Source: Paracoccaceae bacterium Fryx2
GTDB lineage: Bacteria > Pseudomonadota > Alphaproteobacteria > Rhodobacterales > Rhodobacteraceae
Direction: 5' to 3'
Assembly (NCBI GenBank): GCA_032334235.1
Contig: JAVSGI010000003.1
Coordinates: 310,001 to 374,000, forward strand
Length of the DNA stretch: 64,000 bases
The notes under the pieces are model-generated. The model was given only the letters and a program-made list of their open reading frames with translations. It was not told where the DNA came from and did no database searches. Position numbers and translations under genes: made by a program. The first letter of the stretch is position 1; each line of letters opens with the position of its first letter. Shown piece after piece: positions 1 through 64,000 of this stretch.

Positions 1-118
1 CGTCGGGCTTAAGGCCCCGGCCCCAGCTGCGCAGCAGTTGATCGGAACCGTCGAAGGTGTCGGTCTCAACGAAGGTCGATACGGACCTCGGCGAGGCTGT
101 CGAGTTGGGCACGGACAT
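1..118 (-). CDS. Phage terminase large subunit, GpA type (N-terminal fragment)
   Basis: Only the first 39 residues or so are inside the window; the gene continues past the left edge. From the ATG at 118 the minus strand reads through residues including LLRSWGRGLKPD, which matches the start of GpA-type large terminases (ATPase and nuclease that cut and package phage DNA). The start overlaps the end of the upstream small-subunit gene by 53 bases in another frame, a usual arrangement for packaging genes. A weak GGAAG lies just before the ATG, and a GTG at 112 is an alternative start. The family is inferred from this short stretch and from the neighbour. Confidence 0.6.
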   Translation of the reverse strand, partial: MSVPNSTASPRSVSTFVETDTFDGSDQLLRSWGRGLKPD

Positions 119-674
119 GGGCTTCCAGAACCTTCTGCATCATGACGGGCTCCAGACTTCCATGATCCGCGATCATCACCCCCAGTTCCGACGCCATCAG
201 CGCCGCCGCCCGCGCGGGCCACGTCACCCAGGCGTCGCGTTCCTCTCGCGCCAGCCGGAACACCAGGCCCACCGCGCGGTCCCGGTCGATCAACTCGCCC
301 TTCAGCTTGGCCAGCTTCAGCTTGCGCTCCTGCGCTTTCAGAACCTCGTTGGCGGTCCTGGCCTGCAGAAAGGTCGTGCCGCCGCCAGTGACTGGGGCGG
401 GCAACCCTTCCTCGCGCAGCGTCTCACCCACGGCCGACAGCGCAGTGTCCGGCACCGGCTTTAGTTTGGGTGCCGGTGCCGGTGACGGTGCATTTCTTGC
501 CTCGCCACGTTGCTTGGCAGGGTCCGTCATCGCAGCGCGCCGCGCATCAGACGCAGCCGCATCAATCGACCCATCGACGTACTGAACCAGCCGCCCGGTA
601 TCCTTGGCCTTCTGGATAGCACCGCGCGACAAGCCGACATGGGCGGCATATTGGCGCTCGCTCATCCCCTGCAT
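66..674 (-). CDS. Phage terminase small subunit-like protein (202 aa)
   Basis: Likely DNA-recognition subunit of the phage packaging enzyme. Near the N-terminus is a helix-turn-helix-like stretch (SERQYAAHVGLSRGAIQKA) like the Nu1 family; a low-complexity linker rich in A, P and K follows, then a helical charged segment (EVLKAQERKLKLAKLKGEL) typical of small terminases. The ATG at 674 is chosen because AGGG lies about six bases upstream. The frame stays open to 767, and ATGs at 695 and 665 are alternatives. The 695 start would run into the palindromic operator at 697-713, which argues for a start downstream of it. The gene is followed by the GpA-type large terminase. Confidence 0.7.
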   Translation of the reverse strand: MQGMSERQYAAHVGLSRGAIQKAKDTGRLVQYVDGSIDAAASDARRAAMTDPAKQRGEARNAPSPAPAPKLKPVPDTALSAVGETLREEGLPAPVTGGGTTFLQARTANEVLKAQERKLKLAKLKGELIDRDRAVGLVFRLAREERDAWVTWPARAAALMASELGVMIADHGSLEPVMMQKVLEAHVRAQLDSLAEVRIDLR

Positions 675-696
675 CTCGCACCCTGTATTCTTCATA

Positions 697-713
697 AAGC
701 AATGATATTGCTT
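697..713. promoter_or_regulatory. Operator-like palindrome, copy 1
   Basis: AAGCAATGATATTGCTT is a perfect inverted repeat (AAGCAA, 5-base spacer, TTGCTT) between the terminase gene and the divergent small-gene cluster that starts at 788. A near-identical copy lies at 1936-1952, and both are preceded by CATA. The position in a divergent intergenic gap and the dyad symmetry suggest a repressor site; the binding protein is unknown. Confidence 0.55.
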
Positions 714-787
714 GGAAATGAGTTGATTACACTCTGCGAAGGAGCGATTCTCGGAACAGGAAATCACCCCTGATCGGAGACCAGATC

Positions 788-1009
788 ATGACCATCGAGA
801 CCAAAGCCAAACCCGCCGTACCCGAAGCGTTGATCCTCGAGATCGCCACCAGACACTTCTTCGTCGAAACGCTGGAAACCCGGAACAGCGATCGGCTGGA
901 TTTCCATGATGTCGCCGTCTGGGCGATGCGCGCCGCCCTTGAAGATGCCTATGAGGCCGGACGCATTGCCGGTGCCAAGGCCATGCTGGCCGCCGCAACC
1001 TCCCGCTGA
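788..1009 (+). CDS. DUF6900 domain protein (73 aa)
   Basis: Small phage-type protein of unknown function. The stretch around residues 26-45 (VETLETRNSDRLDFHDVAVW) is the signature of the DUF6900 family as I know it, with a helical C-terminus. The ATG at 788 has GGAGA nine bases upstream. It is the first gene of a run of four closely spaced plus-strand genes (788-1915) bracketed by the two operator-like palindromes, so these are probably co-transcribed and co-regulated early phage genes. Confidence 0.7.
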   Translation: MTIETKAKPAVPEALILEIATRHFFVETLETRNSDRLDFHDVAVWAMRAALEDAYEAGRIAGAKAMLAAATSR

Positions 1010-1021
1010 AAGGATCGAACC

Positions 1022-1237
1022 ATGGCCACCACCACCATCCGCATCGACATCGCCACGCTGCCAGACCATCTGGACCGCAGCCGCCTGAACAGCGTCGCCG
1101 CCAGCATCGAGGAGGCGCTGAAGGAGGCAGGAATCAAAGCCGATTGCTCGGACCTGTTCTCTCACCTCAAGATCGAACTGCCGACCGCGCAGCTGGCCGC
1201 CGCCAGCGCCGTGCTGGTCGACCTGCAATTGATCTGA
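1022..1237 (+). CDS. Hypothetical small phage protein (71 aa)
   Basis: I do not recognise a family. The protein is mostly helical and acidic, with no membrane segment or signal peptide. The ATG has AAGG ten bases upstream. It starts 12 bases after the DUF6900 stop and ends 13 bases before the next gene, so it fits the same transcript. GC-rich third codon positions match its neighbours, which supports it being a real gene. Confidence 0.6.
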   Translation: MATTTIRIDIATLPDHLDRSRLNSVAASIEEALKEAGIKADCSDLFSHLKIELPTAQLAAASAVLVDLQLI

Positions 1238-1250
1238 GGCAGGCCACACA

Positions 1251-1556
1251 ATGAGCACGCGCGCACAGATCGCCATCCAGACCGGCCCCGAGGAATGGGC
1301 GCATATTTACGTCCACTATGATGGGTATCCCTCGCACATGCTGCCCGCGCTCGCGCGCTGGACGCCCAAAGACATCCTCGCCGCCAGTGAGATCAGGCAA
1401 GTGCGCGCTGATGAACTGGACTGTTTCGTGCCGCCACGCGCGCCGCAGATGCTGCCACGCCCAACCTGTCAGTTCTGCCACCTCTACATCTGGCAGGGCG
1501 GCGCTTGGGCCGACATCACCCCAGATACCCCCATGCCCGAAAGGCCCCAGCTATGA
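1251..1556 (+). CDS. Conserved hypothetical phage protein (101 aa)
   Basis: The N-terminal part (MSTRAQIAIQ, then IYVHYDGYPSHMLPAL) is a pattern I recall from small proteins in phage and plasmid accessory regions of proteobacteria; function is unknown. Two cysteines and a histidine lie close together (CQFCH, about residues 77-81), but no full zinc-binding set is visible. The stop codon overlaps the start of the next gene (ATGA at 1553-1556), which implies translational coupling. Confidence 0.6.
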   Translation: MSTRAQIAIQTGPEEWAHIYVHYDGYPSHMLPALARWTPKDILAASEIRQVRADELDCFVPPRAPQMLPRPTCQFCHLYIWQGGAWADITPDTPMPERPQL

Positions 1557-1915
1557 CTTTTACCCTGAACTGCCTGCCTGAAGGCGAGATCCTCGCCGAC
1601 CTGATCCGGCGCAACTGCGCCATCGGCTTCGATCTGCGGTTCTGTCGCAGCGTTGCTGTCACGCCCGAGGATCGCGACACCATCACCTGCGACCCGGGCG
1701 AGGCGGAGTTCGCGACGCTGTCTGCCCTCACCGATCTGGGCGAGGCCATCGCGATCCATGACGTCACGCTTTCCAGCGCTGGAGCCGACGAAGTGGCCGC
1801 CATCGCCCGCGCGCTGTTCGTGGCCATGGTCAATGTCCGCCGCGACCCGCCAGATGCTGCGCAGCGCCATGAAACCGAACAGGCAGCACTAATCGATCCC
1901 GACAGGATCGGATGA
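1553..1915 (+). CDS. Hypothetical phage protein (120 aa)
   Basis: Starts at the ATG inside the ATGA overlap with the preceding gene and has AAAGG eight bases upstream. The frame is open further back to 1505, but that would overlap the previous gene. I recognise no domain. The C-terminus is charged (residues about 95-120). It is the last gene of the four-gene cluster; an AT-richer regulatory gap follows. Confidence 0.55.
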   Translation: MTFTLNCLPEGEILADLIRRNCAIGFDLRFCRSVAVTPEDRDTITCDPGEAEFATLSALTDLGEAIAIHDVTLSSAGADEVAAIARALFVAMVNVRRDPPDAAQRHETEQAALIDPDRIG

Positions 1916-1935
1916 CACGGCGTTGCACGATCATA

Positions 1936-1994
1936 AAGCACTGATATTGCTTAGATTTACCTACGACAATCAGCCCACCAGAGCGATGATTGTC
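1936..1994. promoter_or_regulatory. Operator-like palindrome, copy 2, plus a second inverted repeat
   Basis: AAGCACTGATATTGCTT at 1936-1952 repeats the site at 697-713 with one base changed, again preceded by CATA. Just downstream, GACAATCA (1965-1972) and TGATTGTC (1987-1994) form a second inverted repeat with a 14-base spacer. Both sit in the gap before the gene at 2033 and probably control it. No clear sigma-70 promoter could be assigned. Confidence 0.5.
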
Positions 1995-2032
1995 ACAGGA
2001 AAACGATGCAACTCACCCCCGGAGACCAAGCC

Positions 2033-2260
2033 ATGACCACCCGCCGCGCCACCGACAATTCAAAAGCTTTGAACGCCTTCCTCACCGCGAAGGTCGAGAT
2101 CGACGCGATGCTCGAACGCCTGACCACCCTCAGCGCGGACCATTTCGACGCTCACCCTGACGAGGTCAATTGGGGCCATGTCGGCACCCTCAATCATCAT
2201 GCGGGCCTGCTGCGCCAGATCACCGACAGCGCCTTCAAGGAAGGCGAACACGCCGAGTAA
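2033..2260 (+). CDS. Hypothetical small phage protein (75 aa)
   Basis: I do not recognise a family. The product is a helical, acidic protein with a histidine-rich middle (VNWGHVGTLNHHAG, about residues 43-56). The ATG at 2033 is preferred because GGAG lies eight bases upstream; an earlier in-frame ATG at 2006 lacks a ribosome site. It stands alone between the second operator cluster and the DUF3489 gene. Confidence 0.55.
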   Translation: MTTRRATDNSKALNAFLTAKVEIDAMLERLTTLSADHFDAHPDEVNWGHVGTLNHHAGLLRQITDSAFKEGEHAE

Positions 2261-2347
2261 CGCACCAGCCATCGCGCCAGCCCCGCCCTGCGGGGCTTGA
2301 CCTCGTAGAAGGGCCCGCATCCCGCGCGCCCCAATACGGAGACGACG

Positions 2348-2857
2348 ATGACCCAGATTCAGTTGTCAGATGCCCAATCCATCATCCTGTCCACCGCCTG
2401 CGCCCGTGCAACCGGTCTGATCTTTCCCGTCACTTCCAGCCTCAAGGGTGGCGCTGTGGGAAATGTCTGCAAAAGCCTTCTGAAGCGCGGGTTGATCGAG
2501 GAAATCTCCGCCGCTGATCCCGACACGGTCTGGCGGCATGACGACGCGGGCCCCCTGACCCTGCGCGCCACGCAATTGGCCCATTCGGCGCTCGGGCTTG
2601 GCGACGCTGACCATGATGTGCCCGCCCCGCGACAAGACCTGACACTTCCGACTCAGCGCAAGGGCACGAAACAGGAGGCGCTGATCGCGATGCTGCGCGC
2701 CGACGGCGGCGCGACCATCCGCGAGATCGTGGCAGCCACTAATTGGGAGCCTCACACTGTGCGTGGATCGATGTCCGGGGTCCTGAAGAAGAAGCTCGGC
2801 CTGACCATCACTTCAGAAAAAGTCGACGGTCGGGGTCGGTGCTACAAGATTTCTTGA
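2348..2857 (+). CDS. DUF3489 domain protein (169 aa)
   Basis: The C-terminal third (about residues 105-169) matches DUF3489, a winged-helix-like domain with the pattern TKQEALIAML, then TIREIVAATNW, then GVLKKKLGL and RGRCYKI. The N-terminal half resembles a second winged-helix unit. It is likely a DNA-binding accessory protein, but its role in these elements is not known. ACGGAGACGACG gives a good ribosome site before the ATG. A terminator-like hairpin follows the stop. Confidence 0.75.
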   Translation: MTQIQLSDAQSIILSTACARATGLIFPVTSSLKGGAVGNVCKSLLKRGLIEEISAADPDTVWRHDDAGPLTLRATQLAHSALGLGDADHDVPAPRQDLTLPTQRKGTKQEALIAMLRADGGATIREIVAATNWEPHTVRGSMSGVLKKKLGLTITSEKVDGRGRCYKIS

Positions 2858-2889
2858 GCCTGACCACAGGCCGCAACACTGCCCATATT

Positions 2890-2921
2890 GCCGCCGTCGA
2901 CCGAACCCGGTCGGCGGCTTT
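2890..2921 (+). terminator. Rho-independent terminator-like hairpin
   Basis: GCCGCC and GACC pair with GGTC and GGCGGC around a GAACCC loop, with a 3-base bulge in the left arm, followed by TTT. It lies 32 bases after the DUF3489 stop and before the convergent gene ending at 2941. Confidence 0.5.
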
Positions 2922-2940
2922 CACGTTCAGGCCAGTCTGA

Positions 2941-3381
2941 TTATTGGCCGATCTGGCGCTGCTCCAGTGTTTCGTCGTCACCGTCCGACTTCATGACATC
3001 GGCGATAAGGTGGTTCACCATCTCGTCGAAATAGCGGGTCAGTTCCCGATGAAGGCTCTGAAACTCGGCGGCGATTGTCGCCTCGAAAACACTCTTGCGG
3101 GCCCGCACCATGACCGTCGTTCGTCGCTGACGAGGGTACCGATAAGGCTTCACATCATGCTTGCGGCACAACGCCACGAACACTCGCACGGCCCAAACAT
3201 CCGGAAGGATATACTGCAATTCGGTTTCTGGCTCAGTCGTCTTGCTTCCGGCCAGATCCAAGCGTGCTTGCATCCGTCCAAGCGCTGCCCCGGCTGCTGC
3301 CCGTTCTCCGGGTGTCGCCCCACGCGCAAAGAGCGCCTCGAGCTTTATCAACTTGTCACGGATGTCTTCGTGGTTGTTCAT
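2941..3381 (-). CDS. Hypothetical phage protein, DUF2786-like N-terminus (146 aa)
   Basis: The N-terminal 35 residues (LIKLEALFARGATPGERAAA) resemble the first helices of DUF2786-type phage proteins; the remainder is basic and helical and I cannot place it. The ATG at 3381 or the GTG at 3387 can be the start. Either way the 5' end overlaps the DUF7220 gene by 26 to 32 bases in a different frame, showing tight packing. It is the last gene of the minus-strand run that begins at 6230. Confidence 0.55.
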   Translation of the reverse strand: MNNHEDIRDKLIKLEALFARGATPGERAAAGAALGRMQARLDLAGSKTTEPETELQYILPDVWAVRVFVALCRKHDVKPYRYPRQRRTTVMVRARKSVFEATIAAEFQSLHRELTRYFDEMVNHLIADVMKSDGDDETLEQRQIGQ

Positions 3382-3664
3382 CTTCACCGCGCCCTGATGC
3401 TTCAGGAGGTGGCGTAAAGCACCACCGCCTCAGCCGGTCAACCACGGCTTGGGCGTCTCGTCCTCGCTCGAACAGCCGCCGTAGCAGATAGCCACGCACC
3501 AGCGAGACGCCGACGAAGGCGAGCCCAATGGTCAGGTGCTCTGCAAAGCCGGTCGCGATGCCGAACCATGGGAACACCACGATTTGCGTCGCAATGGCCA
3601 GCACGTAGCCAACCACGATATTCGTCGCTGCCTCGACGAGCGACATGAGGCGCGACTGCTTCAT
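3356..3664 (-). CDS. DUF7220 family small membrane protein (102 aa)
   Basis: Two hydrophobic segments are visible (about residues 14-33 and 41-58), separated by a short loop and followed by a basic cytoplasmic tail with RGYLLRRLFERGR. This is the layout of the DUF7220 phage proteins (start MKQSRLMSLVE). Its ATG overlaps the stop of the alternative long frame upstream as ATGA (3661-3664), and a GAGGTGGCGGG ribosome site precedes it. Function is unknown. Confidence 0.7.
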   Translation of the reverse strand: MKQSRLMSLVEAATNIVVGYVLAIATQIVVFPWFGIATGFAEHLTIGLAFVGVSLVRGYLLRRLFERGRDAQAVVDRLRRWCFTPPPEASGRGEDEQPRRHP

Positions 3665-4851
3665 CCCGCCACCTCATCCATCGGCCAGCAGTTCAGCTGC
3701 CAGAGTTCTGAGCGCATGCGCTGCAACCAAGGGGACCACACCGTTTCCACAGAGGCGGAGCCGGTCCACCCGGTGGGCCAGCCCATCAGCGCCTCGACGA
3801 ACAGCGGGTTCAAGGTCCGGCGCACATCGGAGGTATCGCTCCCAGCCACCTGCATCACCAGGACTTGGCGGCCAAGCAGGCCGTTGACCGGCGTGTTCGC
3901 CAATGTCGTCGCCCCGTCCTTGTGATCGCGCGCCGTCGGCGTCATCCACATACGGCTGACATGGGTCAGATCGGCCGTCCGCCGGTTGCCCGCGCTCGGC
4001 TTGCAGCCGTCGTTCGCCATTGGCGTCGGCCAGTCCCGCGCCATGCCGTCCAGACCCTTTTCGTATTTCCGGTCGCCACCCCGACTCCTGAAGCTGTCGG
4101 TCTGCGGCGTAGGCCACAGCGCTGCCGTCGTCGCGAGATTCATGCCGTGCTGCCCCGCTTCCTGCGATGGCGTCGGCTTGGTCTGACGGTTCTCGTTCGC
4201 ACTGGCGCGGGGCGTCGGCCAAAGCCGCAATAGTTCCGTCCGGTTCCCGCCACTCGAGCGGGTTCCAGAGCAGGCGCGCGGGGTCGGCCAACTCGTCCCC
4301 CTCGCGGATGGCGAGGATGAAAAGCCGTTCGCGCCGGTGGGGCGCACCGACTTCCGCCGCTGTAAAGAGTCCTGCCGCAAGCTTGTAGCCCATGCCGACC
4401 AGTCCGCTGGCGACTTCGGGGAAGCCGAGGCGGAGATGATGGGCGACATTCTCGAGGAAGACGAAGGACGGCCCGACCTCGCCGATGATGCGGGCGATAT
4501 GCGGCCAGAGGTGACGTGGGTCTTCGGTGCCGAGCCGTTTGCCTGCAACCGAAAACGGCTGGCATGGATATCCTGCGCTGAGGATATCCACCGCGCCGCG
4601 CCACGGGCGGCCGTCGAAAGTTCCAACGTCGTCCCAGACAACAGCTTGATCCAGGGACGCATCTTCCATCCGCGCCACGAGAGTGGCTGCAGCGTATGTT
4701 TCCCGTTCGACATAGCCCACAGCACGATATCCGGGGATGGCGATGGTGAGGCCGAGGTCGAGCCCGCCTGCGCCGGAGCAGAGGGACAGGCCGAAGAGGC
4801 ATGCGTCTTCGGTTCCGGAAGCGCGTCCGGTGGGATGTAGAGCCAGGTCAT
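3661..4851 (-). CDS. Possible second protein encoded in a different frame over the cytosine methyltransferase gene
   Basis: This frame is open over almost the same DNA as the C5-methyltransferase (3674-4855); its ATG lies 4 bases after the methyltransferase ATG. The C-terminal half is rich in WPTP repeats and ends with LNPLFVEALMGWPTGWT and WLQRMRSEL, which I recall as a recurrent C-terminal signature of phage proteins linked to DNA methylases. Its stop overlaps the next gene start (ATGA). The N-terminal 190 residues are Ser/Pro/Arg-rich and look less like a folded protein. Either it is a real overprinted gene, only its 3' half is coding, or the two frames are parts of one ancestral protein. 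I cannot decide without comparing homologs. Confidence 0.4.
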   Translation of the reverse strand: MTWLYIPPDALPEPKTHASSACPSAPAQAGSTSASPSPSPDIVLWAMSNGKHTLQPLSWRGWKMRPWIKLLSGTTLELSTAARGAARWISSAQDIHASRFRLQANGSAPKTHVTSGRISPASSARSGRPSSSSRMSPIISASASPKSPADWSAWATSLRQDSLQRRKSVRPTGANGFSSSPSARGTSWPTPRACSGTRSSGGNRTELLRLWPTPRASANENRQTKPTPSQEAGQHGMNLATTAALWPTPQTDSFRSRGGDRKYEKGLDGMARDWPTPMANDGCKPSAGNRRTADLTHVSRMWMTPTARDHKDGATTLANTPVNGLLGRQVLVMQVAGSDTSDVRRTLNPLFVEALMGWPTGWTGSASVETVWSPWLQRMRSELWQLNCWPMDEVAG

Positions 4852-4855
4852 GCAT
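3674..4855 (-). CDS. C5-cytosine DNA methyltransferase (393 aa)
   Basis: Transfers a methyl group from S-adenosylmethionine to C5 of cytosine in DNA. Motif I (FGLSLCSGAGGLDLGL) is at about residues 21-36, the catalytic PCQ at 97-99, ENV at 135-137, a RRER motif (HRRERLFILA) near 170, and motif X (GNGVVPLVAAHALRTL) at 370-385. The ATG at 4855 is one base past the stop of the upstream ParB-methyltransferase gene; the frame is open upstream but that would overlap the other gene. In phages such enzymes protect DNA from host restriction. No restriction enzyme gene is adjacent, so it is probably a solitary methylase. The specificity is unknown. Confidence 0.88.
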   Translation of the reverse strand: MHDLALHPTGRASGTEDACLFGLSLCSGAGGLDLGLTIAIPGYRAVGYVERETYAAATLVARMEDASLDQAVVWDDVGTFDGRPWRGAVDILSAGYPCQPFSVAGKRLGTEDPRHLWPHIARIIGEVGPSFVFLENVAHHLRLGFPEVASGLVGMGYKLAAGLFTAAEVGAPHRRERLFILAIREGDELADPARLLWNPLEWREPDGTIAALADAPRQCEREPSDQADAIAGSGAARHESRDDGSAVAYAADRQLQESGWRPEIRKGSGRHGAGLADANGERRLQAERGQPADGRSDPCQPYVDDADGARSQGRGDDIGEHAGQRPAWPPSPGDAGGWERYLRCAPDLEPAVRRGADGLAHRVDRLRLCGNGVVPLVAAHALRTLAAELLADG

Positions 4856-4856
4856 G

Positions 4857-6230
4857 TCACGCTGCGGATTTGGGTTTGCGGGCGGGTTCTGGATCGGCGT
4901 CTTTGTCGGGTGCATCGGCGGGGGTGTCAGCATTATCGCCCAGCCGCTCGGTCCGCACCTGCCCAAACGTTCGGCCATCTCCCTCGAGGATCGCATCGCG
5001 GCCGGTGTCGGCCTGCCAGCGTTCGACGGCGACATCGATGTAGGCCGGGCTGATTTCCATCGCGAAGACCCGTCGCCCGTTGGCTTCGCCCGCCATGATC
5101 TGCGAGCCGGAGCCGCAGAACGGCTCGTAGCAAAGTCCACCCCGCGCCACATGCTGGCGCATCGGGATGCCAAAGGCGTCCAGCGGCTTTGGCGTGGGAT
5201 GATCGGGCCGGTCAACCTTGGCGAAACTGGGCAAAGCCCAAGTGGATGCGAGGGTTTCCTCGGCCACCTTCGGCGGGCGATTGCCCCTGATCCAGCCCAT
5301 GAAACAGGGCTCATGTTTCCAGAGGTAATGCGACCGGGTGAGAACACCGCGGTCCTTTACCCAGATGATCTGCTGGTGAACGAAGGCCCCGACCTTTTCC
5401 CAGCAGGCCTCCAGCATCGCCTGCCGACGCGAGGCGTGCCAGCAATACCAGGCCGCATCCTCGGTGATCGCCTCGGCAACAGCAGCGGCGATGAAGCCAT
5501 CGTAAAGTTCGGCACCTTGGCTGCTGTCGTCCCAAGTCACACCATAGGATTGCGACCAGTCCTTGTTGCGCGTCGGATGGTTCGAGCCGTCGTAATCGAC
5601 GAGGTAAGGCGGGTCTGTCGCAAACAGGATCGCGCGTTCGCCATTCATCAGGCGGCGCACATCCGTGGCGCTGGTGCTGTCACCGCATAGAAGCCGATGG
5701 TCGCCGAGGATCCACAGATCGCCGGTGCGCGAGGCCAGGTTGCGCGGCGGTTCCGGGATCACGACCGGCGGCACATTGGCACCGCCGCCTTCTTCGCCTT
5801 CGCCCTCGGGCACGTAGGCCAGCAGCTTGTCCAGCTCGCCATCGGAAAACCCGACCAGCGACAGGTCGAAATCCTCGGCCAGCAGGTCGTTGAGTTCGGC
5901 AGACAACAGCGCCTCGTCCCAAGTGCCGAGTTCGGTCAACTTGTTGTCCGCGATCCGGTAAGCCCGCCGCTGCGCTTCGGTCAGATGGCCGAGCACGATC
6001 ACCGGCGCTTCGGTCAACCCGAGTTGCGTGGCAGCCAGCACCCGGCCATGCCCCGCGATCAATTCGCCGTCTTCTGCCACGAGGCAGGGCACCGTCCAGC
6101 CGAACTCGGCCATGCTGGCGGCGATCTTTGCAACCTGATCCGCGCCATGCGTCTTGGCATTTCGGGCATAGGGCTGCAAACGCGCGAGCGGCCATTGCTC
6201 GATGCGCTCCGGGGCGAAGCTGAGGGTCAT
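4857..6230 (-). CDS. ParB-like domain fused to DNA N-methyltransferase (457 aa)
   Basis: Residues about 10-125 form a ParB/Srx-type nuclease-like domain (LQPYARNAKTHG, IAGHGRVLAA, RIADNKLTELG). The rest is an adenine-N6 or cytosine-N4 methyltransferase with the catalytic DPPY at 206-209 and the AdoMet-binding FCGSG at 371-375; this order fits the beta class. Such fusions are common in prophages and methylate phage DNA. AGGAA lies about nine bases before the ATG. It heads the methylase run, and upstream lies the unusual GGANTCC-rich gap. The C-terminal 40 residues are acidic and low in complexity. Target specificity cannot be read from the sequence. Confidence 0.85.
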   Translation of the reverse strand: MTLSFAPERIEQWPLARLQPYARNAKTHGADQVAKIAASMAEFGWTVPCLVAEDGELIAGHGRVLAATQLGLTEAPVIVLGHLTEAQRRAYRIADNKLTELGTWDEALLSAELNDLLAEDFDLSLVGFSDGELDKLLAYVPEGEGEEGGGANVPPVVIPEPPRNLASRTGDLWILGDHRLLCGDSTSATDVRRLMNGERAILFATDPPYLVDYDGSNHPTRNKDWSQSYGVTWDDSSQGAELYDGFIAAAVAEAITEDAAWYCWHASRRQAMLEACWEKVGAFVHQQIIWVKDRGVLTRSHYLWKHEPCFMGWIRGNRPPKVAEETLASTWALPSFAKVDRPDHPTPKPLDAFGIPMRQHVARGGLCYEPFCGSGSQIMAGEANGRRVFAMEISPAYIDVAVERWQADTGRDAILEGDGRTFGQVRTERLGDNADTPADAPDKDADPEPARKPKSAA

Positions 6231-6269
6231 GCTGACGTTCCTGATGAAGGATTTGCTGGCTTCCGGACT

Positions 6270-6658
6270 GGACTCCGGCTGCGGAATCCATGGTGGATTC
6301 CACTGGCTTCAAGCTGGCCTCTGGAGTCCAGGGTATCCACCCCGGAGTCCACCAGCCAAGTGTCTGTTTTATTGCGCTATTTCAGGATTTCAGGGTGGAT
6401 TCCACGAGGGGTGGACTCCCAAAAAAATCGCTCTGACGCTAGCGATATGCCGCGCTGCGCCCCCCAGCATACGTTTTTCCCCGGAAAGGAACCGGAAAAC
6501 AATGGCTTAGCGGTTTGGCTCAGTCCCGTCCGGTTACCGGTTGATCCGAAAAACCGTCGCCACCCTCGCACCCCGTCAACCGCCTGCCACTCGTCTTTCG
6601 AACCGTCTGGACCCCGATCTGGATTCCGGTTCGGACTCTGGGGTCCACCACGGAATCC
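6270..6658. repeat. Nine-copy GGANTCC array in a 594-base gene-free gap
   Basis: Between the methylase gene (5' end at 6230) and the fic gene (3' end at 6825) I see no convincing gene. The gap holds nine copies of the heptamer GGANTCC at 6270, 6283, 6295, 6323, 6344, 6397, 6413, 6621 and 6652. Two of them form an inverted pair (GGAATCCA at 6283-6290 and TGGATTCC at 6294-6301), and GTGGATTCCAC at 6395-6405 is itself a palindrome. Each copy contains GANTC, the site methylated by CcrM in alphaproteobacteria. It may be a regulatory or replication site for the adjacent methylase operon. Confidence 0.6.
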
Positions 6659-6824
6659 ACTTCAGCATCCGATCACCAACGGTTTGTTTCACGCACGACA
6701 CCGACCCTGAGAAACTTGTAGCCTCAATCTCGGAGATTGTCTTGCCTCCCGATGTCCCACCGAAAATTGTCCCGCAAACACGAAACGGCTTGACAGCCAG
6801 CTACGCCCGAGGTCGAGCGCAGCC

Positions 6825-8000
6825 TCAAGAAGGCAGCGGTTCGGTGCCCTTGTCCAGCAGGGTCAGATAGGCGGAGTAGGCGAAGATGCGGCCCCGTTGC
6901 CTGCCCGTGGTTTCGCGTACGATCCCGGCCTCCCGCAGGTGATCGAGAGCCGCCCCGACCGTCGGAAACGACATTTCCAACGCCTTTGACGCCGACTGGG
7001 TCGTCAGGATCGGGCGGCTTTGCAGCAGGTCATGGACGCGCAACGCGGAAGGGGCGGCCCGGCCAAGGCGGTTGATCTTCTGGCGGTCGGCATCGAAGAG
7101 GGCGAAGAGTTCCCTTGCGGTGTCGGCAGCCTGCTCGGCGGTTTCGGCCACGCCGGTCAGGAAGAATTCCATCCACGCTTCCCATGCCCCCGCCTGCCGA
7201 ACCTCCTGCAACAGCCGGTAGTAATCATCCCGCCGCGATTTCAGGAACAGGCTGAGATAGAGGATCGGCTCGCGCAGCACGCCAGCCTCGCACAAGATCA
7301 GCGTGATCAGCAACCGACCAAGCCGACCATTACCATCCAGAAACGGGTGGATCGTCTCGAACTGCACATGGGCCAGCCCCGCCCTGATCAGCGGCGGCAT
7401 GCCCGGGTCGTCGCTGTGCAAAAAACGTTCGAAAGCGTCGAGACAGTCCGGCAGCCGGTCGGGCGGCGGCGGCACGAACAGGGCATTGCCGGGACGCGTG
7501 CCACCGATCCAGTTCTGTGACCGCCGGAACTCACCGGGTTGCTTTGAAGCGCCGCGACCGGATTTCAGCAGGATATCGTGCATCTCGCGGATCAGCCTGA
7601 GCGACAGGGGAAACCCGCCGCGCATGCGCCGGACACCATGCTCGATGGCGGCGACATAGTTCGAAACCTCGGTCACATCGTCGATGGCGACTTGCGGGAT
7701 TTCGTCGCTTTCGAACAACAGCAGGTCCGACAACGACGACTGCGTGCCTTCGATCTGCGATGACAGCAGCGCCTCCTTGCGGACATACATGAACAGGAAC
7801 ATTGGTGTGGACGGCAGGATCGTGGTCACGCCATCCAGCCGTCCCACGGCTGCCGTTGCCCGGTCGTAGAGCCTGAGGATCGGCGCGAGGTCGAGCGGCG
7901 GCACGGGCGGTAAAGGTGCCGGAACATACGCCCGAACCTTCTCACCCCCAGCGACAGTCTCGATATGCGTGCCGAGGCGGGTCTGTTCCGGTGTTGGCAT
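6825..8000 (-). CDS. Fic family protein with winged-helix C-terminus (391 aa)
   Basis: Fic enzymes transfer AMP or a related group from a nucleotide to protein hydroxyls. The catalytic motif HPFLDGNGRLGR is complete at 218-229. An N-terminal inhibitory helix with SSQIEG (residues 80-85) fits the [ST]xxxE[GN] rule, so activity is probably autoinhibited. The last 80 residues (ILTTQSASKALEMSFPTVG) look like a helix-turn-helix. The ATG at 8000 is chosen for the typical N-terminus and an AAAGGA upstream, although the frame is open to 8297. The TTAAAGG repeats just upstream suggest autoregulation. It could be a defence, toxin-like or host-modifying factor of the element. Confidence 0.82.
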   Translation of the reverse strand: MPTPEQTRLGTHIETVAGGEKVRAYVPAPLPPVPPLDLAPILRLYDRATAAVGRLDGVTTILPSTPMFLFMYVRKEALLSSQIEGTQSSLSDLLLFESDEIPQVAIDDVTEVSNYVAAIEHGVRRMRGGFPLSLRLIREMHDILLKSGRGASKQPGEFRRSQNWIGGTRPGNALFVPPPPDRLPDCLDAFERFLHSDDPGMPPLIRAGLAHVQFETIHPFLDGNGRLGRLLITLILCEAGVLREPILYLSLFLKSRRDDYYRLLQEVRQAGAWEAWMEFFLTGVAETAEQAADTARELFALFDADRQKINRLGRAAPSALRVHDLLQSRPILTTQSASKALEMSFPTVGAALDHLREAGIVRETTGRQRGRIFAYSAYLTLLDKGTEPLPS

Positions 8001-8010
8001 CTCGGCACCA

Positions 8011-8060
8011 TCCTTTAATTGGGCATCCTCGTTATTAAAGGATAACGCATGAACCTTTAA
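8011..8060. promoter_or_regulatory. TTAAAGG inverted and direct repeats upstream of fic
   Basis: TCCTTTAAT (8011-8019) and ATTAAAGGA (8034-8042) are a perfect 9-base inverted repeat; a third CCTTTAA lies at 8054-8060. The first arm also contains the AAAGGA that serves as ribosome site for fic on the minus strand. The arrangement fits an operator bound by the Fic protein's own helix-turn-helix, which is inference. Confidence 0.45.
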
Positions 8061-8077
8061 CAAGGAAGCCCGGTTAT

Positions 8078-8506
8078 TCAAACTTCCCGCGCCTGCCGGA
8101 TCACGTGGTTTATCGACCTCCTCGCTGACAATTGCCTTCCGTTCAGCCGCCAGACGATGACTGCGATGCCGTATTGCCAGCGCCGGTTTGCAGTGGCACG
8201 GCTGATGCCGATCTCCCAGCAGACCAGCTTCCACGGCTTGCGGTTGGCGCGCAGCCACAGAAGCCGGGCGTCGCCAGGCTCCAGCCAGCGCAGCCACAGG
8301 AGCGTCTCGTCAGCCTCGGTGATCATTCGCGGTGATGGCAACGGTTTACGCATGCGCGGCTCCTGACCCACCTTGTCGGCGAAGCTGGAGAGGTATTCAG
8401 GCCAGGCGCTGACATAGCCCTGCGGGCGCACCGGTGGCATCGCACGCATGACGTCTGCCGCAAGCTCCAGCCGGTCCGCAACCATGGCGCGGGTCCAGTC
8501 AGCCAT
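8078..8506 (-). CDS. DUF6362 family phage protein (142 aa)
   Basis: The protein carries the features I associate with DUF6362: an N-terminal helical part (ADWTRAMVADRLELAADVM), a PSPRMITEADETLLWLRWL stretch and a C-terminal helix-turn-helix-like section (KLVCWEIGISRATANRRWQY, about residues 96-115). It probably binds DNA; its role is unknown. The ATG at 8506 follows a strong AGGAGGTG site. The 5' end overlaps the upstream small gene by 8 bases. Confidence 0.72.
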   Translation of the reverse strand: MADWTRAMVADRLELAADVMRAMPPVRPQGYVSAWPEYLSSFADKVGQEPRMRKPLPSPRMITEADETLLWLRWLEPGDARLLWLRANRKPWKLVCWEIGISRATANRRWQYGIAVIVWRLNGRQLSARRSINHVIRQAREV

Positions 8507-8708
8507 GGCGCACCTCCTGCCCGGCAGGGCGCTTGCCATACAGTTTCTCGCCAAGCTGGCGGACCAGTGCGCGCTCAGGCCAGGTCAGCCGCTGGTCGTC
8601 GGCAGAGACGGCCAGCACGCCCTGTTCCTGCCAGCCGTCGCGCTTGACCTGATCGGGATCCCGGCGTTGGCCGCCGTAGCCGTGCGGCATGAACAGCATG
8701 CCGGTCAT
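8499..8708 (-). CDS. Hypothetical small phage protein (69 aa)
   Basis: Short basic protein with a central stretch (LAVSADDQRLTWPERALVRQ) that I recall next to DUF6362 in related elements; function is unknown. Its ATG overlaps the stop of the gene upstream (ATGA at 8705-8708), and its end overlaps the start of the DUF6362 gene. It is therefore part of one minus-strand transcript with the replication gene. ATGs at residues 4 and 7 are possible later starts. Confidence 0.55.
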   Translation of the reverse strand: MTGMLFMPHGYGGQRRDPDQVKRDGWQEQGVLAVSADDQRLTWPERALVRQLGEKLYGKRPAGQEVRHG

Positions 8709-9241
8709 GTGGCACCCCCCTTGCTGACCTTCGCCATCGCCTGACGTGCCTGCGTAGCCAAGCGACGGTCCCCGCCGTTGTCGAGATCGATCCGGCTCAG
8801 GCCGGTCTCACGATCGACATGGCTGCTTTCGCTGTGGCGGGCCCAAGAAACAAACGCTCGGCTCATGTTTCTTTGGGACACTTCAAGCGCCGATTGCGCC
8901 GCTGCTGTGATCAGTGGCGCGATGTGCTGGGTGAAGAACGGCAGCCAATCGGTCCTGTTGGGGACAAGAACCTGTTCCACGAGTCCGGCTTCCGTCTCAA
9001 TCAAGACGAATGTCCCGGCAGTTGAACTTGGCCAGAACCGGACCTCGAGCCAGCCCCCTTCGATGCTGCTGTCATCGGTAAGTGGCACGCTGTAGCAACC
9101 AAGCGCCCGTGTGAAGGAGTGGTGCCAGCTGTTACCTTCTTCTTGCCAAAGCCGGTTGGCTTCATGATACCAGTCCGGCAGGTCCACGTCGTAAAGACGC
9201 CCGGCTTCGTAAACGCGCAACGTGTTATAACACATGATCAT
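8705..9241 (-). CDS. Hypothetical protein (178 aa)
   Basis: No known domain is recognised. The protein is soluble, with aromatic-rich N-terminal part (YDVDLPDWYHEANRLW) and a helical C-terminus. Start and stop both overlap neighbours as ATGA (9238-9241 and 8705-8708), so it is coupled to the large replication protein gene upstream and the small gene downstream. ATG at 9235 is an equally good start. Its composition is slightly less GC-rich than its neighbours. Confidence 0.6.
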   Translation of the reverse strand: MIMCYNTLRVYEAGRLYDVDLPDWYHEANRLWQEEGNSWHHSFTRALGCYSVPLTDDSSIEGGWLEVRFWPSSTAGTFVLIETEAGLVEQVLVPNRTDWLPFFTQHIAPLITAAAQSALEVSQRNMSRAFVSWARHSESSHVDRETGLSRIDLDNGGDRRLATQARQAMAKVSKGGAT

Positions 9242-12200
9242 TCTTCCTCTGTGTGTGGGTAGTTTGTGAACGTGGGGTTCGGCTTTGCTGCCTCCAGACG
9301 GGCTGCCAGCGCATCGAGGGCGGCGCGGCGCGTGGCGAGGACGGCCTGCATGCTGGCGGTCAGGCGGGATTCGAGGGCGTCGAGACGCTCGGCGTCGGGC
9401 TGCTCCGGCGCATCTTGCGCAGCGATGTCACATGGCGTTACCTCGAAGCTCGCCAGAGGCCCAAGGCGGTTGGTCAGCCAGGCTTCGGGATCAGGAATGC
9501 GGGCGAGATCGACGGGGGCGATACGGGCGCGGTGGCCGGGACCCTCGGGGCGGTAGGTCACCTCCGCAGAGGAGTGTGACATTTGGCTATTATAGAGATC
9601 CCTATAATAGCCAAATGTCACACTCCTCGCCCGATCTTGCCGGGCTGCCTCGGCCGAGGGCCAGAGGTTCGGGAAGCAGGCGGCCATGTCTGCTGCATTG
9701 TCGAGCACGATGCCTGCGAGCGCCATCAGGTCGCGCCGGGTCGGCTTGAGGTCGGACCATGGCACGAGTTCGTCCACCGTCACGGGCAGGACGACGTCGG
9801 CGAGGATGTCGATCCCGAGTGGGGTGTCCACCGTCCGGTTGACGCCGCGCCCACGCCCCATCGCCTGGATCAGTTCGCCCTCGCAGATGCTCCAGCGGAC
9901 TGCCTCGGCGATCGGGTCGGCGTGGGTCTCCATGGCGAGGGGGGCAGTCCGGTCGCCCGCGAGGCGCAAGCGTCGCTCGGCCATGGGATACCACCAGCCC
10001 GCATCCTCCGGGTTCGGGGCGGGCACGCTGCCGGTCAGCGCCATGGCGATGAGCTCTACTGTGCGCGGCGCGGGCAGCGTGCGGCCCAGCACGATCAGGC
10101 CGCCGATGTCGCCCCAGCGGTCGAGCCCGCTCAGTGCGTTGAAATGCACCGCCTCCACGCGGGGCGGCAGACCGGCCGCCCGCAGCGCGTCGATCGCGGC
10201 CTTCTGGCCGACGACCAGCAGATCGATGCGCGCGCCGGGGCGGCGGCACTGACGGGCGCGCAGCGCAATCCAGGCGGCAAGGTCGCGCAAACGGCTTGCG
10301 GCGGTCTTGCGGTCGCGCTCCGGCGCGTCCGGTCCGGGCGTCAGCCCACGGGCTGAGGTCGGGCTGCCGGTGACCTGGCGGATGCGGACATGGGGCTGGC
10401 GCGCGACAACGGGCGCGCCGATGTCGATCAGCGGCAGGTAGGTCTGGACCAGTTCGGGGCGTAGCGTGGCATCGAGATGCAGGATCGGTGCCTCGGCCGC
10501 CCAGCCCGCGCGCAGACGGCTGCGCCAGCGCAGGCGCAGGGCGCGGACCGAACCGGCGTCGGTGCGCTCATGGCCGAGTTCGGCACCGGCGGCATCGTGG
10601 CCATTCTCCAGCGCCTCGGCGAGGATCAGCCAAAGCGTGGCGCAGCGCCCCGGCGGCGCCCATGGCTCACCCGGGGGCGGCAGGACCTTGTCGATCCGCT
10701 TGCGCCGTTCGACGGATGACATACCCGGCAACAATCCGGCATCGCGCATCCGGCGGCGTTCCAGCCTCGCGGCGGCACGACAATCCTCGGGGGTGAGACC
10801 TACGGCTTCCAGAAGCCCGACGCGCAGGGGCCCGGGTTCCGCGACCTGCAGCGCCTTCCACAACCGGGTGCGGGCAGCGACGAGGTCCGCCGTGGCACCC
10901 ATGTCGATCTTGCCCTTGGCCCCGTAGCAGACCAGCGAGCTCCGCCCCGGTTCCAGCCCGTCCTGAGTCAAGGTGGCCTTGCCGTCGAGGCCGCGCAGGC
11001 CCGATTGCCAGAAGGCCTCGTCGATGACGAGGAGCCCGACGGTGCCGATGGCCTCGGGCTTCATGTGGAACAGGCTGTCATGGGCGCAGACGACGACCTG
11101 CGCAGCCTGTGCGATAGCCTTCTGCCGCTGATAACCGCAGGCGTGGAAATGCGCGCAGAGGTGCAACTCGCCGCCGCGCTTGACCTTGCAGCAACTCTGT
11201 TCAACCGGATGCTCGATCTCCAGCGCGTCGAAGGTCGCCTCGCTGTCAAGGCACATGAGCTGGTTCGGGTTATCGGGCGAGGGATCGGGCGCGGTGCGGC
11301 CTTTCCAGAGCATGGCGCGCAGGCCAAGGCCCGCGAAGACTGTCACCTGTTCAGCGCCGAGGTCATGGCGCGGCACGGCATAGACGACCTTGCGCCCGTC
11401 CAACCCGCCCGAGGCGAGGAGGTCAGCGATGGCGGCGCGGGCGCGCGATGTCTTGCCGAGGCCCACATCGACTGGCAGGCCGAGCAGCGGCGGTAGTGGG
11501 GCCCACGCCACCAGGTTGAAATCTAGCGGATCGCGGTCCTCAGCCGCGTCCTGTGCCGCCTCGCGGGCGACCTCGACGGCGGTCCAATAGGCAGGCACGG
11601 CGGCCATGAAGCGCGAAATGGCGTCCGCGAGTGTCGCGCGGGCTTGGTCCGGCGTCAGGAATGGTGCCGGGTATGTCGGCGGCGGTAGCGGGATCTTCGC
11701 CGCGACCGCCACGAGGGCCACGACCGCCTCCGGACCTGCGGCACAGAACAGATCGTTGGCGTCGCCCGGAGCTTCGGGCACAGCAATGCGGGCATCGACG
11801 GCAAGGGCGGCCTTGCGCGCACCATCGACGCCGGGGTTGGTGTCGCGGTCGGGCCTGGCGTCATTGTCGGCGAACAATACGAGATCGGCGTTGGGGAGGC
11901 GGCTGCGCAGCGCCTCTGTCACCGGCAGCAGGTTGCCCGCATCCATCGCGGCGATGACGGTGTGGCCGGTTGCCATGTGTAGGCTGGCCCCGGTGGCCCA
12001 GCCTTCACAGATCAGGATCGGACCGGTGGGGTCAGCGATGGAAGCCGGGTCTGCCCCGATGACGCAGAAATGCCCGCGCTTGGCACCGCCCGCAAGAAAT
12101 CGCTTGGCCCCGTCAGGGGCGATTGTCTCGAGGCTGTGAAGATGGCCATCCGCATCCTGAAGCGGCACGACCAGGTGCCCGCAGGCATCAGCGCGCAAGG

Positions 12201-12723
12201 CCAGCGGCCGGACCTGCTTGCCAGTGAGATAGGGATGACCCTCGGGGGCCGGATGCGCCATCGCCCAGATCCGTGCGGCGCGGGCGGCGGCTCTTGCGGC
12301 GGGGGTCGCGGCGTCCGGCTCGGGCGCGCCGGAGGCGGCACTAACCGGCTCGGCAGAGACAGAGGCGCCGCGCGGGCTGATCAGACTATCCGTCGCAGGA
12401 CGCGTCGCCCGCTTGGCGATGCGCGGGTGCATCCCGAAATCGCCCGCCACGCCGATGCGATCACCGATCCAGTGCAGGGCTTCGTGACGGTTCAGTCCAC
12501 GAAGGCGGCAGACAAGATCGACCAGCCCGCCGCCGATCCCTGCCTCGTGGTCGAACCACATCCCGGCCTTCGGACCGGCGATCACGACCGCCAGGCTGCC
12601 CTTGGTGCCCCAGCGCCATTCCTGGCCTGCACGCACACTCGGCTTGCCCAAGAGCTCGACCGCAAGCTCCTGCGCCCGTGCCCGCAACTCGGCATCGAAG
12701 GCCTGCCAGTCCCGCCCGCTCAT
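9238..12723 (-). CDS. Phage replication protein: Toprim primase-like domain with helicase-like domain (1161 aa)
   Basis: The N-terminal part (residues 1-230) resembles CHC2/DUF7146-type primase regions. A Toprim domain follows, with EGWATG at 240-245 and DND at 286-288. A helicase-like part has GLGKT at 421-425 (motif I) and DEAF at 567-570 (motif II). Between these motifs cysteines at about 510, 511, 522 and 528 could bind a metal or Fe-S cluster. It likely primes and unwinds phage DNA. The ATG at 12723 fits the domain start; the frame is open to 12906. A perfect 27-base-arm inverted repeat lies in the 3' part (about residues 1032-1052). Downstream genes overlap by ATGA. Confidence 0.8.
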   Translation of the reverse strand: MSGRDWQAFDAELRARAQELAVELLGKPSVRAGQEWRWGTKGSLAVVIAGPKAGMWFDHEAGIGGGLVDLVCRLRGLNRHEALHWIGDRIGVAGDFGMHPRIAKRATRPATDSLISPRGASVSAEPVSAASGAPEPDAATPAARAAARAARIWAMAHPAPEGHPYLTGKQVRPLALRADACGHLVVPLQDADGHLHSLETIAPDGAKRFLAGGAKRGHFCVIGADPASIADPTGPILICEGWATGASLHMATGHTVIAAMDAGNLLPVTEALRSRLPNADLVLFADNDARPDRDTNPGVDGARKAALAVDARIAVPEAPGDANDLFCAAGPEAVVALVAVAAKIPLPPPTYPAPFLTPDQARATLADAISRFMAAVPAYWTAVEVAREAAQDAAEDRDPLDFNLVAWAPLPPLLGLPVDVGLGKTSRARAAIADLLASGGLDGRKVVYAVPRHDLGAEQVTVFAGLGLRAMLWKGRTAPDPSPDNPNQLMCLDSEATFDALEIEHPVEQSCCKVKRGGELHLCAHFHACGYQRQKAIAQAAQVVVCAHDSLFHMKPEAIGTVGLLVIDEAFWQSGLRGLDGKATLTQDGLEPGRSSLVCYGAKGKIDMGATADLVAARTRLWKALQVAEPGPLRVGLLEAVGLTPEDCRAAARLERRRMRDAGLLPGMSSVERRKRIDKVLPPPGEPWAPPGRCATLWLILAEALENGHDAAGAELGHERTDAGSVRALRLRWRSRLRAGWAAEAPILHLDATLRPELVQTYLPLIDIGAPVVARQPHVRIRQVTGSPTSARGLTPGPDAPERDRKTAASRLRDLAAWIALRARQCRRPGARIDLLVVGQKAAIDALRAAGLPPRVEAVHFNALSGLDRWGDIGGLIVLGRTLPAPRTVELIAMALTGSVPAPNPEDAGWWYPMAERRLRLAGDRTAPLAMETHADPIAEAVRWSICEGELIQAMGRGRGVNRTVDTPLGIDILADVVLPVTVDELVPWSDLKPTRRDLMALAGIVLDNAADMAACFPNLWPSAEAARQDRARSVTFGYYRDLYNSQMSHSSAEVTYRPEGPGHRARIAPVDLARIPDPEAWLTNRLGPLASFEVTPCDIAAQDAPEQPDAERLDALESRLTASMQAVLATRRAALDALAARLEAAKPNPTFTNYPHTEEE
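9569..9628. repeat. Perfect inverted repeat, 27-base arms, inside the replication gene
   Basis: Positions 9569-9595 pair without mismatch with 9602-9628 around the 6-base loop AGATCC. The arms are AT-rich inside (CTATTATAG) and GC-rich outside, unlike the surrounding coding DNA. Because of the symmetry both strands can encode the same peptide (VTFGYYRD). The coding frame runs through it without interruption. It may be a replication origin hairpin, a protein binding site or an inserted palindromic element. Confidence 0.75.
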
Positions 12724-12888
12724 CGCCGCCCCCGTGCATCGGGCACGCGCGCGCCGGCCAACCCGAGGGCCGTGGCGGTGGCGTGCAGGGGGTGATGCAG
12801 ATTGGCGGACAAGGTGGATCAGAACCGGAGTTGGGGTGTCATTACCCCCCGGTTCTGCCGCCTTCCGGGCCTTGTCCGAAACGTCGGA

Positions 12889-13110
12889 ACCGGTCCACCC
12901 GGTCAAGCGTCACCTCGCCGGAAAGGGTGGAACCCTTCCCGCAAGATGCTGAAATCACGTCAGATAAAGGGTGGACCCCAAGGGGTCAGAAGGGCTGTTC
13001 CGAGGACCGCCCGCCGCCGTCAGGCGAAGGTGGGTGGAACCCTTCCGGGCGTGAATGGGGTGAACGGTTCTACCCACTCGTCGGGGTGTGGCGGGAAGGG
13101 TGGAACCCTC
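12889..13110. repeat. GGGTGGAAC repeat cluster in a 620-base gene-free gap
   Basis: Between the replication gene (5' end at 12723) and the gene starting at 13344 I see no supported gene. GGGTGGAACCCTTCC occurs at 12925-12939 and 13032-13046, GGGTGGAACCCTC at 13098-13110, GGGTGGACCCC at 12969-12979, and inverted or degenerate half-sites at 12891-12899 and about 13057-13074. The same motif forms a palindrome at 19361-19381. The cluster may be an operator or iteron region controlling the divergent genes on either side. Confidence 0.55.
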
Positions 13111-13343
13111 GACGGGGGGCACAGGAAACGCACGCGAAAGAAGCCACGTAGGGGTGATCCCGGCCCAAGATTCCGCTCCCCGATAATCGCAAGCCTCTCA
13201 AATCGCCCAATTCCCAAACGCGATTCCCCTGTCTCTGGTCCGAGGATTGCCTTAATTGTCAGAACCGGTGTCGTCCCGGGGGTCATTGCGGGTGCATGCC
13301 AGAGATAGGGCCTTGGGGCTCTGGGAAATTCGGAGGGTGTGCA

Positions 13344-14747
13344 GTGAGCAAGGTGAGGGGAAATGCCGACGGCGTCGTCGAATGGTCGCGCCGCGATCCT
13401 TGGCGGGAACGCATGGTCGAGATGGTAGAAAAGCACTTCCGCAAGGCCTGCGATCTGAACGACATCGACATTCACGACCTGGACGATGTCATCGGGGATG
13501 CGGGCATGGTTGCAGTGAACTGCGCCTTCGAGGATTGTTGCACCACAGTCTGGGAGGACGGCAGCAATCTGTGCGCCGATTATCTCAAGCGGCGCGGCTG
13601 GAAGGAAACCGTGATAAACCGCGCCTATATCGAGGCGCTGCGCGACTCGGTCATGACACTGTACGAAGTGATCGATGTGCGACCGGGCGAAAGTTTCATT
13701 GCCCGTGACCTCGTACGCGGTGGTGATCCCGTCCGCGTTTGCGAACGCACCGCGACGAAGACGCTGGTTGTCTGGGACATCGTTGCAACCCGGATCGTGA
13801 CGGTACGCGGGGTGGTGCAGATGACCGGCGCGGTTTTGCCGATCGGCCGGGACCTGGCGGAAGATATGCTGGGCCTGCTGCGCCGCACCAAGGTGCGCGC
13901 CTCGGGCATGGCTGCCGAAACCTACGGGGCTGTTGACCCTGCCTTTAGCGCTCAACTGGAGGCCGAACTGACCGACGACGAGCAGCTACTTCGCGCAGGT
14001 GCTGCCACCATCACCACGCTCTGGCTGAATGACGCAATCCGCCGCTATCTCGCCCCGCCACCGCAACTGGCCAACACCGATGGCGAGCCGATGGCGTTCG
14101 TCACACTGCATTACCGGCTTGCCCCGAACGCCACGGCGGCGGCCATCGCCGAGGCCGTGGCCAGGGTTCCCGACCTTCGCGCCGATGACGACGGCGCGCA
14201 CTGGACTTGGTTCGCGCCTGCAAAACTCGCCAGCAAGGCTCGCAAGCGCCAGGGCGGCGATGATCCCGATGTCGGTCGCACGATCCACGGCGGCGTCGCC
14301 TTGAACGACGGAAAGCTGGAAGTCCGGGTAAACTCCGAGGCGCGGGCCGCGCGCATCCGCGCCTTGCTGGCGCCCGCACTCGCCGGACTGGTGCGGGAAC
14401 CGCTGATCGAACGCATGACGGTCGAACAGGCCATGGCGCAAGCCCAGCGGGCCAAGGAACCGGCACCTCGGAGCCTCGAAGGTGGTGCGGGCGCGGCCGA
14501 TTTGCGCAAGGTGGTTCACGAGGTCCTGGACCGCCAGTACCGCAAGACCCTGAACGCGCCGGTGCCGATGCTGGACGGCAAGAGCCCGCAGCAGGCCGTG
14601 CGCAGCGCGAAAGGTCGGATTGCCGCCGCCAACTGGCTGAAGGTGTTCGAGCAGAACACGGCACGTCTGCCTGCGGACGATCCGATGCGCGACTACGATT
14701 TCGGCTGGATGTGGGACAAGCTCGGGATAGCCGACCTGCGGTCATGA
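13344..14747 (+). CDS. Hypothetical protein with MbcA/ParS/Xre-like C-terminal region (467 aa)
   Basis: Large soluble protein. The last 80 residues (PVPMLDGKSPQQAVRSAKGR, later YDFGWMWDKLG) resemble the toxin-binding C-terminal domain of the MbcA/ParS/Xre group. The segment near residues 115-165 (ARDLVRGGDPVRV) is like proteins carrying that domain with SEC-C motifs, but no zinc-binding SEC-C tail is visible. No matching toxin is adjacent. A GTG start at 13344 is preferred because GGAGG lies eight bases upstream; an ATG at 13296 is in frame. The exact function is unknown. Confidence 0.6.
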   Translation: MSKVRGNADGVVEWSRRDPWRERMVEMVEKHFRKACDLNDIDIHDLDDVIGDAGMVAVNCAFEDCCTTVWEDGSNLCADYLKRRGWKETVINRAYIEALRDSVMTLYEVIDVRPGESFIARDLVRGGDPVRVCERTATKTLVVWDIVATRIVTVRGVVQMTGAVLPIGRDLAEDMLGLLRRTKVRASGMAAETYGAVDPAFSAQLEAELTDDEQLLRAGAATITTLWLNDAIRRYLAPPPQLANTDGEPMAFVTLHYRLAPNATAAAIAEAVARVPDLRADDDGAHWTWFAPAKLASKARKRQGGDDPDVGRTIHGGVALNDGKLEVRVNSEARAARIRALLAPALAGLVREPLIERMTVEQAMAQAQRAKEPAPRSLEGGAGAADLRKVVHEVLDRQYRKTLNAPVPMLDGKSPQQAVRSAKGRIAAANWLKVFEQNTARLPADDPMRDYDFGWMWDKLGIADLRS

Positions 14748-14963
14748 TCCGCATGGATGTCCCCAGGTCTAGGGGCAACACAGGCTGGAAAAGTCTTGGG
14801 GGCGGCAAGAGATTTGCGTGTTTCGCTTGATGGTGGGCATCGATTTCACGGGATCATGGGCAGTCATTTCGCGTGAAGCTGGGCACTGATTTCGCGGGAT
14901 CGCGGGCAGGTCTGGTCGGCAAATTGAGGATAGTTGCGCCTTCAGGAATGAAGGGGTGGCTTG

Positions 14964-16502
14964 ATGCCGACAGGACGATTGAACATGCGCCGGATACGAG
15001 ATGTTTTGCGATTGAAGCTTGGGCAAGGCCTGAGCGAGCGGTCCATTGCCGCTTCCCTCGGTCTGAGCAAGGGGAGCGTCGGAAGCTACACCCAACGGGC
15101 GCGTCATGCCGGGCTCACGTGGCCCTTGCCGGAGGGGATCGATGACGACAGCCTTGAACTTCTTTTGTTTCCAGCCCCGCCCACGGTGCCGGACGCGGAG
15201 CGGCTTGTGCCCGACTGGGCGGAGATTGACCGCGAGTTGCGCCGCCCTGGGGTGACGCGGATGCTGCTCTGGGAAGAATACCGTGCCGCGCACCCCGGGG
15301 GTTTTGCCTATACTTGGTTTTGCACGCATTACGAGGCTTGGAAGGGTCGGGTGCGCCCGACGATGCGCCAGACACATGTGGGCGGCGAGAAGGTGTTCGT
15401 TGACTTTGCCGGCGACACCATCGACGTGATCGACCCCACGACCGGCGAAGCGCGGGCCATGAAGCTGTTCGTGGCGGCAATGGGGGCATCGAATCACACC
15501 TATGCCGAGGCGGTGGCATCGGAGGGGTTGGAAGATTGGATCCTCGCGCATATCCGGATGTTCGCCTTTCTGGGCGGCGTGCCAAAGGCGGTGGTTCCGG
15601 ACAATCTGAAGTCCGCCGTGATCAAGGCAGACCGGTTTGATCCGGGGCTGAACCGGACCTATGCCGAGATGGCGGCGCATTATGGCACCGCCGTTCTGCC
15701 CGCCCGGCCGCGCAAACCCCGGGACAAGGCGAAGGTGGAAGTGGCTGTCCAAGTGGCACAACGCTGGATTCTGGCGCGGCTGCGGAACCACCGGTTCTTC
15801 TCATTGGCCGAGTTGAACGTGGCGATCCGGCGGCTGCTGGACGAGTTGAACATGCGCGTGATGCGCGGCTATGGCGCCAGCCGCGCCGATCTGTTTGCCA
15901 CTTTGGATCGGCCCAATCTTCAGCCCCTACCGCCCGAACCTTATGTCTTCGCCCGCTGGAAGCGCGCCCGCGTGGCACCCGACTATCACGTTGAGGTCGA
16001 CAGCTCATGGTATTCCGTGCCCTTCGCGCTGATCAAACAAGAGGTCGATGTTCGCACAAGCGGCCAGACGGTCGAGATATTCCATCGTGGTCAGAGGGTT
16101 GCGAGCCACGTGCGCACCCCGGGGCGGCGCAGCCATGTCACCGTGGCCGACCATATGCCATCGGCCCATCGTCGCTTTGCCGAATGGACCCCGGCCAGAA
16201 TGCTGGCGCAGGCAACCAAGACCGGCCCCGCCGTCGCCGCCTTTTGCGAGATGGTGATGGCTGACCGCCCCCATCCTGAACAGGGGTTCCGCACCTGCCT
16301 GGGTGTGCTGGCCTTGGTCAAAACCTATGGGCCGGAGCGCGTTGATGCGGCCTGCCAGCGGGGTGTGACCATCCGGGCCCGCACCGTCACCTCCATTCGT
16401 TCGATCCTCAAGACCGGCCTCGATCGCGCCTTCCTGGAAGGCTCCGAAGAGGTCGCCCCCCTCCAGCACGCCAACATTCGTGGCGGCAGCTATTACCATT
16501 GA
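14964..16502 (+). CDS. istA: IS21-family transposase IstA (512 aa)
   Basis: DDE recombinase that cuts and joins the IS ends. The N-terminal 60 residues are a helix-turn-helix (IRDVLRLKLGQGLSERSIAA). The catalytic core shows FVDFAGDT (first Asp, about residue 150), VVPDNLKSAV (second Asp) and a Glu in DKAKVEVAVQ. A C-terminal beta-rich region is usual for the family. The ATG at 14964 follows GGGG; a TTG directly before it could also start. The length is normal for IstA and no damage is visible, so it is probably active. It acts with IstB, encoded 12 bases downstream. Confidence 0.92.
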   Translation: MPTGRLNMRRIRDVLRLKLGQGLSERSIAASLGLSKGSVGSYTQRARHAGLTWPLPEGIDDDSLELLLFPAPPTVPDAERLVPDWAEIDRELRRPGVTRMLLWEEYRAAHPGGFAYTWFCTHYEAWKGRVRPTMRQTHVGGEKVFVDFAGDTIDVIDPTTGEARAMKLFVAAMGASNHTYAEAVASEGLEDWILAHIRMFAFLGGVPKAVVPDNLKSAVIKADRFDPGLNRTYAEMAAHYGTAVLPARPRKPRDKAKVEVAVQVAQRWILARLRNHRFFSLAELNVAIRRLLDELNMRVMRGYGASRADLFATLDRPNLQPLPPEPYVFARWKRARVAPDYHVEVDSSWYSVPFALIKQEVDVRTSGQTVEIFHRGQRVASHVRTPGRRSHVTVADHMPSAHRRFAEWTPARMLAQATKTGPAVAAFCEMVMADRPHPEQGFRTCLGVLALVKTYGPERVDAACQRGVTIRARTVTSIRSILKTGLDRAFLEGSEEVAPLQHANIRGGSYYH

Positions 16503-16514
16503 GAAAGGACTAAA

Positions 16515-17276
16515 ATGCTGACCCATCCCACCCACGACCGACTGTTGGCGCTCGGCCTGACCGGCATTGCATCGGCGCTCGAAGAACAACGCAGGTCAAC
16601 CGCCTTCGACGCCCTCTCGTTCGAAGAGCGTCTCGGCCTGCTGGTCGACCGCGAGGCTGCAGAGCGCGACACCAAGAAACTGGCCTCCCGGCTCAAGTTT
16701 GCGGCTCTGCGCCAAGATGCCAGCGTCGAGGATCTGGACCTGCGCAGCCCACGTGGTCTTGACCGCAGTGTCATGGCGCATCTTGCCGATGGCGGCTGGA
16801 TCGCCCGGCACGAGAACCTGCTGATAACCGGGCCGACCGGTTTGGGCAAAAGCTGGATCGCCTGCGCCCTTGGCCACAAGGCGTGCCGGGATGGGCGGCC
16901 CGTCCTCTATCAACGTGCGCCGCGCATGTTCGAGGCCCTTGCTCTGGCCCGTGGCGATGGCCGCCATGAACGCATCCTCAAAACCATCGCCCGCATGGAT
17001 GTGCTGATCATTGACGATTGGGGCCTCGCCGTCCTCACCGCCCCGGAGCGCCGTGACCTGCTGGAAATCCTCGAAGACCGCCACGGCCGCGCTTCCACCA
17101 TCGTCACAAGCCAACTCCCCGTTGACCAGTGGCACGAAGCCATCGGCGACCCAACGCTCGCAGATGCCATCCTCGACCGCCTCGTTCACAACGCACACCG
17201 CCTCACCCTCTCAGGTGAAAGCCTGCGCAGGCGCTCCGCCGTCACAAAAAAGCTTGACCAAATCGTTCAAGCCTGA
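16515..17276 (+). CDS. istB: IS21-family helper ATPase IstB (253 aa)
   Basis: AAA+ ATPase related to DnaC that stimulates IstA and helps choose targets. Walker A is GPTGLGKSW (about residues 103-111), Walker B is VLIIDDWG (about 162-169), and the sensor region TIVTSQLPVDQWHEAIGDP is typical. AAAGGA lies just before the ATG. The reading frame is complete and the length is normal. Confidence 0.92.
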   Translation: MLTHPTHDRLLALGLTGIASALEEQRRSTAFDALSFEERLGLLVDREAAERDTKKLASRLKFAALRQDASVEDLDLRSPRGLDRSVMAHLADGGWIARHENLLITGPTGLGKSWIACALGHKACRDGRPVLYQRAPRMFEALALARGDGRHERILKTIARMDVLIIDDWGLAVLTAPERRDLLEILEDRHGRASTIVTSQLPVDQWHEAIGDPTLADAILDRLVHNAHRLTLSGESLRRRSAVTKKLDQIVQA

Positions 17277-17400
17277 CTCCATGAAAGCGTCGGCCAGCCT
17301 GCCCACGATCCCGTGAAATGACTGCCCAGAATGGCGCGAAACGCGTGCCCACGATCGCGCGAAATCAGCGCCCATTCTCCGCGAAATCCGCAAGAGATTT

Positions 17401-18330
17401 GAAGGCGGCAAGGATTATGCCTCTTGAGGCATATCATTCCAGTCTGTTGCCAAAGCACGGACATTTGCTCTGTGGCAATGGTCGGTCCGATCGTCCGGAC
17501 CCGCGCAACGCCGTTGCTGGCATCGGCGAGGACCGTTGCTGCCGTTATCCGCCGCAAGGCGACGGGGGTTGCAGGGCGATCGGCGTCGCCGTGCAGCGTC
17601 GGGATCGGCCACCAAAGGGATGTTGGGTTCTGCAACATCCCTCGCAATCTGCCCACCGGACCGGTTAATGGTCTCCCCTGCCCGCGCCCGATGGGCAGCG
17701 ACGATCAGATCGTCATATGTGGCTTTGACGTCGTTCAGTCGCGGGGAGTTTGGGAGCGGAACCAGCGGCGTTGGCATCGCGAAGCTGTCTGGCTTCGTGG
17801 ATCTGATCACGGCGCAGGCCGATGTCGGCCGCAGTCGCAATCGGGTTGGTGTCGCCAACGCGATTCTGGCCTCCGTCAAGTACCCTCACTGCTTCGCCCG
17901 CGCATGCGCGGCGTCGTAGCTGTTGGCCAGACGCCGCTTGGCTGCGGCCTTGGCGTCGTTCAGTCGCAGGGATCGGAACCATCAGCGTTGGCATCGCGAA
18001 GCTGTCTGACTTCGTGGATCTGATCGCGGCGAAGGCCGATGTCGGCGGCTGTGGTGATGTTGTGTTTGTCAACACCACGTTCCCACCCGCGTTTAGCCAC
18101 CTCGCCGCGCGCCTGCGCCGCATCATATTCGTCGGCCAGACGCGGCTTGGCTGCGGCCTCGATTTCGAGCGCATGGGCTTGCGCCCAATGGGCCGCGGCG
18201 ACACGATCATTACAAATGACATGGGGGGCGTTCAGCCAATGGCAGTGGCGGGCGAAAAGCTGTTGGAATCGTCAACAGCTTTTGTCGGGCCGCGTTGCCC
18301 GCTGAATGCCACCTCGCCCCATGCCTGCGC
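17401..18330 (-). pseudogene. Decayed tandem copies of a phage/plasmid protein gene
   Basis: On the minus strand, broken frames give fragments such as AADIGLRRDQIHEVRQLRDA, RLADEYDAAQARGEVAKRG and AHALEIEAAAK, which I recall from a phage- and plasmid-borne protein of unknown function. The same fragments recur: the AADIGLRRDQIHE segment maps to 17768-17830 and again to 17985-18050, and the LADEYDAAQA segment to about 17890-17925, 18110-18150 and (weaker) 18317-18345. Stops and frame changes separate the copies. This looks like tandem duplication followed by decay. The IS21 element is inserted at its far end. No intact gene is supported here. Confidence 0.55.
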
Positions 18331-18582
18331 CGCGTCATACTCGTCCGCCTGCCAGTCGCCGGCCAAACATGACGCCCAAGTTCAGGCAGGGAGCTCCGTT
18401 GTGACCCACAACGCAGCTTGTCTTCGCTGAGGTCCAGTCATGTGGGTGTTCCGGGCCGAAACACCCGCCGCCGAGTTGCAGGTCCCGATGCCGCAGCATC
18501 AAGCTCTGCCGTCGCGAACCTCGTTCCCGATCAGAACGAGGTTCGTCCAAGGATTCCGATCCGGCCACTGGCATCCCCGAGC

Positions 18583-19284
18583 CTATCCAGCGTTTCGCAG
18601 ATCCGGTACGAACACCCGCTTTGCTCCGCCGCGCTGCGCTGAGGGTAGTCGGATCAGCGTTGCCATGGCATCGGCAAGCTTGTTCGATACAGGTTCGCCT
18701 TCTACCTGTTGTTCGAGAAACCAGTCCAAAAGGCACTCCTTCTTTCCCTGGTTCTCAGCAGTGAGCCCGAAATGCATGATCGCGGCCTGCATCAGGTCGA
18801 GATAGGGCGTGCTGTAAAGCGATTCCGGCATCTGCACCGGCACGGCAGGCAGCACGAAATCTGGCCAGATCGCCTTGACCATGAAGCGCGGCATGCGGAT
18901 ATCGATGAACTCCCAGTCCCGCGCTGTCAGGCCCCATAACGAATACTTGCCCTCTCGCCACTGCTCGGGCCGGATGCTGGTGTGATAGCCTGAATGCAGC
19001 CCGAACCCACTGAAGTTCCCTTGGGCCCAGCTGGTGCGTTCTTCTGTGTGGCGACCCTGTGCAATCAGATCGCCGTCGCGCAGGGCGACCAGTAACTCGG
19101 TCTGACCCTCCGCCTTCCATACGACTGTCGGATCCTGCGGTGGGTTCCATTGCTCATGCGCCGGCTTGGGCTTCGGTGGTTGTTTGGCGACCTCGTTTGC
19201 GTGTCGCGCGACTGTCACGTTCTGCACATGGGACAGCGCTTCGGAATAATCCCATTGCGTACGATCAAGTGTTTTCATCGACAT
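18583..19284 (-). CDS. Hypothetical protein (233 aa)
   Basis: I do not recognise the family with confidence. The protein is soluble, tryptophan-rich, with a stretch ALRDGDLIAQGRH (about residues 82-94) like those in small alphaproteobacterial accessory proteins that pair a helix-turn-helix with a variable domain. The ATG at 19284 is chosen because GAGG lies six bases upstream; the frame is open to 19332. It lies between the decayed repeats and the GGGTGGAAC palindrome, which is about 75 bases upstream of its start and may control it. Confidence 0.55.
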   Translation of the reverse strand: MSMKTLDRTQWDYSEALSHVQNVTVARHANEVAKQPPKPKPAHEQWNPPQDPTVVWKAEGQTELLVALRDGDLIAQGRHTEERTSWAQGNFSGFGLHSGYHTSIRPEQWREGKYSLWGLTARDWEFIDIRMPRFMVKAIWPDFVLPAVPVQMPESLYSTPYLDLMQAAIMHFGLTAENQGKKECLLDWFLEQQVEGEPVSNKLADAMATLIRLPSAQRGGAKRVFVPDLRNAG

Positions 19285-19360
19285 CGGCAGCCTCGTGACT
19301 CGGATAGGGGACTTCGAACATAAGACGAACATCCATCTCGCTCAAGCCGTTTCGATCATG

Positions 19361-19381
19361 AGGGTGGAACCGTTCCACCCT
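19361..19381. promoter_or_regulatory. Perfect palindrome built on GGGTGGAAC
   Basis: AGGGTGGAAC, one central C, then GTTCCACCCT: arms of ten bases with no mismatch. The half-site equals the repeats at 12925, 13032 and 13098. It sits between the divergent gene pair starting at 19284 (minus) and 19453 (plus), so it is a good operator candidate for both. Confidence 0.55.
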
Positions 19382-19452
19382 TTCCGGCAGGGCGAGGGTT
19401 GACCCGTTCCGAGGTCGCGCCGGGCGGCGAAATCCTGCACCGATGGGCCATG

Positions 19453-19674
19453 ATGTTTGATCCCAGCCCCCTCCGCCGCCCCAATCCCCTACCACCCGAC
19501 CAGATGACCGCCGCCGAGCGCCGCGCCGAACTCTGCGGGCTGCTGGCGCTCGGCCTGCGCCGTTTGCATATCCGAGACGCGGCCCAACTCTCTGACGCAA
19601 ATGGAGAAAGTTCGCTACACTGTCCGCCCGACCAATGGCCTCGTGCAACTCCAACTCACCGGAGACACGCATGA
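19453..19674 (+). CDS. Small protein preceding recombinase module (73 aa)
   Basis: Short protein with MTAAERRAELCGLLALGLRR in its first half and ESSLHCPPDQW near the end. I recall this pattern in small open frames directly before DUF2924/recombinase genes in alphaproteobacteria. Function is unknown. The ATG at 19450 is in frame too. The stop overlaps the DUF2924 start (ATGA, 19671-19674). Confidence 0.6.
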   Translation: MFDPSPLRRPNPLPPDQMTAAERRAELCGLLALGLRRLHIRDAAQLSDANGESSLHCPPDQWPRATPTHRRHA

Positions 19675-20117
19675 CCAATCCCATCCCCGCGCGCCTGGCC
19701 GCGCTGAAGACCACCCCAACGCCGGGCCTGAAACAGCAATGGCGCGACTTGTTCGCCACCGAGCCGCCACCGTTCAATCGCAGGTATCTCGAAAGCCGAC
19801 TGGCCTACCGCATCCAGGAACTGACCTACGGCGGGCTCAAGCCCGAGACGATCCGGCGGCTGGAAATGCTTGGGGAACAGCTGGATGGCGGCAATGTCGT
19901 CACTCGCCGCATCCGCAGCAACCTGAAGCCCATGGCCGGAACCCGGCTGATCCGGGAATACCAAGGCATCGAGCAGGTCGTGACCGTATTGCGGGACGGC
20001 TTCGAATGGCAGGGGCGGCCCTACCGCTCGCTGTCGGCCATCGCGCGCGCCATCACCGGCACCCGCTGGAACGGCTGGGTGTTCTTCGGCCTCAAGAGCA
20101 ACAGGGGGATGGCATGA
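19671..20117 (+). CDS. DUF2924 domain protein (148 aa)
   Basis: Matches the DUF2924 pattern: LKQQWRDLFATEPPPFNRRYLESRLAYR split over residues 20-47, then GTRLIREYQG (about 90) and FEWQGRPYRSLSAIARAITG with WNGWVFFGL at the end. Proteins of this family sit beside large serine recombinases in prophages and islands and may assist recombination or regulate it. GGAG precedes the ATG. ATGA overlaps join it to the genes on both sides. Confidence 0.82.
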   Translation: MTNPIPARLAALKTTPTPGLKQQWRDLFATEPPPFNRRYLESRLAYRIQELTYGGLKPETIRRLEMLGEQLDGGNVVTRRIRSNLKPMAGTRLIREYQGIEQVVTVLRDGFEWQGRPYRSLSAIARAITGTRWNGWVFFGLKSNRGMA

Positions 20118-21436
20118 GCAAACCCGCACAACCGGACAAGCTGATCCGGAAACTGCGCTGCGCCATCTACACCCGGAAATCCTCCGAGGAAGGTCTGGAG
20201 CAGGAATTCAACAGCCTGCATGCCCAGCGCGAGGCCTGCGAAGCTTACATCGCCAGCCAGCGGTCCGAGGGTTGGGTGCTGGTGCGCGACCAGTACGACG
20301 ACGGCGGCGTCTCGGGCGGCACGCTGGAACGCCCGGGCCTGAAACGGCTGCTCGCCGACATCGAAGACGGGCTGGTCGATGTGGTCGCCGTCTACAAGAT
20401 CGACCGGCTGTCGCGCTCGCTGATGGATTTCTCCAAGCTGGTCGAGGTGTTCGACCGCAATGGTGTGACCTTCGTTTCCGTGACCCAGTCGTTCAATACC
20501 ACCACGTCCATGGGGCGGCTGACACTGAACATACTTCTGTCTTTCGCCCAGTTCGAACGCGAGGTGACGTCCGAACGCATCCGCGACAAGGTCCGCGCCA
20601 GCCGGATGAAGGGGATGTGGATGGGTGGTTGCCCACCGCTAGGATATGTCGTGAGAGACCGGAAACTGGTGGAAAACCCCGCCGATGCCGCGCACGTCCG
20701 CTGGGTCTTCGCCCGCTTCATCGAGATCGGCTCGGGCACCGAACTGGCGCGCGAACTGGCCGGGCGCGGGGTTACCACCGCTCGCGGCCACCGCATCGAC
20801 AAGAAGTTCATCTACCGGATGCTGAACAACCGGGTCTACATCGGCGAGGCCGTGCACAAGGGCACCAGCTATCCCGGCGAACACGCGGCGATCATCGACC
20901 GCGCGACATGGGACAAGGTGCACAGCATCCTGACCGAAAGCCCGCGCAAGCGCGCTGCCCGCACCCGGGCCGACACGCCCGCGCTGCTGAAGGGGCTGGT
21001 CTACGGCCCGGACGGCGCGGCCTTCTCGCCAACCCACACCCGCAAGGGCAGCAGGCTCTACCGCTACTACGTCAGCCAGACGGTGCTGAAGCACGGTGCC
21101 GGATCGTGTCCCATCGGTCGCGTCCCTGCAAGCGAGATTGAGGCGGCAGTCATTGACCAGTTGCGCGCCGTGTTCCGCCAGCCGGAGATCATCGCGGGCA
21201 CATGGAAGGCGGCGCGGGTGCAGGACGGTGGAATCACCGATGTCGAAACCCGTGAAGCCCTGACCCGCCTCGACCCGCTATGGGATGAGTTGTTCCCCGC
21301 CGAACAGGCCCGTATCGTGGCGCTGCTGGTCGAGCGGGTCGACATCGGCACCGAGGGAATGAACGTCCGGCTGCGAATGGACGGGCTGGCCGGGCTGGCG
21401 CGCGAAATGATCCCCGATGTTGGAGAGGCTGCATGA
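20114..21436 (+). CDS. Large serine recombinase (440 aa)
   Basis: Site-specific recombinase that can integrate and excise the element. The N-terminal resolvase domain has YTRKSS with the likely nucleophile Ser23, a KIDRLSRS motif (about residues 94-101) and FAQFEREVTSERIRDK (about 142-157). The recombinase domain follows (GMWMGGCPPLGY, then TELARELAGRGV), and a zinc-ribbon-like part is weak. At 440 residues it is on the short side for phage integrases of this class. The ATG at 20114 overlaps the DUF2924 stop, and its stop overlaps the next start. No tyrosine integrase is present, so this is the best integrase candidate for the element. Confidence 0.88.
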   Translation: MSKPAQPDKLIRKLRCAIYTRKSSEEGLEQEFNSLHAQREACEAYIASQRSEGWVLVRDQYDDGGVSGGTLERPGLKRLLADIEDGLVDVVAVYKIDRLSRSLMDFSKLVEVFDRNGVTFVSVTQSFNTTTSMGRLTLNILLSFAQFEREVTSERIRDKVRASRMKGMWMGGCPPLGYVVRDRKLVENPADAAHVRWVFARFIEIGSGTELARELAGRGVTTARGHRIDKKFIYRMLNNRVYIGEAVHKGTSYPGEHAAIIDRATWDKVHSILTESPRKRAARTRADTPALLKGLVYGPDGAAFSPTHTRKGSRLYRYYVSQTVLKHGAGSCPIGRVPASEIEAAVIDQLRAVFRQPEIIAGTWKAARVQDGGITDVETREALTRLDPLWDELFPAEQARIVALLVERVDIGTEGMNVRLRMDGLAGLAREMIPDVGEAA

Positions 21437-21840
21437 CCCGCGCGAAGGCAATCCCCGAGACCATCACCATCCACGTCCCGTTCCGCATCGTGAAGCGCGG
21501 CGGGCGCAAGGAGATGATCCTGCCGCCCGGCGCACGTGAGCCCCGCCAGACCGACGATACGCTTGTCAAGGCTCTGGCGCGGGCGTTTCGGTGGAAGCGA
21601 ATGTTGGACTCGGGCGAGTATGCAACGATCGCCGAGTTGGCCCAGCGCGAGCGGATCGCGGCACCGTTTCTGACGCGGACAATGCGGCTTGCACAGCTGG
21701 CACCGGATCTGGTCGAGGCGATTCTGGACGGTCGACAGCCACGAGGGCTCACGCTGGAGGCGCTGCGTAGCCCGCTGCCATCTGACTGGGCAGGGCAGAG
21801 ACAGGCCTTGGTCGCTTCCGAACCCCAGCGCGAAGGATAA
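21433..21840 (+). CDS. Small recombinase-associated protein, HTH-like (135 aa)
   Basis: Starts within the stop of the recombinase (ATGA at 21433-21436). The middle (LVKALARAFRWKRMLDSGEY, then TIAELAQRERIAAPFLTRTM, about residues 45-84) looks like a helix-turn-helix reading like a KorB/ParB-type DNA-binding segment. I recall the same gene order (DUF2924, recombinase, this protein) in many alphaproteobacterial islands. It may act as a directionality or accessory factor, which is inference. Confidence 0.65.
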   Translation: MTRAKAIPETITIHVPFRIVKRGGRKEMILPPGAREPRQTDDTLVKALARAFRWKRMLDSGEYATIAELAQRERIAAPFLTRTMRLAQLAPDLVEAILDGRQPRGLTLEALRSPLPSDWAGQRQALVASEPQREG

Positions 21841-22235
21841 CCCGGGCTCATCGCAGCCGGTGTGTCTTGGGGCCCCACGGCCAGCTGATCCCCCATGTTC
21901 GGGGCATGCCGCGCCATCCACGCGTGGCAATCCTGCCTGCGCCGCAGGGGCATGGCACACCTGCGAAAGCCATTCGAGGCGGCCTTCGAGCATCTCCGAA
22001 AGATGTAATGTCGCATTGCTGTTCGACGCCAGTCGTGCGCTCGATGCGAATGGTTTTGCAAACGCCATCATTCCGGGCAAGGAGGATTTTCTTTGTTTTC
22101 CAGTGCGTTGTTGCTCTGAACCGGAATGGGCGCGGTTAACAGGTCCGGAGAATATCGGCCCGGAGAGAACACTTTCGGGCCTCGCGCCACCGACCCCGGT
22201 TAACAGCCCCTCCCGCATAACCCTCGAAAACAACG
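21841..22235. other. Gene-free stretch at the probable element boundary
   Basis: About 395 bases after the last recombinase-module gene. I find no convincing open frame and no strong repeat. GGTTAACAG-like words occur twice (2213x and 2219x, GTTAAC). Because the terminator of the tRNA-Ser gene begins at 22236 and is intact, the right end of the accessory region must lie here or further left. Confidence 0.4.
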
Positions 22236-22258
22236 GAAAAATCCGGCCTCAGCCGGAT
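22236..22258 (-). terminator. Terminator of tRNA-Ser
   Basis: On the minus strand ATCCGGC, loop TGAG, GCCGGAT, then TTTT. It lies 27 bases after the CCA end of the tRNA gene. Confidence 0.7.
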
Positions 22259-22284
22259 CGGGAGAAACTTTCCTCAAGGGCAAC

Positions 22285-22374
22285 TGGCGGACAGAGAGGG
22301 ATTCGAACCCTCGAGACGGTTCCCCGCCTACACACTTTCCAGGCGTGCGCCTTCGACCACTCGGCCACCTGTCC
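22285..22374 (-). tRNA. tRNA-Ser (GGA anticodon)
   Basis: The minus strand from 22374 gives GGACAGGTGGCCGAGTGGTC, a GGA anticodon in the loop CTGGAAAG, a long variable arm, GGTTCGAATCC in the T arm, an acceptor stem closing GGACAG with CTGTCC, and an encoded CCA. The length and long variable arm are right for serine tRNA. It lies between the accessory region and core genes. Confidence 0.93.
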
Positions 22375-22441
22375 GTGGACGGGTGTTTAGCCTGCAAGGC
22401 GGGGCGGTTGCAAGGGGGGCGCGTGGGGAAATCGGCGGGGG

Positions 22442-23161
22442 TCAGTCGATGAGGGTCAGGGTGACGCGGCGGTTCTGGCGGCCCTTCTTCTCGATGCGGC
22501 CGATCTCGACCCGGCCGATCTCGCCGGTGCGGGCGACGTGGGTGCCACCGCAGGGTTGCAGGTCGACCTGGCCCGTCCCCTGCCCGATCCGCACCAGCCG
22601 CACGCGGCCCTGGCCGACAGGCGGCATCACCGACAGGGTCTTGACCAGCCCGGGGTTCGCCTGCAGGTCGGCATCGGTGATCCAGTCCTCGGTCACCGCC
22701 AGATCGCGGTCGATCAGCGCGGCGAGGGCGGCGTTCAGCGCGGCGATGTCGGCGGGCGGCTCGGGCATGTCGAAATCCAGCCGACCGCGCCCGGCGCCGA
22801 TCTGGCCGCCGGTCACCGGCAGCGGGATCACCACCGACAGCAGGTGCAGCGCGGTGTGGACGCGCATGTGGCGATGCCTGCGGTCCCAGTCCAGCACCTG
22901 CCGCACCAGCGATCCGACCGGCGGCATCGGCACCGGCTCGGCCGGCACCAGCGCGACCCGGCCGCCTTCGGCCTTCACCGCCGTGGCAATGGCGATGCGG
23001 CCGCCGTCCCAGGCCAGCGTGCCGCTGTCGCCGGGCTGGCCGCCGCCGGTGGGGTAGAACAGCGTCGAGTCGAGCACGATGCCGCCCTCGGCGGTGTGGC
23101 CGGACACGCGGGCCTCGGCCTCGCGCAGATACGGGTCGTCACGGAACAGGAGGCGGGTCAT
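22442..23161 (-). CDS. alaX: Alanyl-tRNA editing protein AlaX (239 aa)
   Basis: Free-standing editing enzyme that hydrolyses mischarged Ser- or Gly-tRNA(Ala). It shows the two zinc-binding motifs: HTALHLL (about residues 101-107) and CGGTH (about 204-208), and the N-terminal GGGQPGDSG characteristic of the AlaRS second domain. There is no AlaRS catalytic domain. The start overlaps the stop of the MscS gene (ATGA, 23158-23161), so it is the last gene of the cysK-mscS-alaX run. Length fits AlaX-M proteins. Confidence 0.88.
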   Translation of the reverse strand: MTRLLFRDDPYLREAEARVSGHTAEGGIVLDSTLFYPTGGGQPGDSGTLAWDGGRIAIATAVKAEGGRVALVPAEPVPMPPVGSLVRQVLDWDRRHRHMRVHTALHLLSVVIPLPVTGGQIGAGRGRLDFDMPEPPADIAALNAALAALIDRDLAVTEDWITDADLQANPGLVKTLSVMPPVGQGRVRLVRIGQGTGQVDLQPCGGTHVARTGEIGRVEIGRIEKKGRQNRRVTLTLID

Positions 23162-25644
23162 GGGCGCGGGTCTTCGCTGTCGGAGGGATGGACATGGTCG
23201 GGAATGTCGGAGGGGTCGCGGTCCTGCGGCAGGGCCGGGCTTTCATCGGCGGGGGGCATCGCGGCCGGGTTGACCTGCACCACCCCGCGCAGCACCTCGG
23301 GGTTGCGCAGCCAGATGTCGCGCTGCGCGAAGGGCATGTCGATGCCTTCCTGCTCGAACCGGCGGGCGATCTGATGGTTGATCTCGGACCTGACCGACAG
23401 CGAGAAGTTCACGTCGCGCAGGATCACCCGTATCTCGAAGTTCATCGAATCCGCGCCGAACCCCATGAAGGCCACCATTGGCGGCGGGTTCAGCACGGCC
23501 AGCGGCTGCGCCTCGACGATCTCGCGCAGCACGCGCTCGACCTTGCGGGTCTCGCTGCCGTAGGCCACGCCGACCGGCACCGTCAGGCGACCCGACAGGT
23601 TGAACCGGGTCCAGTTCGTCACCCGCCCCGAAATCAGGTCGGCATTCGGCACGATCACGTCGTTGCGGTCGAAGGTCTGGATGCGGGTCGAGCGGACCGA
23701 GATCGCCTTGACGATGCCCTGCACGCCACCGACCTCGATCCAGTCGCCCTCGGACACCGGGCGCTCGATCAGCAGGATGATGCCCGACACGAAGTTCGAC
23801 ACGATGTTCTGCAACCCGAAGCCGATGCCCAGCGACAGCGCACCGGCAACGATGGCCAGCCCCGACAGGTCGATGCCCGCGAAATTTATGGCAACCAGCC
23901 CGGCAAGGAAGATGCCGATGTAGCCGACGCCAGCCACCACGGCGTTCTGCCCGCCGTGATCGAGGCTGGTCTTGGGCAGGATGGAGGCTTTCAGCGCCCC
24001 CTGGAACAGCCGCGTCAGCATGTAGCCGAAGGCGAACACCACGGCGAAGGCCAGAAAGTCGGTCGGCGAAATGCGGGTTTCGCCCAGTTGAAAGCCCTCG
24101 CGGAATCGGGTCCACATCTCGGTGATGTCGGCCATCCGCGCGCCCCAGACCAGCGCGAACAGCGGCAGCGTCGCCAGCGTCAGGACGAACCCCGCCAGCA
24201 CCGGCACGAGCGCCTCGCGGCTGCCGGTATCGTCGTCGCGGTGCATCGCCAGCGCATAGACGTCGCTGATCAGTTGCTGCAGGATGACCAGCAGCGCCAC
24301 CAGCCCCAGCGAGACCGCCGCCGGATAGACCAGCGCAGCCGCCGCCGAGACATATCCCACCGCCGCCAGAACCGGCCCGACGGTGCCGATCAGAACCGCG
24401 CCCTGCCCCAGCAGGCCGATCAGCCGGTTGCGGTAGCCGACGGGCTCGCCCGGCGTGGTGTCGGCAACGACATGGCGGCGCAGCAACTGGCCCAGCCGCA
24501 CCAGCAGGAGCCCCGCCACCACCAGGATCGGAAAGGTCACCACCGCGGTCGCGGCATCGCCGGTCATCGCCGGGTCGAACACCACCCGGCGCAGCGCGTC
24601 GATGCCCAGAAGCAGCCCGAAGGAAAAGGCATGGATCCGGCCTTCCGCCCGCCGCTCGGGCGTCAGGCGCAACAGCGGGTCCGCCTGGCCGTTCCGCGGA
24701 AAGACCTGCCCGCCCAGCCAGTTGGCCGCGAATACCACGAACCCGATGGCGGGAAGCTGCTCGGCAACCACCGTGCCGAGGCTGCCAAGCATCCCGCTGC
24801 GCTGCAACGCCGTCGCCAGCGCCACCACCCCCAGCGTCGGGATCACCATCTGCCCCAGCGACACCAGCAGCGCCAGGACCGTCTGCCCCCGCACCGAGGC
24901 GCGCGACTGCAGCCGTTCGGTCAGCATTTCCATCCAGTGCCGCCCGCGCCAGATCAGCACCAGCGCGAACACCAGCAGCAGCAGGGTCAGCGGCAGGTTG
25001 TCGTAAAGTTCCTGCCGGGCATCCGCGCGATTCCATTGCGTCGCCGTTTCCGTCCACAGCCCCATCGCGCCATCCGACAGCGCCGAAAGCGCAGTCGGCC
25101 AGTTGGCCGGATTGATCGGCGCGGGCCATAGCCGCAGGAACTCGTCTGCCTGCCGTTCGCGCAGCACGCGGTCCACCTCGCGGATCAGCCCGTCGGCACG
25201 GCTGTAGGCCTCTTCGGCCGCGATGCCGGGGGCCTGGAGCTTGACCAGCTGATCGTTCAGCTCCTTGCGGCGGTCAGCGATCTCGCGCGCCTCGGTCACG
25301 CCTTCGGTGGGCGGCGGGCCAAGGGCCGCGATCTGGGTGCGCAGCGTGGCGATGCGGGTGGAATTCGCGCTCTGCGCCCCCAGCAGGGCCTCGCGCCACT
25401 CAACCAGCTGGGCACGCTGCTGTTCCAGCGCGACATTGGTGCTGTCCCTGTCGGTCAGCGCCTTTTCGGCGCGCGTCGCCTGCTTTTCCCAGGCGGCATA
25501 GTCCAGCGCCTGCGGTTCCGCAGTCTGCGCCAACCCGGCTCCGGTCAGCCACAGCGCCAGCAGCAGCAGCAGCAGCCCGCGCAGCACCAACCGCAACGGA
25601 TCTGGCAACCGCCCGGATTGCGACATGCGGCCCGCCGCTCTCAT
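23158..25644 (-). CDS. Mechanosensitive ion channel family protein with DUF3772 (828 aa)
   Basis: Large MscS-type inner-membrane channel that opens under membrane tension. An N-terminal signal (ending near GAGLAQTAEP) leads to a coiled-coil periplasmic DUF3772 part (about residues 40-200), then roughly ten hydrophobic segments, and a C-terminal MscS core with the Gly/Ala-rich pore helix (LSLGIGFGLQNIVSNFVSG, about residues 615-633) and the beta domain (VIVPNADLISGRVTNW). Its ATG overlaps the cysK stop; a second ATG at 25626 is a possible start. The antisense frames over this gene are shadows. Confidence 0.88.
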   Translation of the reverse strand: MRAAGRMSQSGRLPDPLRLVLRGLLLLLLALWLTGAGLAQTAEPQALDYAAWEKQATRAEKALTDRDSTNVALEQQRAQLVEWREALLGAQSANSTRIATLRTQIAALGPPPTEGVTEAREIADRRKELNDQLVKLQAPGIAAEEAYSRADGLIREVDRVLRERQADEFLRLWPAPINPANWPTALSALSDGAMGLWTETATQWNRADARQELYDNLPLTLLLLVFALVLIWRGRHWMEMLTERLQSRASVRGQTVLALLVSLGQMVIPTLGVVALATALQRSGMLGSLGTVVAEQLPAIGFVVFAANWLGGQVFPRNGQADPLLRLTPERRAEGRIHAFSFGLLLGIDALRRVVFDPAMTGDAATAVVTFPILVVAGLLLVRLGQLLRRHVVADTTPGEPVGYRNRLIGLLGQGAVLIGTVGPVLAAVGYVSAAAALVYPAAVSLGLVALLVILQQLISDVYALAMHRDDDTGSREALVPVLAGFVLTLATLPLFALVWGARMADITEMWTRFREGFQLGETRISPTDFLAFAVVFAFGYMLTRLFQGALKASILPKTSLDHGGQNAVVAGVGYIGIFLAGLVAINFAGIDLSGLAIVAGALSLGIGFGLQNIVSNFVSGIILLIERPVSEGDWIEVGGVQGIVKAISVRSTRIQTFDRNDVIVPNADLISGRVTNWTRFNLSGRLTVPVGVAYGSETRKVERVLREIVEAQPLAVLNPPPMVAFMGFGADSMNFEIRVILRDVNFSLSVRSEINHQIARRFEQEGIDMPFAQRDIWLRNPEVLRGVVQVNPAAMPPADESPALPQDRDPSDIPDHVHPSDSEDPRP

Positions 25645-26675
25645 GCTTCGCTGTAGACTTCAGGAATCGACAACGGCCCGCGGTCCAGCCAGGCGGGCAC
25701 CGGCAGCCCCTTCTCCTTCAGGAAGACGGGATTGTAGAGCTTGGACTGGTAGCGGCTGCCGTAGTCGCACAGGATGGTGACGATGGTATGCCCCGGCCCC
25801 ATCTCGCGCGCCATGCGGATCGCCCCGGCGATGTTGATCCCGGTCGATCCGCCCATGCACAGCCCCTCCTCGGCCAGAAGGTCGAACACGATCGGCAAAG
25901 CCTCGGCATCGGGGATGCGATAGCTGAAATCGGGCGTGAAGCCCTCAAGGTTGGCGGTGATGCGGCCCTGCCCGATGCCTTCGGTGATCGACGAGCCGGG
26001 CGCGTCGAGCCTGCCCGTGGTGTAGAAGGCATGGAGCGCCGCGCCCTCGGGGTCGGCCAGTCCGATCTTGACACCCCGGGGCTGCAACGCCATCGAGACG
26101 CCCGCCAGCGTGCCGCCGGACCCGACCGCGCAGATGAACCCGTCCACCCCGCCCTGCGTCTGGTCCCAGATTTCCGGACCGGTGGTCTCGACATGCGCCT
26201 GCCGGTTGGCGACGTTGTCGAACTGGTTGGCCCAGATCGCGCCATTGGGCTCGGTGCGCGCCAAAGCCTCGGCCAGCCGCCCGGAATAGCGCACATAGTT
26301 GTTGGGGTTCTTGTAGGGCGCGGCCGGGACCTGCACCAGTTCGGCGCCCGCCAGCCGCAGCATGTCCTTCTTTTCCTGGCTCTGGGTCTCGGGGATCACG
26401 ATCACCGTGCGGAACCCCATCGACGCGCCCACCAGCGCCAGCCCGATGCCGGTGTTGCCCGCCGTGCCCTCGACGATCGTGCCGCCGGGTTTCAACTCAC
26501 CGCGCGCCACCGCATCGCGGATGATGTAAAGGGCTGCGCGGTCCTTGACCGACTGGCCGGGGTTGAGGAACTCGGCCTTGCCCAGAATCTCGCATCCGGT
26601 CGCCTCGCTGGCCTTGTTCAGGCGGATGAGGGGAGTCTTGCCGACCGCTTCGGCCAGATCGCTGTAGATACGCAT
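25641..26675 (-). CDS. cysK: Cysteine synthase A (344 aa)
   Basis: PLP enzyme that makes cysteine from O-acetylserine and sulfide. The PLP lysine is K44 in NPGQSVKDRA, followed by the substrate loop EGTAGNTGIGLAL and the glycine-rich GSGGTLAGV. The start at 26675 has AGGAAGGA upstream and begins MRIYSDLAEAVG; the frame is open to 26702. It is the first gene of the cysK-mscS-alaX run. trgB and trgA lie just upstream, a grouping known in Rhodobacter sphaeroides where all three contribute to tellurite resistance. Confidence 0.92.
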   Translation of the reverse strand: MRIYSDLAEAVGKTPLIRLNKASEATGCEILGKAEFLNPGQSVKDRAALYIIRDAVARGELKPGGTIVEGTAGNTGIGLALVGASMGFRTVIVIPETQSQEKKDMLRLAGAELVQVPAAPYKNPNNYVRYSGRLAEALARTEPNGAIWANQFDNVANRQAHVETTGPEIWDQTQGGVDGFICAVGSGGTLAGVSMALQPRGVKIGLADPEGAALHAFYTTGRLDAPGSSITEGIGQGRITANLEGFTPDFSYRIPDAEALPIVFDLLAEEGLCMGGSTGINIAGAIRMAREMGPGHTIVTILCDYGSRYQSKLYNPVFLKEKGLPVPAWLDRGPLSIPEVYSEA

Positions 26676-26808
26676 GGGCGGTTCCTTCCTGTCTGACCTC
26701 AAGTTTTACGGGCGCGGAACCCGGAACTCAAGCACCCGCCCCCCCGCCGCCCTGCGCGCGGGCAGAAATATCCGGCCACCGTCGGCGAAACCGCGCCGGG
26801 CAAGAACG

Positions 26809-26827
26809 GAATTTTCGTAGAAAATTC
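26809..26827 (-). repeat. AT-rich 19-base hairpin, copy 1
   Basis: GAATTTTC, GTA, GAAAATTC: perfect 8-base arms. It lies 12 bases after the trgB stop and ahead of cysK. Related copies are at 31229-31247 and 31294-31312. Its position suggests a transcription terminator or mRNA-end hairpin, but no T run follows it. Confidence 0.6.
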
Positions 26828-26838
26828 GTTGTCCGCCC

Positions 26839-27957
26839 TCAGCGGCGGCGCAGCCGGGGCCGCTCGCGCTGCAACCACAGCGCAGACAGGATCAGCGGCG
26901 CCACCGCCGCCTCCCCCGAGGCGACCAGCGCCATCAGCGCCTCGAAGCCGACCAGATGCCCGCGGATGTCCTCGGCCTCGCCCTCCACTCCGAAGATGCC
27001 CGCCGCCCCGTCCGGCAGATCGGTGAGCGCGACGTAGGAATACAGGAACTCGCTCTTCGCCCCCGGTGAAGGGTAGTAGCTTGCCACCAGTTCCAGTGCA
27101 TCCAGCACCAGCCCGGCTTCTTCGCGGGCCTCGCGCCGCACCGCTTCCTCGGGCGTCTCGCCCGGGTCGATCCGCCCGGCGATCGCCTCCAGCATCCAGG
27201 GCTGCCGATCCCCGCGCGCCAGCGGTGCGGCACGGAACTGCTCGACCAGCAGCACGCGATCGCGCACCGGGTCATAGGGCAGCACCGTCACCGCATCGCC
27301 GGAAATGAACACCGCCCGGTTGACCTCCGGGCTCAGGCTGCCGTCGAAGCGGCGAAACCGCAGGTCGTATTCCTCGACCGCGAAGAACCTGGCATAGGGC
27401 TGGTGCTGCGCCGCGATCACCACATCGCCCGGCCGTGCCGAATGGCGCAGCAGCGTCGGCGCAGGCCGGGTCTCGGCCCGGACCCTGCTTGCCCCGCGCA
27501 CCAGCATCTGGCCATAGCGCGCCAGCACCTCTTGCGGCGGGCGCCGCCCGTAAAGCGCCATGAAGGCGTCGGCGGTGGCCACCACCGTCTCGCCCCAGAC
27601 CGCCTGCCAGTCCGCAAGAGACCATGGCGCGGCGGCGACCCAATGCCCCGGATCGGGAAAATACACCCGCGCCGACGTGGCCGCACCGCCCGCCTCCACC
27701 GCAAGATCGCGCGTGTGGTAGGCAAAGCCGCCCTCGTAGAAATCCAGCCGTGCCACATCCTCGGCCGTCATGCCGGTGACGAGCACGCCCTCGGCCCGCC
27801 CGCCCGCATCTTCCACGATCAGCGGAAAGGCCCCGCCGTCGGCCCAGTGCACCGCATGTCCGTCAAGCCGCGCAGGCCGGGCCGCGACATTCCGCCCCAG
27901 CACGACGCGCAGCAACGGCGCATGGCACAGCGTGCCGTAAAAGAAGAAATCCGCCAT
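26839..27957 (-). CDS. trgB: TrgB-like gamma-glutamylcyclotransferase-NUDIX fusion (372 aa)
   Basis: The first 130 residues are a gamma-glutamylcyclotransferase-like domain (FFYGTLCHAPLL; YEGGFAYHTR). The rest is a NUDIX hydrolase of the ADP-ribose pyrophosphatase type, with the NUDIX box at residues 261-283 (G261, E267, R275, E276, E279, E280 fit the consensus). In Rhodobacter the trgA-trgB pair gives tellurite resistance; the chemical role is not settled. trgA ends 4 bases upstream, so they are co-transcribed. The long antisense frame over it is not a gene. Confidence 0.8.
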   Translation of the reverse strand: MADFFFYGTLCHAPLLRVVLGRNVAARPARLDGHAVHWADGGAFPLIVEDAGGRAEGVLVTGMTAEDVARLDFYEGGFAYHTRDLAVEAGGAATSARVYFPDPGHWVAAAPWSLADWQAVWGETVVATADAFMALYGRRPPQEVLARYGQMLVRGASRVRAETRPAPTLLRHSARPGDVVIAAQHQPYARFFAVEEYDLRFRRFDGSLSPEVNRAVFISGDAVTVLPYDPVRDRVLLVEQFRAAPLARGDRQPWMLEAIAGRIDPGETPEEAVRREAREEAGLVLDALELVASYYPSPGAKSEFLYSYVALTDLPDGAAGIFGVEGEAEDIRGHLVGFEALMALVASGEAAVAPLILSALWLQRERPRLRRR

Positions 27958-27961
27958 GATG

Positions 27962-28402
27962 TCAGCGCCAGCGCTTTCCGGCCCATTCGGCCATGGCGCC
28001 GCCCAGCGCGCCCCCCAGCAGCAGGCAGCCCACCACGGGCGGCGTCAGCATCAGCTGGCCATATTCCAGCATCAGCCCGAGACCGCCGGTCAGCGCCTCC
28101 ATCGGCCCGTCATAGCGCATCCTGGTCGAGCGGTTCACCATCTCCAGCAGCGAAAAGCCCAGCAGCGCCCAGAACGCGATGGTGACCGAAGTCCGCACCC
28201 CGAAGCCCAGCGCCTGCCCGTAGCCCCGGCCCGTCAGCTTGCCCATCACCACCCAGCCGCAGATCGCCCCCAGCCCGGCGCAGATCAGGCTGAACGGGCC
28301 GAACCGGGTGCCTTCCGGCATGGCAGGCTTGAACAGTTCGGCCGCGAGAAAGGCCACCGCCGCAAAGGCGATGGCGGCGAAAAGCTTGGCGGCTGTCGGC
28401 AT
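27962..28402 (-). CDS. trgA: TrgA family membrane protein (146 aa)
   Basis: Small inner-membrane protein with four hydrophobic segments (about residues 5-22, 37-55, 68-88 and 113-133). The layout and the position directly before trgB match the TrgA family of Rhodobacterales, linked to tellurite resistance. The start ATG at 28402 has a weak ribosome site. The 32-base gap to cfa upstream suggests possible co-transcription with it. Confidence 0.78.
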   Translation of the reverse strand: MPTAAKLFAAIAFAAVAFLAAELFKPAMPEGTRFGPFSLICAGLGAICGWVVMGKLTGRGYGQALGFGVRTSVTIAFWALLGFSLLEMVNRSTRMRYDGPMEALTGGLGLMLEYGQLMLTPPVVGCLLLGGALGGAMAEWAGKRWR

Positions 28403-28434
28403 GGCGAACCTTCGTGGCGGGCCTTCGCGGCGGG

Positions 28435-29652
28435 TCAGACTTGCGGTCGGGTGACGGTGATCTGCGTCACGTCGCAGTTACCGCCCCGAAACGCGCCTGC
28501 GCAAGAGGTCAGGTAGAAATTCCACATGCGGCGGAACCTGTCGTCAAAGCCCATGCCCGCCACTTCATCCCAGCGGGCGTTGAAGGTGTCGTGCCAGCGC
28601 CGCAGGGTCTGGCTGTAGCTGTCGCCGAACTCGATCGAGCCGCGCAGCAGCAGGCCCGAGCGTTCGACCTCGGCGCGCAGCGCGGTCGGCGAGGGCAACA
28701 TGCCGCCGGGGAAGATGTGCTTCTGGATGAAATCGACCCCGCGCCGGTAGATCTCGAACCGCTTGTCCTGCACGGTGATGATCTGCAGCGTTGCGTGCCG
28801 CCCCGGCTTCAGCCGTTCGCGCAGCGTGTCGAAATACACCGGCCAGTATTTTTCGCCCACCGCCTCGAACATCTCGATCGAGGCCACGCCATCATATTGC
28901 CCGCGCTCGTCGCGGTAGTCCTGCAGCTTTATCTCGACCAGATCGGACAGGCCGGCCTTCGCGATGCGCTCCACCGCGAAGTCGTGCTGCGCGTTGCTGA
29001 TCGTCAGCCCGGTGATCCTCAGCCCGCGCTCCTTGGCGGCATATTCGGCAAACCCGCCCCAGCCGCAACCGATCTCCAGCACATGATCGCCGGGTTTGGC
29101 GCCCATCTGATCGACCATGCTGGCATATTTCAGGATCTGCGCATGTTCCAGGCTTTCCTGCCCGGTCTCGAACTTGGCCGAGGAATAGGTCATCGTCTCG
29201 TCCAGCCACAGCTGGTAGAAATCGTTGCCCAGATCGTAGTGGTGCGCGATGTTCCTGCGGGCCTGACGGCGCGAGTTGCCGCGCAGCCAATGGCGCGCAT
29301 TCTCGAAGGCGCGCAGCAGCTTCATGCCGGGGAAGCCGTCGTAGATGCCGTCATTGTCGGCATGGACCAGATCCATGAAGGCCTGCAGGTCGGGGGTGGA
29401 CCACCAGCCTTCCAGATAGGCGTCGCAAAAGCCCAGGTCGCCCTCGCGGATCAGCCGGGCAAAGATGTCGGGGTTGTGAATCTCCAGCACCGCGACCGGG
29501 CCGGGGGCACGGCCTTCGGCGCGGAAGGTGCGGCCGTCGTCAAGCACGAAGTCCAGCTGCCCGTGCTGCATGTCGCGCGCCACGTCGAACACGTTCGCGA
29601 AATAGCGCGGCAAACCGTGCTGGCCCTTTGTCGTTGTAAGCACTGTCTTCAT
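28435..29652 (-). CDS. cfa: Cyclopropane-fatty-acyl-phospholipid synthase (405 aa)
   Basis: Adds a methylene bridge to unsaturated acyl chains of membrane phospholipids using S-adenosylmethionine. Motif I VLEIGCGWGGFAEYA (about residues 182-196) binds AdoMet; YDLGNDFYQLWL (about 143-154), MTYSSA and the C-terminal WHDTFNARWDEV and RMWNFYLTSCAGAF are family signatures. The ATG at 29652 fits the N-terminus and has GGGGGAAAG upstream; the frame is open to 29706. The photolyase stop is 50 bases upstream. Confidence 0.9.
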   Translation of the reverse strand: MKTVLTTTKGQHGLPRYFANVFDVARDMQHGQLDFVLDDGRTFRAEGRAPGPVAVLEIHNPDIFARLIREGDLGFCDAYLEGWWSTPDLQAFMDLVHADNDGIYDGFPGMKLLRAFENARHWLRGNSRRQARRNIAHHYDLGNDFYQLWLDETMTYSSAKFETGQESLEHAQILKYASMVDQMGAKPGDHVLEIGCGWGGFAEYAAKERGLRITGLTISNAQHDFAVERIAKAGLSDLVEIKLQDYRDERGQYDGVASIEMFEAVGEKYWPVYFDTLRERLKPGRHATLQIITVQDKRFEIYRRGVDFIQKHIFPGGMLPSPTALRAEVERSGLLLRGSIEFGDSYSQTLRRWHDTFNARWDEVAGMGFDDRFRRMWNFYLTSCAGAFRGGNCDVTQITVTRPQV

Positions 29653-29702
29653 CTTTCCCCCGGGATGTGGTCCCTGTTGTGTTGTCGTGGTGGCCCGCAG
29701 GC

Positions 29703-31115
29703 TCATTTGTGTCGTGCGGCATAGGCCGCAAGTGCCCGGTCCCGTCCTTCGGCAAGGCCGATGCGCGGGGCGGGATAGGGTGCAGCCGGGTCGAGGCCCC
29801 AGGCCAGCGGCACGGCGTCAAAATAGGAAAGCGCCTCCGGTCCGGGGTTGCGCGACGCTTCGGCGATGTAGCGGCGGCGATAGAGCGACTGCGGGTCGAA
29901 CTTTTCCGCCTGCGTCGCCGGGTTGAAGATGCGGAAATAGGGCGAGGCATCGGGGCCGGACCCGGCCGCCCATTGCCAGCCCATCGCATTCGACGCCGGA
30001 TCCCAGTCGGTCAGGCAATCGGCAAACCAGTCGAGACCCACCCGCCAGTCGGTCAGCAGGTGCTTGGTCAGGTAGCTGGCCACGATCATCCGGCCGCGGT
30101 TGTGCATCGTGCCGGTGACATACATCTCGCGCATCGCGGCATCGACGAAAGGCTCGCCGGTCATGCCGCGCCGCCAGGCCTCGGCATCGGCATTGTCGCC
30201 GCGCCAGGGAAAGGCGTCCCAGTCCTCGCGCCAGTTGCGCCGCGTGATGTGCGGCGTGTGGTGCAGCAGATGGTAGGCAAACTCACGCCAGACCAGTTCC
30301 TTGAGGAAGACCTCGGCCCCGGCCCGGCCCTCGTGCAGGGCGCGCAGTCCGCCATGCCAGACCCTCCGCGGCCCGATCTCGCCATAGGTCAGGTTCTCGG
30401 ACAGGCGCGAGGTGCCCGCCACGCCCGGCAGATCGCGCGCCGCCGCGTAGTCCTGCACCGGCCCGTCGAGGAAGGCCGCAAGCCGCGCCTGCGCCGCAGC
30501 CTCGCCCACTGCGACATGGGCCGCCACAACCCCGGCGCCGCGCCGCATGGCCCTGCCCAGATGCCAGTCCTCCAGCCGGTCGGACGCGGGCCAGGCGTCG
30601 GGTGTCCGCAGCGTGGCGGGAACGCCGACCGGCACGGGCACGTCGCGCTGCTTCACCGCGTTCCAGAACGGCGTGTAGACCCGGTAGAAACCGCCCTGCC
30701 CCGTCGCCACGTCCCAGGGCTCGTGCAGCAGGTGGCCCGCATGGCTGACCGCCTCGCCGCCGTCCGCCCGAAGTGCTGCCTTCATCACCCGGTCGCGCGC
30801 GGTCGCCTGCGGGTCGTACAGCCGGTTCCAGTGCACCCCCGCGCCGCCCAGATCGGCACACAGCGCCTGAACCACCTCCAGCGCCGGGCCGCGCCGCAGG
30901 ATCAGCCGCAGGCCCCGCGCCTCCAGCGACCTGGAAAAGACGGCAAGACCGAGCCCCAGCCGCCACAGCGCCGCAGCTCCCAGCGCCTCGGTTTCGGGAT
31001 CGAGGATGAACAGCGGCAGCAAGGGACGCCCCGTCGCCGCGGCCTCAGCCAGCATCGGGTTGTCATCCAGCCGCAGGTCGCGCCGGAACCACAGGATCAG
31101 GGGAGTGTTCGTCAT
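29703..31115 (-). CDS. phrB: Deoxyribodipyrimidine photolyase (470 aa)
   Basis: Light-driven repair of UV pyrimidine dimers with FAD. The N-terminal antenna domain begins LILWFRRDLRLDDNPML. The FAD-binding domain shows TSRLSENLTYGEIGPR (about residues 233-248), WREFAYHLLHHTP, FVDAAMREMYVTGTMHNRGR (about 332-351), and the family Trp-rich DWRVGLDWFADCLTDWDPAS and GWQWAAGSG. The class looks like CPD photolyase type I. The ATG at 31115 gives the usual N-terminus; the ribosome site is weak and the frame is open to 31172. Confidence 0.9.
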   Translation of the reverse strand: MTNTPLILWFRRDLRLDDNPMLAEAAATGRPLLPLFILDPETEALGAAALWRLGLGLAVFSRSLEARGLRLILRRGPALEVVQALCADLGGAGVHWNRLYDPQATARDRVMKAALRADGGEAVSHAGHLLHEPWDVATGQGGFYRVYTPFWNAVKQRDVPVPVGVPATLRTPDAWPASDRLEDWHLGRAMRRGAGVVAAHVAVGEAAAQARLAAFLDGPVQDYAAARDLPGVAGTSRLSENLTYGEIGPRRVWHGGLRALHEGRAGAEVFLKELVWREFAYHLLHHTPHITRRNWREDWDAFPWRGDNADAEAWRRGMTGEPFVDAAMREMYVTGTMHNRGRMIVASYLTKHLLTDWRVGLDWFADCLTDWDPASNAMGWQWAAGSGPDASPYFRIFNPATQAEKFDPQSLYRRRYIAEASRNPGPEALSYFDAVPLAWGLDPAAPYPAPRIGLAEGRDRALAAYAARHK

Positions 31116-31228
31116 GCTTGCCGGGAAATCCACCATTGATCGTTCTACGCACGGCCCTTGCCGCCGGATCACTTTGCGGCGCAGCGATCCTCGAAAGCCG
31201 CATTGCCACGGATCGGGGCACGAATCCC

Positions 31229-31312
31229 GAATTTTCTACGAAAATTCGCCTGCCCTCAAACACTTTCCGGCATTGGCGGGCCAGCCGGTTCGCGAATTTT
31301 CGTAGAAAATTC
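31229..31312 (-). repeat. AT-rich 19-base hairpin, copies 2 and 3
   Basis: GAATTTTCTACGAAAATTC at 31229-31247 and its inverted form GAATTTTCGTAGAAAATTC at 31294-31312; flanking C and G extend each palindrome to 21 bases. The second copy starts 19 bases after the gntR stop at 31332. Same element as at 26809-26827. They lie in the 216-base gap between gntR and the photolyase. Confidence 0.6.
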
Positions 31313-31331
31313 GGGCGCGCGGGCGGCGGGG

Positions 31332-32003
31332 TCATGCGCCAGCCTCGGGCGCCAGCAACGCGAGGAACCGCGTCTCGCCCTCGACCACAAAACGCAGCAT
31401 CCGGTCGGCCGCCGCGAGGGCGTCGCCCTGCCGGAAGCAGGCCAGCAGGTCCTGCTGCCCGCGCAGGATCACCGCCTGCGAGGCGCTGTCGCGCATCGTG
31501 GCCAGGCGCACCGCCTGCACCTGCGCCAGATAGCGGCGGATGGTTTCCTGCAGGCTGCGGTTCGGCACCGCCGAGAGCCAGCCATCGCGAAACGCCACGC
31601 TGGCGCGAAAGAACAGGCCGATGTCGCCGTCGTCCACCGCCCGTCGTGCATCGGCCACCGCCGTCTCCAGCCGCGCCAGGCCCGCCGCATCCAGCGCCTG
31701 CGCCGCACCTGCCGCGGCGCGGGGTTCCAGCAGGCGGCGGATCTCGAACACTTCCAGCACTTCGGCCGGGCTCGGCGTCGGGATCATGAAGCCCCGCGTG
31801 GTCGGCACCAGATAGCCTTCATGCGCCAGCCGCATCAGCGCATCGCGCACCGGCATCCGCGACACGCCGAGTTCGGCCGCAAGGGTAGTATCCACCAGCC
31901 GGTCGCCGCGTCCGATCTCGCCGCGCTGGATGCGCCCGATCGTCAGGTCATAGATCCGGTCCCGGTGGCTGCGGCGGGCGGATTCGGCAGAGTGTGACGG
32001 CAT
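31332..32003 (-). CDS. GntR family regulator, FCD subfamily (223 aa)
   Basis: An N-terminal winged helix-turn-helix (IYDLTIGRIQRGEIGRGDRL, then AELGVSRMPVRDALMRL, about residues 15-62) is followed by an all-helical FCD ligand-binding domain. The ATG at 32003 fits the family N-terminus; the frame is open to 32231 but that part is intergenic. It is transcribed away from the amino-acid uptake operon starting at 32230 and likely represses it until a ligand, perhaps the imported amino acid, binds. GTATAC-like sites lie in the shared gap. Confidence 0.82.
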   Translation of the reverse strand: MPSHSAESARRSHRDRIYDLTIGRIQRGEIGRGDRLVDTTLAAELGVSRMPVRDALMRLAHEGYLVPTTRGFMIPTPSPAEVLEVFEIRRLLEPRAAAGAAQALDAAGLARLETAVADARRAVDDGDIGLFFRASVAFRDGWLSAVPNRSLQETIRRYLAQVQAVRLATMRDSASQAVILRGQQDLLACFRQGDALAAADRMLRFVVEGETRFLALLAPEAGA

Positions 32004-32028
32004 GAGGGGCACTTTCGGTCGATTTTCG

Positions 32029-32158
32029 CATACGATACTGGCACGACCCCGCCCGAGGAAAGGCAGCAATTCCGGCAGTATCGCGTAAAATCGCGGAATC
32101 CTCGCGGTTTCGACTTCCTTCAAGATCAAAATAGTTCTTGAAAAGTATACGGTATCTG
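32029..32158. promoter_or_regulatory. GTATAC-type candidate operators in the divergent gap
   Basis: CATACGATACTG at 32029-32040 and GTATACGGTATCTG at 32145-32158 share the core ATACGNTA; a further CAGTATCG lies near 32075. ATACGGTAT is a palindrome around a central G. Their place between the gntR gene and the operon at 32230 suggests binding sites for that regulator. Confidence 0.4.
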
Positions 32159-32229
32159 ACAGCCTTTCCCCAGCCCCGACCGCGACGATTCCCGCGGGAA
32201 CGGGGACCACCCAGCAGGAGGACTGACGC

Positions 32230-33033
32230 ATGACACTGACCAGACGCGCCGTATTCGGGCTCGTGGCGGGATTGATGACGCTGAGCCTGACACCTGTCGC
32301 CCAGGCGGCGGACGCGCTGCGCGTCGGGGCCTACCCCGCCAACCCGCCGTGGCAGAACAAGACCGAAACAGGCAGCTTCGAGGGCTTCGAGGTCGACATC
32401 GTCAACGAGATCGCCAGGCGCATGGGCACCACCGCCGAGATCGAGGGGCTGGATTTCAAGGCGCTGTTCGTGGCTTCGGCCTCGGGGCGGGTGGACATGG
32501 TGATCTCGTCGCTGACCATCACCGACGAACGGCTGGAAAGCCAGTCCTTCACCCAGCCCTATTTCCTCGGCGCGCTGGGGGTCGGGGTCAAGGACGGGTC
32601 GGGCATCACCGATCTGGCCGGGCTGAAGGGCAGGACCATCGGCTCCATCGCCACCTCCTTCCCGGAAACCTGGCTGAAGGAACGCGCGGCCGAGCTCGGC
32701 TATGCCGGATACAAGAGCTACGACACCACCACCAACATGCTGACAGACCTGCAGAACGGCCGGATCGACGCCGCGGTGAACGACATCGTCGGCCTGCGCT
32801 ACGCCTTCACCATGATACCCGGCCTGACGGTCGCGACCGAAATCGTGACCGGCGAGAAGTTCGCGATGATGATGCCGAAGGGGTCCGACAAGCTGGAAGC
32901 GGTGAATGCCATCATCTCCGAGATGAAATCCGATGGCACCATGGCGGCCATTCATGAGAAATGGCTGGGCGTGGCCCCTGCGGCCGACAGCCTGACCGTG
33001 ACGCCCCTGCCGGTTCCGACCTCGGCCGACTGA
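32230..33033 (+). CDS. Amino-acid ABC transporter substrate-binding protein (267 aa)
   Basis: Periplasmic receptor of the polar amino-acid class. A signal peptide ends near VAQAADA (residues about 26-28), followed by the bacterial family-3 binding fold: LRVGAYPANPPWQ, FEGFEVDIVNEIARRM (about residues 53-68), TITDERLESQSFTQPYFL and the C-terminal IISEMKSDGTMAAIHEKW. AGGAGGACT lies before the ATG. It opens the operon that also has a permease (34283) but no ATPase gene. The ligand is unknown. Confidence 0.88.
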   Translation: MTLTRRAVFGLVAGLMTLSLTPVAQAADALRVGAYPANPPWQNKTETGSFEGFEVDIVNEIARRMGTTAEIEGLDFKALFVASASGRVDMVISSLTITDERLESQSFTQPYFLGALGVGVKDGSGITDLAGLKGRTIGSIATSFPETWLKERAAELGYAGYKSYDTTTNMLTDLQNGRIDAAVNDIVGLRYAFTMIPGLTVATEIVTGEKFAMMMPKGSDKLEAVNAIISEMKSDGTMAAIHEKWLGVAPAADSLTVTPLPVPTSAD

Positions 33034-33082
33034 CCCTGAACCGGGGGGCAGCCCCCTGCCCCCCCACCTGCCGGAGCAGAGC

Positions 33083-33514
33083 ATGACCGTTGCCTACCTT
33101 GCCAGCACGCGGATCGACGCGCCGCTGTCCTTTGTCTGGACGCATCTGACCGATGCGCGCCGCGTCGGGCGCTGGGCGCTGGGCAGCATGGATTTTCAGC
33201 CCGCCGGGCCGGGCCTCTGGCGGGGGCAGTCGCTGTTCGACGGGTCGGAAGCGATCGTCGAGGTGCGGCCGCACCGGGCGCTGGGGCTGATCGACTATCA
33301 TGTCGGCACGCTGGAGGCGCGGGTGCCGCGCGTCTCGATCCGGGCGGTGGCGGGCGGGGACTGGGGGCAGGACGCGGGCTGCACCCTGGCCGCGATGAGC
33401 ACCTGGCGCGCGGGCTGGATGGACGATGCCCGCTGGGCACGCACCTGCACCACGCACGATCTGGAAGTGCTGCTGTTCAAGGCGCAGATCGAAACCGACC
33501 TGGCGGCGCAATGA
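33083..33514 (+). CDS. SRPBCC family protein (143 aa)
   Basis: Small START/polyketide-cyclase-like protein that may bind a hydrophobic ligand. It begins VAYLASTRIDAPLSFVWTHL, the usual first strand and helix of the fold, and ends with a long C-terminal helix (LEVLLFKAQIETDL). Its stop overlaps the next start (ATGA at 33511-33514). A GGGGGGCAGCCCCC hairpin in the 49-base gap before it could tune expression of the downstream genes. Its role in the operon is unknown. Confidence 0.72.
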   Translation: MTVAYLASTRIDAPLSFVWTHLTDARRVGRWALGSMDFQPAGPGLWRGQSLFDGSEAIVEVRPHRALGLIDYHVGTLEARVPRVSIRAVAGGDWGQDAGCTLAAMSTWRAGWMDDARWARTCTTHDLEVLLFKAQIETDLAAQ

Positions 33515-34296
33515 CACCGCAGGCGCTGCGGGCCGGGTTCCGGGCGGGGGCGGTGGCGCAGACCGCCGCCCTTGCCCCCGGGTTTCAGCAGGCCAACATC
33601 GCCATCCTGCCGCAAGGCCATGCCGATGCCTTCGCGGCGTTCCTGCACGCCAACCCCGCCGCCTGCCCGCTGCTGGCGCGCGGCCTGCCGGGCGATCCGG
33701 GGCTGCCCGCGCTGGGGGCGGGGATCGACATCCGCCGCGACCTGCCGCGCTACCGGGTGTTCCGGAGCGGCGTGGCGGCCGAGATGCCGACCGACGTTGC
33801 CGACCTCTGGCGCGACGATCTGGTGGTGTTTGCCGTCGGCTGCTCGCTGGGGTTCGAGGCCGATCTGGTGCGCGCCGGCGTCACCCTGCGCTGCCATGCG
33901 CCGGGGATCAGTTGCTCGGCCTTCGACACCACGCGGCCGAACCGGCCTGCGGGGTTGTTCGGCGGCAATCTGGTCGTTTCGATGCGGGCGATCCGCAGCG
34001 ATCAGGTGGCGCTGGCGACCGCGGTCACCCGCGCCCATCCCGATGCCCACGGCGCGCCGGTCCATGCGGGCGACCCGGCGGCGCTGGGGGTGGATCTTGC
34101 CCGCCCGATCGACGGTCTCGGGCTGACCGACATTCTTTCCGGCGAAACCCCGGTGTTCTGGGCCTGCGGCGTCACGATGGAACGGGCCATCGCCTCGGCC
34201 CGGCTGCCCTTCGCCATCACCCATGCGCCGGGCCACATGCTGATCACCGACCGCCCGGCGCGGCGTTTCGAAGGGGCAAGCGATGGAAGTCTTTGA
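33511..34296 (+). CDS. DUF1445 putative hydro-lyase / D-glutamate cyclase-like (261 aa)
   Basis: Matches the YcsI/DUF1445 family: AGFQQANIAILP-like start (PGFQQANIAILPQGHADAF), FAVGCSLGFEADLVRAG (about residues 108-124), FGGNLVVSMRAI (about 150-161) and ITHAPGHMLITD near the end. The mammalian relative DGLUCY turns D-glutamate into 5-oxo-D-proline; bacterial members are mostly uncharacterised. Overlaps at both ends (ATGA with SRPBCC, 14 bases with the permease) show tight coupling. A role in converting the imported amino acid is inferred. Confidence 0.85.
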   Translation: MTPQALRAGFRAGAVAQTAALAPGFQQANIAILPQGHADAFAAFLHANPAACPLLARGLPGDPGLPALGAGIDIRRDLPRYRVFRSGVAAEMPTDVADLWRDDLVVFAVGCSLGFEADLVRAGVTLRCHAPGISCSAFDTTRPNRPAGLFGGNLVVSMRAIRSDQVALATAVTRAHPDAHGAPVHAGDPAALGVDLARPIDGLGLTDILSGETPVFWACGVTMERAIASARLPFAITHAPGHMLITDRPARRFEGASDGSL

Positions 34297-34957
34297 CATC
34301 TTCTTCAACTGGTCGGTGATGCAGCGCGCCTTTCCGATCCTGCTGCTGGGGCTGGCCAACACGCTGATGCTGGGCACGACGGCGATCATCTTCGGCGGTC
34401 TGCTGGGCGTGGTGATCTGCCTGATCCGGCTTTACGCCTGGCGGCCGTTCCGCCTGCTGGCGGTGATCTACACCGACCTGATGCGCGCGCTGCCGGTGCT
34501 GGTGGTGCTGATCCTGATCTATTATGCCCTGCCCTTTGTCGGCATCGTGTTTTCCAGCTTTGTCGCCGCCGCCATCGCGCTGTCGGCGGTGCTGGGGGCC
34601 TATACCGCCGAGGTGGTGCGGGCAGGCATCCAGGCGGTCCCGAAGGGCCAGTTCGAGGCGGCCTCTGCGCTGGGCCTTGGGTTCTGGACCACGATGCGCA
34701 AGGTGGTGCTGCCGCAGGCGATCCGCATCGTGATTCCGCCCCATGCGTCGAACTGCGTCTCGATCATCAAGGACACGTCGCTGGCCTCGGTGGTGGCGAT
34801 GACCGACCTGCTGAAACAGGCGACCGACGCGCAGGCGCTGTTCGCCAACCCGACGCCGCTGATCGGGGCGGCGCTGATCTATGTCGCGATCCTGTGGCCC
34901 GCCGTGCGCTTCACCGGCTGGCTGGAAACCCGGCTGCAGCGGGCCTATGTCCGCTGA
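34283..34957 (+). CDS. Amino-acid ABC transporter permease (224 aa)
   Basis: Inner-membrane component of a polar amino-acid importer, HisM/GlnP class. About five hydrophobic segments are visible, with the cytoplasmic EAA loop (EAASALGLGFWTTMRKVVLP, about residues 131-150) that contacts the ATPase. It starts 14 bases inside the end of the DUF1445 gene. Only one permease and no ATP-binding gene are present in the operon, so it may act as a homodimer with an ATPase encoded elsewhere. Confidence 0.88.
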   Translation: MEVFDIFFNWSVMQRAFPILLLGLANTLMLGTTAIIFGGLLGVVICLIRLYAWRPFRLLAVIYTDLMRALPVLVVLILIYYALPFVGIVFSSFVAAAIALSAVLGAYTAEVVRAGIQAVPKGQFEAASALGLGFWTTMRKVVLPQAIRIVIPPHASNCVSIIKDTSLASVVAMTDLLKQATDAQALFANPTPLIGAALIYVAILWPAVRFTGWLETRLQRAYVR

Positions 34958-34977
34958 TCGGCCCCAAACCGGAATGA

Positions 34978-36126
34978 ATGATGACCAACGACAGTTCTGC
35001 GGGCGATGGCTACCTGCTGTATCACTCGATCGGCCAATACCCCGGCAAGGCGGCCGAGATGGCCGCCGCCATGGCCGGATTTGCCGCCGTCTGGGGCGCC
35101 AATGACGATGCGCAATGGGGCTATGCGCTGGGCAGGCGGCAGGGCTTCATCGACCGCTGGCGCGCGATCCTGAATGCGCCCGAAGGATCGCTGACCACGA
35201 CCGAAAATGTCACCGCCGCGCTGCACGCGCTGGTTTCGGCCCTGCCCGAGGGGGTGCTGAAGGGCCGTCGGGTGCTGGTGGCGGGCGACTGCTTTCCGTC
35301 GAACCATTTCCTGCTGACGGCGATGGCCGGCAGGCTGGGCTTCACGCTCGACACCGTGCCGATGCGGCAGGGCGCGGCCTGGGTCGAGGACGAGGACATG
35401 ATCGCCCGCTGGGGCCCCGATGTCGGCCTTGCGCTGATCACTTGGGTCAGTTCGACCTCGTCGCACCGGGTGGACCTGGATGCGCTGGTGGCGCATGGCC
35501 GCGCCATGGGCAGCGTCATAGGGGTCGACATCACGCAGGCTGCGGGGCTTCTGCCGTTCGACGTGACCGATCCGGCGGTGGATTTCGCCATTTCCACCAG
35601 CCTGAAATGGATGTGCGGCACGCCCGGCGCGGGCATCCTGCAGGTGGCACCCGCGCTGATCGCCGCCTGCCGGCCCGAGTTGTGCGGCTGGTTCAGCCAG
35701 GAAAACCCGTTCTCCTGGGCGCTGGACCGCTTTGCCTATGCCCCCGACATCCGCCGCTTCGACCACGGCACGCCCGGCGTGATGGCGGCGGCGGCGTCAC
35801 TTCCGGCGCTTGAATGGCACGCGCGCCAGGACAAGGCGGCGCTTCTGGCGCACAATCGCGCACTGACCGCGCGGGTGATCGAGGCCGCCGACGATCTGGG
35901 CCTGACCCTGCTGACCCCGCGCGCCCCCGAACGGCGCGGCGGCAGCCTGATGCTCCGGCTGGGCACCGGGGCCGACCCGCAGGCCGTGCTGGCGGGATTG
36001 CGCGCGCAGGGGCTGTTTGCCGATGCGCGCGGCCAGATCCTGCGCGTCTCGCCGGGGGCGGTGACCACCGACGCGGGCATCACCCGGCTGATCACGGCGC
36101 TGGAAAGCCTTGGCCGCGCGCCGTGA
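34978..36126 (+). CDS. Class V aminotransferase, kynureninase-like fold (382 aa)
   Basis: PLP enzyme of fold type I. The probable PLP lysine is in STSLKWMCGTPGAG (about residue 209), and the cofactor Asp/Gln motif is GVDITQAAGLLPFD (about residues 181-194). TTTENVTAALHAL near residue 75 binds the phosphate. Members include cysteine desulfurases, kynureninase and amino-acid epimerases; the exact reaction cannot be told. It is the last gene of the operon, 20 bases after the permease, so it likely acts on the imported compound. Confidence 0.82.
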   Translation: MMTNDSSAGDGYLLYHSIGQYPGKAAEMAAAMAGFAAVWGANDDAQWGYALGRRQGFIDRWRAILNAPEGSLTTTENVTAALHALVSALPEGVLKGRRVLVAGDCFPSNHFLLTAMAGRLGFTLDTVPMRQGAAWVEDEDMIARWGPDVGLALITWVSSTSSHRVDLDALVAHGRAMGSVIGVDITQAAGLLPFDVTDPAVDFAISTSLKWMCGTPGAGILQVAPALIAACRPELCGWFSQENPFSWALDRFAYAPDIRRFDHGTPGVMAAAASLPALEWHARQDKAALLAHNRALTARVIEAADDLGLTLLTPRAPERRGGSLMLRLGTGADPQAVLAGLRAQGLFADARGQILRVSPGAVTTDAGITRLITALESLGRAP

Positions 36127-36143
36127 TCGGGGCCCGCGGCGGA

Positions 36144-36995
36144 TCAGAGCGCAGGCGGGCGTTCGTTCTCTGCGATCAGGGCGGCGCCCGAGGCATCGAC
36201 CTCGTGGCACCAGACCTGGAAGTTCGCCAGATAATGCGGCCCGAAGCTGTGGATCAGCGGCACGTCGGCGGCATCGCGGCCATGCGAGACCTTGGTGCGG
36301 CCGATCCGCGGGATGTTGTTGCGCGGATCGAAGGTCATCCAGCGCCCGCCGATGTAAACCTCGATCCAGGCCGAGAAATCCATCGGATTGACGATCGGCA
36401 CGCCGATGTCGCCCAGATAGCCGTTCACATAGCGCGCGGGCAGGTTCATGCAGCGGCAAAGCGCAATTCCCAGATGCGCAAAGTCCCGGCACACGCCGAT
36501 GCGCTCGTTGTAGGCGTCCAGCGCCGTGCGCGTCACCCGTGCGTCCATGTAGCCGAAGCGGATGTGATTGTGGACGAAATCGCAGATCGCCTGCACCCGG
36601 CCCCAGCCCGGCGGGATATGGCCGAACAGATCCCAGGCGGTCTGGCTCAACTGGTCGGTTTCGCAATAGCGGCTGCCCAGCAGATAGATCAGCACATCGT
36701 CGGGAAGATCTGCGATCGGGGTTTCCACCGCCGCCAGATCGGCCGGGTCGCGCATCCCGTCATCGGCGACGATGCCGTCGCCGGTGATGCGGAACGCTCC
36801 CGCCGGGGCCACGAAGCGGCGGCAGGTGTTGCCGAACAGGTCGTGGTAAAGCCGCGTCGGCACCTGCGGATACGTCGCCACGGTTTCCGGCGCGACCAGT
36901 GCGCCGCGGCGTTCGTCGCGCAGCGCCAGCAGGCAGACCATTGGCGTATCCTGGCCGCAGGTCACCGTGATGTCATATCCGAACCTGATGAGCAT
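36144..36995 (-). CDS. Transglutaminase-like domain protein (283 aa)
   Basis: Papain-like fold protein with the catalytic Cys in ERIGVCRDFAHLGIALCR (about residue 170), the His region PARYVNGYLGDIG and Asp in GGRWMTFDPRNNIPRIGR. An N-terminal beta domain (IRFGYDITVTC) precedes it. The family includes peptidases and putative protein cross-linkers. The ATG at 36995 is preferred because GAAAGCAG lies upstream and the family start is short; the frame is open to 37010. It converges with the operon ending at 36126. Confidence 0.82.
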   Translation of the reverse strand: MLIRFGYDITVTCGQDTPMVCLLALRDERRGALVAPETVATYPQVPTRLYHDLFGNTCRRFVAPAGAFRITGDGIVADDGMRDPADLAAVETPIADLPDDVLIYLLGSRYCETDQLSQTAWDLFGHIPPGWGRVQAICDFVHNHIRFGYMDARVTRTALDAYNERIGVCRDFAHLGIALCRCMNLPARYVNGYLGDIGVPIVNPMDFSAWIEVYIGGRWMTFDPRNNIPRIGRTKVSHGRDAADVPLIHSFGPHYLANFQVWCHEVDASGAALIAENERPPAL

Positions 36996-37114
36996 GGGGT
37001 CTGCTTTCACTGAAAATTGGGCCTCCCTCAGGATTGGGGGAGACGGGGGGCGGCCGCAACCCGGCGAAGGTTGCGCGCCTGTCCATTCCGGCGCACCTGC
37101 ACGGAAATAGGACG

Positions 37115-37133
37115 AAACGCCCGATTTCGGGCG
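37115..37133 (-). terminator. Terminator-like hairpin after irr
   Basis: On the minus strand CGCCCG, AAAT, CGGGCG, then TTT. It lies about 20 bases after the irr stop. Confidence 0.5.
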
Positions 37134-37151
37134 GTCGGCGAAAACAGCGTC

Positions 37152-37580
37152 TCAGGTGCGGCGCAGGCGGATCACCACATCGACCCGCGAGATCAGGGTG
37201 CCTTCAGGCGCTTGCGGCAGGCGGCAGATCTCCAGCTGATCGTTGGGCGCGTCGGTCAGTTCGGCGCTGTCTTCCCAGTAGAAATGCGGGTGATCGTCCA
37301 TCCTGGTGTCAAAGTAGCTTCTGGACCCGTCGACCACCACTTCCTGCATCAGCCCCGCCTCGCAGAAGGCGCGCAGGGTGTTGTAGACGGTGGCAAGGCT
37401 GACCGGCTCGCCGCTCTGGCCGCTGGCGGCGTGCAGGCTTTCGGCGGTGACGTGGCGGTCCTTGCCGTCGCCGACCAGCAGCGCCGCCAACGAAAGCCGC
37501 TGCCGCGTCGGACGCAGGTCGCCGCGCATCAGCCAGTCTGTCGCCCGCACTGTCGCCGTCTGATCCATGCCCAAGTCCAT
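37152..37580 (-). CDS. irr: Fur family iron response regulator, Irr type (142 aa)
   Basis: Winged-helix regulator of iron and haem genes in alphaproteobacteria. GLRPTRQRLSLAALL-like start (DLRPTRQRLSLAALLVGDGK), recognition region VSLATVYNTLRAFCEAGLMQEV (about residues 58-79), DGSRSYFDTRMDDHPHFYWED (split at about 82-102). The HPH in place of the Fur HHDH motif and the lack of C-terminal CxxC pairs fit Irr rather than Fur. The start is uncertain: ATG 37580 now uses AGAGGTG from an IS5 end that lies 3 bases upstream, whereas ATG 37568 may have been the original start. Its native promoter is cut off by the IS. Confidence 0.85.
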   Translation of the reverse strand: MDLGMDQTATVRATDWLMRGDLRPTRQRLSLAALLVGDGKDRHVTAESLHAASGQSGEPVSLATVYNTLRAFCEAGLMQEVVVDGSRSYFDTRMDDHPHFYWEDSAELTDAPNDQLEICRLPQAPEGTLISRVDVVIRLRRT

Positions 37581-37583
37581 AAT

Positions 37584-38894
37584 GGGCACCTCTATAAATT
37601 GCCCCATCCCCCGCACTTCGGTATGGTGAGACAGTGAACTGGCATTGGGGATGCAACGATGGCGCAGATGGGTTTTTTCGATCTTTCGGACCGTTACGCG
37701 AGCCTCGATGCCAAAAGGGATCCGCTGGTCGAAATTGATGCCGTCGTGCCGTGGGAGGAGTTTCGTCCGGCTCTTGAGCGGGTCTGGCGCAAGCCTGTTG
37801 CGGATCGCAAGTCCCGCGCGGGGCGCAAGCCGATAGATGCGGTGCTGATGTTCAAGACGCTGGTTCTGAGCGCGCTTTACAACCTGTCGGATGATCAGAT
37901 CGAATATCAGGTCCGCGACCGGCTTTCCTTTATGCGCTTCCTGGGGTTGGGCCTTGGTGACCGGGTGCCCGACGCCAAGACGGTGTGGCTGTATCGCGAT
38001 GCGCTGGCGCAGGCCGGCAAGGTGGAGGAGTTGTTCGGGTTGTTTGACGGTCATTTGGCGCGGCGGGGCTACATTGCGCGCGGCGGTCAGATCCTGGACG
38101 CCTCCATCGTGCCGGTGCCGCGCAATCACAACACGCGCGATGAAAACGCAACGATCAAGAAGGGCGAGGTCCCCGAGGATTGGGCTGATAAGCCAGCGAA
38201 ACGGGTGCAAAAGGATGTGGACGCACGTTGGACGAAAAAGCACGGCAAGAGCCACTACGGCTACAAGAACCATGTGAATGTGGACCGCACGCATAAGCTG
38301 GTCCGGCGCTACCACGTCACCGACGCCGCTGTGCATGACAGCCAGGCAGTGGATCATCTGCTGATGCAGGGCAACACCGGGTCTGGCGTGTGGGCGGATG
38401 CTGCTTATCGGTCCGAGGAGATGGAGGCCAAACTCCGCGCCTTAAAACTGAAAAGCCACATCCACCGCAAGGGCAATCGGGGCAAGCCGCTGACCGACCA
38501 GGCCAAGGGCAGCAACCGCACCAAATCCACCGTGCGGGTCCGGGTTGAGCACATCTTCGGCGCGCAGGCCAACGACATGGGCGGCACCCTGGTGCGCACC
38601 ATCGGCTTGGTGCGGGCGAAGGCCAAAGTCGGCATGAAGAATCTCCGCCTACAACATGCGCCGCCTCGGCCAACTGGGTCGCATCAACCCGCACCCAGCC
38701 TGAAAACGGTCGGCCAAGGACGCAGATCGCCCCGCGCATCGCTAAAAACGGCCCTGAACCGAAGGTCCGCGAGGCGAAATGGGCGGCAGATCATAAAAAC
38801 CAAGGCAACAATCGGTCAGCTGAAGGTCGCTGCCGCGCTTCGGGCAGAACCTGCTATGCCGTTGCCGCGAAAACAGTCAAAAATCGAGGTGCCC
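37584..38894 (+). mobile_element. IS5-family insertion sequence (1311 bp)
   Basis: Ends are GGGCACCTC at 37584-37592 and its inverse GAGGTGCCC at 38886-38894, with weaker similarity continuing inward. TAAT is duplicated directly outside both ends (37580-37583 and 38895-38898). It carries one transposase gene with a frameshift. It is inserted between irr and fabA, separating what was a shared divergent control region. Confidence 0.85.
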
Positions 38895-38897
38895 TAA
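37659..38897 (+). pseudogene. IS5-family transposase with 3' frameshift
   Basis: DDE transposase: GRKPIDAVLMFKTLVL-type N-terminus, first catalytic Asp in QILDASIVPVPR (about residues 145-156), second in GVWADAAYRSEE (about 244-255), and the Glu in RVRVEHIFGAQ (about 297-307). After KVGMKNL the frame changes. An extra C in the CC at 38645-38646 turns the expected LAYNMRRLGQLGRINPHPA ending (stop at 38701) into 80 unrelated residues, and the open frame ends only at the TAA in the target duplication. The catalytic residues are upstream of the shift, so activity is uncertain. Confidence 0.85.
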
Positions 38898-38932
38898 TGT
38901 TCATCATCGTGCAATATATGGCGCTGTGGCGG

Positions 38933-38952
38933 GCGTTTTCAAACGAAAACGC
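38933..38952. promoter_or_regulatory. GCGTTTTC palindrome upstream of fabA
   Basis: GCGTTTTC, AAAC, GAAAACGC: perfect 8-base arms, 146 bases before the fabA start. Before the IS5 insertion it lay between irr and fabA and could serve either. It is a candidate operator; the regulator is unknown. The remaining gap (38895-39097) contains no gene that I can see. Confidence 0.45.
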
Positions 38953-39097
38953 GCGACGGGTCGCCCGAGGCAGGTCGATTTCGCCCGCCCGCCTGTGCAG
39001 AGGTGCCGCAGGAGCGCGGACCGGGGCCGCCCTTGCCACCACTCCGATGCCGGTGTTACAGGGAAGAAAGATTGCGTGAACGGGGGGACGCGAAGTC

Positions 39098-39613
39098 ATG
39101 ACGGCATATCCGACCAGCTTCGACAAGGAAGGGCTGCTGAAATGCGCCCGGGGCGAATTGTTCGGCCCCGGCAACGCCCAGCTTCCCGAACCGCCGATGC
39201 TGATGATGGACCGCATCACCGATATTTCCGCCGATGGCGGCGCGCATGGCAAGGGCCATGTGGTTGCCGAATTCGACATCACGCCCGACCTGTGGTTCTT
39301 CAAGTGCCATTTCCCCGGCAACCCGGTGATGCCCGGCTGCCTCGGGCTCGATGGCCTGTGGCAGCTGACCGGCTTCAACCTCGGCTGGCGCGGCTGGCAG
39401 GGCCAGGGATTCGCGCTGGGCGTGGGCGAGGTGCAGCTCAAGGGCATGGTCACCCCCGCCCGCACCATGATCCGCTATTTCGTCGATTTCACCCGCGTCA
39501 TCGACCGCCGCCTGAAGATGGGCGTCGCCGATGGCCGCGTTGAGGCCGACGGCGAAGTGATCTATCTTGTCAAGGACATGAAAGTCGGGTTGGCCGCTGC
39601 CGCGACCACCTGA
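39098..39613 (+). CDS. fabA: 3-hydroxydecanoyl-ACP dehydratase/isomerase (171 aa)
   Basis: Dehydrates 3-hydroxydecanoyl-ACP and isomerises the product to cis-3-decenoyl-ACP, the branch point to unsaturated fatty acids. The active-site His is in [20 protein letters not shown] (about residues 67-86), with the Asp in [11 protein letters not shown]. Length matches the family (about 170). It leads the fabA-fabB-fabI operon. In related Rhodobacterales, irr lies directly divergent; here an IS5 copy separates them. Confidence 0.95.
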
Positions 39614-39634
39614 CCCTGCACGAAGGAGAGCGCC

Positions 39635-40864
39635 ATGCGCCGCGTCGTCATCACCGGAATCGGCATCATCTCGTCCATCGGCAATACGGCCGCCGAAGTC
39701 GAGGCCAGCCTGCGGGCGGGCCGTTCGGGCATCGTCGCCGCGCCGACCTATACCGAACACGGCTTTCGCAGCCAGGTCCACGGCATGCCGCAGATCGTGC
39801 TGGAAGACCACATCGACAAGCGCGACCTGCGCTTCATGGGTCCGGGGGCGGCCTACAACTTTCTGGCCATGCAGCAGGCCGTCGCGGATTCGGGGCTGGA
39901 ACCGGGCGACGTGTCGAACGACCGTTCGGGTCTGATCATGGGGTCGGGCGGGCCGTCCACGTCGAACTTCTTCAAGGCGTTCGAGACGGTGATCGAAAAG
40001 GGCGCGCCGAAGAAGATGGGGCCGTTCATGGTGACGCGCTGCATGTCCTCGACCAACTCTGCCTGCCTTGCCACGCCGTTCAAGATCAAGGGCGTGAACT
40101 ATTCCATCACCTCGGCCTGCTCCACCTCGGCCCATTGCATCGGCAACGGGGTCGAACTGATCCAGATGGGCAAGCAGGACATCGTCTTTGCCGGCGGCGG
40201 CGAGGAACTGGACTGGACGCTGTCATGCCTGTTCGACGCGATGGGCGCCATGTCATCGAAATACAACGACACGCCGCAGACCGCGAGCCGCGCCTTCGAC
40301 GCGACGCGCGACGGTTTCGTGATCGCGGGCGGCGGCGGCGTGGTGGTGCTGGAAGAACTGTCGCACGCCCTGGCGCGCGGCGCGAAGATCTACGCCGAAG
40401 TCACCGGCTACGGTGCCACCTCTGACGGTCACGACATGGTGGCCCCTTCCGGCGAGGGTGGCGAGCGTTCGATGCGTCTGGCCATTGGCACCCTGCCCGA
40501 AGGCCGCCGGATCAGCTATATCAACGCCCACGGCACCTCGACCGTCGCGGGCGACGTGACCGAGGTCAAGGCGGTGCGCCGGGTTTTCGGCGAAGGCTCC
40601 ACCCCGCCGATTTCCTCGACCAAGTCGCTGACCGGGCATAGCCTGGGTGCGACCGGCGTGCACGAGGCCATCTACAGCCTGCTGATGCTGCAGGGCAGCT
40701 TCATCGCAGCCTCGGCCAACATCACGCAACTGGACCCCGAAATTCACCCCGACGAAATTGCGACCACCCTGCGTGAAGGGGTGGAGCTTGATTCGGTGCT
40801 GTCCAACAGCTTCGGGTTCGGCGGCACCAATGCCACGCTCGTCATGAGCAAATTCCAGAACTGA
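39635..40864 (+). CDS. fabB: 3-oxoacyl-ACP synthase I (409 aa)
   Basis: Condensing enzyme that extends the cis-unsaturated chains made by FabA. The catalytic Cys is in [14 protein letters not shown] (about residue 163), and the two His in [12 protein letters not shown] (about 298) and [12 protein letters not shown] (about 333). AAGGAG precedes the ATG, 21 bases after fabA. The length is normal for KAS I. Confidence 0.95.
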
Positions 40865-40874
40865 GGTTGATTGC

Positions 40875-41663
40875 ATGGCCGATCTGATGAAGGGCAAGCG
40901 CGGGCTTGTGATGGGCGTCGCGAATGAGCGGTCGATTGCCTGGGGCATTGCGAAGGCCATGGCCGGGGAAGGCGCCGAACTGGCCTTTTCGTATCAGGGC
41001 GAGGCGTTCGGGCGGCGGGTCGAACCGCTGGCCGCCAGCCTCGGCGCATCGCTGCTGATCGATGTCGACGTGACCAAGGACGAATCTCTCGACGCCTGCT
41101 TCGCCCGGCTGAAGGATGAATGGGGCACGCTGGATTTCGTGGTCCATGCCATCGCCTTTTCCGACAAGGCGGAACTGGCGGGGCGGTTCATCAACACCAG
41201 CAAGGTGAACTTCAAGAACTCGCTGACGATTTCCTGCTTTTCCTTCATCGACATCGCGCGGCGCGCGTCCGAAATGATGCCCGATGGCGGCACGCTGCTG
41301 ACGCTGACATTCCAGGGCTCGAACCGGGTCACGCCCTTCTACAACGTGATGGGGGTGGCCAAGGCGGCGCTGGAATCCTCGGTGCGCTATCTGGCCAATG
41401 ACCTCGGGCCGCAGAACATCCGGGTCAACGCCATTTCCCCCGGCCCGATGAAGACGCTGGCCGGTGCCGCGATTGCCGGCGCGCGCCAGACCTTCCGCCA
41501 GACCGAGGCGAACGCGCCGCTGCGCCGCAACGGCACGCTGGAAACCGTGGGCGGCACGGCGGTCTATCTCGCCTCGGATTACGGTGCCTGCACCACGGGC
41601 GAGATTGTCCGGGTCGATGGCGGGTATCATGTGCTGGGGATGCCGCAGCACGAGAACCTCTAG
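40875..41663 (+). CDS. fabI: Enoyl-ACP reductase, FabI type (262 aa)
   Basis: NADH-dependent reductase of the short-chain dehydrogenase fold that completes each elongation cycle; target of triclosan-type inhibitors in other bacteria. It begins with KGKRGLVMGVANERSIAWGI, the cofactor-binding pattern GxxxxxSIA, and has the catalytic Tyr-Met-Lys region in FYNVMGVAKAALE (about residues 155-167). It starts 10 bases after fabB, so the three genes form one operon. Confidence 0.95.
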   Translation: MADLMKGKRGLVMGVANERSIAWGIAKAMAGEGAELAFSYQGEAFGRRVEPLAASLGASLLIDVDVTKDESLDACFARLKDEWGTLDFVVHAIAFSDKAELAGRFINTSKVNFKNSLTISCFSFIDIARRASEMMPDGGTLLTLTFQGSNRVTPFYNVMGVAKAALESSVRYLANDLGPQNIRVNAISPGPMKTLAGAAIAGARQTFRQTEANAPLRRNGTLETVGGTAVYLASDYGACTTGEIVRVDGGYHVLGMPQHENL

Positions 41664-41728
41664 CCGCAATTCCTGTTGCCAAGCCGCTGATGTCTGGCAG
41701 GCTGGTCGCACCAACAGGAGGTGCGGCC

Positions 41729-42154
41729 ATGTCACAGATGATTTTAGTCAACCTTCCGGTGTCGAACCTGGAACGCGGGAAGGCGTTCTATCAGGCACTC
41801 GGCTTCGCGCTCGACCTGCGGTTCAGCGATGACACCGCCTGCTGCGTGGTGATTTCCGACACGATCTTCCTGATGATCCTGATGCACGAGCGGTTTCAGG
41901 GATTCTCGCCCCTGCCACGCGCCGACACCACGAAGACCACCGCAGCCCTGATCTGCCTGTCACGCGACGACCGGGCCGCCGTCGATGCGATCACCGAAGC
42001 AGCCCTTGGGGCGGGCGGGTCAGAGCCCAAACCCGCGACGGATCTGGGCTTCATGTATTCGCGCACTTTCATGGACCCGGACGGCAACGTGTTCGAACCG
42101 CTGTGGATGGACCTGTCAGCCGCCGAACAGGCCGCCGAACCACCGCCGGGCTGA
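41729..42154 (+). CDS. VOC family protein, glyoxalase-like (141 aa)
   Basis: Vicinal oxygen chelate fold: VNLPVSNLERGKAFYQALGF start and TFMDPDGNVFEPLWMD near the C-terminus. Such proteins bind a metal and act as lyases, dioxygenases or resistance proteins; the substrate is unknown. The ATG at 41729 has a strong ACAGGAGGTG site; the frame is open to 41690. It converges with another VOC gene ending at 42160. Confidence 0.82.
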   Translation: MSQMILVNLPVSNLERGKAFYQALGFALDLRFSDDTACCVVISDTIFLMILMHERFQGFSPLPRADTTKTTAALICLSRDDRAAVDAITEAALGAGGSEPKPATDLGFMYSRTFMDPDGNVFEPLWMDLSAAEQAAEPPPG

Positions 42155-42159
42155 CACCT

Positions 42160-42546
42160 TCAGGCCGGGCGCACCGGCGTCATGATGCCCAGCGCCGCGC
42201 CGGTCGGGTCGGAGATAATGGCAATGCGCCCCACCTCGGGCACGCTGAACACGTCCTTGATCACCGCGCCCCCGGCCGCCAGGGTCGCCGCCACCGCCGC
42301 CTCCACGTCATCCACCGCGATGTAGGTGAACCAGTGCGGCGGCAGTTCATCCATGCCGGGCAGGTCGGTCATGTCCATGATCCCGGCAACAGGGCGCCCC
42401 TCGCGGCTGGCCACCATATAGGCGCCCCCCTCCATCGGCATGTCGGCAAAGGTCCATCCCGCCACGCTGCCGTAATAGGCGGTGGCCGCCTCGGGCTCGC
42501 GGGTCATCAGTTCCGACCACCAGATCATTCCGTGCGTGTCGCTCAT
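42160..42546 (-). CDS. VOC family protein (128 aa)
   Basis: Second vicinal oxygen chelate protein: MIWWSELMTREPEAATAYYG start, WTFADMPMEGGAYMV, and GRIAIISDPTGAALGIM at the C-terminus. This resembles the CFP-30 like subgroup (PF00903 type); function is unknown. GGAGG lies before the ATG at 42546. The long minus-strand frame that continues upstream over the ABC transporter is a shadow; only this 3' part is a gene. The 240-base gap to the ABC gene at 42787 shows no feature. Confidence 0.85.
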   Translation of the reverse strand: MSDTHGMIWWSELMTREPEAATAYYGSVAGWTFADMPMEGGAYMVASREGRPVAGIMDMTDLPGMDELPPHWFTYIAVDDVEAAVAATLAAGGAVIKDVFSVPEVGRIAIISDPTGAALGIMTPVRPA

Positions 42547-42786
42547 CACAGCCTCCGTTGCAGGATGGCCTGCGGCTAGCCGCCACAGGCCGTTTGATTT
42601 CGGCCCATCCTGCCACGATTCGCGACCCCGGTGCAGGGTGCGCGCTGTCTCATCCGGCAGGCTGGCTCCGCCGGGGGCGCCGTTGTCCGGGGGCGCGGCG
42701 CGGCCTGCCACCCGCGCGCCTGCAAGCCGTCGCCATTCCCGCCGGCGCGCGCTAGAACCCATGGCACCCCTCCCGAAAGCGCGCCG

Positions 42787-44646
42787 ATGACCGACTCCCC
42801 TTCCCCGACGCCGACCCGCAGTTTCCGCGCCCGCTGGGCGGCGCTGCGCAACATCGGCCCGTTTCTGGTGATGGTCTGGCGTGCCAGCCCCGGCCTGACG
42901 CTGGCGACGGTCGTATTGCGGCTGGTGCGCGCCGTGCTGCCGGTGGCGGCGCTGTGGATCGCCAAGCTGATCATCGACGAGGTGATCCGTCTGTCGGCCC
43001 TGCCCGCCCACCCCGCCACGATGGAGGGGTGGTGGACCAGCGGTCTGGCCGAGGGGCTGATGGTGCTGGTGGCGGCCGAACTGGGGCTGGCGGTGCTGTC
43101 GGACCTGCTGCTGCGGGCGGTGGGGCTGGTGGATACGCTGCTGGCCGAACGGCTGACCATGACCTCGTCGATCCGCCTGATGGACCATGCGGCGACGCTC
43201 GATCTGGAAGATTTCGAGGATGCCGCCTTTCAGGACCGGCTGGAACGCGCCCGCCGTCAGGCCAGCGGGCGGATGACGCTGATGGGGCTGCTGCTCAAAC
43301 AGATGCAGGATCTGGTCACCGTCGCGACGCTGGGGGCGGGGCTGGTGATCTACAACCCGTGGCTGATCGTTCTCTTGCTGCTGTCGCTGATCCCGGCCTT
43401 TCTGGGCGAGGCGCATTTCAACGCGCAGACCTACACGCTCGATTTCCGCCGCACCCCGGAACGGCGCGAGCTTGACTATGTGCGCCAGACGGCAGCCAGC
43501 GTCGAAACTGCGAAAGAGATCAAGATCTTCGGCCTCAGCCGCTTCCTGACCGACCGTTACCGCACCCTGTCGCTCAGCTTCTACGCCGCCAACCGCAAGA
43601 TCGCACGGGCCCGCGCGTTGTGGGGGGCGCTGTTCACCGGGGTCGGCACGCTGGGCTATTATCTCGCCTATGTCTGGATCATCGGGCGCACCCTGACCGG
43701 GGTGCTGACCATCGGTGACCTGACGTTTCTCGCGGGTTCGTTCCTGCGGCTGCGCGGGCTGCTGGAAGGGCTGCTGACCAGCTTTTCCTCGACCGCCGCG
43801 CAGGCGCTCTATCTCGATGACCTGTTCGATTTCTTCCGCGTCGCGCCGGAAATCCAGTCGCCGCCCGACCCGCTGCCGATGCCCCGCCCGATCCGGCAGG
43901 GCTTCGTGTTCGAGGATGTCGGCTTCCGCTATCCCGGCGCCGAACGCTGGGCGGTGCGGCACCTGAGCTTTACCCTGAACGCGGGCGAAACGCTGGCGCT
44001 GGTGGGCGAGAATGGCGCGGGCAAGACCACGCTGGTCAAGCTTCTGGCCCGGCTTTACGACCCCGACGAGGGGCGCATCCTTCTCGATGGCCACGACCTG
44101 CGGTCCTATGATGTCGATGCGCTGCGCGGGGCGATGGGGGTGATCTTTCAGGATTTCGTGCGCTACAACATGTCGGCGGGCGACAACATCGCGGTCGGCC
44201 GGATCGAGGCGCGGGGCGATGCCGACCGCATCCGCACCGCCGCCGAACGCAGTCTGGCCGACCGGGTGATTGCCGGTCTGCCGCGCGGATATGACCAGAT
44301 GATCGGCAAACGGTTCCAGAACGGGGTCGAGCTTTCGGGCGGCGAGTGGCAGAAGATCGCCATCGCCCGCGCCTACATGCGCGACGCCGAGGTGCTTATT
44401 CTGGATGAACCCACCGCCGCCCTCGATGCCCGCTCGGAGTTCGAGGTGTTCCAGAGGTTCAAGGATCTGACCCATGGCAAGACCGCCGTGCTGATCTCGC
44501 ACCGGTTCTCATCCGTGCGGATGGCGGACCGGATTCTGGTACTGGCGGGCGGCCGGGTCGAGGCCGAAGGCACCCACGAGGCGCTCTTGGCGCAAAACGG
44601 GCGCTATGCCGACCTGTTCGAATTGCAGGCGGCGGGCTATCGCTGA
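42787..44646 (+). CDS. ABC exporter, fused membrane and ATPase domains (619 aa)
   Basis: Half-size type I exporter. The first 330 residues hold about six membrane helices; the C-terminal ATPase has Walker A GENGAGKTTLVKLL (about residues 409-422), signature LSGGEWQKIAIARA (about 516-529) and Walker B VLILDEPTAALD (about 536-547). It probably works as a homodimer; the substrate is unknown. The ATG at 42787 is the best family start, with GAAAG upstream; the frame is open to 42631. It ends 5 bases before the convergent tRNA-Gly gene. Confidence 0.88.
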   Translation: MTDSPSPTPTRSFRARWAALRNIGPFLVMVWRASPGLTLATVVLRLVRAVLPVAALWIAKLIIDEVIRLSALPAHPATMEGWWTSGLAEGLMVLVAAELGLAVLSDLLLRAVGLVDTLLAERLTMTSSIRLMDHAATLDLEDFEDAAFQDRLERARRQASGRMTLMGLLLKQMQDLVTVATLGAGLVIYNPWLIVLLLLSLIPAFLGEAHFNAQTYTLDFRRTPERRELDYVRQTAASVETAKEIKIFGLSRFLTDRYRTLSLSFYAANRKIARARALWGALFTGVGTLGYYLAYVWIIGRTLTGVLTIGDLTFLAGSFLRLRGLLEGLLTSFSSTAAQALYLDDLFDFFRVAPEIQSPPDPLPMPRPIRQGFVFEDVGFRYPGAERWAVRHLSFTLNAGETLALVGENGAGKTTLVKLLARLYDPDEGRILLDGHDLRSYDVDALRGAMGVIFQDFVRYNMSAGDNIAVGRIEARGDADRIRTAAERSLADRVIAGLPRGYDQMIGKRFQNGVELSGGEWQKIAIARAYMRDAEVLILDEPTAALDARSEFEVFQRFKDLTHGKTAVLISHRFSSVRMADRILVLAGGRVEAEGTHEALLAQNGRYADLFELQAAGYR

Positions 44647-44651
44647 ACGGG

Positions 44652-44725
44652 TGGAGCGGGTGAAGGGAATCGAACCCTCGTCATAAGATTGGAAATCTTC
44701 TGCTCTGCCATTGAGCTACACCCGC
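44652..44725 (-). tRNA. tRNA-Gly (TCC anticodon)
   Basis: The minus strand from 44725 reads GCGGGTGTAGCTCAATGG, anticodon loop with TTTCCAA giving TCC, GGTTCGATTCC in the T arm, acceptor closing CACCCGC, discriminator T and an encoded CCA. Length is 74 bases. Confidence 0.93.
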
Positions 44726-44766
44726 GACGCCCCCGGTATAATCAGCAGCCGGGGGGCTTGCAAGGG

Positions 44767-45429
44767 TCAGGCGGGCAAGGGCGCGATCAGGTCGGCGCCT
44801 TCGGCCCGGTTGGAGTTGACCTTCGGGTCCACCCGGTGCGCCTGCAATACCCCTGCCGCCGTGGCGTGCATCAGCGGTGCCGCACCATGCCCGGCCTCGC
44901 CCAGCCACAGCGGCCAGTCGGCGGGCTCGACCAGCACCGGCTCGCGGTGGTGGATCGTCATGCCCGGCCCGGCGTCGGTGGTGATCATGGCGCAGGTGTC
45001 GAGCGCCTGCCCGTCGCGTTCCCAATGCTGCCAAAGGCCCGCGAAGGCGATCGGCGCACCATCGCTGCGGGCGAAATACCACGGCAGGCGCGCGCCGTCC
45101 GGCCCCGCGTTCCACTCATAAAACCCGCTGGCCGGGATCAGACAACGCCGCGAGCGGATCGCCTCGCGGAAGGCGGGCTTGACCGCGACGGTATCGGCGC
45201 GGGCGTTGATGATCAGCGGGCCGTCGGTCGGCGTCTTGTACCAGACCGGCAGCAGGCCCCAGCGCATCGCCCGCAACCGCCGCCCGCCCTCGTCATGCGT
45301 GACGACCGCCACGGGTTGCGTCGGGCAGATATTGTAACGCGGCACCGGCGGCAGGTCGTTGCCCGGAACCGCATCGAACAGCCGCGCCATCGCCTCGTCG
45401 GGATGGGTGATGGTGAAGCGCCCGCACAT
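44767..45429 (-). CDS. SOS response-associated peptidase, YedK/HMCES type (220 aa)
   Basis: Forms a covalent thiazolidine bond with abasic sites in single-stranded DNA through Cys2, which is present (MCGRFTI). RYNICPTQPVAVV (about residues 31-43), the Asn-Ala-Arg of IINARADT (about 73-80), the Glu of PASGFYEWN (about 99-107) and the late His motif TIHHREPVLV (about 158-167) are all seen. The start is fixed by Cys2. It lies just after a convergent tRNA gene. Confidence 0.92.
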   Translation of the reverse strand: MCGRFTITHPDEAMARLFDAVPGNDLPPVPRYNICPTQPVAVVTHDEGGRRLRAMRWGLLPVWYKTPTDGPLIINARADTVAVKPAFREAIRSRRCLIPASGFYEWNAGPDGARLPWYFARSDGAPIAFAGLWQHWERDGQALDTCAMITTDAGPGMTIHHREPVLVEPADWPLWLGEAGHGAAPLMHATAAGVLQAHRVDPKVNSNRAEGADLIAPLPA

Positions 45430-45435
45430 AGCGCG

Positions 45436-46059
45436 TTACAGCACCCGCAGCACGATGCCCCGGCCTGGCACCGTGCCAACCTCGCCGGGCATCGAGACGT
45501 AGGGCACGGTTTCCTCGATCAGCGCCACGCGCTCCGCCATACCGGCAATCGCCGCCGCGAACCCGTCCCACAGCGTGTCCTTCACCGTCAGCACCAGCAC
45601 CCCGCCGGGGCGGCAGATGCGCAAAAGTTCCGCCAGCGCCTCGGCCCCGACATGGCCGGTGGTGAAGACGCCGGTCGAGACCACCCCGGCAAACTGCCCG
45701 TCGGCAAAGGGTAGCGCCCCGCCCAGCGCCAGACGGTGCAGCGCGGTGTAACAGCCCTTGCGCGCCGCCACTGCCAGCATCCCTTCGGAAATATCCAGCC
45801 CCTCGACCTCCGGATAGCCCATGATTCCCAGCCAGTCGCCGATCAGCCCGGTGCCGACCCCGGCATCGAGCAGCGGCGCCGCCCCGCGCGGCAGATGGCG
45901 CGCCAGCAGTCCAAGGCAGATCGACGGATGCCGATACCCCGCAGCCGCCATCTCGGCGTCATAGGTTTCGGCCCAGAAGTCATAGATCTGCGCGATCTCC
46001 TCCGGGGACCGCGCGTCGTAGACCGCCCCCAGCGGGCCGTCATGTTTTTCCTGTTCCAT
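45436..46059 (-). CDS. Class I SAM-dependent methyltransferase (207 aa)
   Basis: AdoMet-binding motif I LLDAGVGTGLIGDWL (about residues 63-77), motif II-like EGLDISEGMLAVA (about 87-99) and motif IV region CRPGGVLVLTVKD (about 149-161). It resembles small Williams-Beuren-type or UbiE-like methyltransferases; the substrate is unknown. The ATG at 46059 has AGGGAAGA upstream; the frame is open to 46077. It starts divergently from the phosphotransferase gene and ends 6 bases before the YedK start. Confidence 0.78.
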   Translation of the reverse strand: MEQEKHDGPLGAVYDARSPEEIAQIYDFWAETYDAEMAAAGYRHPSICLGLLARHLPRGAAPLLDAGVGTGLIGDWLGIMGYPEVEGLDISEGMLAVAARKGCYTALHRLALGGALPFADGQFAGVVSTGVFTTGHVGAEALAELLRICRPGGVLVLTVKDTLWDGFAAAIAGMAERVALIEETVPYVSMPGEVGTVPGRGIVLRVL

Positions 46060-46157
46060 TGCCGTCTTCCCTGCCACCTTGCGTCATGCAGCAGGATAGC
46101 CAGCGCGCGGAAATTATGGAACCATCTTCCCGGCAGGCCAGACAGAACGGAAATGCG

Positions 46158-47060
46158 ATGCCCGACAGCCCAGAAATCCGCGCCCTGCGCGCCAGCCTTC
46201 CGGCGCTTGCGGGCTACAATGGGCCGGTGGAACGGCTGGGCGGGCTGACCAACCGGGTTTACCGGCTGGGCGATGTCTGCCTCCGCCTGCCCGGCCCCGG
46301 CACCGAAGCCTACATCGACCGCGTGGCGGAGGCCGCCACCGCCCGCGCCGCCGCCGCAGCGGGAGTGGCCCCCGAGGTGCTGCACGTCGACCCCGCCAGC
46401 GGCCTGATGGTCACCCGCTTCCTTGCCGGGGTCACCACCATGACGCCCGAAGGTTTCCGCACCCGCCCCGGTGCCCCCGCAAGGGCCGGCGCCGCCTTCC
46501 GCCACCTGCACCAATCGGGTGCCGCGTTCCCGGCGCGGTTCGACCTGTTCGCGATGATCGACGATTATCTGCGCCTGCTGGTGCCGCGCGACGTCGCCCT
46601 GCCGCCCGGCTATCACGACGTGGTGGCCGAGGCCGAAGCGGTGCGCCGCGCCCTTGCCGCCCGCCCGGTGCCGCTGGTGCCCAGCCACTGCGACCCGCTG
46701 TGCGAAAACCTGCTCGATACCGGCGACCGGATGTGGCTGGTCGACTGGGAATACTCCGGCATGAACGACCCGATGTGGGATCTGGGCGATCTGTCGGTGG
46801 AGGCCGGTTTCGATGCCGCGCAGGATGCCGAACTGCTGGCCGCCTATTTCGACGGCCCGGCCAGTGCCGCCGACCATGGCCGCATGGTGATCTACAAGGC
46901 GATGTGCGACCTGTTGTGGACGCTGTGGGGCCTGATCCAGCTGGCCGACGCCAACCCGGCCGAGGATTTCCGCGCCTACGCCGACGCCCGCTTTGCCCGC
47001 TGCAAAGCGCTGATGGCCAGCCCCGGTTTCGCGCCGCATCTGGCCGCGATCACCGCCTGA
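46158..47060 (+). CDS. Phosphotransferase, choline/aminoglycoside kinase-like (300 aa)
   Basis: Protein-kinase-like fold. The Brenner motif is VPSHCDPLCENLL (about residues 175-187) with the catalytic Asp, and the metal-binding Asp is in WLVDWEYSGMNDPMWDLG (about 194-211), close to choline kinase/LicA enzymes. GGLTNRVYRLG near residue 30 is the nucleotide-binding loop. ATG 46158 is preferred for the short N-terminus; ATG 46116 is in frame. The substrate is not known; choline or ethanolamine is likely from motif similarity. Confidence 0.82.
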   Translation: MPDSPEIRALRASLPALAGYNGPVERLGGLTNRVYRLGDVCLRLPGPGTEAYIDRVAEAATARAAAAAGVAPEVLHVDPASGLMVTRFLAGVTTMTPEGFRTRPGAPARAGAAFRHLHQSGAAFPARFDLFAMIDDYLRLLVPRDVALPPGYHDVVAEAEAVRRALAARPVPLVPSHCDPLCENLLDTGDRMWLVDWEYSGMNDPMWDLGDLSVEAGFDAAQDAELLAAYFDGPASAADHGRMVIYKAMCDLLWTLWGLIQLADANPAEDFRAYADARFARCKALMASPGFAPHLAAITA

Positions 47061-47095
47061 GAACAGGCGCGCCCAACCGGGACGCGCCCGCAGGC

Positions 47096-48616
47096 TTATT
47101 GGCCGACGGTCTTGATCCGCCCCTCGACCTTCGAGGTCACCGTGCCGGCCTTCTCGATGTAGTTCATCACGTCATTGGCCATCAGGTTGCCGTTGCCCGC
47201 GTTGATCTTCACGTTGCCGCCGCCCAGCGCCGAAAACCCGTCACCACCCGCGAGGATGAAGTCGTTGGTCGCCACCGTATAGACCTTGTCCGCCTCCAAG
47301 TCGGCATCCCCCACCATGACCGAGGCCACCCGCGACCCGGCCGGCGCCGTCGGGTCATAGACCACCGTCATCCCCGAGACATGCGGGAAGCGCCCCGCCC
47401 CCTTTTCCACCTGGCTGAAGCCGTTCTCCAGCGCCGCCAGAATCTGCGACCCCGGCAGTTCGGTCAATACCGTGACATTGCCGAACGGCAGTTCCGTCAG
47501 CACATCGCGCCGCGTCAGCTTCGTTCCGGCATCATAGGTCCGGTCGGCCCGGATGCCGCCGCCGTTGGTCAGACCGATATCCGCCCCTACCGCATCACGG
47601 ATCGCATCTGCAATCAGGTTGCCCATCGCCGATTCCTCGGCCCGCACCACGTTGCGCCGCGAATCGAGCGCGCCTTCGGTGCTGCCGATCTCGACATTCA
47701 GGCTTTCGTCGAGCTTGGTCTGGAATGCCTCCACCATCGCCTGCGATTCGGGGTGCGGCGTGACCGCGGCGGTGTCGATGAAACGGAACATCGGCGTCCA
47801 CGAAATCGTGCGCTTGCCGTCGCTTTCACCGATCTCCACCGTCAGGTCCAGCGGCGCGAGGTAGCGCCCGTCGATCGAGGTTTCGACATAGGCGGTGATG
47901 CCGTCATAGGCGGTGCCATAGGAATGGTCGTCGCCCGACAGGATCACGTCGAACGCCTTGCTGGCGATCAACGCACGGTCGTTCGCCATGTCGGTCTGCA
48001 CCACCCCGATCACCAGGTCGGCGCCATCCTCGCGCGCCGCCTTCGCGGCCTCGACCGCGGTATCGACCGTCGGCAGGAATATCAGGTCGCCAGAGCTTGC
48101 CACCTCGGGCGTGGTGTCCTGCGCCACCGGAATCAGCGCGACCTTCAGGCCCCCGACCTCCTTCACCATCACCCCGCCCAGCCCCGCCACGGGTGACCCG
48201 TCGGCATTGGTGATGTTGATCGCGGCCCAGGGGTAGTTCGAGACCGCCATCTTCTCGAAGAAGTTCTCCGGCCCGAAATCGAATTCGTGGTTGCCCGGAA
48301 CCGCGATGTCGAACGGCACCAGATTGGTCAGGTCGATGGTGTTCTGCCCCTTGTCGAACCCCGACAGGATCGAGGGCGACAGCATGTCGCCGTCAAAGGC
48401 ATAGATCGTGTTCGGGTTGGCGGCCCGTTCCGCCAGCGCCACCGCGTTCAGCCGGGCAAACCCGCCCCGCTCGCCGTCGCCCTCGAAGTTGTAGATGTCG
48501 CCGACCCCCAGAATCGTCAGCTTGACCGTTTCGGCAGCCCCCGGCGCGGCGCCCAGCGCCATCAGGCTGCACGCGCCCAGCAATGGCGCAAGAAACCGGC
48601 GTGCAAGTGTCTTCAT
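47096..48616 (-). CDS. Periplasmic 5'-nucleotidase / metallophosphatase (506 aa)
   Basis: Exported enzyme releasing phosphate from nucleotides. The signal peptide ends near GAAPGAAE (about residues 22-29). The metallophosphatase domain shows GVGDIYNFEGD, AFDGDMLSPS and GNHEFDFG (about residues 107-114), then GDDHSYG (about 226-232); GDXX in place of the usual first DxH is notable. The C-terminal nucleotide-binding domain has GNLIADAIRDAVGADIGLTNGGGIR (split about 326-350). It converges with the phosphotransferase gene. Confidence 0.88.
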   Translation of the reverse strand: MKTLARRFLAPLLGACSLMALGAAPGAAETVKLTILGVGDIYNFEGDGERGGFARLNAVALAERAANPNTIYAFDGDMLSPSILSGFDKGQNTIDLTNLVPFDIAVPGNHEFDFGPENFFEKMAVSNYPWAAINITNADGSPVAGLGGVMVKEVGGLKVALIPVAQDTTPEVASSGDLIFLPTVDTAVEAAKAAREDGADLVIGVVQTDMANDRALIASKAFDVILSGDDHSYGTAYDGITAYVETSIDGRYLAPLDLTVEIGESDGKRTISWTPMFRFIDTAAVTPHPESQAMVEAFQTKLDESLNVEIGSTEGALDSRRNVVRAEESAMGNLIADAIRDAVGADIGLTNGGGIRADRTYDAGTKLTRRDVLTELPFGNVTVLTELPGSQILAALENGFSQVEKGAGRFPHVSGMTVVYDPTAPAGSRVASVMVGDADLEADKVYTVATNDFILAGGDGFSALGGGNVKINAGNGNLMANDVMNYIEKAGTVTSKVEGRIKTVGQ

Positions 48617-48783
48617 CTGAAATCTCCCACCAGGATTGATCCTGTCACACTGCGGTCAGGGCGCCCGCCTGTCAAAGACTTCCCTGCCACGCAGCACCCG
48701 CCCCTCCCCCGAATGAAACCCGCGTGACCCGACCCCGCAGCCGGCCATTGACCACCTGCCCGCATCGGTGCATGAGGGTGCCC

Positions 48784-49122
48784 ATGCTGATCTTCAAGAT
48801 TTTCCGCCGCCCCGAATGGGATGCCTTCCGCGCTGCGGGCTCGACATCGGGCGCAGCCGTCGACCGCGCCGACGGCTATATCCACATCTCCACCTCCGCC
48901 CAGGTGGCCGAAACGGCGGCAAGGCACTTCGCAACCGAAAGCGACCTCGTGCTGGTCGCGCTCCGCGCCGATGCGCTGGGCCCGGCGCTGAAATGGGAAG
49001 CCTCGCGCGGCGGGGCGCTGTTCCCGCACCTCTACCGCGACCTGACGCTGGCCGATGTGGTGTGGGACAAGTCGCTGCCGCTTGGCGCCACCGGCCACAT
49101 CTTCCCCGAGGGCCTGTGGTGA
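48784..49122 (+). CDS. DUF952 domain protein (112 aa)
   Basis: Small protein of unknown function with the family pattern [37 protein letters not shown] (about residues 32-51), [12 protein letters not shown] and a final GHIFPEGLW. The fold is thought to resemble ADP-ribosyltransferases. The ATG at 48784 follows GAGGG; the frame is open to 48724. The stop overlaps the pyrD GTG start (GTGA), so the two are coupled. Confidence 0.85.
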
Positions 49123-50180
49123 GCCTTTACGAACGCACAGCCCTGAGCCTGCTGCACCGCCTCGATCCCGAACGTGCCCACGGCCTGTCGCTGGCCGCGC
49201 TGCGCGCCGGCCTCTTGCCGCTGCCCGGCCCGGTCACCTCGCCCCGCCTCGCCTGCGATCTGGCCGGAATGGCGCTGCCCAACCCGGTCGGCCTTGCGGC
49301 GGGCTACGACAAGAACGCCTGCGCGCTCGACCCGCTGATGCGGGCGGGCTTCGGCTTTCTCGAGGTCGGCGCCGCCACCCCGCGCGCCCAGCCCGGCAAC
49401 CCGCGCCCGCGCCTGTTCCGCCTGACCGAAGACCGCGCCGCGATCAACCGCTTCGGCTTCAACAACGAAGGCGCGGCCCAGATTGCTGCCCGCCTGGCGC
49501 TGCGGCCCAGGGGGGGGGTGCCGGTCGGCCTCAACCTCGGCGCCAACAAGGACAGTGCCGACCGCGCCGCCGATTTCGCCGCCGTGCTGGCCGCCTGCGG
49601 CCCGCATGTCGATTTCGCCACGGTCAATGTCTCATCCCCCAACACCGAAAAGCTGCGCGACCTGCAGGGCCGCGCGGCGCTGGCGCAACTGCTGCACGGA
49701 GTGATGACGGTGCGCGCCACCCTGCCGCGCCCGATCCCGGTCTTCCTCAAGATCGCGCCAGACCTGACCGACGCCGATCTGGCCGACATCGCCGAGATTG
49801 CCATGACCACGGGCCTTGCGGGCATCATCGCCACCAACACCACGCTGAACCGCGACGGCCTGCACGGCCCCCACCGCGCCGAGTCGGGCGGCCTGTCCGG
49901 CGCGCCGCTGTTCGAACGGTCCACCCGCGTGCTTGCCCGCCTGTCGCAACTGACCGACGGCCGCCTGCCGCTGATCGGCGTCGGCGGCATCTCCACCGCC
50001 GAACAGGCCTGGCAGAAAATCCGCGCCGGCGCCTCGGCCGTGCAGATCTACACCGCGATGGTCTACGAGGGCGTCTCGCTCGCCGCCCGCATCGCCCGCG
50101 GGCTTGACGACATCCTCGCCCGCTACGGCTACGCCGCCATCAGCGACGCCACCGGCACCGGCCGCGGCGACTGGCTCTGA
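49119..50180 (+). CDS. pyrD: Dihydroorotate dehydrogenase (quinone) (353 aa)
   Basis: Membrane-associated class 2 enzyme of pyrimidine synthesis, oxidising dihydroorotate with FMN and quinone. The N-terminal amphipathic helix ([20 protein letters not shown]) is typical of class 2. [38 protein letters not shown] (catalytic Ser), ATNTTLNR and [19 protein letters not shown] with [10 protein letters not shown] are all present. The GTG start at 49119 overlaps the DUF952 stop. Confidence 0.93.
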
Positions 50181-50185
50181 TCACG

Positions 50186-50236
50186 TTCTTCTGTTCTCAA
50201 ATATCCCACGGGGGCGCGGGGGTGTGAAACCCCCGC
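50186..50236. terminator. Intergenic repeat and hairpin after pyrD
   Basis: TTCTTCTGTTCTCAAATATC at 50186-50205 is the inverse of a word family seen again at 58940-58961. Next, GCGGGGGT (50216-50223), loop GTGAA, ACCCCCGC (50229-50236) forms a strong hairpin followed by CCTTT, a likely terminator for pyrD and possibly also for the convergent Lrp gene. Confidence 0.5.
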
Positions 50237-50256
50237 CCTTTCCACAATCGCGCCCT

Positions 50257-50493
50257 TCAGAACGCCTTGAACGTCATCGTCGTCAGCGTTCGCACGATGC
50301 CGGGAATGTCGAACAGCTTGCCCGACAGGTAATGCCCGACATCCTCGCCCTCGGGGATGTAGATCTTGGCGATCAGGTCGAAGTCGCCGCTGGTGGAATA
50401 AAGCTCGCTCACCACCTCGCGGTCATAGATCGCGTTGGCGACCTCGTAGGTCTTGCCGGGGGTGCAGCGGAACTGGACAAAAACGCAAACCAT
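50257..50493 (-). CDS. Stand-alone Lrp/AsnC ligand-binding domain protein (78 aa)
   Basis: Only the RAM domain of the Lrp family is present, without the DNA-binding part: FVQFRCTPGKTYEVANAI, then TSGDFDLIAKIYIPEGEDVG and PGIVRTLTTMTFKAF. Length of about 78 residues fits such free-standing domains, which bind amino acids and may modulate larger Lrp proteins. Upstream sequence shows no missing N-terminal HTH, so it is not a truncation in this window. Confidence 0.87.
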   Translation of the reverse strand: MVCVFVQFRCTPGKTYEVANAIYDREVVSELYSTSGDFDLIAKIYIPEGEDVGHYLSGKLFDIPGIVRTLTTMTFKAF

Positions 50494-50553
50494 CGGGGTC
50501 TCCCATGTTGTGCCGCACTCTAGCGCCGCCCGGCCAGCCGGGTAAAGAGGGCG

Positions 50554-52086
50554 TCACTCGTCGGCCAGCGTCTCGCGCAGTTTCAGGGTCGGGGCGACGC
50601 GCGGCAGGTCATCGACCCCCAGCACCGCCTGCGGCCGCCCCAGCCGGTTGCGCACCACCCACATCAGCCGCCGCTCGGCCCTTGTGATGGCCACATAGGC
50701 CAGCCGCTTCCACAGCGCCACCCCCGCCTCCATCCGCCCCGCCTGCGAGGCGGCCCAGAGGTCGGGCGCAAAGACCTGCACGGTCTCCCACTGGCTGCCC
50801 TGCGCCTTGTGGATCGTCACCGCCGCGCCATGCAGGAAGGTCGCCCCCATCCGCGCGGCCGAGGGGATGAAGGGCTCGGCCTCGTCCGGCAGTTCGATCT
50901 TGATGATCGAGGCGGCCGACACCTGCGGGTCTTCCGCCCCCACCACATGCAGGCGCGCAAAGCCGTCGCGGTTGCCGGGGCCGAGGTAGATCACCTGCGC
51001 CCCCTTGATCAGCCCCCGCGCCTCGAGGTCGATCCGCTTCTTGCGGTGCTTCAGTGGCAGCTCGATCCCGTCGCAGATCAGCGGTTCCCCCGCCAGCAGC
51101 GCATCGACGGGCGCGCCGTGCGCCGCGCGGAACGCGGTGATCAGCCGGATGCGCGTCGCATTGCGCCAGACCAGCACCGGGCTGCGCGCCATCAGGTCGC
51201 TGTCCACCCGCTGCGCGATCTCGACCCGCGGGTCACGGCGTGCGGCATCCTCAACCATGCGCTCGAAGGTCTCGAAGCCCAGGTCGGGGTCGGCCAGCGC
51301 ATGGGCCAGGTCCAGGATCGGGTTGCCCTCGGTCTGGCGGTGGATGCGGCTCAGCATCAGCTTGCGCTCGGTTCCCAGCCTGTCGAACACCATCTCGCCC
51401 GATTGTCCCACCGGGGCCAGCTGCGCCGGGTCGCCGAACAGCACCAGCATCGGAAAGATCGCGCGCAGGTCGTCGAACTGGCGTTCGTCCAGCATCGAGG
51501 ATTCATCCACAAGCCCGATGTCCAGCGGTTCTTCGCGCCGCTTCCAGCCCTTGATGAAATCCGACCCGCGCAGACCCGCCGCCGCCAGCGCCCCCGGAAT
51601 CGACGCCACCGTGTCGTAGAACGCCTTCGCCCGGTCCAGTGCCAGTTCGGTCAGCCCCTCGACCTCTGGCCGCGGCCCGTTGCCCGCCAGCCATTCCGCG
51701 ATGCGCTCATACTGCGGGTCGTACAGCGGGGTATAGAGGATGCGGTGGATCGTGGTCGCGGGCACGCCGCGCAGCCGCAGCACCGATGCCGCCTTGTTGG
51801 TTGGCGCCAGCACCGCCAGCGTGCGGCGGTCCTTGCGCTTCCTGCCCTCGTAATCGCCCGAGACCACATCGACACCCGCCGCCGACAGCGCCTTGTAAAG
51901 CCGCGACAAGAGCATGGTCTTGCCCGACCCGGCCTTGCCCACCACCGCCAGCACCGAGGTCTTGCCCTCGGTCGGCGGGATCAGCGTGCCCTCGTGCAGA
52001 TCGACGCCCATGCCGCGAAGCTGGTCGGACAGACGGTCCCAGGCCTCGGCCTGATCGTCGGAAAAGGAAAGCGCGGTGGACTGCAT
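50554..52086 (-). CDS. RecD-like ATP-dependent DNA helicase (510 aa)
   Basis: Superfamily 1B helicase. Walker A is VVGKAGSGKTML (about residues 48-59), motif Ia LAPTNKAASVLRLRG, motif II IGLVDESSML (about 189-198), motif III LVLFGDPAQLAPVGQSG (about 211-227), and the UvrD_C_2 end has TIHKAQGSQWETVQVFAP (about 432-449) and AYVAITRAERRL (about 474-485). The RecBCD partners are not nearby, so it is a solitary helicase like those widespread in alphaproteobacteria. Confidence 0.87.
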   Translation of the reverse strand: MQSTALSFSDDQAEAWDRLSDQLRGMGVDLHEGTLIPPTEGKTSVLAVVGKAGSGKTMLLSRLYKALSAAGVDVVSGDYEGRKRKDRRTLAVLAPTNKAASVLRLRGVPATTIHRILYTPLYDPQYERIAEWLAGNGPRPEVEGLTELALDRAKAFYDTVASIPGALAAAGLRGSDFIKGWKRREEPLDIGLVDESSMLDERQFDDLRAIFPMLVLFGDPAQLAPVGQSGEMVFDRLGTERKLMLSRIHRQTEGNPILDLAHALADPDLGFETFERMVEDAARRDPRVEIAQRVDSDLMARSPVLVWRNATRIRLITAFRAAHGAPVDALLAGEPLICDGIELPLKHRKKRIDLEARGLIKGAQVIYLGPGNRDGFARLHVVGAEDPQVSAASIIKIELPDEAEPFIPSAARMGATFLHGAAVTIHKAQGSQWETVQVFAPDLWAASQAGRMEAGVALWKRLAYVAITRAERRLMWVVRNRLGRPQAVLGVDDLPRVAPTLKLRETLADE

Positions 52087-52170
52087 GGCGCGACCATAAA
52101 GGACCGCGCCGCCAGAGGCGAGAGCCCGCGTGCGGCTGCCGCGCGACGATCCCGCACGCGGCCAGCCGCG

Positions 52171-52362
52171 CTAGTGCGCCCGACCCGAAGGCGGCACCCC
52201 GCCATTGCCGTTGCCGCCGCCATCGGCGGGCCCCGCCCCGGCAATCTCGGCCCGCGCCACCTGCAATGCGACCTCGACCTGCGCCGCCAGCGCGGGCAGG
52301 CCGTTCTTGTGTGCATAGGCCCGCAGGTCGGTCAGCACGTCGAAAACCCAGTCATGGCGCAT
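52171..52362 (-). CDS. Hypothetical small conserved protein (63 aa)
   Basis: Begins MRHDWVFDVLTDLRAYAHKN and ends in a Gly/Asn-rich tail. I recall the first 45 residues as conserved in Rhodobacterales; function is unknown. The ATG at 52362 has GGAGA just upstream; the frame is open to 52506 but the terminator of ccr lies in that part. It lies between the helicase and ccr on the same strand. Confidence 0.6.
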   Translation of the reverse strand: MRHDWVFDVLTDLRAYAHKNGLPALAAQVEVALQVARAEIAGAGPADGGGNGNGGVPPSGRAH

Positions 52363-52482
52363 TGCGTCTCCGAACGGAAACCTGGTTACCGTGGCGTTCA
52401 CCATATCACCCGACCCGCGGCAGGCATTACCCGCTATCTCGGCAACACACTGTCCCTGCAAACGCGACAAAGCCGCGAACAA

Positions 52483-52517
52483 CAAAAAACCGCCGCAGCG
52501 ATGCACGCTGCGGCGGT
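52483..52517 (-). terminator. Rho-independent terminator of ccr
   Basis: On the minus strand ACCGCCGCAGC, loop GTGCATC, GCTGCGGCGGT, then TTTTTT. An 11-base perfect stem with a T run, 24 bases after the ccr stop. Confidence 0.85.
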
Positions 52518-52541
52518 CCGGTCAGATCCGGCAAGAGTGGA

Positions 52542-53834
52542 TCAACGGTTGCGGCTGGCTTCCAGCGTATCCTCGAAGGTGCGCAGGCCCGGGCAGGCCG
52601 CCTGCACCAGCACCGCCATGTTGCCCGGCTTGTGCTCGTTGCGCCGCATCTTCATGTGCGCCGCCGGAATCTCGGCCCAGGGCAGAACCTCGGACAGACA
52701 GGGGTCGAGCCGCCGCTCCAGCATCAGCTTGTTCGCCGCCGAAGCCTGTTTCAGGTTGGCAAAGTGGCTGCCCTGCACGCGCTTCTGATGCATCCACAGG
52801 TAACGCGCGTCGAACGTCAGGTTGAAGCCGGTCGTGCCGGCGCAGATCACCACCATCCCGCCGCGCTTCACCACGAAGACCGAAACCGGAAAGGTCGCCT
52901 CGCCCGGATGCTCGAACACCATGTCGACGTTGTTGCCCTTGCCGGTGATCGCCCAGATCGCCGCGCCGAACTTGCGCGCCTCCTTGAACCACGCCGCATA
53001 CTCGGGCGTGTTGACCGTCGGCATCTGGCCCCAGCAGTTGAAATCCTTGCGGTTGATGACGCCCTTGGCGCCAAGGCCCATGACGAACTCGCGCTTGTCC
53101 TCCTCGCTGATCACCCCGATCGCATTGGCCCCCGCCGCGTTGATCAGCTGGATCGCGTAAGACCCCAGCCCGCCCGAGGCGCCCCAGACCAGCACGTTGT
53201 CGCCGGGTTTCAGCACATGCGGCCGGTGGCCGAACAGCATCCGGTAGGCGGTGGCCAGCGTCAGGGTGTAGCAGGCCGCTTCCTCCCACGTCAGGTGCTT
53301 CGGGCGGGCCATCAGCTGCTGCGCCTGCACCCGGGTGAACTGCGCGAAAGACCCGTCGGGAGTCTCGTAGCCCCAGATGCGCTGGCTGGGCGAGAACATC
53401 GGGTCGCCGCCGTTGCATTCCTCGTCATCGCCGTCGTCCTGGTTGCAATGCACCACGACCTCGTCACCGACCTTCCAGCGCTTCACCTTGTCGCCAACGG
53501 CCCAGACGATGCCCGCCGCATCGGAACCGGCAATGTGATAGGGCTGCTTGTGGCTGTCGAACGGCGAGATCGGGATGCCCAGCGCCGCCCAGACGCCGTT
53601 GTAGTTGACCCCCGCCGCCATCACCAGCACCAGCACCTCGTGGCTGTCGATGCTCGGGGTATCGACCACCTCGACCAGCATCGCCGTATCGGGTTCGCCA
53701 TGCCGTTCCCTGCGGATCGACCAGGCATGCATCTGCTTGGGCACGAACCCGAGCGGCGGCATTTCACCGACCTCGTAAAGATCCTTTTGCGGCGCGTCGT
53801 AGGCGACAATGTCCTGATGGGTGTCAAGTGCCAT
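52542..53834 (-). CDS. ccrA: Crotonyl-CoA carboxylase/reductase (430 aa)
   Basis: Reductive carboxylation of crotonyl-CoA to ethylmalonyl-CoA with NADPH, the key step of the ethylmalonyl-CoA pathway for acetate and C1 assimilation. It is a medium-chain dehydrogenase: GVNYNGVWAALGIPISPFDS (about residues 74-93), GSDAAGIVWAVGD, the cofactor loop VWGASGGLGSYAIQL (about 217-231) and FAQFTRVQAQQLM. The family-specific long N-terminus and length of about 430 are present. ecm, a later pathway enzyme, lies 1.6 kb away in the opposite direction. TTGCAA and TTGC words lie in the 109-base promoter gap. Confidence 0.94.
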   Translation of the reverse strand: MALDTHQDIVAYDAPQKDLYEVGEMPPLGFVPKQMHAWSIRRERHGEPDTAMLVEVVDTPSIDSHEVLVLVMAAGVNYNGVWAALGIPISPFDSHKQPYHIAGSDAAGIVWAVGDKVKRWKVGDEVVVHCNQDDGDDEECNGGDPMFSPSQRIWGYETPDGSFAQFTRVQAQQLMARPKHLTWEEAACYTLTLATAYRMLFGHRPHVLKPGDNVLVWGASGGLGSYAIQLINAAGANAIGVISEEDKREFVMGLGAKGVINRKDFNCWGQMPTVNTPEYAAWFKEARKFGAAIWAITGKGNNVDMVFEHPGEATFPVSVFVVKRGGMVVICAGTTGFNLTFDARYLWMHQKRVQGSHFANLKQASAANKLMLERRLDPCLSEVLPWAEIPAAHMKMRRNEHKPGNMAVLVQAACPGLRTFEDTLEASRNR

Positions 53835-53943
53835 GGGGCCCTCCTGTTGAATGGATGCCGCGACGCAGAATCGCCGCGGGTTCTGGCTGGAATTAAGCAG
53901 AGTTCAGCAACTTTGCAATAGATGGGCGGCCCATTTTGTAATT

Positions 53944-55308
53944 TTATGTCCGCTGCGGCGCAGAAATTTCCAGCCTTTGCTGCACCCCCGCAGCGTGGAA
54001 CGCCAGGAGCGCCTGCTGCCCCGCCACCGCCGTCAGGCCGAAGGGGCCGTCGGCCACGATCCCCCGCGCCTCCAGCACCCGCAGCCCCTCGGCCAGCGCG
54101 CCGTCGCCCGGCGGCAGCTTCAGCACCGCGCCGCAGGCCACCAGCCGCGCAATCTGCGCCCGGAGCACGCCCGGAAGGTCGGCGCGCAGCACCGGCCCGT
54201 CCGCCAGCGCCGCCGCCACCAGCGGCACCGGCAGGATCGGCACGCTGGCGGCGACCCCCGCCATCAGCACGGCCCCCAGCGCCTCGGTATCCTCCCCGCC
54301 CGCCAGCCAGTCGCGCAGCGACAACGGCGCGCCGAACGCCACCGCAGCCGTGCCGAACCTCGGAAAGGTCCGGCGCAGCTTGCCCCACAGCACCCGCGCG
54401 ACAAAGGCCGCGATCACCCCCGGCCGCGCGCGAAAGCGCCGCACGCCGCTTTGCCCGGCCTCGACCAGCAGCCGGTCCTCCAGCACGCGGTCATAGGCAA
54501 TCGCCACCGGCACGAACACCACGTCGCGCGCCGCCGCGTCGAACCCCTGCACGATGTAGCTCAGCAGCCCCATCTTCGCAGGCCCCACCCGGCCATCAAG
54601 GCTCAGCCCGCCCTCGGGAAAGATCGCCTGGGTGGTGCCGTCCGCCGCCGTCATCTGCACATAGCGCGCCAGCACCCGGCGATAGAGCGCGTTGCGGCTG
54701 CCGCGCCGGATGAAATAGGCCCCCGTCGCCCGGATGACCCGGCTCAGCGGCCAGACCCGCGCCCATTCCCCCACCGCGTAAGACAGCGCCGAGCGGTCGG
54801 CCACCAGCCATGTCACCAGCAGGTAATCCATGTTGCTGCGGTGGTTCATCACGAAGACCACCGTCGCATGGCGGTCTATCGCCGCCAGCGCCGAATCGAT
54901 CCGGCCGATCCGCACCCGGTAAAGCGCCCGGCTCAGCCGCCGCGCCGCCCGTGTGGCAAAGCCGAAATAGACCAGCGCCGAAAACCCCGGCACGATCTCG
55001 CGCGCATAGGTGCGGGCCTCCTGGAACGCCACGCTTTCCGGCACGCCGGTGGCATGGGCATGATCGACCACCGCCGCCATCACCTTCGGGTCATGCAGCA
55101 GCCGCACGATCATGTCCTGCCTGCGCAACAGGCGGAACGGCTGGATCGGGCGCTCCAGCCGGGTGTTCAGCCGCGTCACCAGCCGTTCCAGCCGCCGCCG
55201 CAGGAACCAGCGCAGCGACGGCCCGACGATCCGGTCCAGCGCCGCAATCGCGGCGAGAACCAGCACAAGCGCCAGAAGCCAGAAGGGGATTTCCACGGTG
55301 CCGGTCAT
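53944..55308 (-). CDS. Glycerol-3-phosphate / 1-acylglycerol-phosphate acyltransferase-like protein (454 aa)
   Basis: PlsC/PlsB-type acyltransferase. The catalytic HX4D motif is in FVMNHRSNMDYLLVTWL (about residues 152-168) and the substrate-binding FPEGGLSLDG is at about 228-237. An N-terminal hydrophobic helix (WLLALVLVLAAIAAL) anchors it in the inner membrane. At 454 residues it is longer than PlsC and shorter than PlsB. It lies between ccr and ecm with a 109-base gap to ccr; a link to that pathway is not obvious. Confidence 0.82.
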   Translation of the reverse strand: MTGTVEIPFWLLALVLVLAAIAALDRIVGPSLRWFLRRRLERLVTRLNTRLERPIQPFRLLRRQDMIVRLLHDPKVMAAVVDHAHATGVPESVAFQEARTYAREIVPGFSALVYFGFATRAARRLSRALYRVRIGRIDSALAAIDRHATVVFVMNHRSNMDYLLVTWLVADRSALSYAVGEWARVWPLSRVIRATGAYFIRRGSRNALYRRVLARYVQMTAADGTTQAIFPEGGLSLDGRVGPAKMGLLSYIVQGFDAAARDVVFVPVAIAYDRVLEDRLLVEAGQSGVRRFRARPGVIAAFVARVLWGKLRRTFPRFGTAAVAFGAPLSLRDWLAGGEDTEALGAVLMAGVAASVPILPVPLVAAALADGPVLRADLPGVLRAQIARLVACGAVLKLPPGDGALAEGLRVLEARGIVADGPFGLTAVAGQQALLAFHAAGVQQRLEISAPQRT

Positions 55309-55368
55309 GGTGCGACCCTAGGGCAGCGGTGCGCGCGCGTAAATCCTGCCATGCCGCAACGCAGCGAA

Positions 55369-55398
55369 TTGACATCGGCATAAAGTGTCGCCTATCTG
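55369..55398 (+). promoter_or_regulatory. Sigma-70-like promoter of ecm
   Basis: TTGACA at 55369-55374 and TATCTG at 55393-55398, 18 bases apart, 46 bases before the ecm start. It lies in the 135-base divergent gap between the acyltransferase and ecm. Confidence 0.55.
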
Positions 55399-55443
55399 TT
55401 CTCCCAAGAAAGATTATTACCAAACCCGAGTCTGGAGCCCGCC

Positions 55444-57435
55444 ATGCCCGAACCCCGCCCCGAGGCCGCGCCCGAGGTCAAGAAAGACGCGCCCTGGCTG
55501 TTCCGCACCTATGCCGGCCATTCCACGGCGGCGGCGTCGAATGCGCTTTACCGGGGCAACCTCGCCAAGGGACAGACCGGGCTTTCGGTGGCGTTCGACC
55601 TGCCGACCCAGACGGGGTATGACAGCGACCACGAACTGTCGCGGGGCGAGGTCGGCAAGGTCGGCGTGCCGGTGTCGCATCTGGGCGACATGCGTGCGCT
55701 GTTCGCGGACATCCCGCTCGACCGGATGAACACCTCGATGACGATCAACGCCACGGCGCCGTGGCTGCTGGCGCTTTACATCGCGGTGGCCGAGGAACAG
55801 GGCGCCGACGTGGCCGCCCTGCAGGGCACCGTGCAGAACGACATCATCAAGGAATACCTGTCGCGCGGCACCTACATCGCGCCGCCCAAGCCCAGCCTGC
55901 GGATGATCACCGACATCGCGGCCTACACGCAGAAGCACCTGCCGAAATGGAACCCGATGAACGTGTGTTCCTATCACCTGCAGGAAGCGGGGGCCACGCC
56001 CGAGCAGGAACTCGCCTTCGCGCTGGCCACCGCCTGCGCCGTGCTGGATGACCTGAAAGGCAAGGTCTCACCGGCAGAGTTTCCCAACATGGTCGGCAGG
56101 ATCTCGTTCTTCGTGAACGCCGGCATCCGCTTCGTGACCGAGATGTGCAAGATGCGCGCCTTCGTCGACCTGTGGGACGAGATCTGCCGCGACCGCTACG
56201 GCATCACCGAGGCCAAATACCGCCGCTTCCGCTACGGCGTGCAGGTCAACAGCCTGGGCCTGACCGAGCAGCAGCCGGAAAACAACGTTTACCGCATTCT
56301 GATCGAGATGCTGGCGGTGACGCTGTCGAAGAACGCCCGCGCCCGCGCCGTGCAGCTTCCCGCCTGGAACGAGGCGCTGGGGCTGCCGCGCCCCTGGGAT
56401 CAGCAATGGTCGCTGCGTATGCAGCAGATCCTGGCCTATGAATCCGACCTGCTGGAATACGACGACCTGTTCGACGGCAATCCGGCGGTGGACCGCAAGG
56501 TGGCGGCGCTGAAAGAGGGCGCGCGGGCGGAACTGGCGCAGATCGACGCGATGGGGGGTGCTGTGGCCGCCATCGAATACATGAAGGGCCGCCTGGTCGA
56601 GGCCAATGCCGAACGTATCGGGCGGATCGAGGCGGGCCAGACCACCGTGGTCGGCGTCAACCGCTGGACCGAGGCCGAACCCTCGCCGCTGACCGCGGGC
56701 GACGGGTCGATCATGCAGGCCGACCCCGAAGCCGAGGCCGACCAGATCGGGCGGCTGCAGGCCTGGCGCCAGACCCGCGACGCCGCGGCCGTCGAGGCCG
56801 CGCTCGCCGCGCTGCGCAGGGACGCGCAGAGCGGCGCCAACATCATGCCCGCCTCGATTGCCGCCGCGAAAGCCGGGGCGACCACCGGCGAATGGGGGGC
56901 GATGGTGCGCACCGCCTTCGGCGAATACCGCGCCCCCACCGGCGTGTCGCGCAACCCGTCGAACCGCACCGAAGGGCTGGAGCCGATCCGCGAGGCGGTG
57001 CAGGCGGTTTCGGCAAGACTCGGCCGCCCGCTGAAATTCCTCGTGGGCAAGCCGGGGCTCGACGGCCATTCCAACGGCGCCGAACAGATCGCCGCCCGCG
57101 CCCGCGACTGCGGCATGGACATCCACTATGAAGGCATCCGCCTGACCCCGGCCGAAATCGTCAACGCCGCGGTGGATCAGGAGGCGCATGTCATCGGCCT
57201 GTCGATCCTGTCCGGCTCGCACCTGCCGCTGGTGGCCGAGGTGGTGGACCTGATGCGCAAGGCGGGGCTGGACGGCGTGCCGCTGGTGGTGGGCGGCATC
57301 ATCCCCGAGGAGGACGCCGCCACCCTGCGCGCCATGGGCGTCGCCGCGGTCTACACGCCGAAGGATTTCGAGCTGAACCGGATCATGATGGATGTCGTGG
57401 GTCTGGTGGACCGCAGCCCGGTCGCGGCGGAGTAA
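55444..57435 (+). CDS. ecm: Ethylmalonyl-CoA mutase, MeaA family (663 aa)
   Basis: B12-dependent rearrangement of ethylmalonyl-CoA to methylsuccinyl-CoA. The N-terminal catalytic barrel has YAGHSTAAASNALYR, GLSVAFDLPTQTGYDSDH (about residues 42-59) and GTVQNDIIKEYLSRGTYIAP (about 128-147). The C-terminal B12-binding domain carries D540-x-H542-x-x-G545 in GKPGLDGHSNGAEQI, then GLSILSGSH and VGGIIPEEDA. The spacing and length fit MeaA/Ecm rather than methylmalonyl-CoA mutase. Closeness to ccrA supports the pathway assignment. Confidence 0.93.
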   Translation: MPEPRPEAAPEVKKDAPWLFRTYAGHSTAAASNALYRGNLAKGQTGLSVAFDLPTQTGYDSDHELSRGEVGKVGVPVSHLGDMRALFADIPLDRMNTSMTINATAPWLLALYIAVAEEQGADVAALQGTVQNDIIKEYLSRGTYIAPPKPSLRMITDIAAYTQKHLPKWNPMNVCSYHLQEAGATPEQELAFALATACAVLDDLKGKVSPAEFPNMVGRISFFVNAGIRFVTEMCKMRAFVDLWDEICRDRYGITEAKYRRFRYGVQVNSLGLTEQQPENNVYRILIEMLAVTLSKNARARAVQLPAWNEALGLPRPWDQQWSLRMQQILAYESDLLEYDDLFDGNPAVDRKVAALKEGARAELAQIDAMGGAVAAIEYMKGRLVEANAERIGRIEAGQTTVVGVNRWTEAEPSPLTAGDGSIMQADPEAEADQIGRLQAWRQTRDAAAVEAALAALRRDAQSGANIMPASIAAAKAGATTGEWGAMVRTAFGEYRAPTGVSRNPSNRTEGLEPIREAVQAVSARLGRPLKFLVGKPGLDGHSNGAEQIAARARDCGMDIHYEGIRLTPAEIVNAAVDQEAHVIGLSILSGSHLPLVAEVVDLMRKAGLDGVPLVVGGIIPEEDAATLRAMGVAAVYTPKDFELNRIMMDVVGLVDRSPVAAE

Positions 57436-57462
57436 GGGGGGCAGACGCCCCCTGACCCCGGC

Positions 57463-57487
57463 CTGCCCGGCAAGACCTGCCGGGCAG
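57463..57487. terminator. Hairpin between convergent ecm and lpd
   Basis: CTGCCCGGCA, loop AGACC, TGCCGGGCAG: 10-base perfect stem without a T run. It probably ends transcripts from both sides. Confidence 0.5.
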
Positions 57488-57494
57488 CACGCCC

Positions 57495-58883
57495 TCAGGC
57501 GTGGATCGCCCCGTCGCCACAGGCCAGCGCCGCCTCGCGCACCGCTTCGGAACAGGTCGGGTGCGCGTGGCAGGTCAGAGCCAGATCCTGCGCCGAGGCG
57601 CCGAACTCCATCGCCACGCAGACCTCGTGGATCAGATCGCCCGCCATCGGGCCGATGATGTGGCAGCCCAGAATCCGGTCGGTGGCCTTGTCGGCCAGGA
57701 TCTTCACGAAGCCGTCGCCCTGGAACACCGCCTTGGCGCGGGCGTTGCCCATGAAGCTGAACTTGCCGACCTTGTAGGCGCGCCCCTCTGCTTTCAGCTG
57801 CTCCTCGGTCTGGCCGACCGAGGCGACCTCGGGCGTGGTGTAGATCACGCCGGGGATCACGCCGTAGTTCACATGGCCCGCCTTGCCCGCCAGAATCTCG
57901 GCCATCGCCATGCCTTCGTCTTCGGCCTTGTGGGCCAGCATCGGGCCGGTGATGGCATCGCCGATGGCGTAGAGCCCCTTGACCGTGGTCTGGAAATGCG
58001 CGTCGGTCTTGACCTGCCCGCGCGGCAGCATCTCGACCCCCAGCGCCTCCAGCCCCAGGCCCGCGACGTAGGGCTTGCGCCCGGTGGCGACCAGCACGCA
58101 GTCGGCCTGAAGCGTGGCCTCGGCTTCGGTCTTGCGCAGCTGGTAGCTGACCGTCGCAACGCCCGCCTCAACCGTGACGCCCTTCACCGCAGCGCCGAGG
58201 ACGAACTTCAGCCCCTGTTTCGTCAGGGTCTTCTGCAGCGCCTTGGCAGTCTCGACATCCATGCCGGGGGTGATGGCGTCGAGATATTCGACCACCGTCA
58301 CCTGCGTGCCCAGCCGGGCATAGACCGAGCCCATCTCCAGCCCGATCACCCCGGCCCCGATCACCACCATCACCTTCGGGACCGCCGCCAGCGTCAGCGC
58401 GCCGGTCGAGGTGACCACCGTCGCCTCGTCCACCGTGACACCGGCCAGACTGGCCGCCTCGGACCCGGTGGCGATGACGATCGACTTCGCGGTGTGAACC
58501 TCGTCCCCGACCTTGACCTGCCCGGCGGCGGGAATGCTGCCCCAGCCCTTCAGCCAGGTGATCTTGTTCTTCTTGAACAGGAATTCGATGCCCTTGGTAT
58601 TGCCCGCCACCACATCGTCCTTGTAGGCCAGCATCCGGCCCCAGTCGACCGCGGGCGCGCCGCCCATCAGGCCCATCTTCTCGAAGTTCTCGTGCACCTC
58701 GTGCAGCTGGTGGGTGGCGTGCAGCAGGGCCTTGGACGGGATGCAGCCGACGTTCAGGCAGGTGCCGCCCAGCGTGTCGCGGCCTTCGACACAGGCCACC
58801 TTCAGCCCCAGTTGGGCGCAGCGGATGGCGCATACATAGCCGCCGGGGCCGCCGCCGATCACGATCACATCGAAGTTTGCCAT
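57495..58883 (-). CDS. lpdA: Dihydrolipoyl dehydrogenase (462 aa)
   Basis: E3 component that re-oxidises the lipoyl groups of the 2-oxoglutarate dehydrogenase complex with FAD and [23 protein letters not shown] binds FAD, the redox pair is in [13 protein letters not shown] (about residues 42-54), NAD-binding is [20 protein letters not shown], and the His-Glu end is [14 protein letters not shown] (about 440-453). The ATG at 58883 has AAGGAGA upstream; the frame is open to 58952. It is the last gene of the odh cluster. Confidence 0.93.
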
Positions 58884-58939
58884 GTCAGTCTCCTTGGCTG
58901 CCGGAGCACCGGGGGGCTGCCTGCCCCCCGGACCCCCCG

Positions 58940-58961
58940 GGGATATTTTCAAACAGAAGAA
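58940..58961. repeat. Intergenic GGGATATTT...ACAGAAGAA word
   Basis: GGGATATTTTCAAACAGAAG starts at 58940 in the gap between the MAPEG gene and lpd. The same word, inverted and with small changes, lies at 50186-50206 after pyrD. I recall such words as common intergenic repeats in Rhodobacteraceae. Confidence 0.45.
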
Positions 58962-58970
58962 GGATCATCG

Positions 58971-59366
58971 TCAGATCAGGGCGGCGAGGATCATGATCAG
59001 GGTGGCAAGGAAGCCCGCGCCCCAGATCACCGACCGCCAGGGCGTCAGGCCCATGGCATAGGCCGGGATGTAGGCGGCGCGGGCGGCAAGGTAGACCCAG
59101 GCGCAGACCTGCGTGACGCCCGAGGACTGGCCCGACAGCGTGACCACCACCACCGCGAGGGTGAACAGGATCAGCCCTTCGAAATGGTTGTTCATTGCGC
59201 GCTGCAGGCGCAACGACAGGGTAGACAGGCTGCGTTCGGGCGGTGCGTCGCGGGGGCCTGCGGTGTAGCGCGTGCCAAGCTCCATGTTGGCGGGCACGGC
59301 GAAAAGCAGGAATTGCACGGCTTGCAGCAGGCCCGACAGGGCGAGGGCGGTCAGTTCGGGGGTCAT
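58971..59366 (-). CDS. MAPEG family membrane protein (131 aa)
   Basis: Four hydrophobic segments and the family pattern RLQRAMNNHFEGLILFTLAV (about residues 53-72), VYLAARAAYIPAYAMG (about 90-105). MAPEG proteins include glutathione transferases and peroxidases of lipids; the bacterial role is unclear. The start overlaps the stop of the glycosyltransferase gene (ATGA, 59363-59366), so it is part of the odh-linked transcript. Confidence 0.87.
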   Translation of the reverse strand: MTPELTALALSGLLQAVQFLLFAVPANMELGTRYTAGPRDAPPERSLSTLSLRLQRAMNNHFEGLILFTLAVVVVTLSGQSSGVTQVCAWVYLAARAAYIPAYAMGLTPWRSVIWGAGFLATLIMILAALI

Positions 59367-60349
59367 GCGGGGGCCCTTTGCGGTTTGGTCCAGGCGTGGA
59401 GCGTGGCGGGGGTGAGGATCTGGGCCTTGCGGGCGTGGAAGGCAGCCTGACAGGCGGCCTCGGCCGCGGCAAGGACCGGCAGGCCGCGCAGGGTGGCCAT
59501 GAGGGCCTGCGTCGCGGGCCAGTGGCGCAGGATGCTGGTATCGCGGGCCTCGTTGCGGTTGGCGATTCGGTGCCAGCGGCCGTTCAGGTGATACTTGTCG
59601 GAGGTCTTGCCCTGGCCGTCGCCGCGGTCGTTCTTCATCAGGAAGGTGTCGGCCGAGCGGATCGCATAGTGGTTGACGCAGGCCCCGCCGCGCATGGCCC
59701 GGTCAAGCGGGCGGTATTTCGAGCGGGGCGGGCCGAACAGCACCGCGTTGTCCAGCGCCACGCCCGCCGCATTGACGACGCGCGGGTCGGGGATGCGCGG
59801 CGCGGTGGGCATGTGGTCGGAGGCGTGGGCGAAGGCGCGAAAGCGGAACATCGACTTGAACTTCACCGTGTCGGGGTCGGGGGCGGCCTCGCAGGCGGTG
59901 AAGGCGGGCAGCGTGTTGCCCGGCCAGTCGGTCAGCCCGTTGTCACCGAAGGCGCGCCACGGCAGGGCGATCACATCCGACTGCCCGGTGCGGGCCAGCA
60001 GGTCGGCCAGATGGCCCGCGCCAGGAGCGATGTTGAGAAACTCGTCGCTGTCGAGATGGCAAAGCCATTCGGCATCGCTGCCCGCCAGATGCGCCATGGC
60101 AAGCGCCATGCCCGCATCCTGCGGCGCGGTGCCGGGGGGGACGGGGTTGCGCAGATGCGTCACCACGCCCGCCGCCGCCAGCGCGTTGAGCAGAGCGTCG
60201 GACCCGTCGGTGCAATCGTTGGAACAGACCACGATGCGGTCGAAGCCGATCACGCGGTGATAGGCCACCCATTCCACCAGGAACGGGCCTTCGTTGCGCA
60301 TACAGGCGACCAGCGCGGTTTGCGGGCAGGAAAGGGCGGCGGCTGTCAT
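59363..60349 (-). CDS. Family 2 glycosyltransferase (328 aa)
   Basis: GT-A fold protein of the Glyco_tranf_2_4 type: ALVACMRNEGPFLVEWVAYH (about residues 12-31), CSNDCTDGSDALL (about 42-54) and the metal-binding DSDEF in LCHLDSDEFLNIAP (about 95-108). No membrane segment is visible, so it acts in the cytoplasm. The acceptor is unknown. It sits unexpectedly within the odhA-odhB-lpd cluster, between odhB and the MAPEG gene, which it overlaps. Confidence 0.83.
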   Translation of the reverse strand: MTAAALSCPQTALVACMRNEGPFLVEWVAYHRVIGFDRIVVCSNDCTDGSDALLNALAAAGVVTHLRNPVPPGTAPQDAGMALAMAHLAGSDAEWLCHLDSDEFLNIAPGAGHLADLLARTGQSDVIALPWRAFGDNGLTDWPGNTLPAFTACEAAPDPDTVKFKSMFRFRAFAHASDHMPTAPRIPDPRVVNAAGVALDNAVLFGPPRSKYRPLDRAMRGGACVNHYAIRSADTFLMKNDRGDGQGKTSDKYHLNGRWHRIANRNEARDTSILRHWPATQALMATLRGLPVLAAAEAACQAAFHARKAQILTPATLHAWTKPQRAPA

Positions 60350-60410
60350 CGGACGGACCCGGCAGGAAGGGGGACATGCCCGGCAGCGGCGCCGCGCATG
60401 TCCGGAGGAA

Positions 60411-61952
60411 TCACAGATCCATCAGCAGGCGGCGCGGGTCTTCCAGCGCCTCTTTCACCCGCACGAGGAAGGTCACGGCACCCTTGCCGTCAACCACGCG
60501 GTGATCGTAGCTCAGCGCGAGATACATCATCGGGCGGATCACGATCTGGCCGCCGACCACCATCGGGCGGTCCTGGATCTTGTGCATCCCCAGAATGCCC
60601 GATTGCGGCGGGTTCAGGATCGGCGAGGACATCAGCGAGCCGTAGACCCCGCCGTTCGAGATGGTGAAGCTGCCACCCTGCATCTCGGCCATCGAAAGCT
60701 TGCCGTCGCGGGCGCGCAGGCCCAGTTCGGCGATCTTCTTCTCGATGGCGGCAAAGCTCATCTGGTCGGCGTCGCGCACCACCGGAACCACAAGGCCCGA
60801 CGGCGTGCCGACCGCGACCCCCATGTGGACGTAGTTCTTGTAGACCACGTCGGTGCCGTCGATCTCGGCGTTGACCTCGGGAACCTCTTTCAGGGCGTGG
60901 CAGCAGGCCTTCACGAAGAACGACATGAAGCCCAGCTTGGTGCCGTGCTTCTTCTCGAACAGATCCTTGAACTCGGTGCGCAGGCCCATGATGTCGGACA
61001 TGTCGACCTCGTTGTAGGTCGTCAGCATCGCGGCGGTGTTCTGCGCGTCCTTCAGGCGGCGGGCGATGGTCTGGCGCAGGCGGGTCATCTTGACCCGCTC
61101 CTCGCGCGCCGCGTCGTCGGCGGGCACGGCGGGGCGCAGTAGCGCCGGGGCCGGGGCCGATGCCGGGACGGCGGCAGCCGCCGCCGCGACGGCGCGCGCC
61201 ACGTCATCCTTCATGACCCGGCCATCGCGGCCGGACCCCTGCACCGCATCGCGGGCAAGACCGGCCTCGGCCATTGCCTTTTTCGCCGCGGGGGCATCCT
61301 CGACATCCTTCGCAGAGGGGGCGCCAGACGGGGCAGCAGTCGGGGAAGCAATCGGGGCGCCAGCAGCGGCGACGGGGGCCGGTGCCGGGGCGGCGGCGGC
61401 GGCAACCACGGCCGCACCGTCGGTCGAGATTCGCGCCAGACGGGCGGCGGCGGCAACCGTGGTGCCTTCCGGCGCGAGGATCTCGGCCAGAACGCCCGAC
61501 GCGGGGCTGGGCACCTCGACCGAGACCTTGTCGGTTTCAAGCTCGCACAGCATCTCGTCCTGGGCCACCGCGTCACCGGGTTTCTTGAACCAGGTCGCAA
61601 CCGTGGCCTCGGACACGCTTTCGCCCAAAGTCGGCACCATCACGTCAATCATCTTGCCCTCTCCTGCGCCAGCCTCGGCCGATACGCCTTTCAACTTCTG
61701 CTCCGGCACGGCATCCGCCGCACCAATCTGTGCCAGCAGGGCGGCGACGCCCACGGTCGCCCCCTCGGGGGCCACGATCTCTGCCAGCCGTCCGGCGACG
61801 GGGCTGTGAACCTCGACCGTCACCTTGTCGGTTTCCAGCTCGCACAGCATCTCGTCCACCGCGACCGCATCGCCCGGCTTCTTGAACCAGGTTGCGACCG
61901 TGGCTTCCGTGACGCTTTCGCCAAGCGTGGGAACCCTGACTTCCGTTGCCAT
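60411..61952 (-). CDS. odhB: 2-oxoglutarate dehydrogenase E2, two lipoyl domains (513 aa)
   Basis: Dihydrolipoyl succinyltransferase core of the TCA-cycle complex. Two nearly identical lipoyl domains are present, with lipoyl lysines K43 and K142 in ELETDKV; most E2o proteins have one. A peripheral E1/E3-binding domain ([22 protein letters not shown], split about 224-245) lies between Ala/Pro-rich linkers, followed by the catalytic domain with [12 protein letters not shown] (His near residue 484). It starts 4 bases after the odhA stop (3-base gap). Confidence 0.93.
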
Positions 61953-61955
61953 GCC

Positions 61956-64000
61956 TCAGACCCCGACCGTCAGGGCATCGTTGACAAGGGCTTCCTGTTC
62001 CGCCTTGTGGCGGCTGGCCAGACCCGTGGCGGGCGATGCCGAGGCCGCGCGCCCGACGTAATGCGGGCGGGGATGGCTGGCGCCGATCCGGGTCAGCACC
62101 CATTCGAGGTTCGGCTCGACGAATGTCCAGGCCCCCATGTTCTTCGGCTCTTCCTGACACCAGACAACGTCCGCCGCCTTGAACCGTTCCAGTTCCTTCA
62201 CCAGCGACAGCGCCGGGAAGGGATAGAACTGCTCCAGCCGCAGCAGATACACGTCATCCAGCCCGCGCTTGTCACGCTCGGCCAGAAGGTCGAAATAGAC
62301 CTTGCCCGAACAGATCACCACCCGCCGGATCTCGGCATCGGGCTTCAGTTCGGTGTCGGACTGGCCCTTCTGCGCATCGTCCCACAGCACCCGGTGGAAG
62401 CTCGATCCGGTCACGAAGTCTTCCGCGGTCGAAACGCACATCGGATGGCGCAGCAGCGATTTCGGCGTCATCAGGATCAGCGGCTTGCGGAAGTTGCGGT
62501 GGATCTGGCGGCGCAGGATGTGGAAGTAGTTTGCCGGGGTGGAACAGTTGGCGACGATCCAGTTGTCATTGGCCGACATCTGCAGGAAACGCTCCAGCCG
62601 CGCCGACGAATGTTCCGGCCCCTGCCCCTCGTAGCCGTGCGGCAGCAGGCACACGAGGCCCGACATCCGCAACCACTTGGCTTCGCCCGAGTTGATGAAC
62701 TGGTCGAACATGATCTGCGCGCCGTTGGCGAAATCGCCGAACTGCGCCTCCCACATCACCAGAGCGTTGGGCTCGGCAAGGCTGTAGCCGTATTCGAACC
62801 CCAGCACCGCATATTCCGACAGCATGGAGTCGATGACCTCATAGCGCGCCTGCCCGGCGCGGATGTGGTTCAGCGGGTAGTGCCGTTCCTCGGTGGCCTG
62901 GTTGATGAAGGCCGAATGGCGCTGGCTGAAGGTGCCGCGCGTGCAGTCCTGCCCCGACAGGCGCACCGGGTAGCCCTCGACCACCAGCGACCCGAAGGCC
63001 AGCGCCTCGGCCGTGGCCCAGTCGAAGCCCGTGCCGGTTTCAAGCATCTTCGCCTTGGCCTCAAGCTGGCGGCCGACCGTCTTGTGCAGGTCGAAGCCGT
63101 CGGGCACCCGCGACAGCGCGGCGCCCACCTCGGCCAGCGTCTCGGGCTTGATCGCCGTCCGGCCGGGGTGGTATTCGTCGCGGTCGCGCACCATTCCCGA
63201 CCAGCGGCCATCCAGCCAGTCGGCCTTGTTGGGCTTGTAATCCTTGCCCGCCTCGAATTCCTCGTTCAGCCGAGCCTGGAAGGCGGCCTTCATGTCCTCG
63301 ATCTCGCCTTCGGGGATCAGCCCGTCCTGCACCAGCCGCTCGGTGTAAAGCTGGAGCGTGGTCTTGTGCTTCTTGATGCGGTTGTACATCGCCGGGTTGG
63401 TGAACATCGGCTCGTCGCCTTCGTTGTGACCGAAGCGGCGGTAGCAGAAGATGTCGATCACCACATCCTTGTGGAAGGTCTGGCGGAACTCGGTCGCCAC
63501 CTTGGCGGCATGGACCACGGCCTCGGGGTCGTCACCGTTGACGTGGAAGATCGGCGCTTCCACCATCAGCGCGATGTCGGTCGGATAGGGGCTCGACCGG
63601 CTGAACGACGGCGCGGTGGTGAAGCCGATCTGGTTGTTGACGACGATGTGGATCGTCCCGCCGGTGCGGTGGCCCACCAGCCCCGACAGGCCGAAGCATT
63701 CCGCCACGACGCCCTGCCCGGCAAAGGCCGCGTCGCCGTGCAGCAGCACCGGCAGCACGGTGTGGCGCGTCTTGTCGCCCGCCTGTTCCTGCTTGGCGCG
63801 CACCTTGCCCAGCACCACCGGGTTCACCGCTACAAGGTGGCTGGGGTTGGCGGTCAGCGACAGGTGGACGATGTTGCCGTCGAACACCCGGTCGCTCGAC
63901 GCGCCGAGGTGATACTTCACGTCGCCCGACCCGTCCACGTCCTCGGGCTTGTAGCTGCCGCCCTGAAACTCGTTGAATATCGCGCGGTAGGGTTTCTGCA
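61956..64000 (-). CDS. odhA: 2-oxoglutarate dehydrogenase E1 (C-terminal part)
   Basis: Thiamine-diphosphate decarboxylase of the complex. About 680 C-terminal residues are in the window and the gene continues past the right edge; the frame is open through 64000 with EFQGGSYKPEDVDGSGDV, the known stretch before VKYHLGASSDR. ThDP-binding GDAAFAGQGVVAECFGLSGL, VVNNQIGFTT, the FCYRRFGHNEGDEPMFTNP region, and the C-terminal PHGYEGQGPEHSSARLERF and LLRHPMC are visible. The order odhA-odhB-lpd is standard for the 2-oxoglutarate rather than the pyruvate complex. Confidence 0.94.
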   Translation of the reverse strand, partial: QKPYRAIFNEFQGGSYKPEDVDGSGDVKYHLGASSDRVFDGNIVHLSLTANPSHLVAVNPVVLGKVRAKQEQAGDKTRHTVLPVLLHGDAAFAGQGVVAECFGLSGLVGHRTGGTIHIVVNNQIGFTTAPSFSRSSPYPTDIALMVEAPIFHVNGDDPEAVVHAAKVATEFRQTFHKDVVIDIFCYRRFGHNEGDEPMFTNPAMYNRIKKHKTTLQLYTERLVQDGLIPEGEIEDMKAAFQARLNEEFEAGKDYKPNKADWLDGRWSGMVRDRDEYHPGRTAIKPETLAEVGAALSRVPDGFDLHKTVGRQLEAKAKMLETGTGFDWATAEALAFGSLVVEGYPVRLSGQDCTRGTFSQRHSAFINQATEERHYPLNHIRAGQARYEVIDSMLSEYAVLGFEYGYSLAEPNALVMWEAQFGDFANGAQIMFDQFINSGEAKWLRMSGLVCLLPHGYEGQGPEHSSARLERFLQMSANDNWIVANCSTPANYFHILRRQIHRNFRKPLILMTPKSLLRHPMCVSTAEDFVTGSSFHRVLWDDAQKGQSDTELKPDAEIRRVVICSGKVYFDLLAERDKRGLDDVYLLRLEQFYPFPALSLVKELERFKAADVVWCQEEPKNMGAWTFVEPNLEWVLTRIGASHPRPHYVGRAASASPATGLASRHKAEQEALVNDALTVGV

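What the first reader, a model, noticed from the sequence alone, without database searches (positions are those of the whole stretch)
9569..9628. Perfect 27-base-arm palindrome inside a phage replication gene
The hairpin is perfect over 27 base pairs, AT-rich in the centre, and embedded in frame near the 3' end of the Toprim/helicase gene. Selection on protein alone would not keep it perfect. Lambda-type phages carry their origin inside a replication gene, so this may be the element's replication origin or a regulator site; a palindromic insert is another option.
Basis: partly seen in the sequence, partly recalled or inferred. Interest (0 to 1): 0.6.

Follow-up and report, generated by a model that had tools for sequence, protein, structure and literature searches.

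The report
Swappable palindrome inside a replication gene
A long DNA palindrome hidden inside a virus and plasmid replication gene has stayed at the same spot while its letters changed in matched pairs, so it is probably a replication start site carried inside the gene for the protein that uses it.

Summary
In detail: 9569-9628 has 30-base arms, 29 of 30 paired, the outer 27 perfect, in frame in a 1222-aa Toprim primase-SF2 helicase gene of a prophage. It is not a one-off insert. All 18 close relatives from bacterial genomes that cover the site have it, in two arm versions with matched changes on both arms. Of 23 fetched distant relatives (roughly 25-40% identical) with a protein-predicted site, 17 have a palindrome within two codons of it, with unrelated letters; in 16 it is the best of the gene. 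Arm mismatches show no G-T preference, which speaks for DNA rather than mRNA. The two versions are shuffled among gene backgrounds and swap together with six residues just upstream. All 8 plasmids under 70 kb that carry it lack RepC, RPA and Rep_3. I read it as an origin-type DNA site inside the gene of the helicase that reads it. Nearest precedent: oriV inside repC of repABC plasmids, but the protein family differs and four repC genes had no comparable palindrome. The perfection of this copy is peculiar to it, probably hairpin-templated correction. Origin activity is inferred, not shown; 9 of 29 distant relatives lack the palindrome.

The parts
9569..9628 (-). Palindrome (30-bp arms, 29 paired), last base of codon 1093 to second base of codon 1113 of the helicase gene
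9583..9614 (.). AT-rich inner part (CTATTATAG..CTATAATAG), nearly constant in close relatives
9628..9660 (-). Codons 1083-1093, whose residues swap together with the palindrome version
9238..12906 (-). Toprim primase - SF2 helicase gene (open frame 1222 aa; true start probably the ATG at codon 62, inferred)
9835..9858 (-). Helicase motif VI (GRGRGVNR); the palindrome centre lies 86 codons after it in close relatives
12724..13110 (-). Conserved stretch upstream of the likely start with GGGTTCCACCC-like repeats, possible operator or iteron array
66..767 (-). Terminase small subunit of the same prophage
19601..21436 (+). Large serine integrase, probably of the prophage

Best explanation
The palindrome is a cis-acting double-stranded DNA site of replication-origin type, carried inside the coding sequence of the helicase-initiator that reads it. 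Shown: it is kept at a fixed codon position, its two arms change together, its centre is AT-rich, its mismatches show no G-U preference, and it swaps as a cassette with residues coded just upstream. Inferred: the protein segment around residues 1083-1095, possibly as a dimer, binds the arms; the AT-rich centre melts or extrudes as a cruciform; the helicase and its attached primase load there. Because reader and site lie within about 30 codons, recombination moves them as one unit and keeps them matched.
For: Position: 17 of 23 distant homologues with an HMM-predicted site have a palindrome within 2 codons of it (top of the ORF in 16, second in L053); of the 14 not used to build the profile, 8 do, binomial p 2e-15. 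Arms: at 20 of the 21 innermost arm positions of 19 distant palindromes at least three Watson-Crick pair types occur. Synonymous codons: the 15-codon stretch 1094-1108 has 0.89 identical, gene mean 0.64, sd 0.10. DNA level: 12 G-T, 13 A-C, 48 other mismatches. Cassette: the version needs 9 changes on a tree of 29 rows, shuffled mean 9.6; residues with corrected mutual information above 0.35 lie only at 1083-1111. Replicons: 10 of 13 plasmid records without RP-C, RPA or Rep_3 carry it. Precedent: oriV inside repC, lost by silent mutations; RepC binds an imperfect dyad there and acts only in cis (review passage).
Against: No replication assay or read depth. 9 of 29 distant homologues lack it (L108, L109, L112, L115, L121, L122, L138, L139, L140); three of these lie on plasmids without RP-C, RPA or Rep_3, where an origin would be expected (L108, L112, L138). 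Two plasmids with another Rep protein keep it (L055, L137). The link with absence of other Rep genes is weak (Fisher p 0.095). The cumulative GC-skew minimum tends to lie near it (mean normalised distance 0.28, p 0.016, 8 plasmids), but this cannot tell palindrome from gene. The conserved repeats upstream are a rival origin. Arm position 25 is unpaired in 7 of 19 close 60-mers. The model of the 121-aa domain is of low confidence (pLDDT 63) and has no fold match.
Confidence: 0.5

Rival explanations
1. A DNA site with another job: operator for autoregulation, centromere-like partition site, or a recombination or incompatibility site, with replication starting at the upstream repeats.
For: The DNA-level evidence fits equally; the conserved repeats upstream of the gene look more like a classical iteron or operator region.
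Against: No second copy of the half-site in the genome at up to 3 mismatches (S pattern) or 2 (K pattern), unusual for an operator or par site; arm letters differ between families while the codon position stays.
Confidence: 0.27
2. An RNA hairpin in the helicase mRNA that controls its expression or decay.
For: The folded RNA is very stable (-51.7 kcal/mol for 80 nt in this copy).
Against: G-T mismatches are no commoner than A-C (12 against 13 of 73), and the coding strand folds better than the other in only 9 of 19.
Confidence: 0.08
3. A palindrome that perpetuates itself by hairpin-templated correction and has no function.
For: This copy is perfected beyond its relatives; L055 is perfect too, and its homologous C-terminus continues in another frame after the palindrome.
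Against: Neutral palindromes are deletion-prone (recalled); synonymous conservation and fixed position across very distant genes would not be expected.
Confidence: 0.08
4. A mobile palindromic insert of the Rickettsia type placed in a gene.
For: In frame and tolerated by the protein.
Against: Single copy in the genome; 16 of 19 viral matches to the core lie in this same gene and the other 3 have no match to the gene; 18 of 18 close homologues covering the site have it.
Confidence: 0.02

Closest known systems
oriV inside repC of repABC plasmids (Rhizobium, Agrobacterium)
   Same: Origin inside the coding sequence of the initiator, A+T-rich, silent mutations abolish replication (abstract and section 22 of PMC3155836 read); RepC binds an imperfect dyad there and acts only in cis (passage of the review PMC6090056).
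   Different: Different protein family (RepC against Toprim/SF2 helicase); in four repC ORFs the best palindrome scores are 6.8-8.1, against 27.5 here; no swapping of two versions is known to me (recalled).
Origin inside the repA primase-helicase gene of phage N15, and ori elements of satellite phage P4
   Same: Multi-domain primase-helicase with an origin in or near its gene (recalled; not read in a paper here).
   Different: The helicase part matches no record in the phage collection at E 0.01; their palindromes were not compared.
Telomere-resolution site telRL of N15-like phages
   Same: Long palindrome with AT-rich inner part (recalled).
   Different: Here it lies in an open reading frame, in an integrated prophage and on plasmids most of which are listed as circular; no protelomerase was sought.
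Lambda ori inside gene O
   Same: Site inside a replication gene (recalled).
   Different: Lambda has iterons (recalled); none at this site.

Membership tests
repC-type internal origin (repABC) | RP-C initiator protein (PF03428) | tested here: not met
   Pfam gives Toprim_3 only for the window gene; RP-C is found on 4 of 19 plasmid records, elsewhere on the record
repC-type internal origin (repABC) | Site within the initiator coding sequence | tested here: inconclusive
   The palindrome is within the helicase gene; that the protein is an initiator is inferred
repC-type internal origin (repABC) | A+T-rich region at the site | tested here: met
   Central 24 bp 54-79% AT against 29-50% for the ORFs, 19 distant palindromes
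repC-type internal origin (repABC) | Initiator acts only in cis; silent changes abolish replication | not testable with these tools
   needs a plasmid assay
Lambda-type origin | Iterons inside the initiator gene | tested here: not met
   No direct-repeat array at the site
Mobile palindromic element (RPE-like) | Copies in many unrelated genes of a genome | tested here: not met
XPD/DinG-like Fe-S SF2 helicase | Four conserved cysteines between motifs I and II | tested here: met
   C90, C111, C123, C129 listed as invariant in the 19-row alignment
XPD/DinG-like Fe-S SF2 helicase | Profile match to the family | tested here: inconclusive
   Weak: 2 of 19 members match DinG, best E 0.0013; XPD and DinG chains E 0.05-0.4, but Upf1-type NAM7 scores better (E 0.009, about 70 residues); 5 of 19 match DEAD in Pfam
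Telomere-resolution site | Protelomerase gene in the element | not tested
   no search made

The most novel reading that the evidence does not exclude
A self-linked specificity cassette: an initiator's DNA-reading segment and the palindrome it reads are encoded by the same 30 codons, exist as two deeply different versions in one element family, and are exchanged between elements by recombination as incompatibility or exclusion types; the same layout serves a widespread, unnamed class of helicase replicons (prophages and plasmids).
Probability: 0.3. Interest if true: 0.87.

Novelty: new variant of a known kind. Interest (0 to 1): 0.74.

Why it matters
It suggests a so far unrecognised replicon type in alphaproteobacterial prophages and plasmids, with the start site hidden in the replication gene. 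It is a case in which pairing between DNA arms, not their letters, is conserved inside a protein-coding gene, with two natural versions that make the matching of reader and site directly testable. It could also explain how small plasmids with none of the common Rep genes replicate.

Tried and rejected
Recent insert: rejected. RNA hairpin: disfavoured. Assembly artefact: rejected. Other copies of the half-site in the genome: none. Phage records with the helicase part: none at E 0.01. Two viral-contig scans with distant proteins found no relative. Structure: 762-aa model pLDDT 50, 121-aa domain pLDDT 63, no PDB match at E 0.001, so the idea of a winged helix that reads the palindrome has only secondary structure behind it. 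Literature: no paper on an in-gene palindrome of this helicase family appeared in the listings of searches (open-access library only). Papers: PMC3155836 abstract and section 22; PMC6090056, PMC9025767 and PMC10194956 passages; Pinto 2011 seen only as cited there; N15, P4, lambda, telRL and RPE from recall. Not every hit was fetched: 16 of 20 records were, and of the 34 three more (H79, H81, H93).

Full report
What is there. Window 9569-9628 is a palindrome with two 30-base arms and no spacer, 29 of 30 paired, the outer 27 perfect. In a scan of the window the next best palindromes have 12-bp arms. It lies in frame, on the minus strand, in a 1222-aa open frame with a Toprim primase domain and an SF2-type helicase part (motifs read by eye; 5 of 19 homologues match DEAD in Pfam). 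Four cysteines are invariant in a 19-row alignment and lie between motifs I and II; together with weak DinG, Csf4 and XPD matches they point to an XPD/DinG-like iron-sulfur helicase, although Upf1-type helicases score slightly better over about 70 residues. The gene belongs to a tailed prophage: terminase small subunit and DNA methyltransferases in the window; terminase large subunit, portal, protease, major head, tape measure and tail genes to its left, and a serine integrase at 19601-21436.

Close relatives. The search for related loci in bacterial genomes gave 29 loci; L003-L022 match over 700 residues or more, and 18 of these 20 cover the site (L019 and L022 do not). All 18 have the palindrome with its centre at the same codon. 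The same search in viral contigs, which does not use the palindrome, gave 18 loci; 16 cover the site and all 16 have it; most are contigs also found by pattern. A pattern search for the core gave 19 stretches, 16 in this gene; L037, L040 and L051 have no match to it. In 394 genomes of the family only one besides the window's own had the S half-site at up to 2 mismatches, and that is this gene too. The arms come in two versions, GAGGAGTGTGACA (S) and GAGGAAGGGGACA (K). In 19 distinct close 60-mers, arm positions 18-23 are paired in every row; position 22 is G-C in 9 and T-A in 10, position 24 T-A in 10 and G-C in 8 with one mismatch; position 25 is unpaired in 7. The 15 codons 1094-1108 have 0.89 identical synonymous codons against a mean of 0.64 (sd 0.10) in 26 sequences, the window included; stretches in the first 20 codons, probably upstream of the true start, reach 0.91, and one near codon 1178 reaches 0.86.

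The perfection of this copy. Arm positions 14-17 pair in 3, 2, 1 and 2 of 19 close 60-mers, the window among them each time. In most relatives the left arm reads AAAC or AAAT there and the right arm TTTG or TTCT. The window copy has become symmetrical, with Phe instead of Asn at residue 1098. Hairpin-templated correction of a quasi-palindrome is the likely cause (inference). The Bradyrhizobium copy L055 is also perfect (26 of 26), and its homologous C-terminus continues in another frame just after it.

Distant relatives. With a profile of 13 helicase parts (A1) I predicted the codon of the site and scanned whole ORFs for palindromes. I examined 29 distinct distant homologues; 23 had a predicted site. 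In 17 of the 23 a palindrome lies within two codons of it, the best of the ORF in 16 and second best in L053. Nine of the 17 were in the profile; of the 14 not in it, 8 hit (L107, L110, L111, L113, L114, L116, L119, L137), binomial p 2e-15. Four (L137-L140) were fetched after the rule was set: L137 hit exactly, L138 and L139 did not, and L140 had no predicted site and no clear palindrome. L106 has a long palindrome 13 codons off; L120 and L123 have theirs about 10 and 50 codons past the last aligned residue. Without one: L108 (a 13-bp GC-rich one 14 codons away), L109, L112, L115, L121, L122, L138, L139, L140. Arm letters of different families are unrelated: at 20 of the 21 innermost arm positions of 19 palindromes three or four Watson-Crick types occur. 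These palindromes were chosen for pairing, so this is descriptive; position is the independent evidence. Centres are AT-rich. The helicase part is uncommon: in 385 genomes of the class 21 matched, most over the Toprim domain only, and 7 of 398 in the phylum matched the helicase profile.

DNA or RNA. Among 476 arm pairs of the 19 distant palindromes, 403 are Watson-Crick, 12 G-T, 13 A-C and 48 other. Unselected mismatches would give 2:2:8, so there is no wobble preference. The coding strand folds better than the other as RNA in 9 of 19. This speaks for duplex DNA or cruciform.

A swapping cassette. On a tree of 29 close genes built without codons 1-62 and 1071-1122, the S/K version needs 9 changes, against 9.6 on average for shuffled labels. 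So the version is exchanged between backgrounds. L009 (K) is nearly identical to L005 and L021 (S) up to about codon 1068, then differs through the palindrome and beyond; L008/L017 and L035/L004 show a more local block. Scanning all codons in 30 sequences (17 S, 13 K, window included), residues with corrected mutual information above 0.35 lie only between 1083 and 1111. Outside the palindrome these are 1085, 1086, 1089, 1090, 1092 and 1093 (0.59-0.95) and 1083 (0.40); the best elsewhere reaches 0.32. I infer that this segment takes part in reading the arms; hitch-hiking of neighbouring codons on the swapped block is the plainer alternative. Low-confidence models give helices there and nothing more.

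Replicons. Of 19 plasmid records with the helicase, 6 have RP-C, RPA or Rep_3 over cut-off; 2 of these 6 carry the palindrome, against 10 of 13 without (Fisher p 0.095). Bac_DnaA matches on four records, at 20-36 bits, were not counted. Other Rep families were not searched. By size, 8 of 9 records under 70 kb carry it, none of the 9 with RP-C, RPA or Rep_3, and 4 of 10 larger ones do (p 0.04). The cumulative GC-skew minimum lies nearer the palindrome than chance in 8 plasmids (mean normalised distance 0.28, p 0.016); a ninth, pNYY1_6, was computed but not counted for want of a palindrome, and two records listed as linear were treated as circles. These results are weak and cannot separate palindrome from gene.

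A rival place for an origin. About 390 bases upstream of the likely start are conserved in 30 loci, with repeats like GGGTTCCACCC at similar places in an alignment of 26 rows. The exact motif or a close form is found in the upstream stretch of only 12 of 32 rows, and 5 matches at one mismatch in the window, four of them here, are equalled by 2 of 100 shuffles. They may be operators or iterons.

Comparison with the known. In repABC plasmids the origin lies within repC, in or near an A+T-rich stretch, and silent mutations there abolish replication (PMC3155836, abstract and section 22). A review states that RepC binds a 150-nt region with an imperfect dyad there and functions only in cis (PMC6090056, passage). 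The layout is the same in kind. Membership fails: the protein is not RepC, and the best palindromes of four repC ORFs score 6.8-8.1. I found no paper on the present family in the listings of nine searches of an open-access library.

Verdict. A real element, selected at the DNA level, most likely an origin-type site inside its initiator's gene, with a two-version cassette. Origin function and the link of reader and site are inferred.

Noticed in passing
window 12724-13110: Conserved stretch upstream of the primase with GGGTTCCACCC-like repeats, similar in 30 other loci; possible operator or iteron array.
   Followed up: partly
L055 9001-9333: The homologous C-terminus continues in another frame right after a perfect 26-bp-arm palindrome, as if correction of the palindrome had shifted the frame.
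   Followed up: no
window 14961-17276: IstA/IstB-like pair (IS21 type, by eye) between the replication gene and the integrase end of the prophage.
   Followed up: no
window 6825-8297: Open frame that looks like a Fic-family protein (recalled motif, not searched) among the phage genes.
   Followed up: no
NZ_CP015609.1 (hit H44): A plasmid record labelled Bacillus safensis holds a helicase almost as close to the window's as that of Roseomonas mucosa plasmids; possibly mislabelled or contaminated.
   Followed up: no
L106, L109, L140: The same helicase part lies in genes annotated as bifunctional DNA primase/polymerase instead of Toprim; L106 has a palindrome, L109 and L140 do not.
   Followed up: partly
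L112 just after the ORF end: A 16-bp-arm hairpin after the stop of the helicase gene, probably a terminator and not the element described.
   Followed up: no
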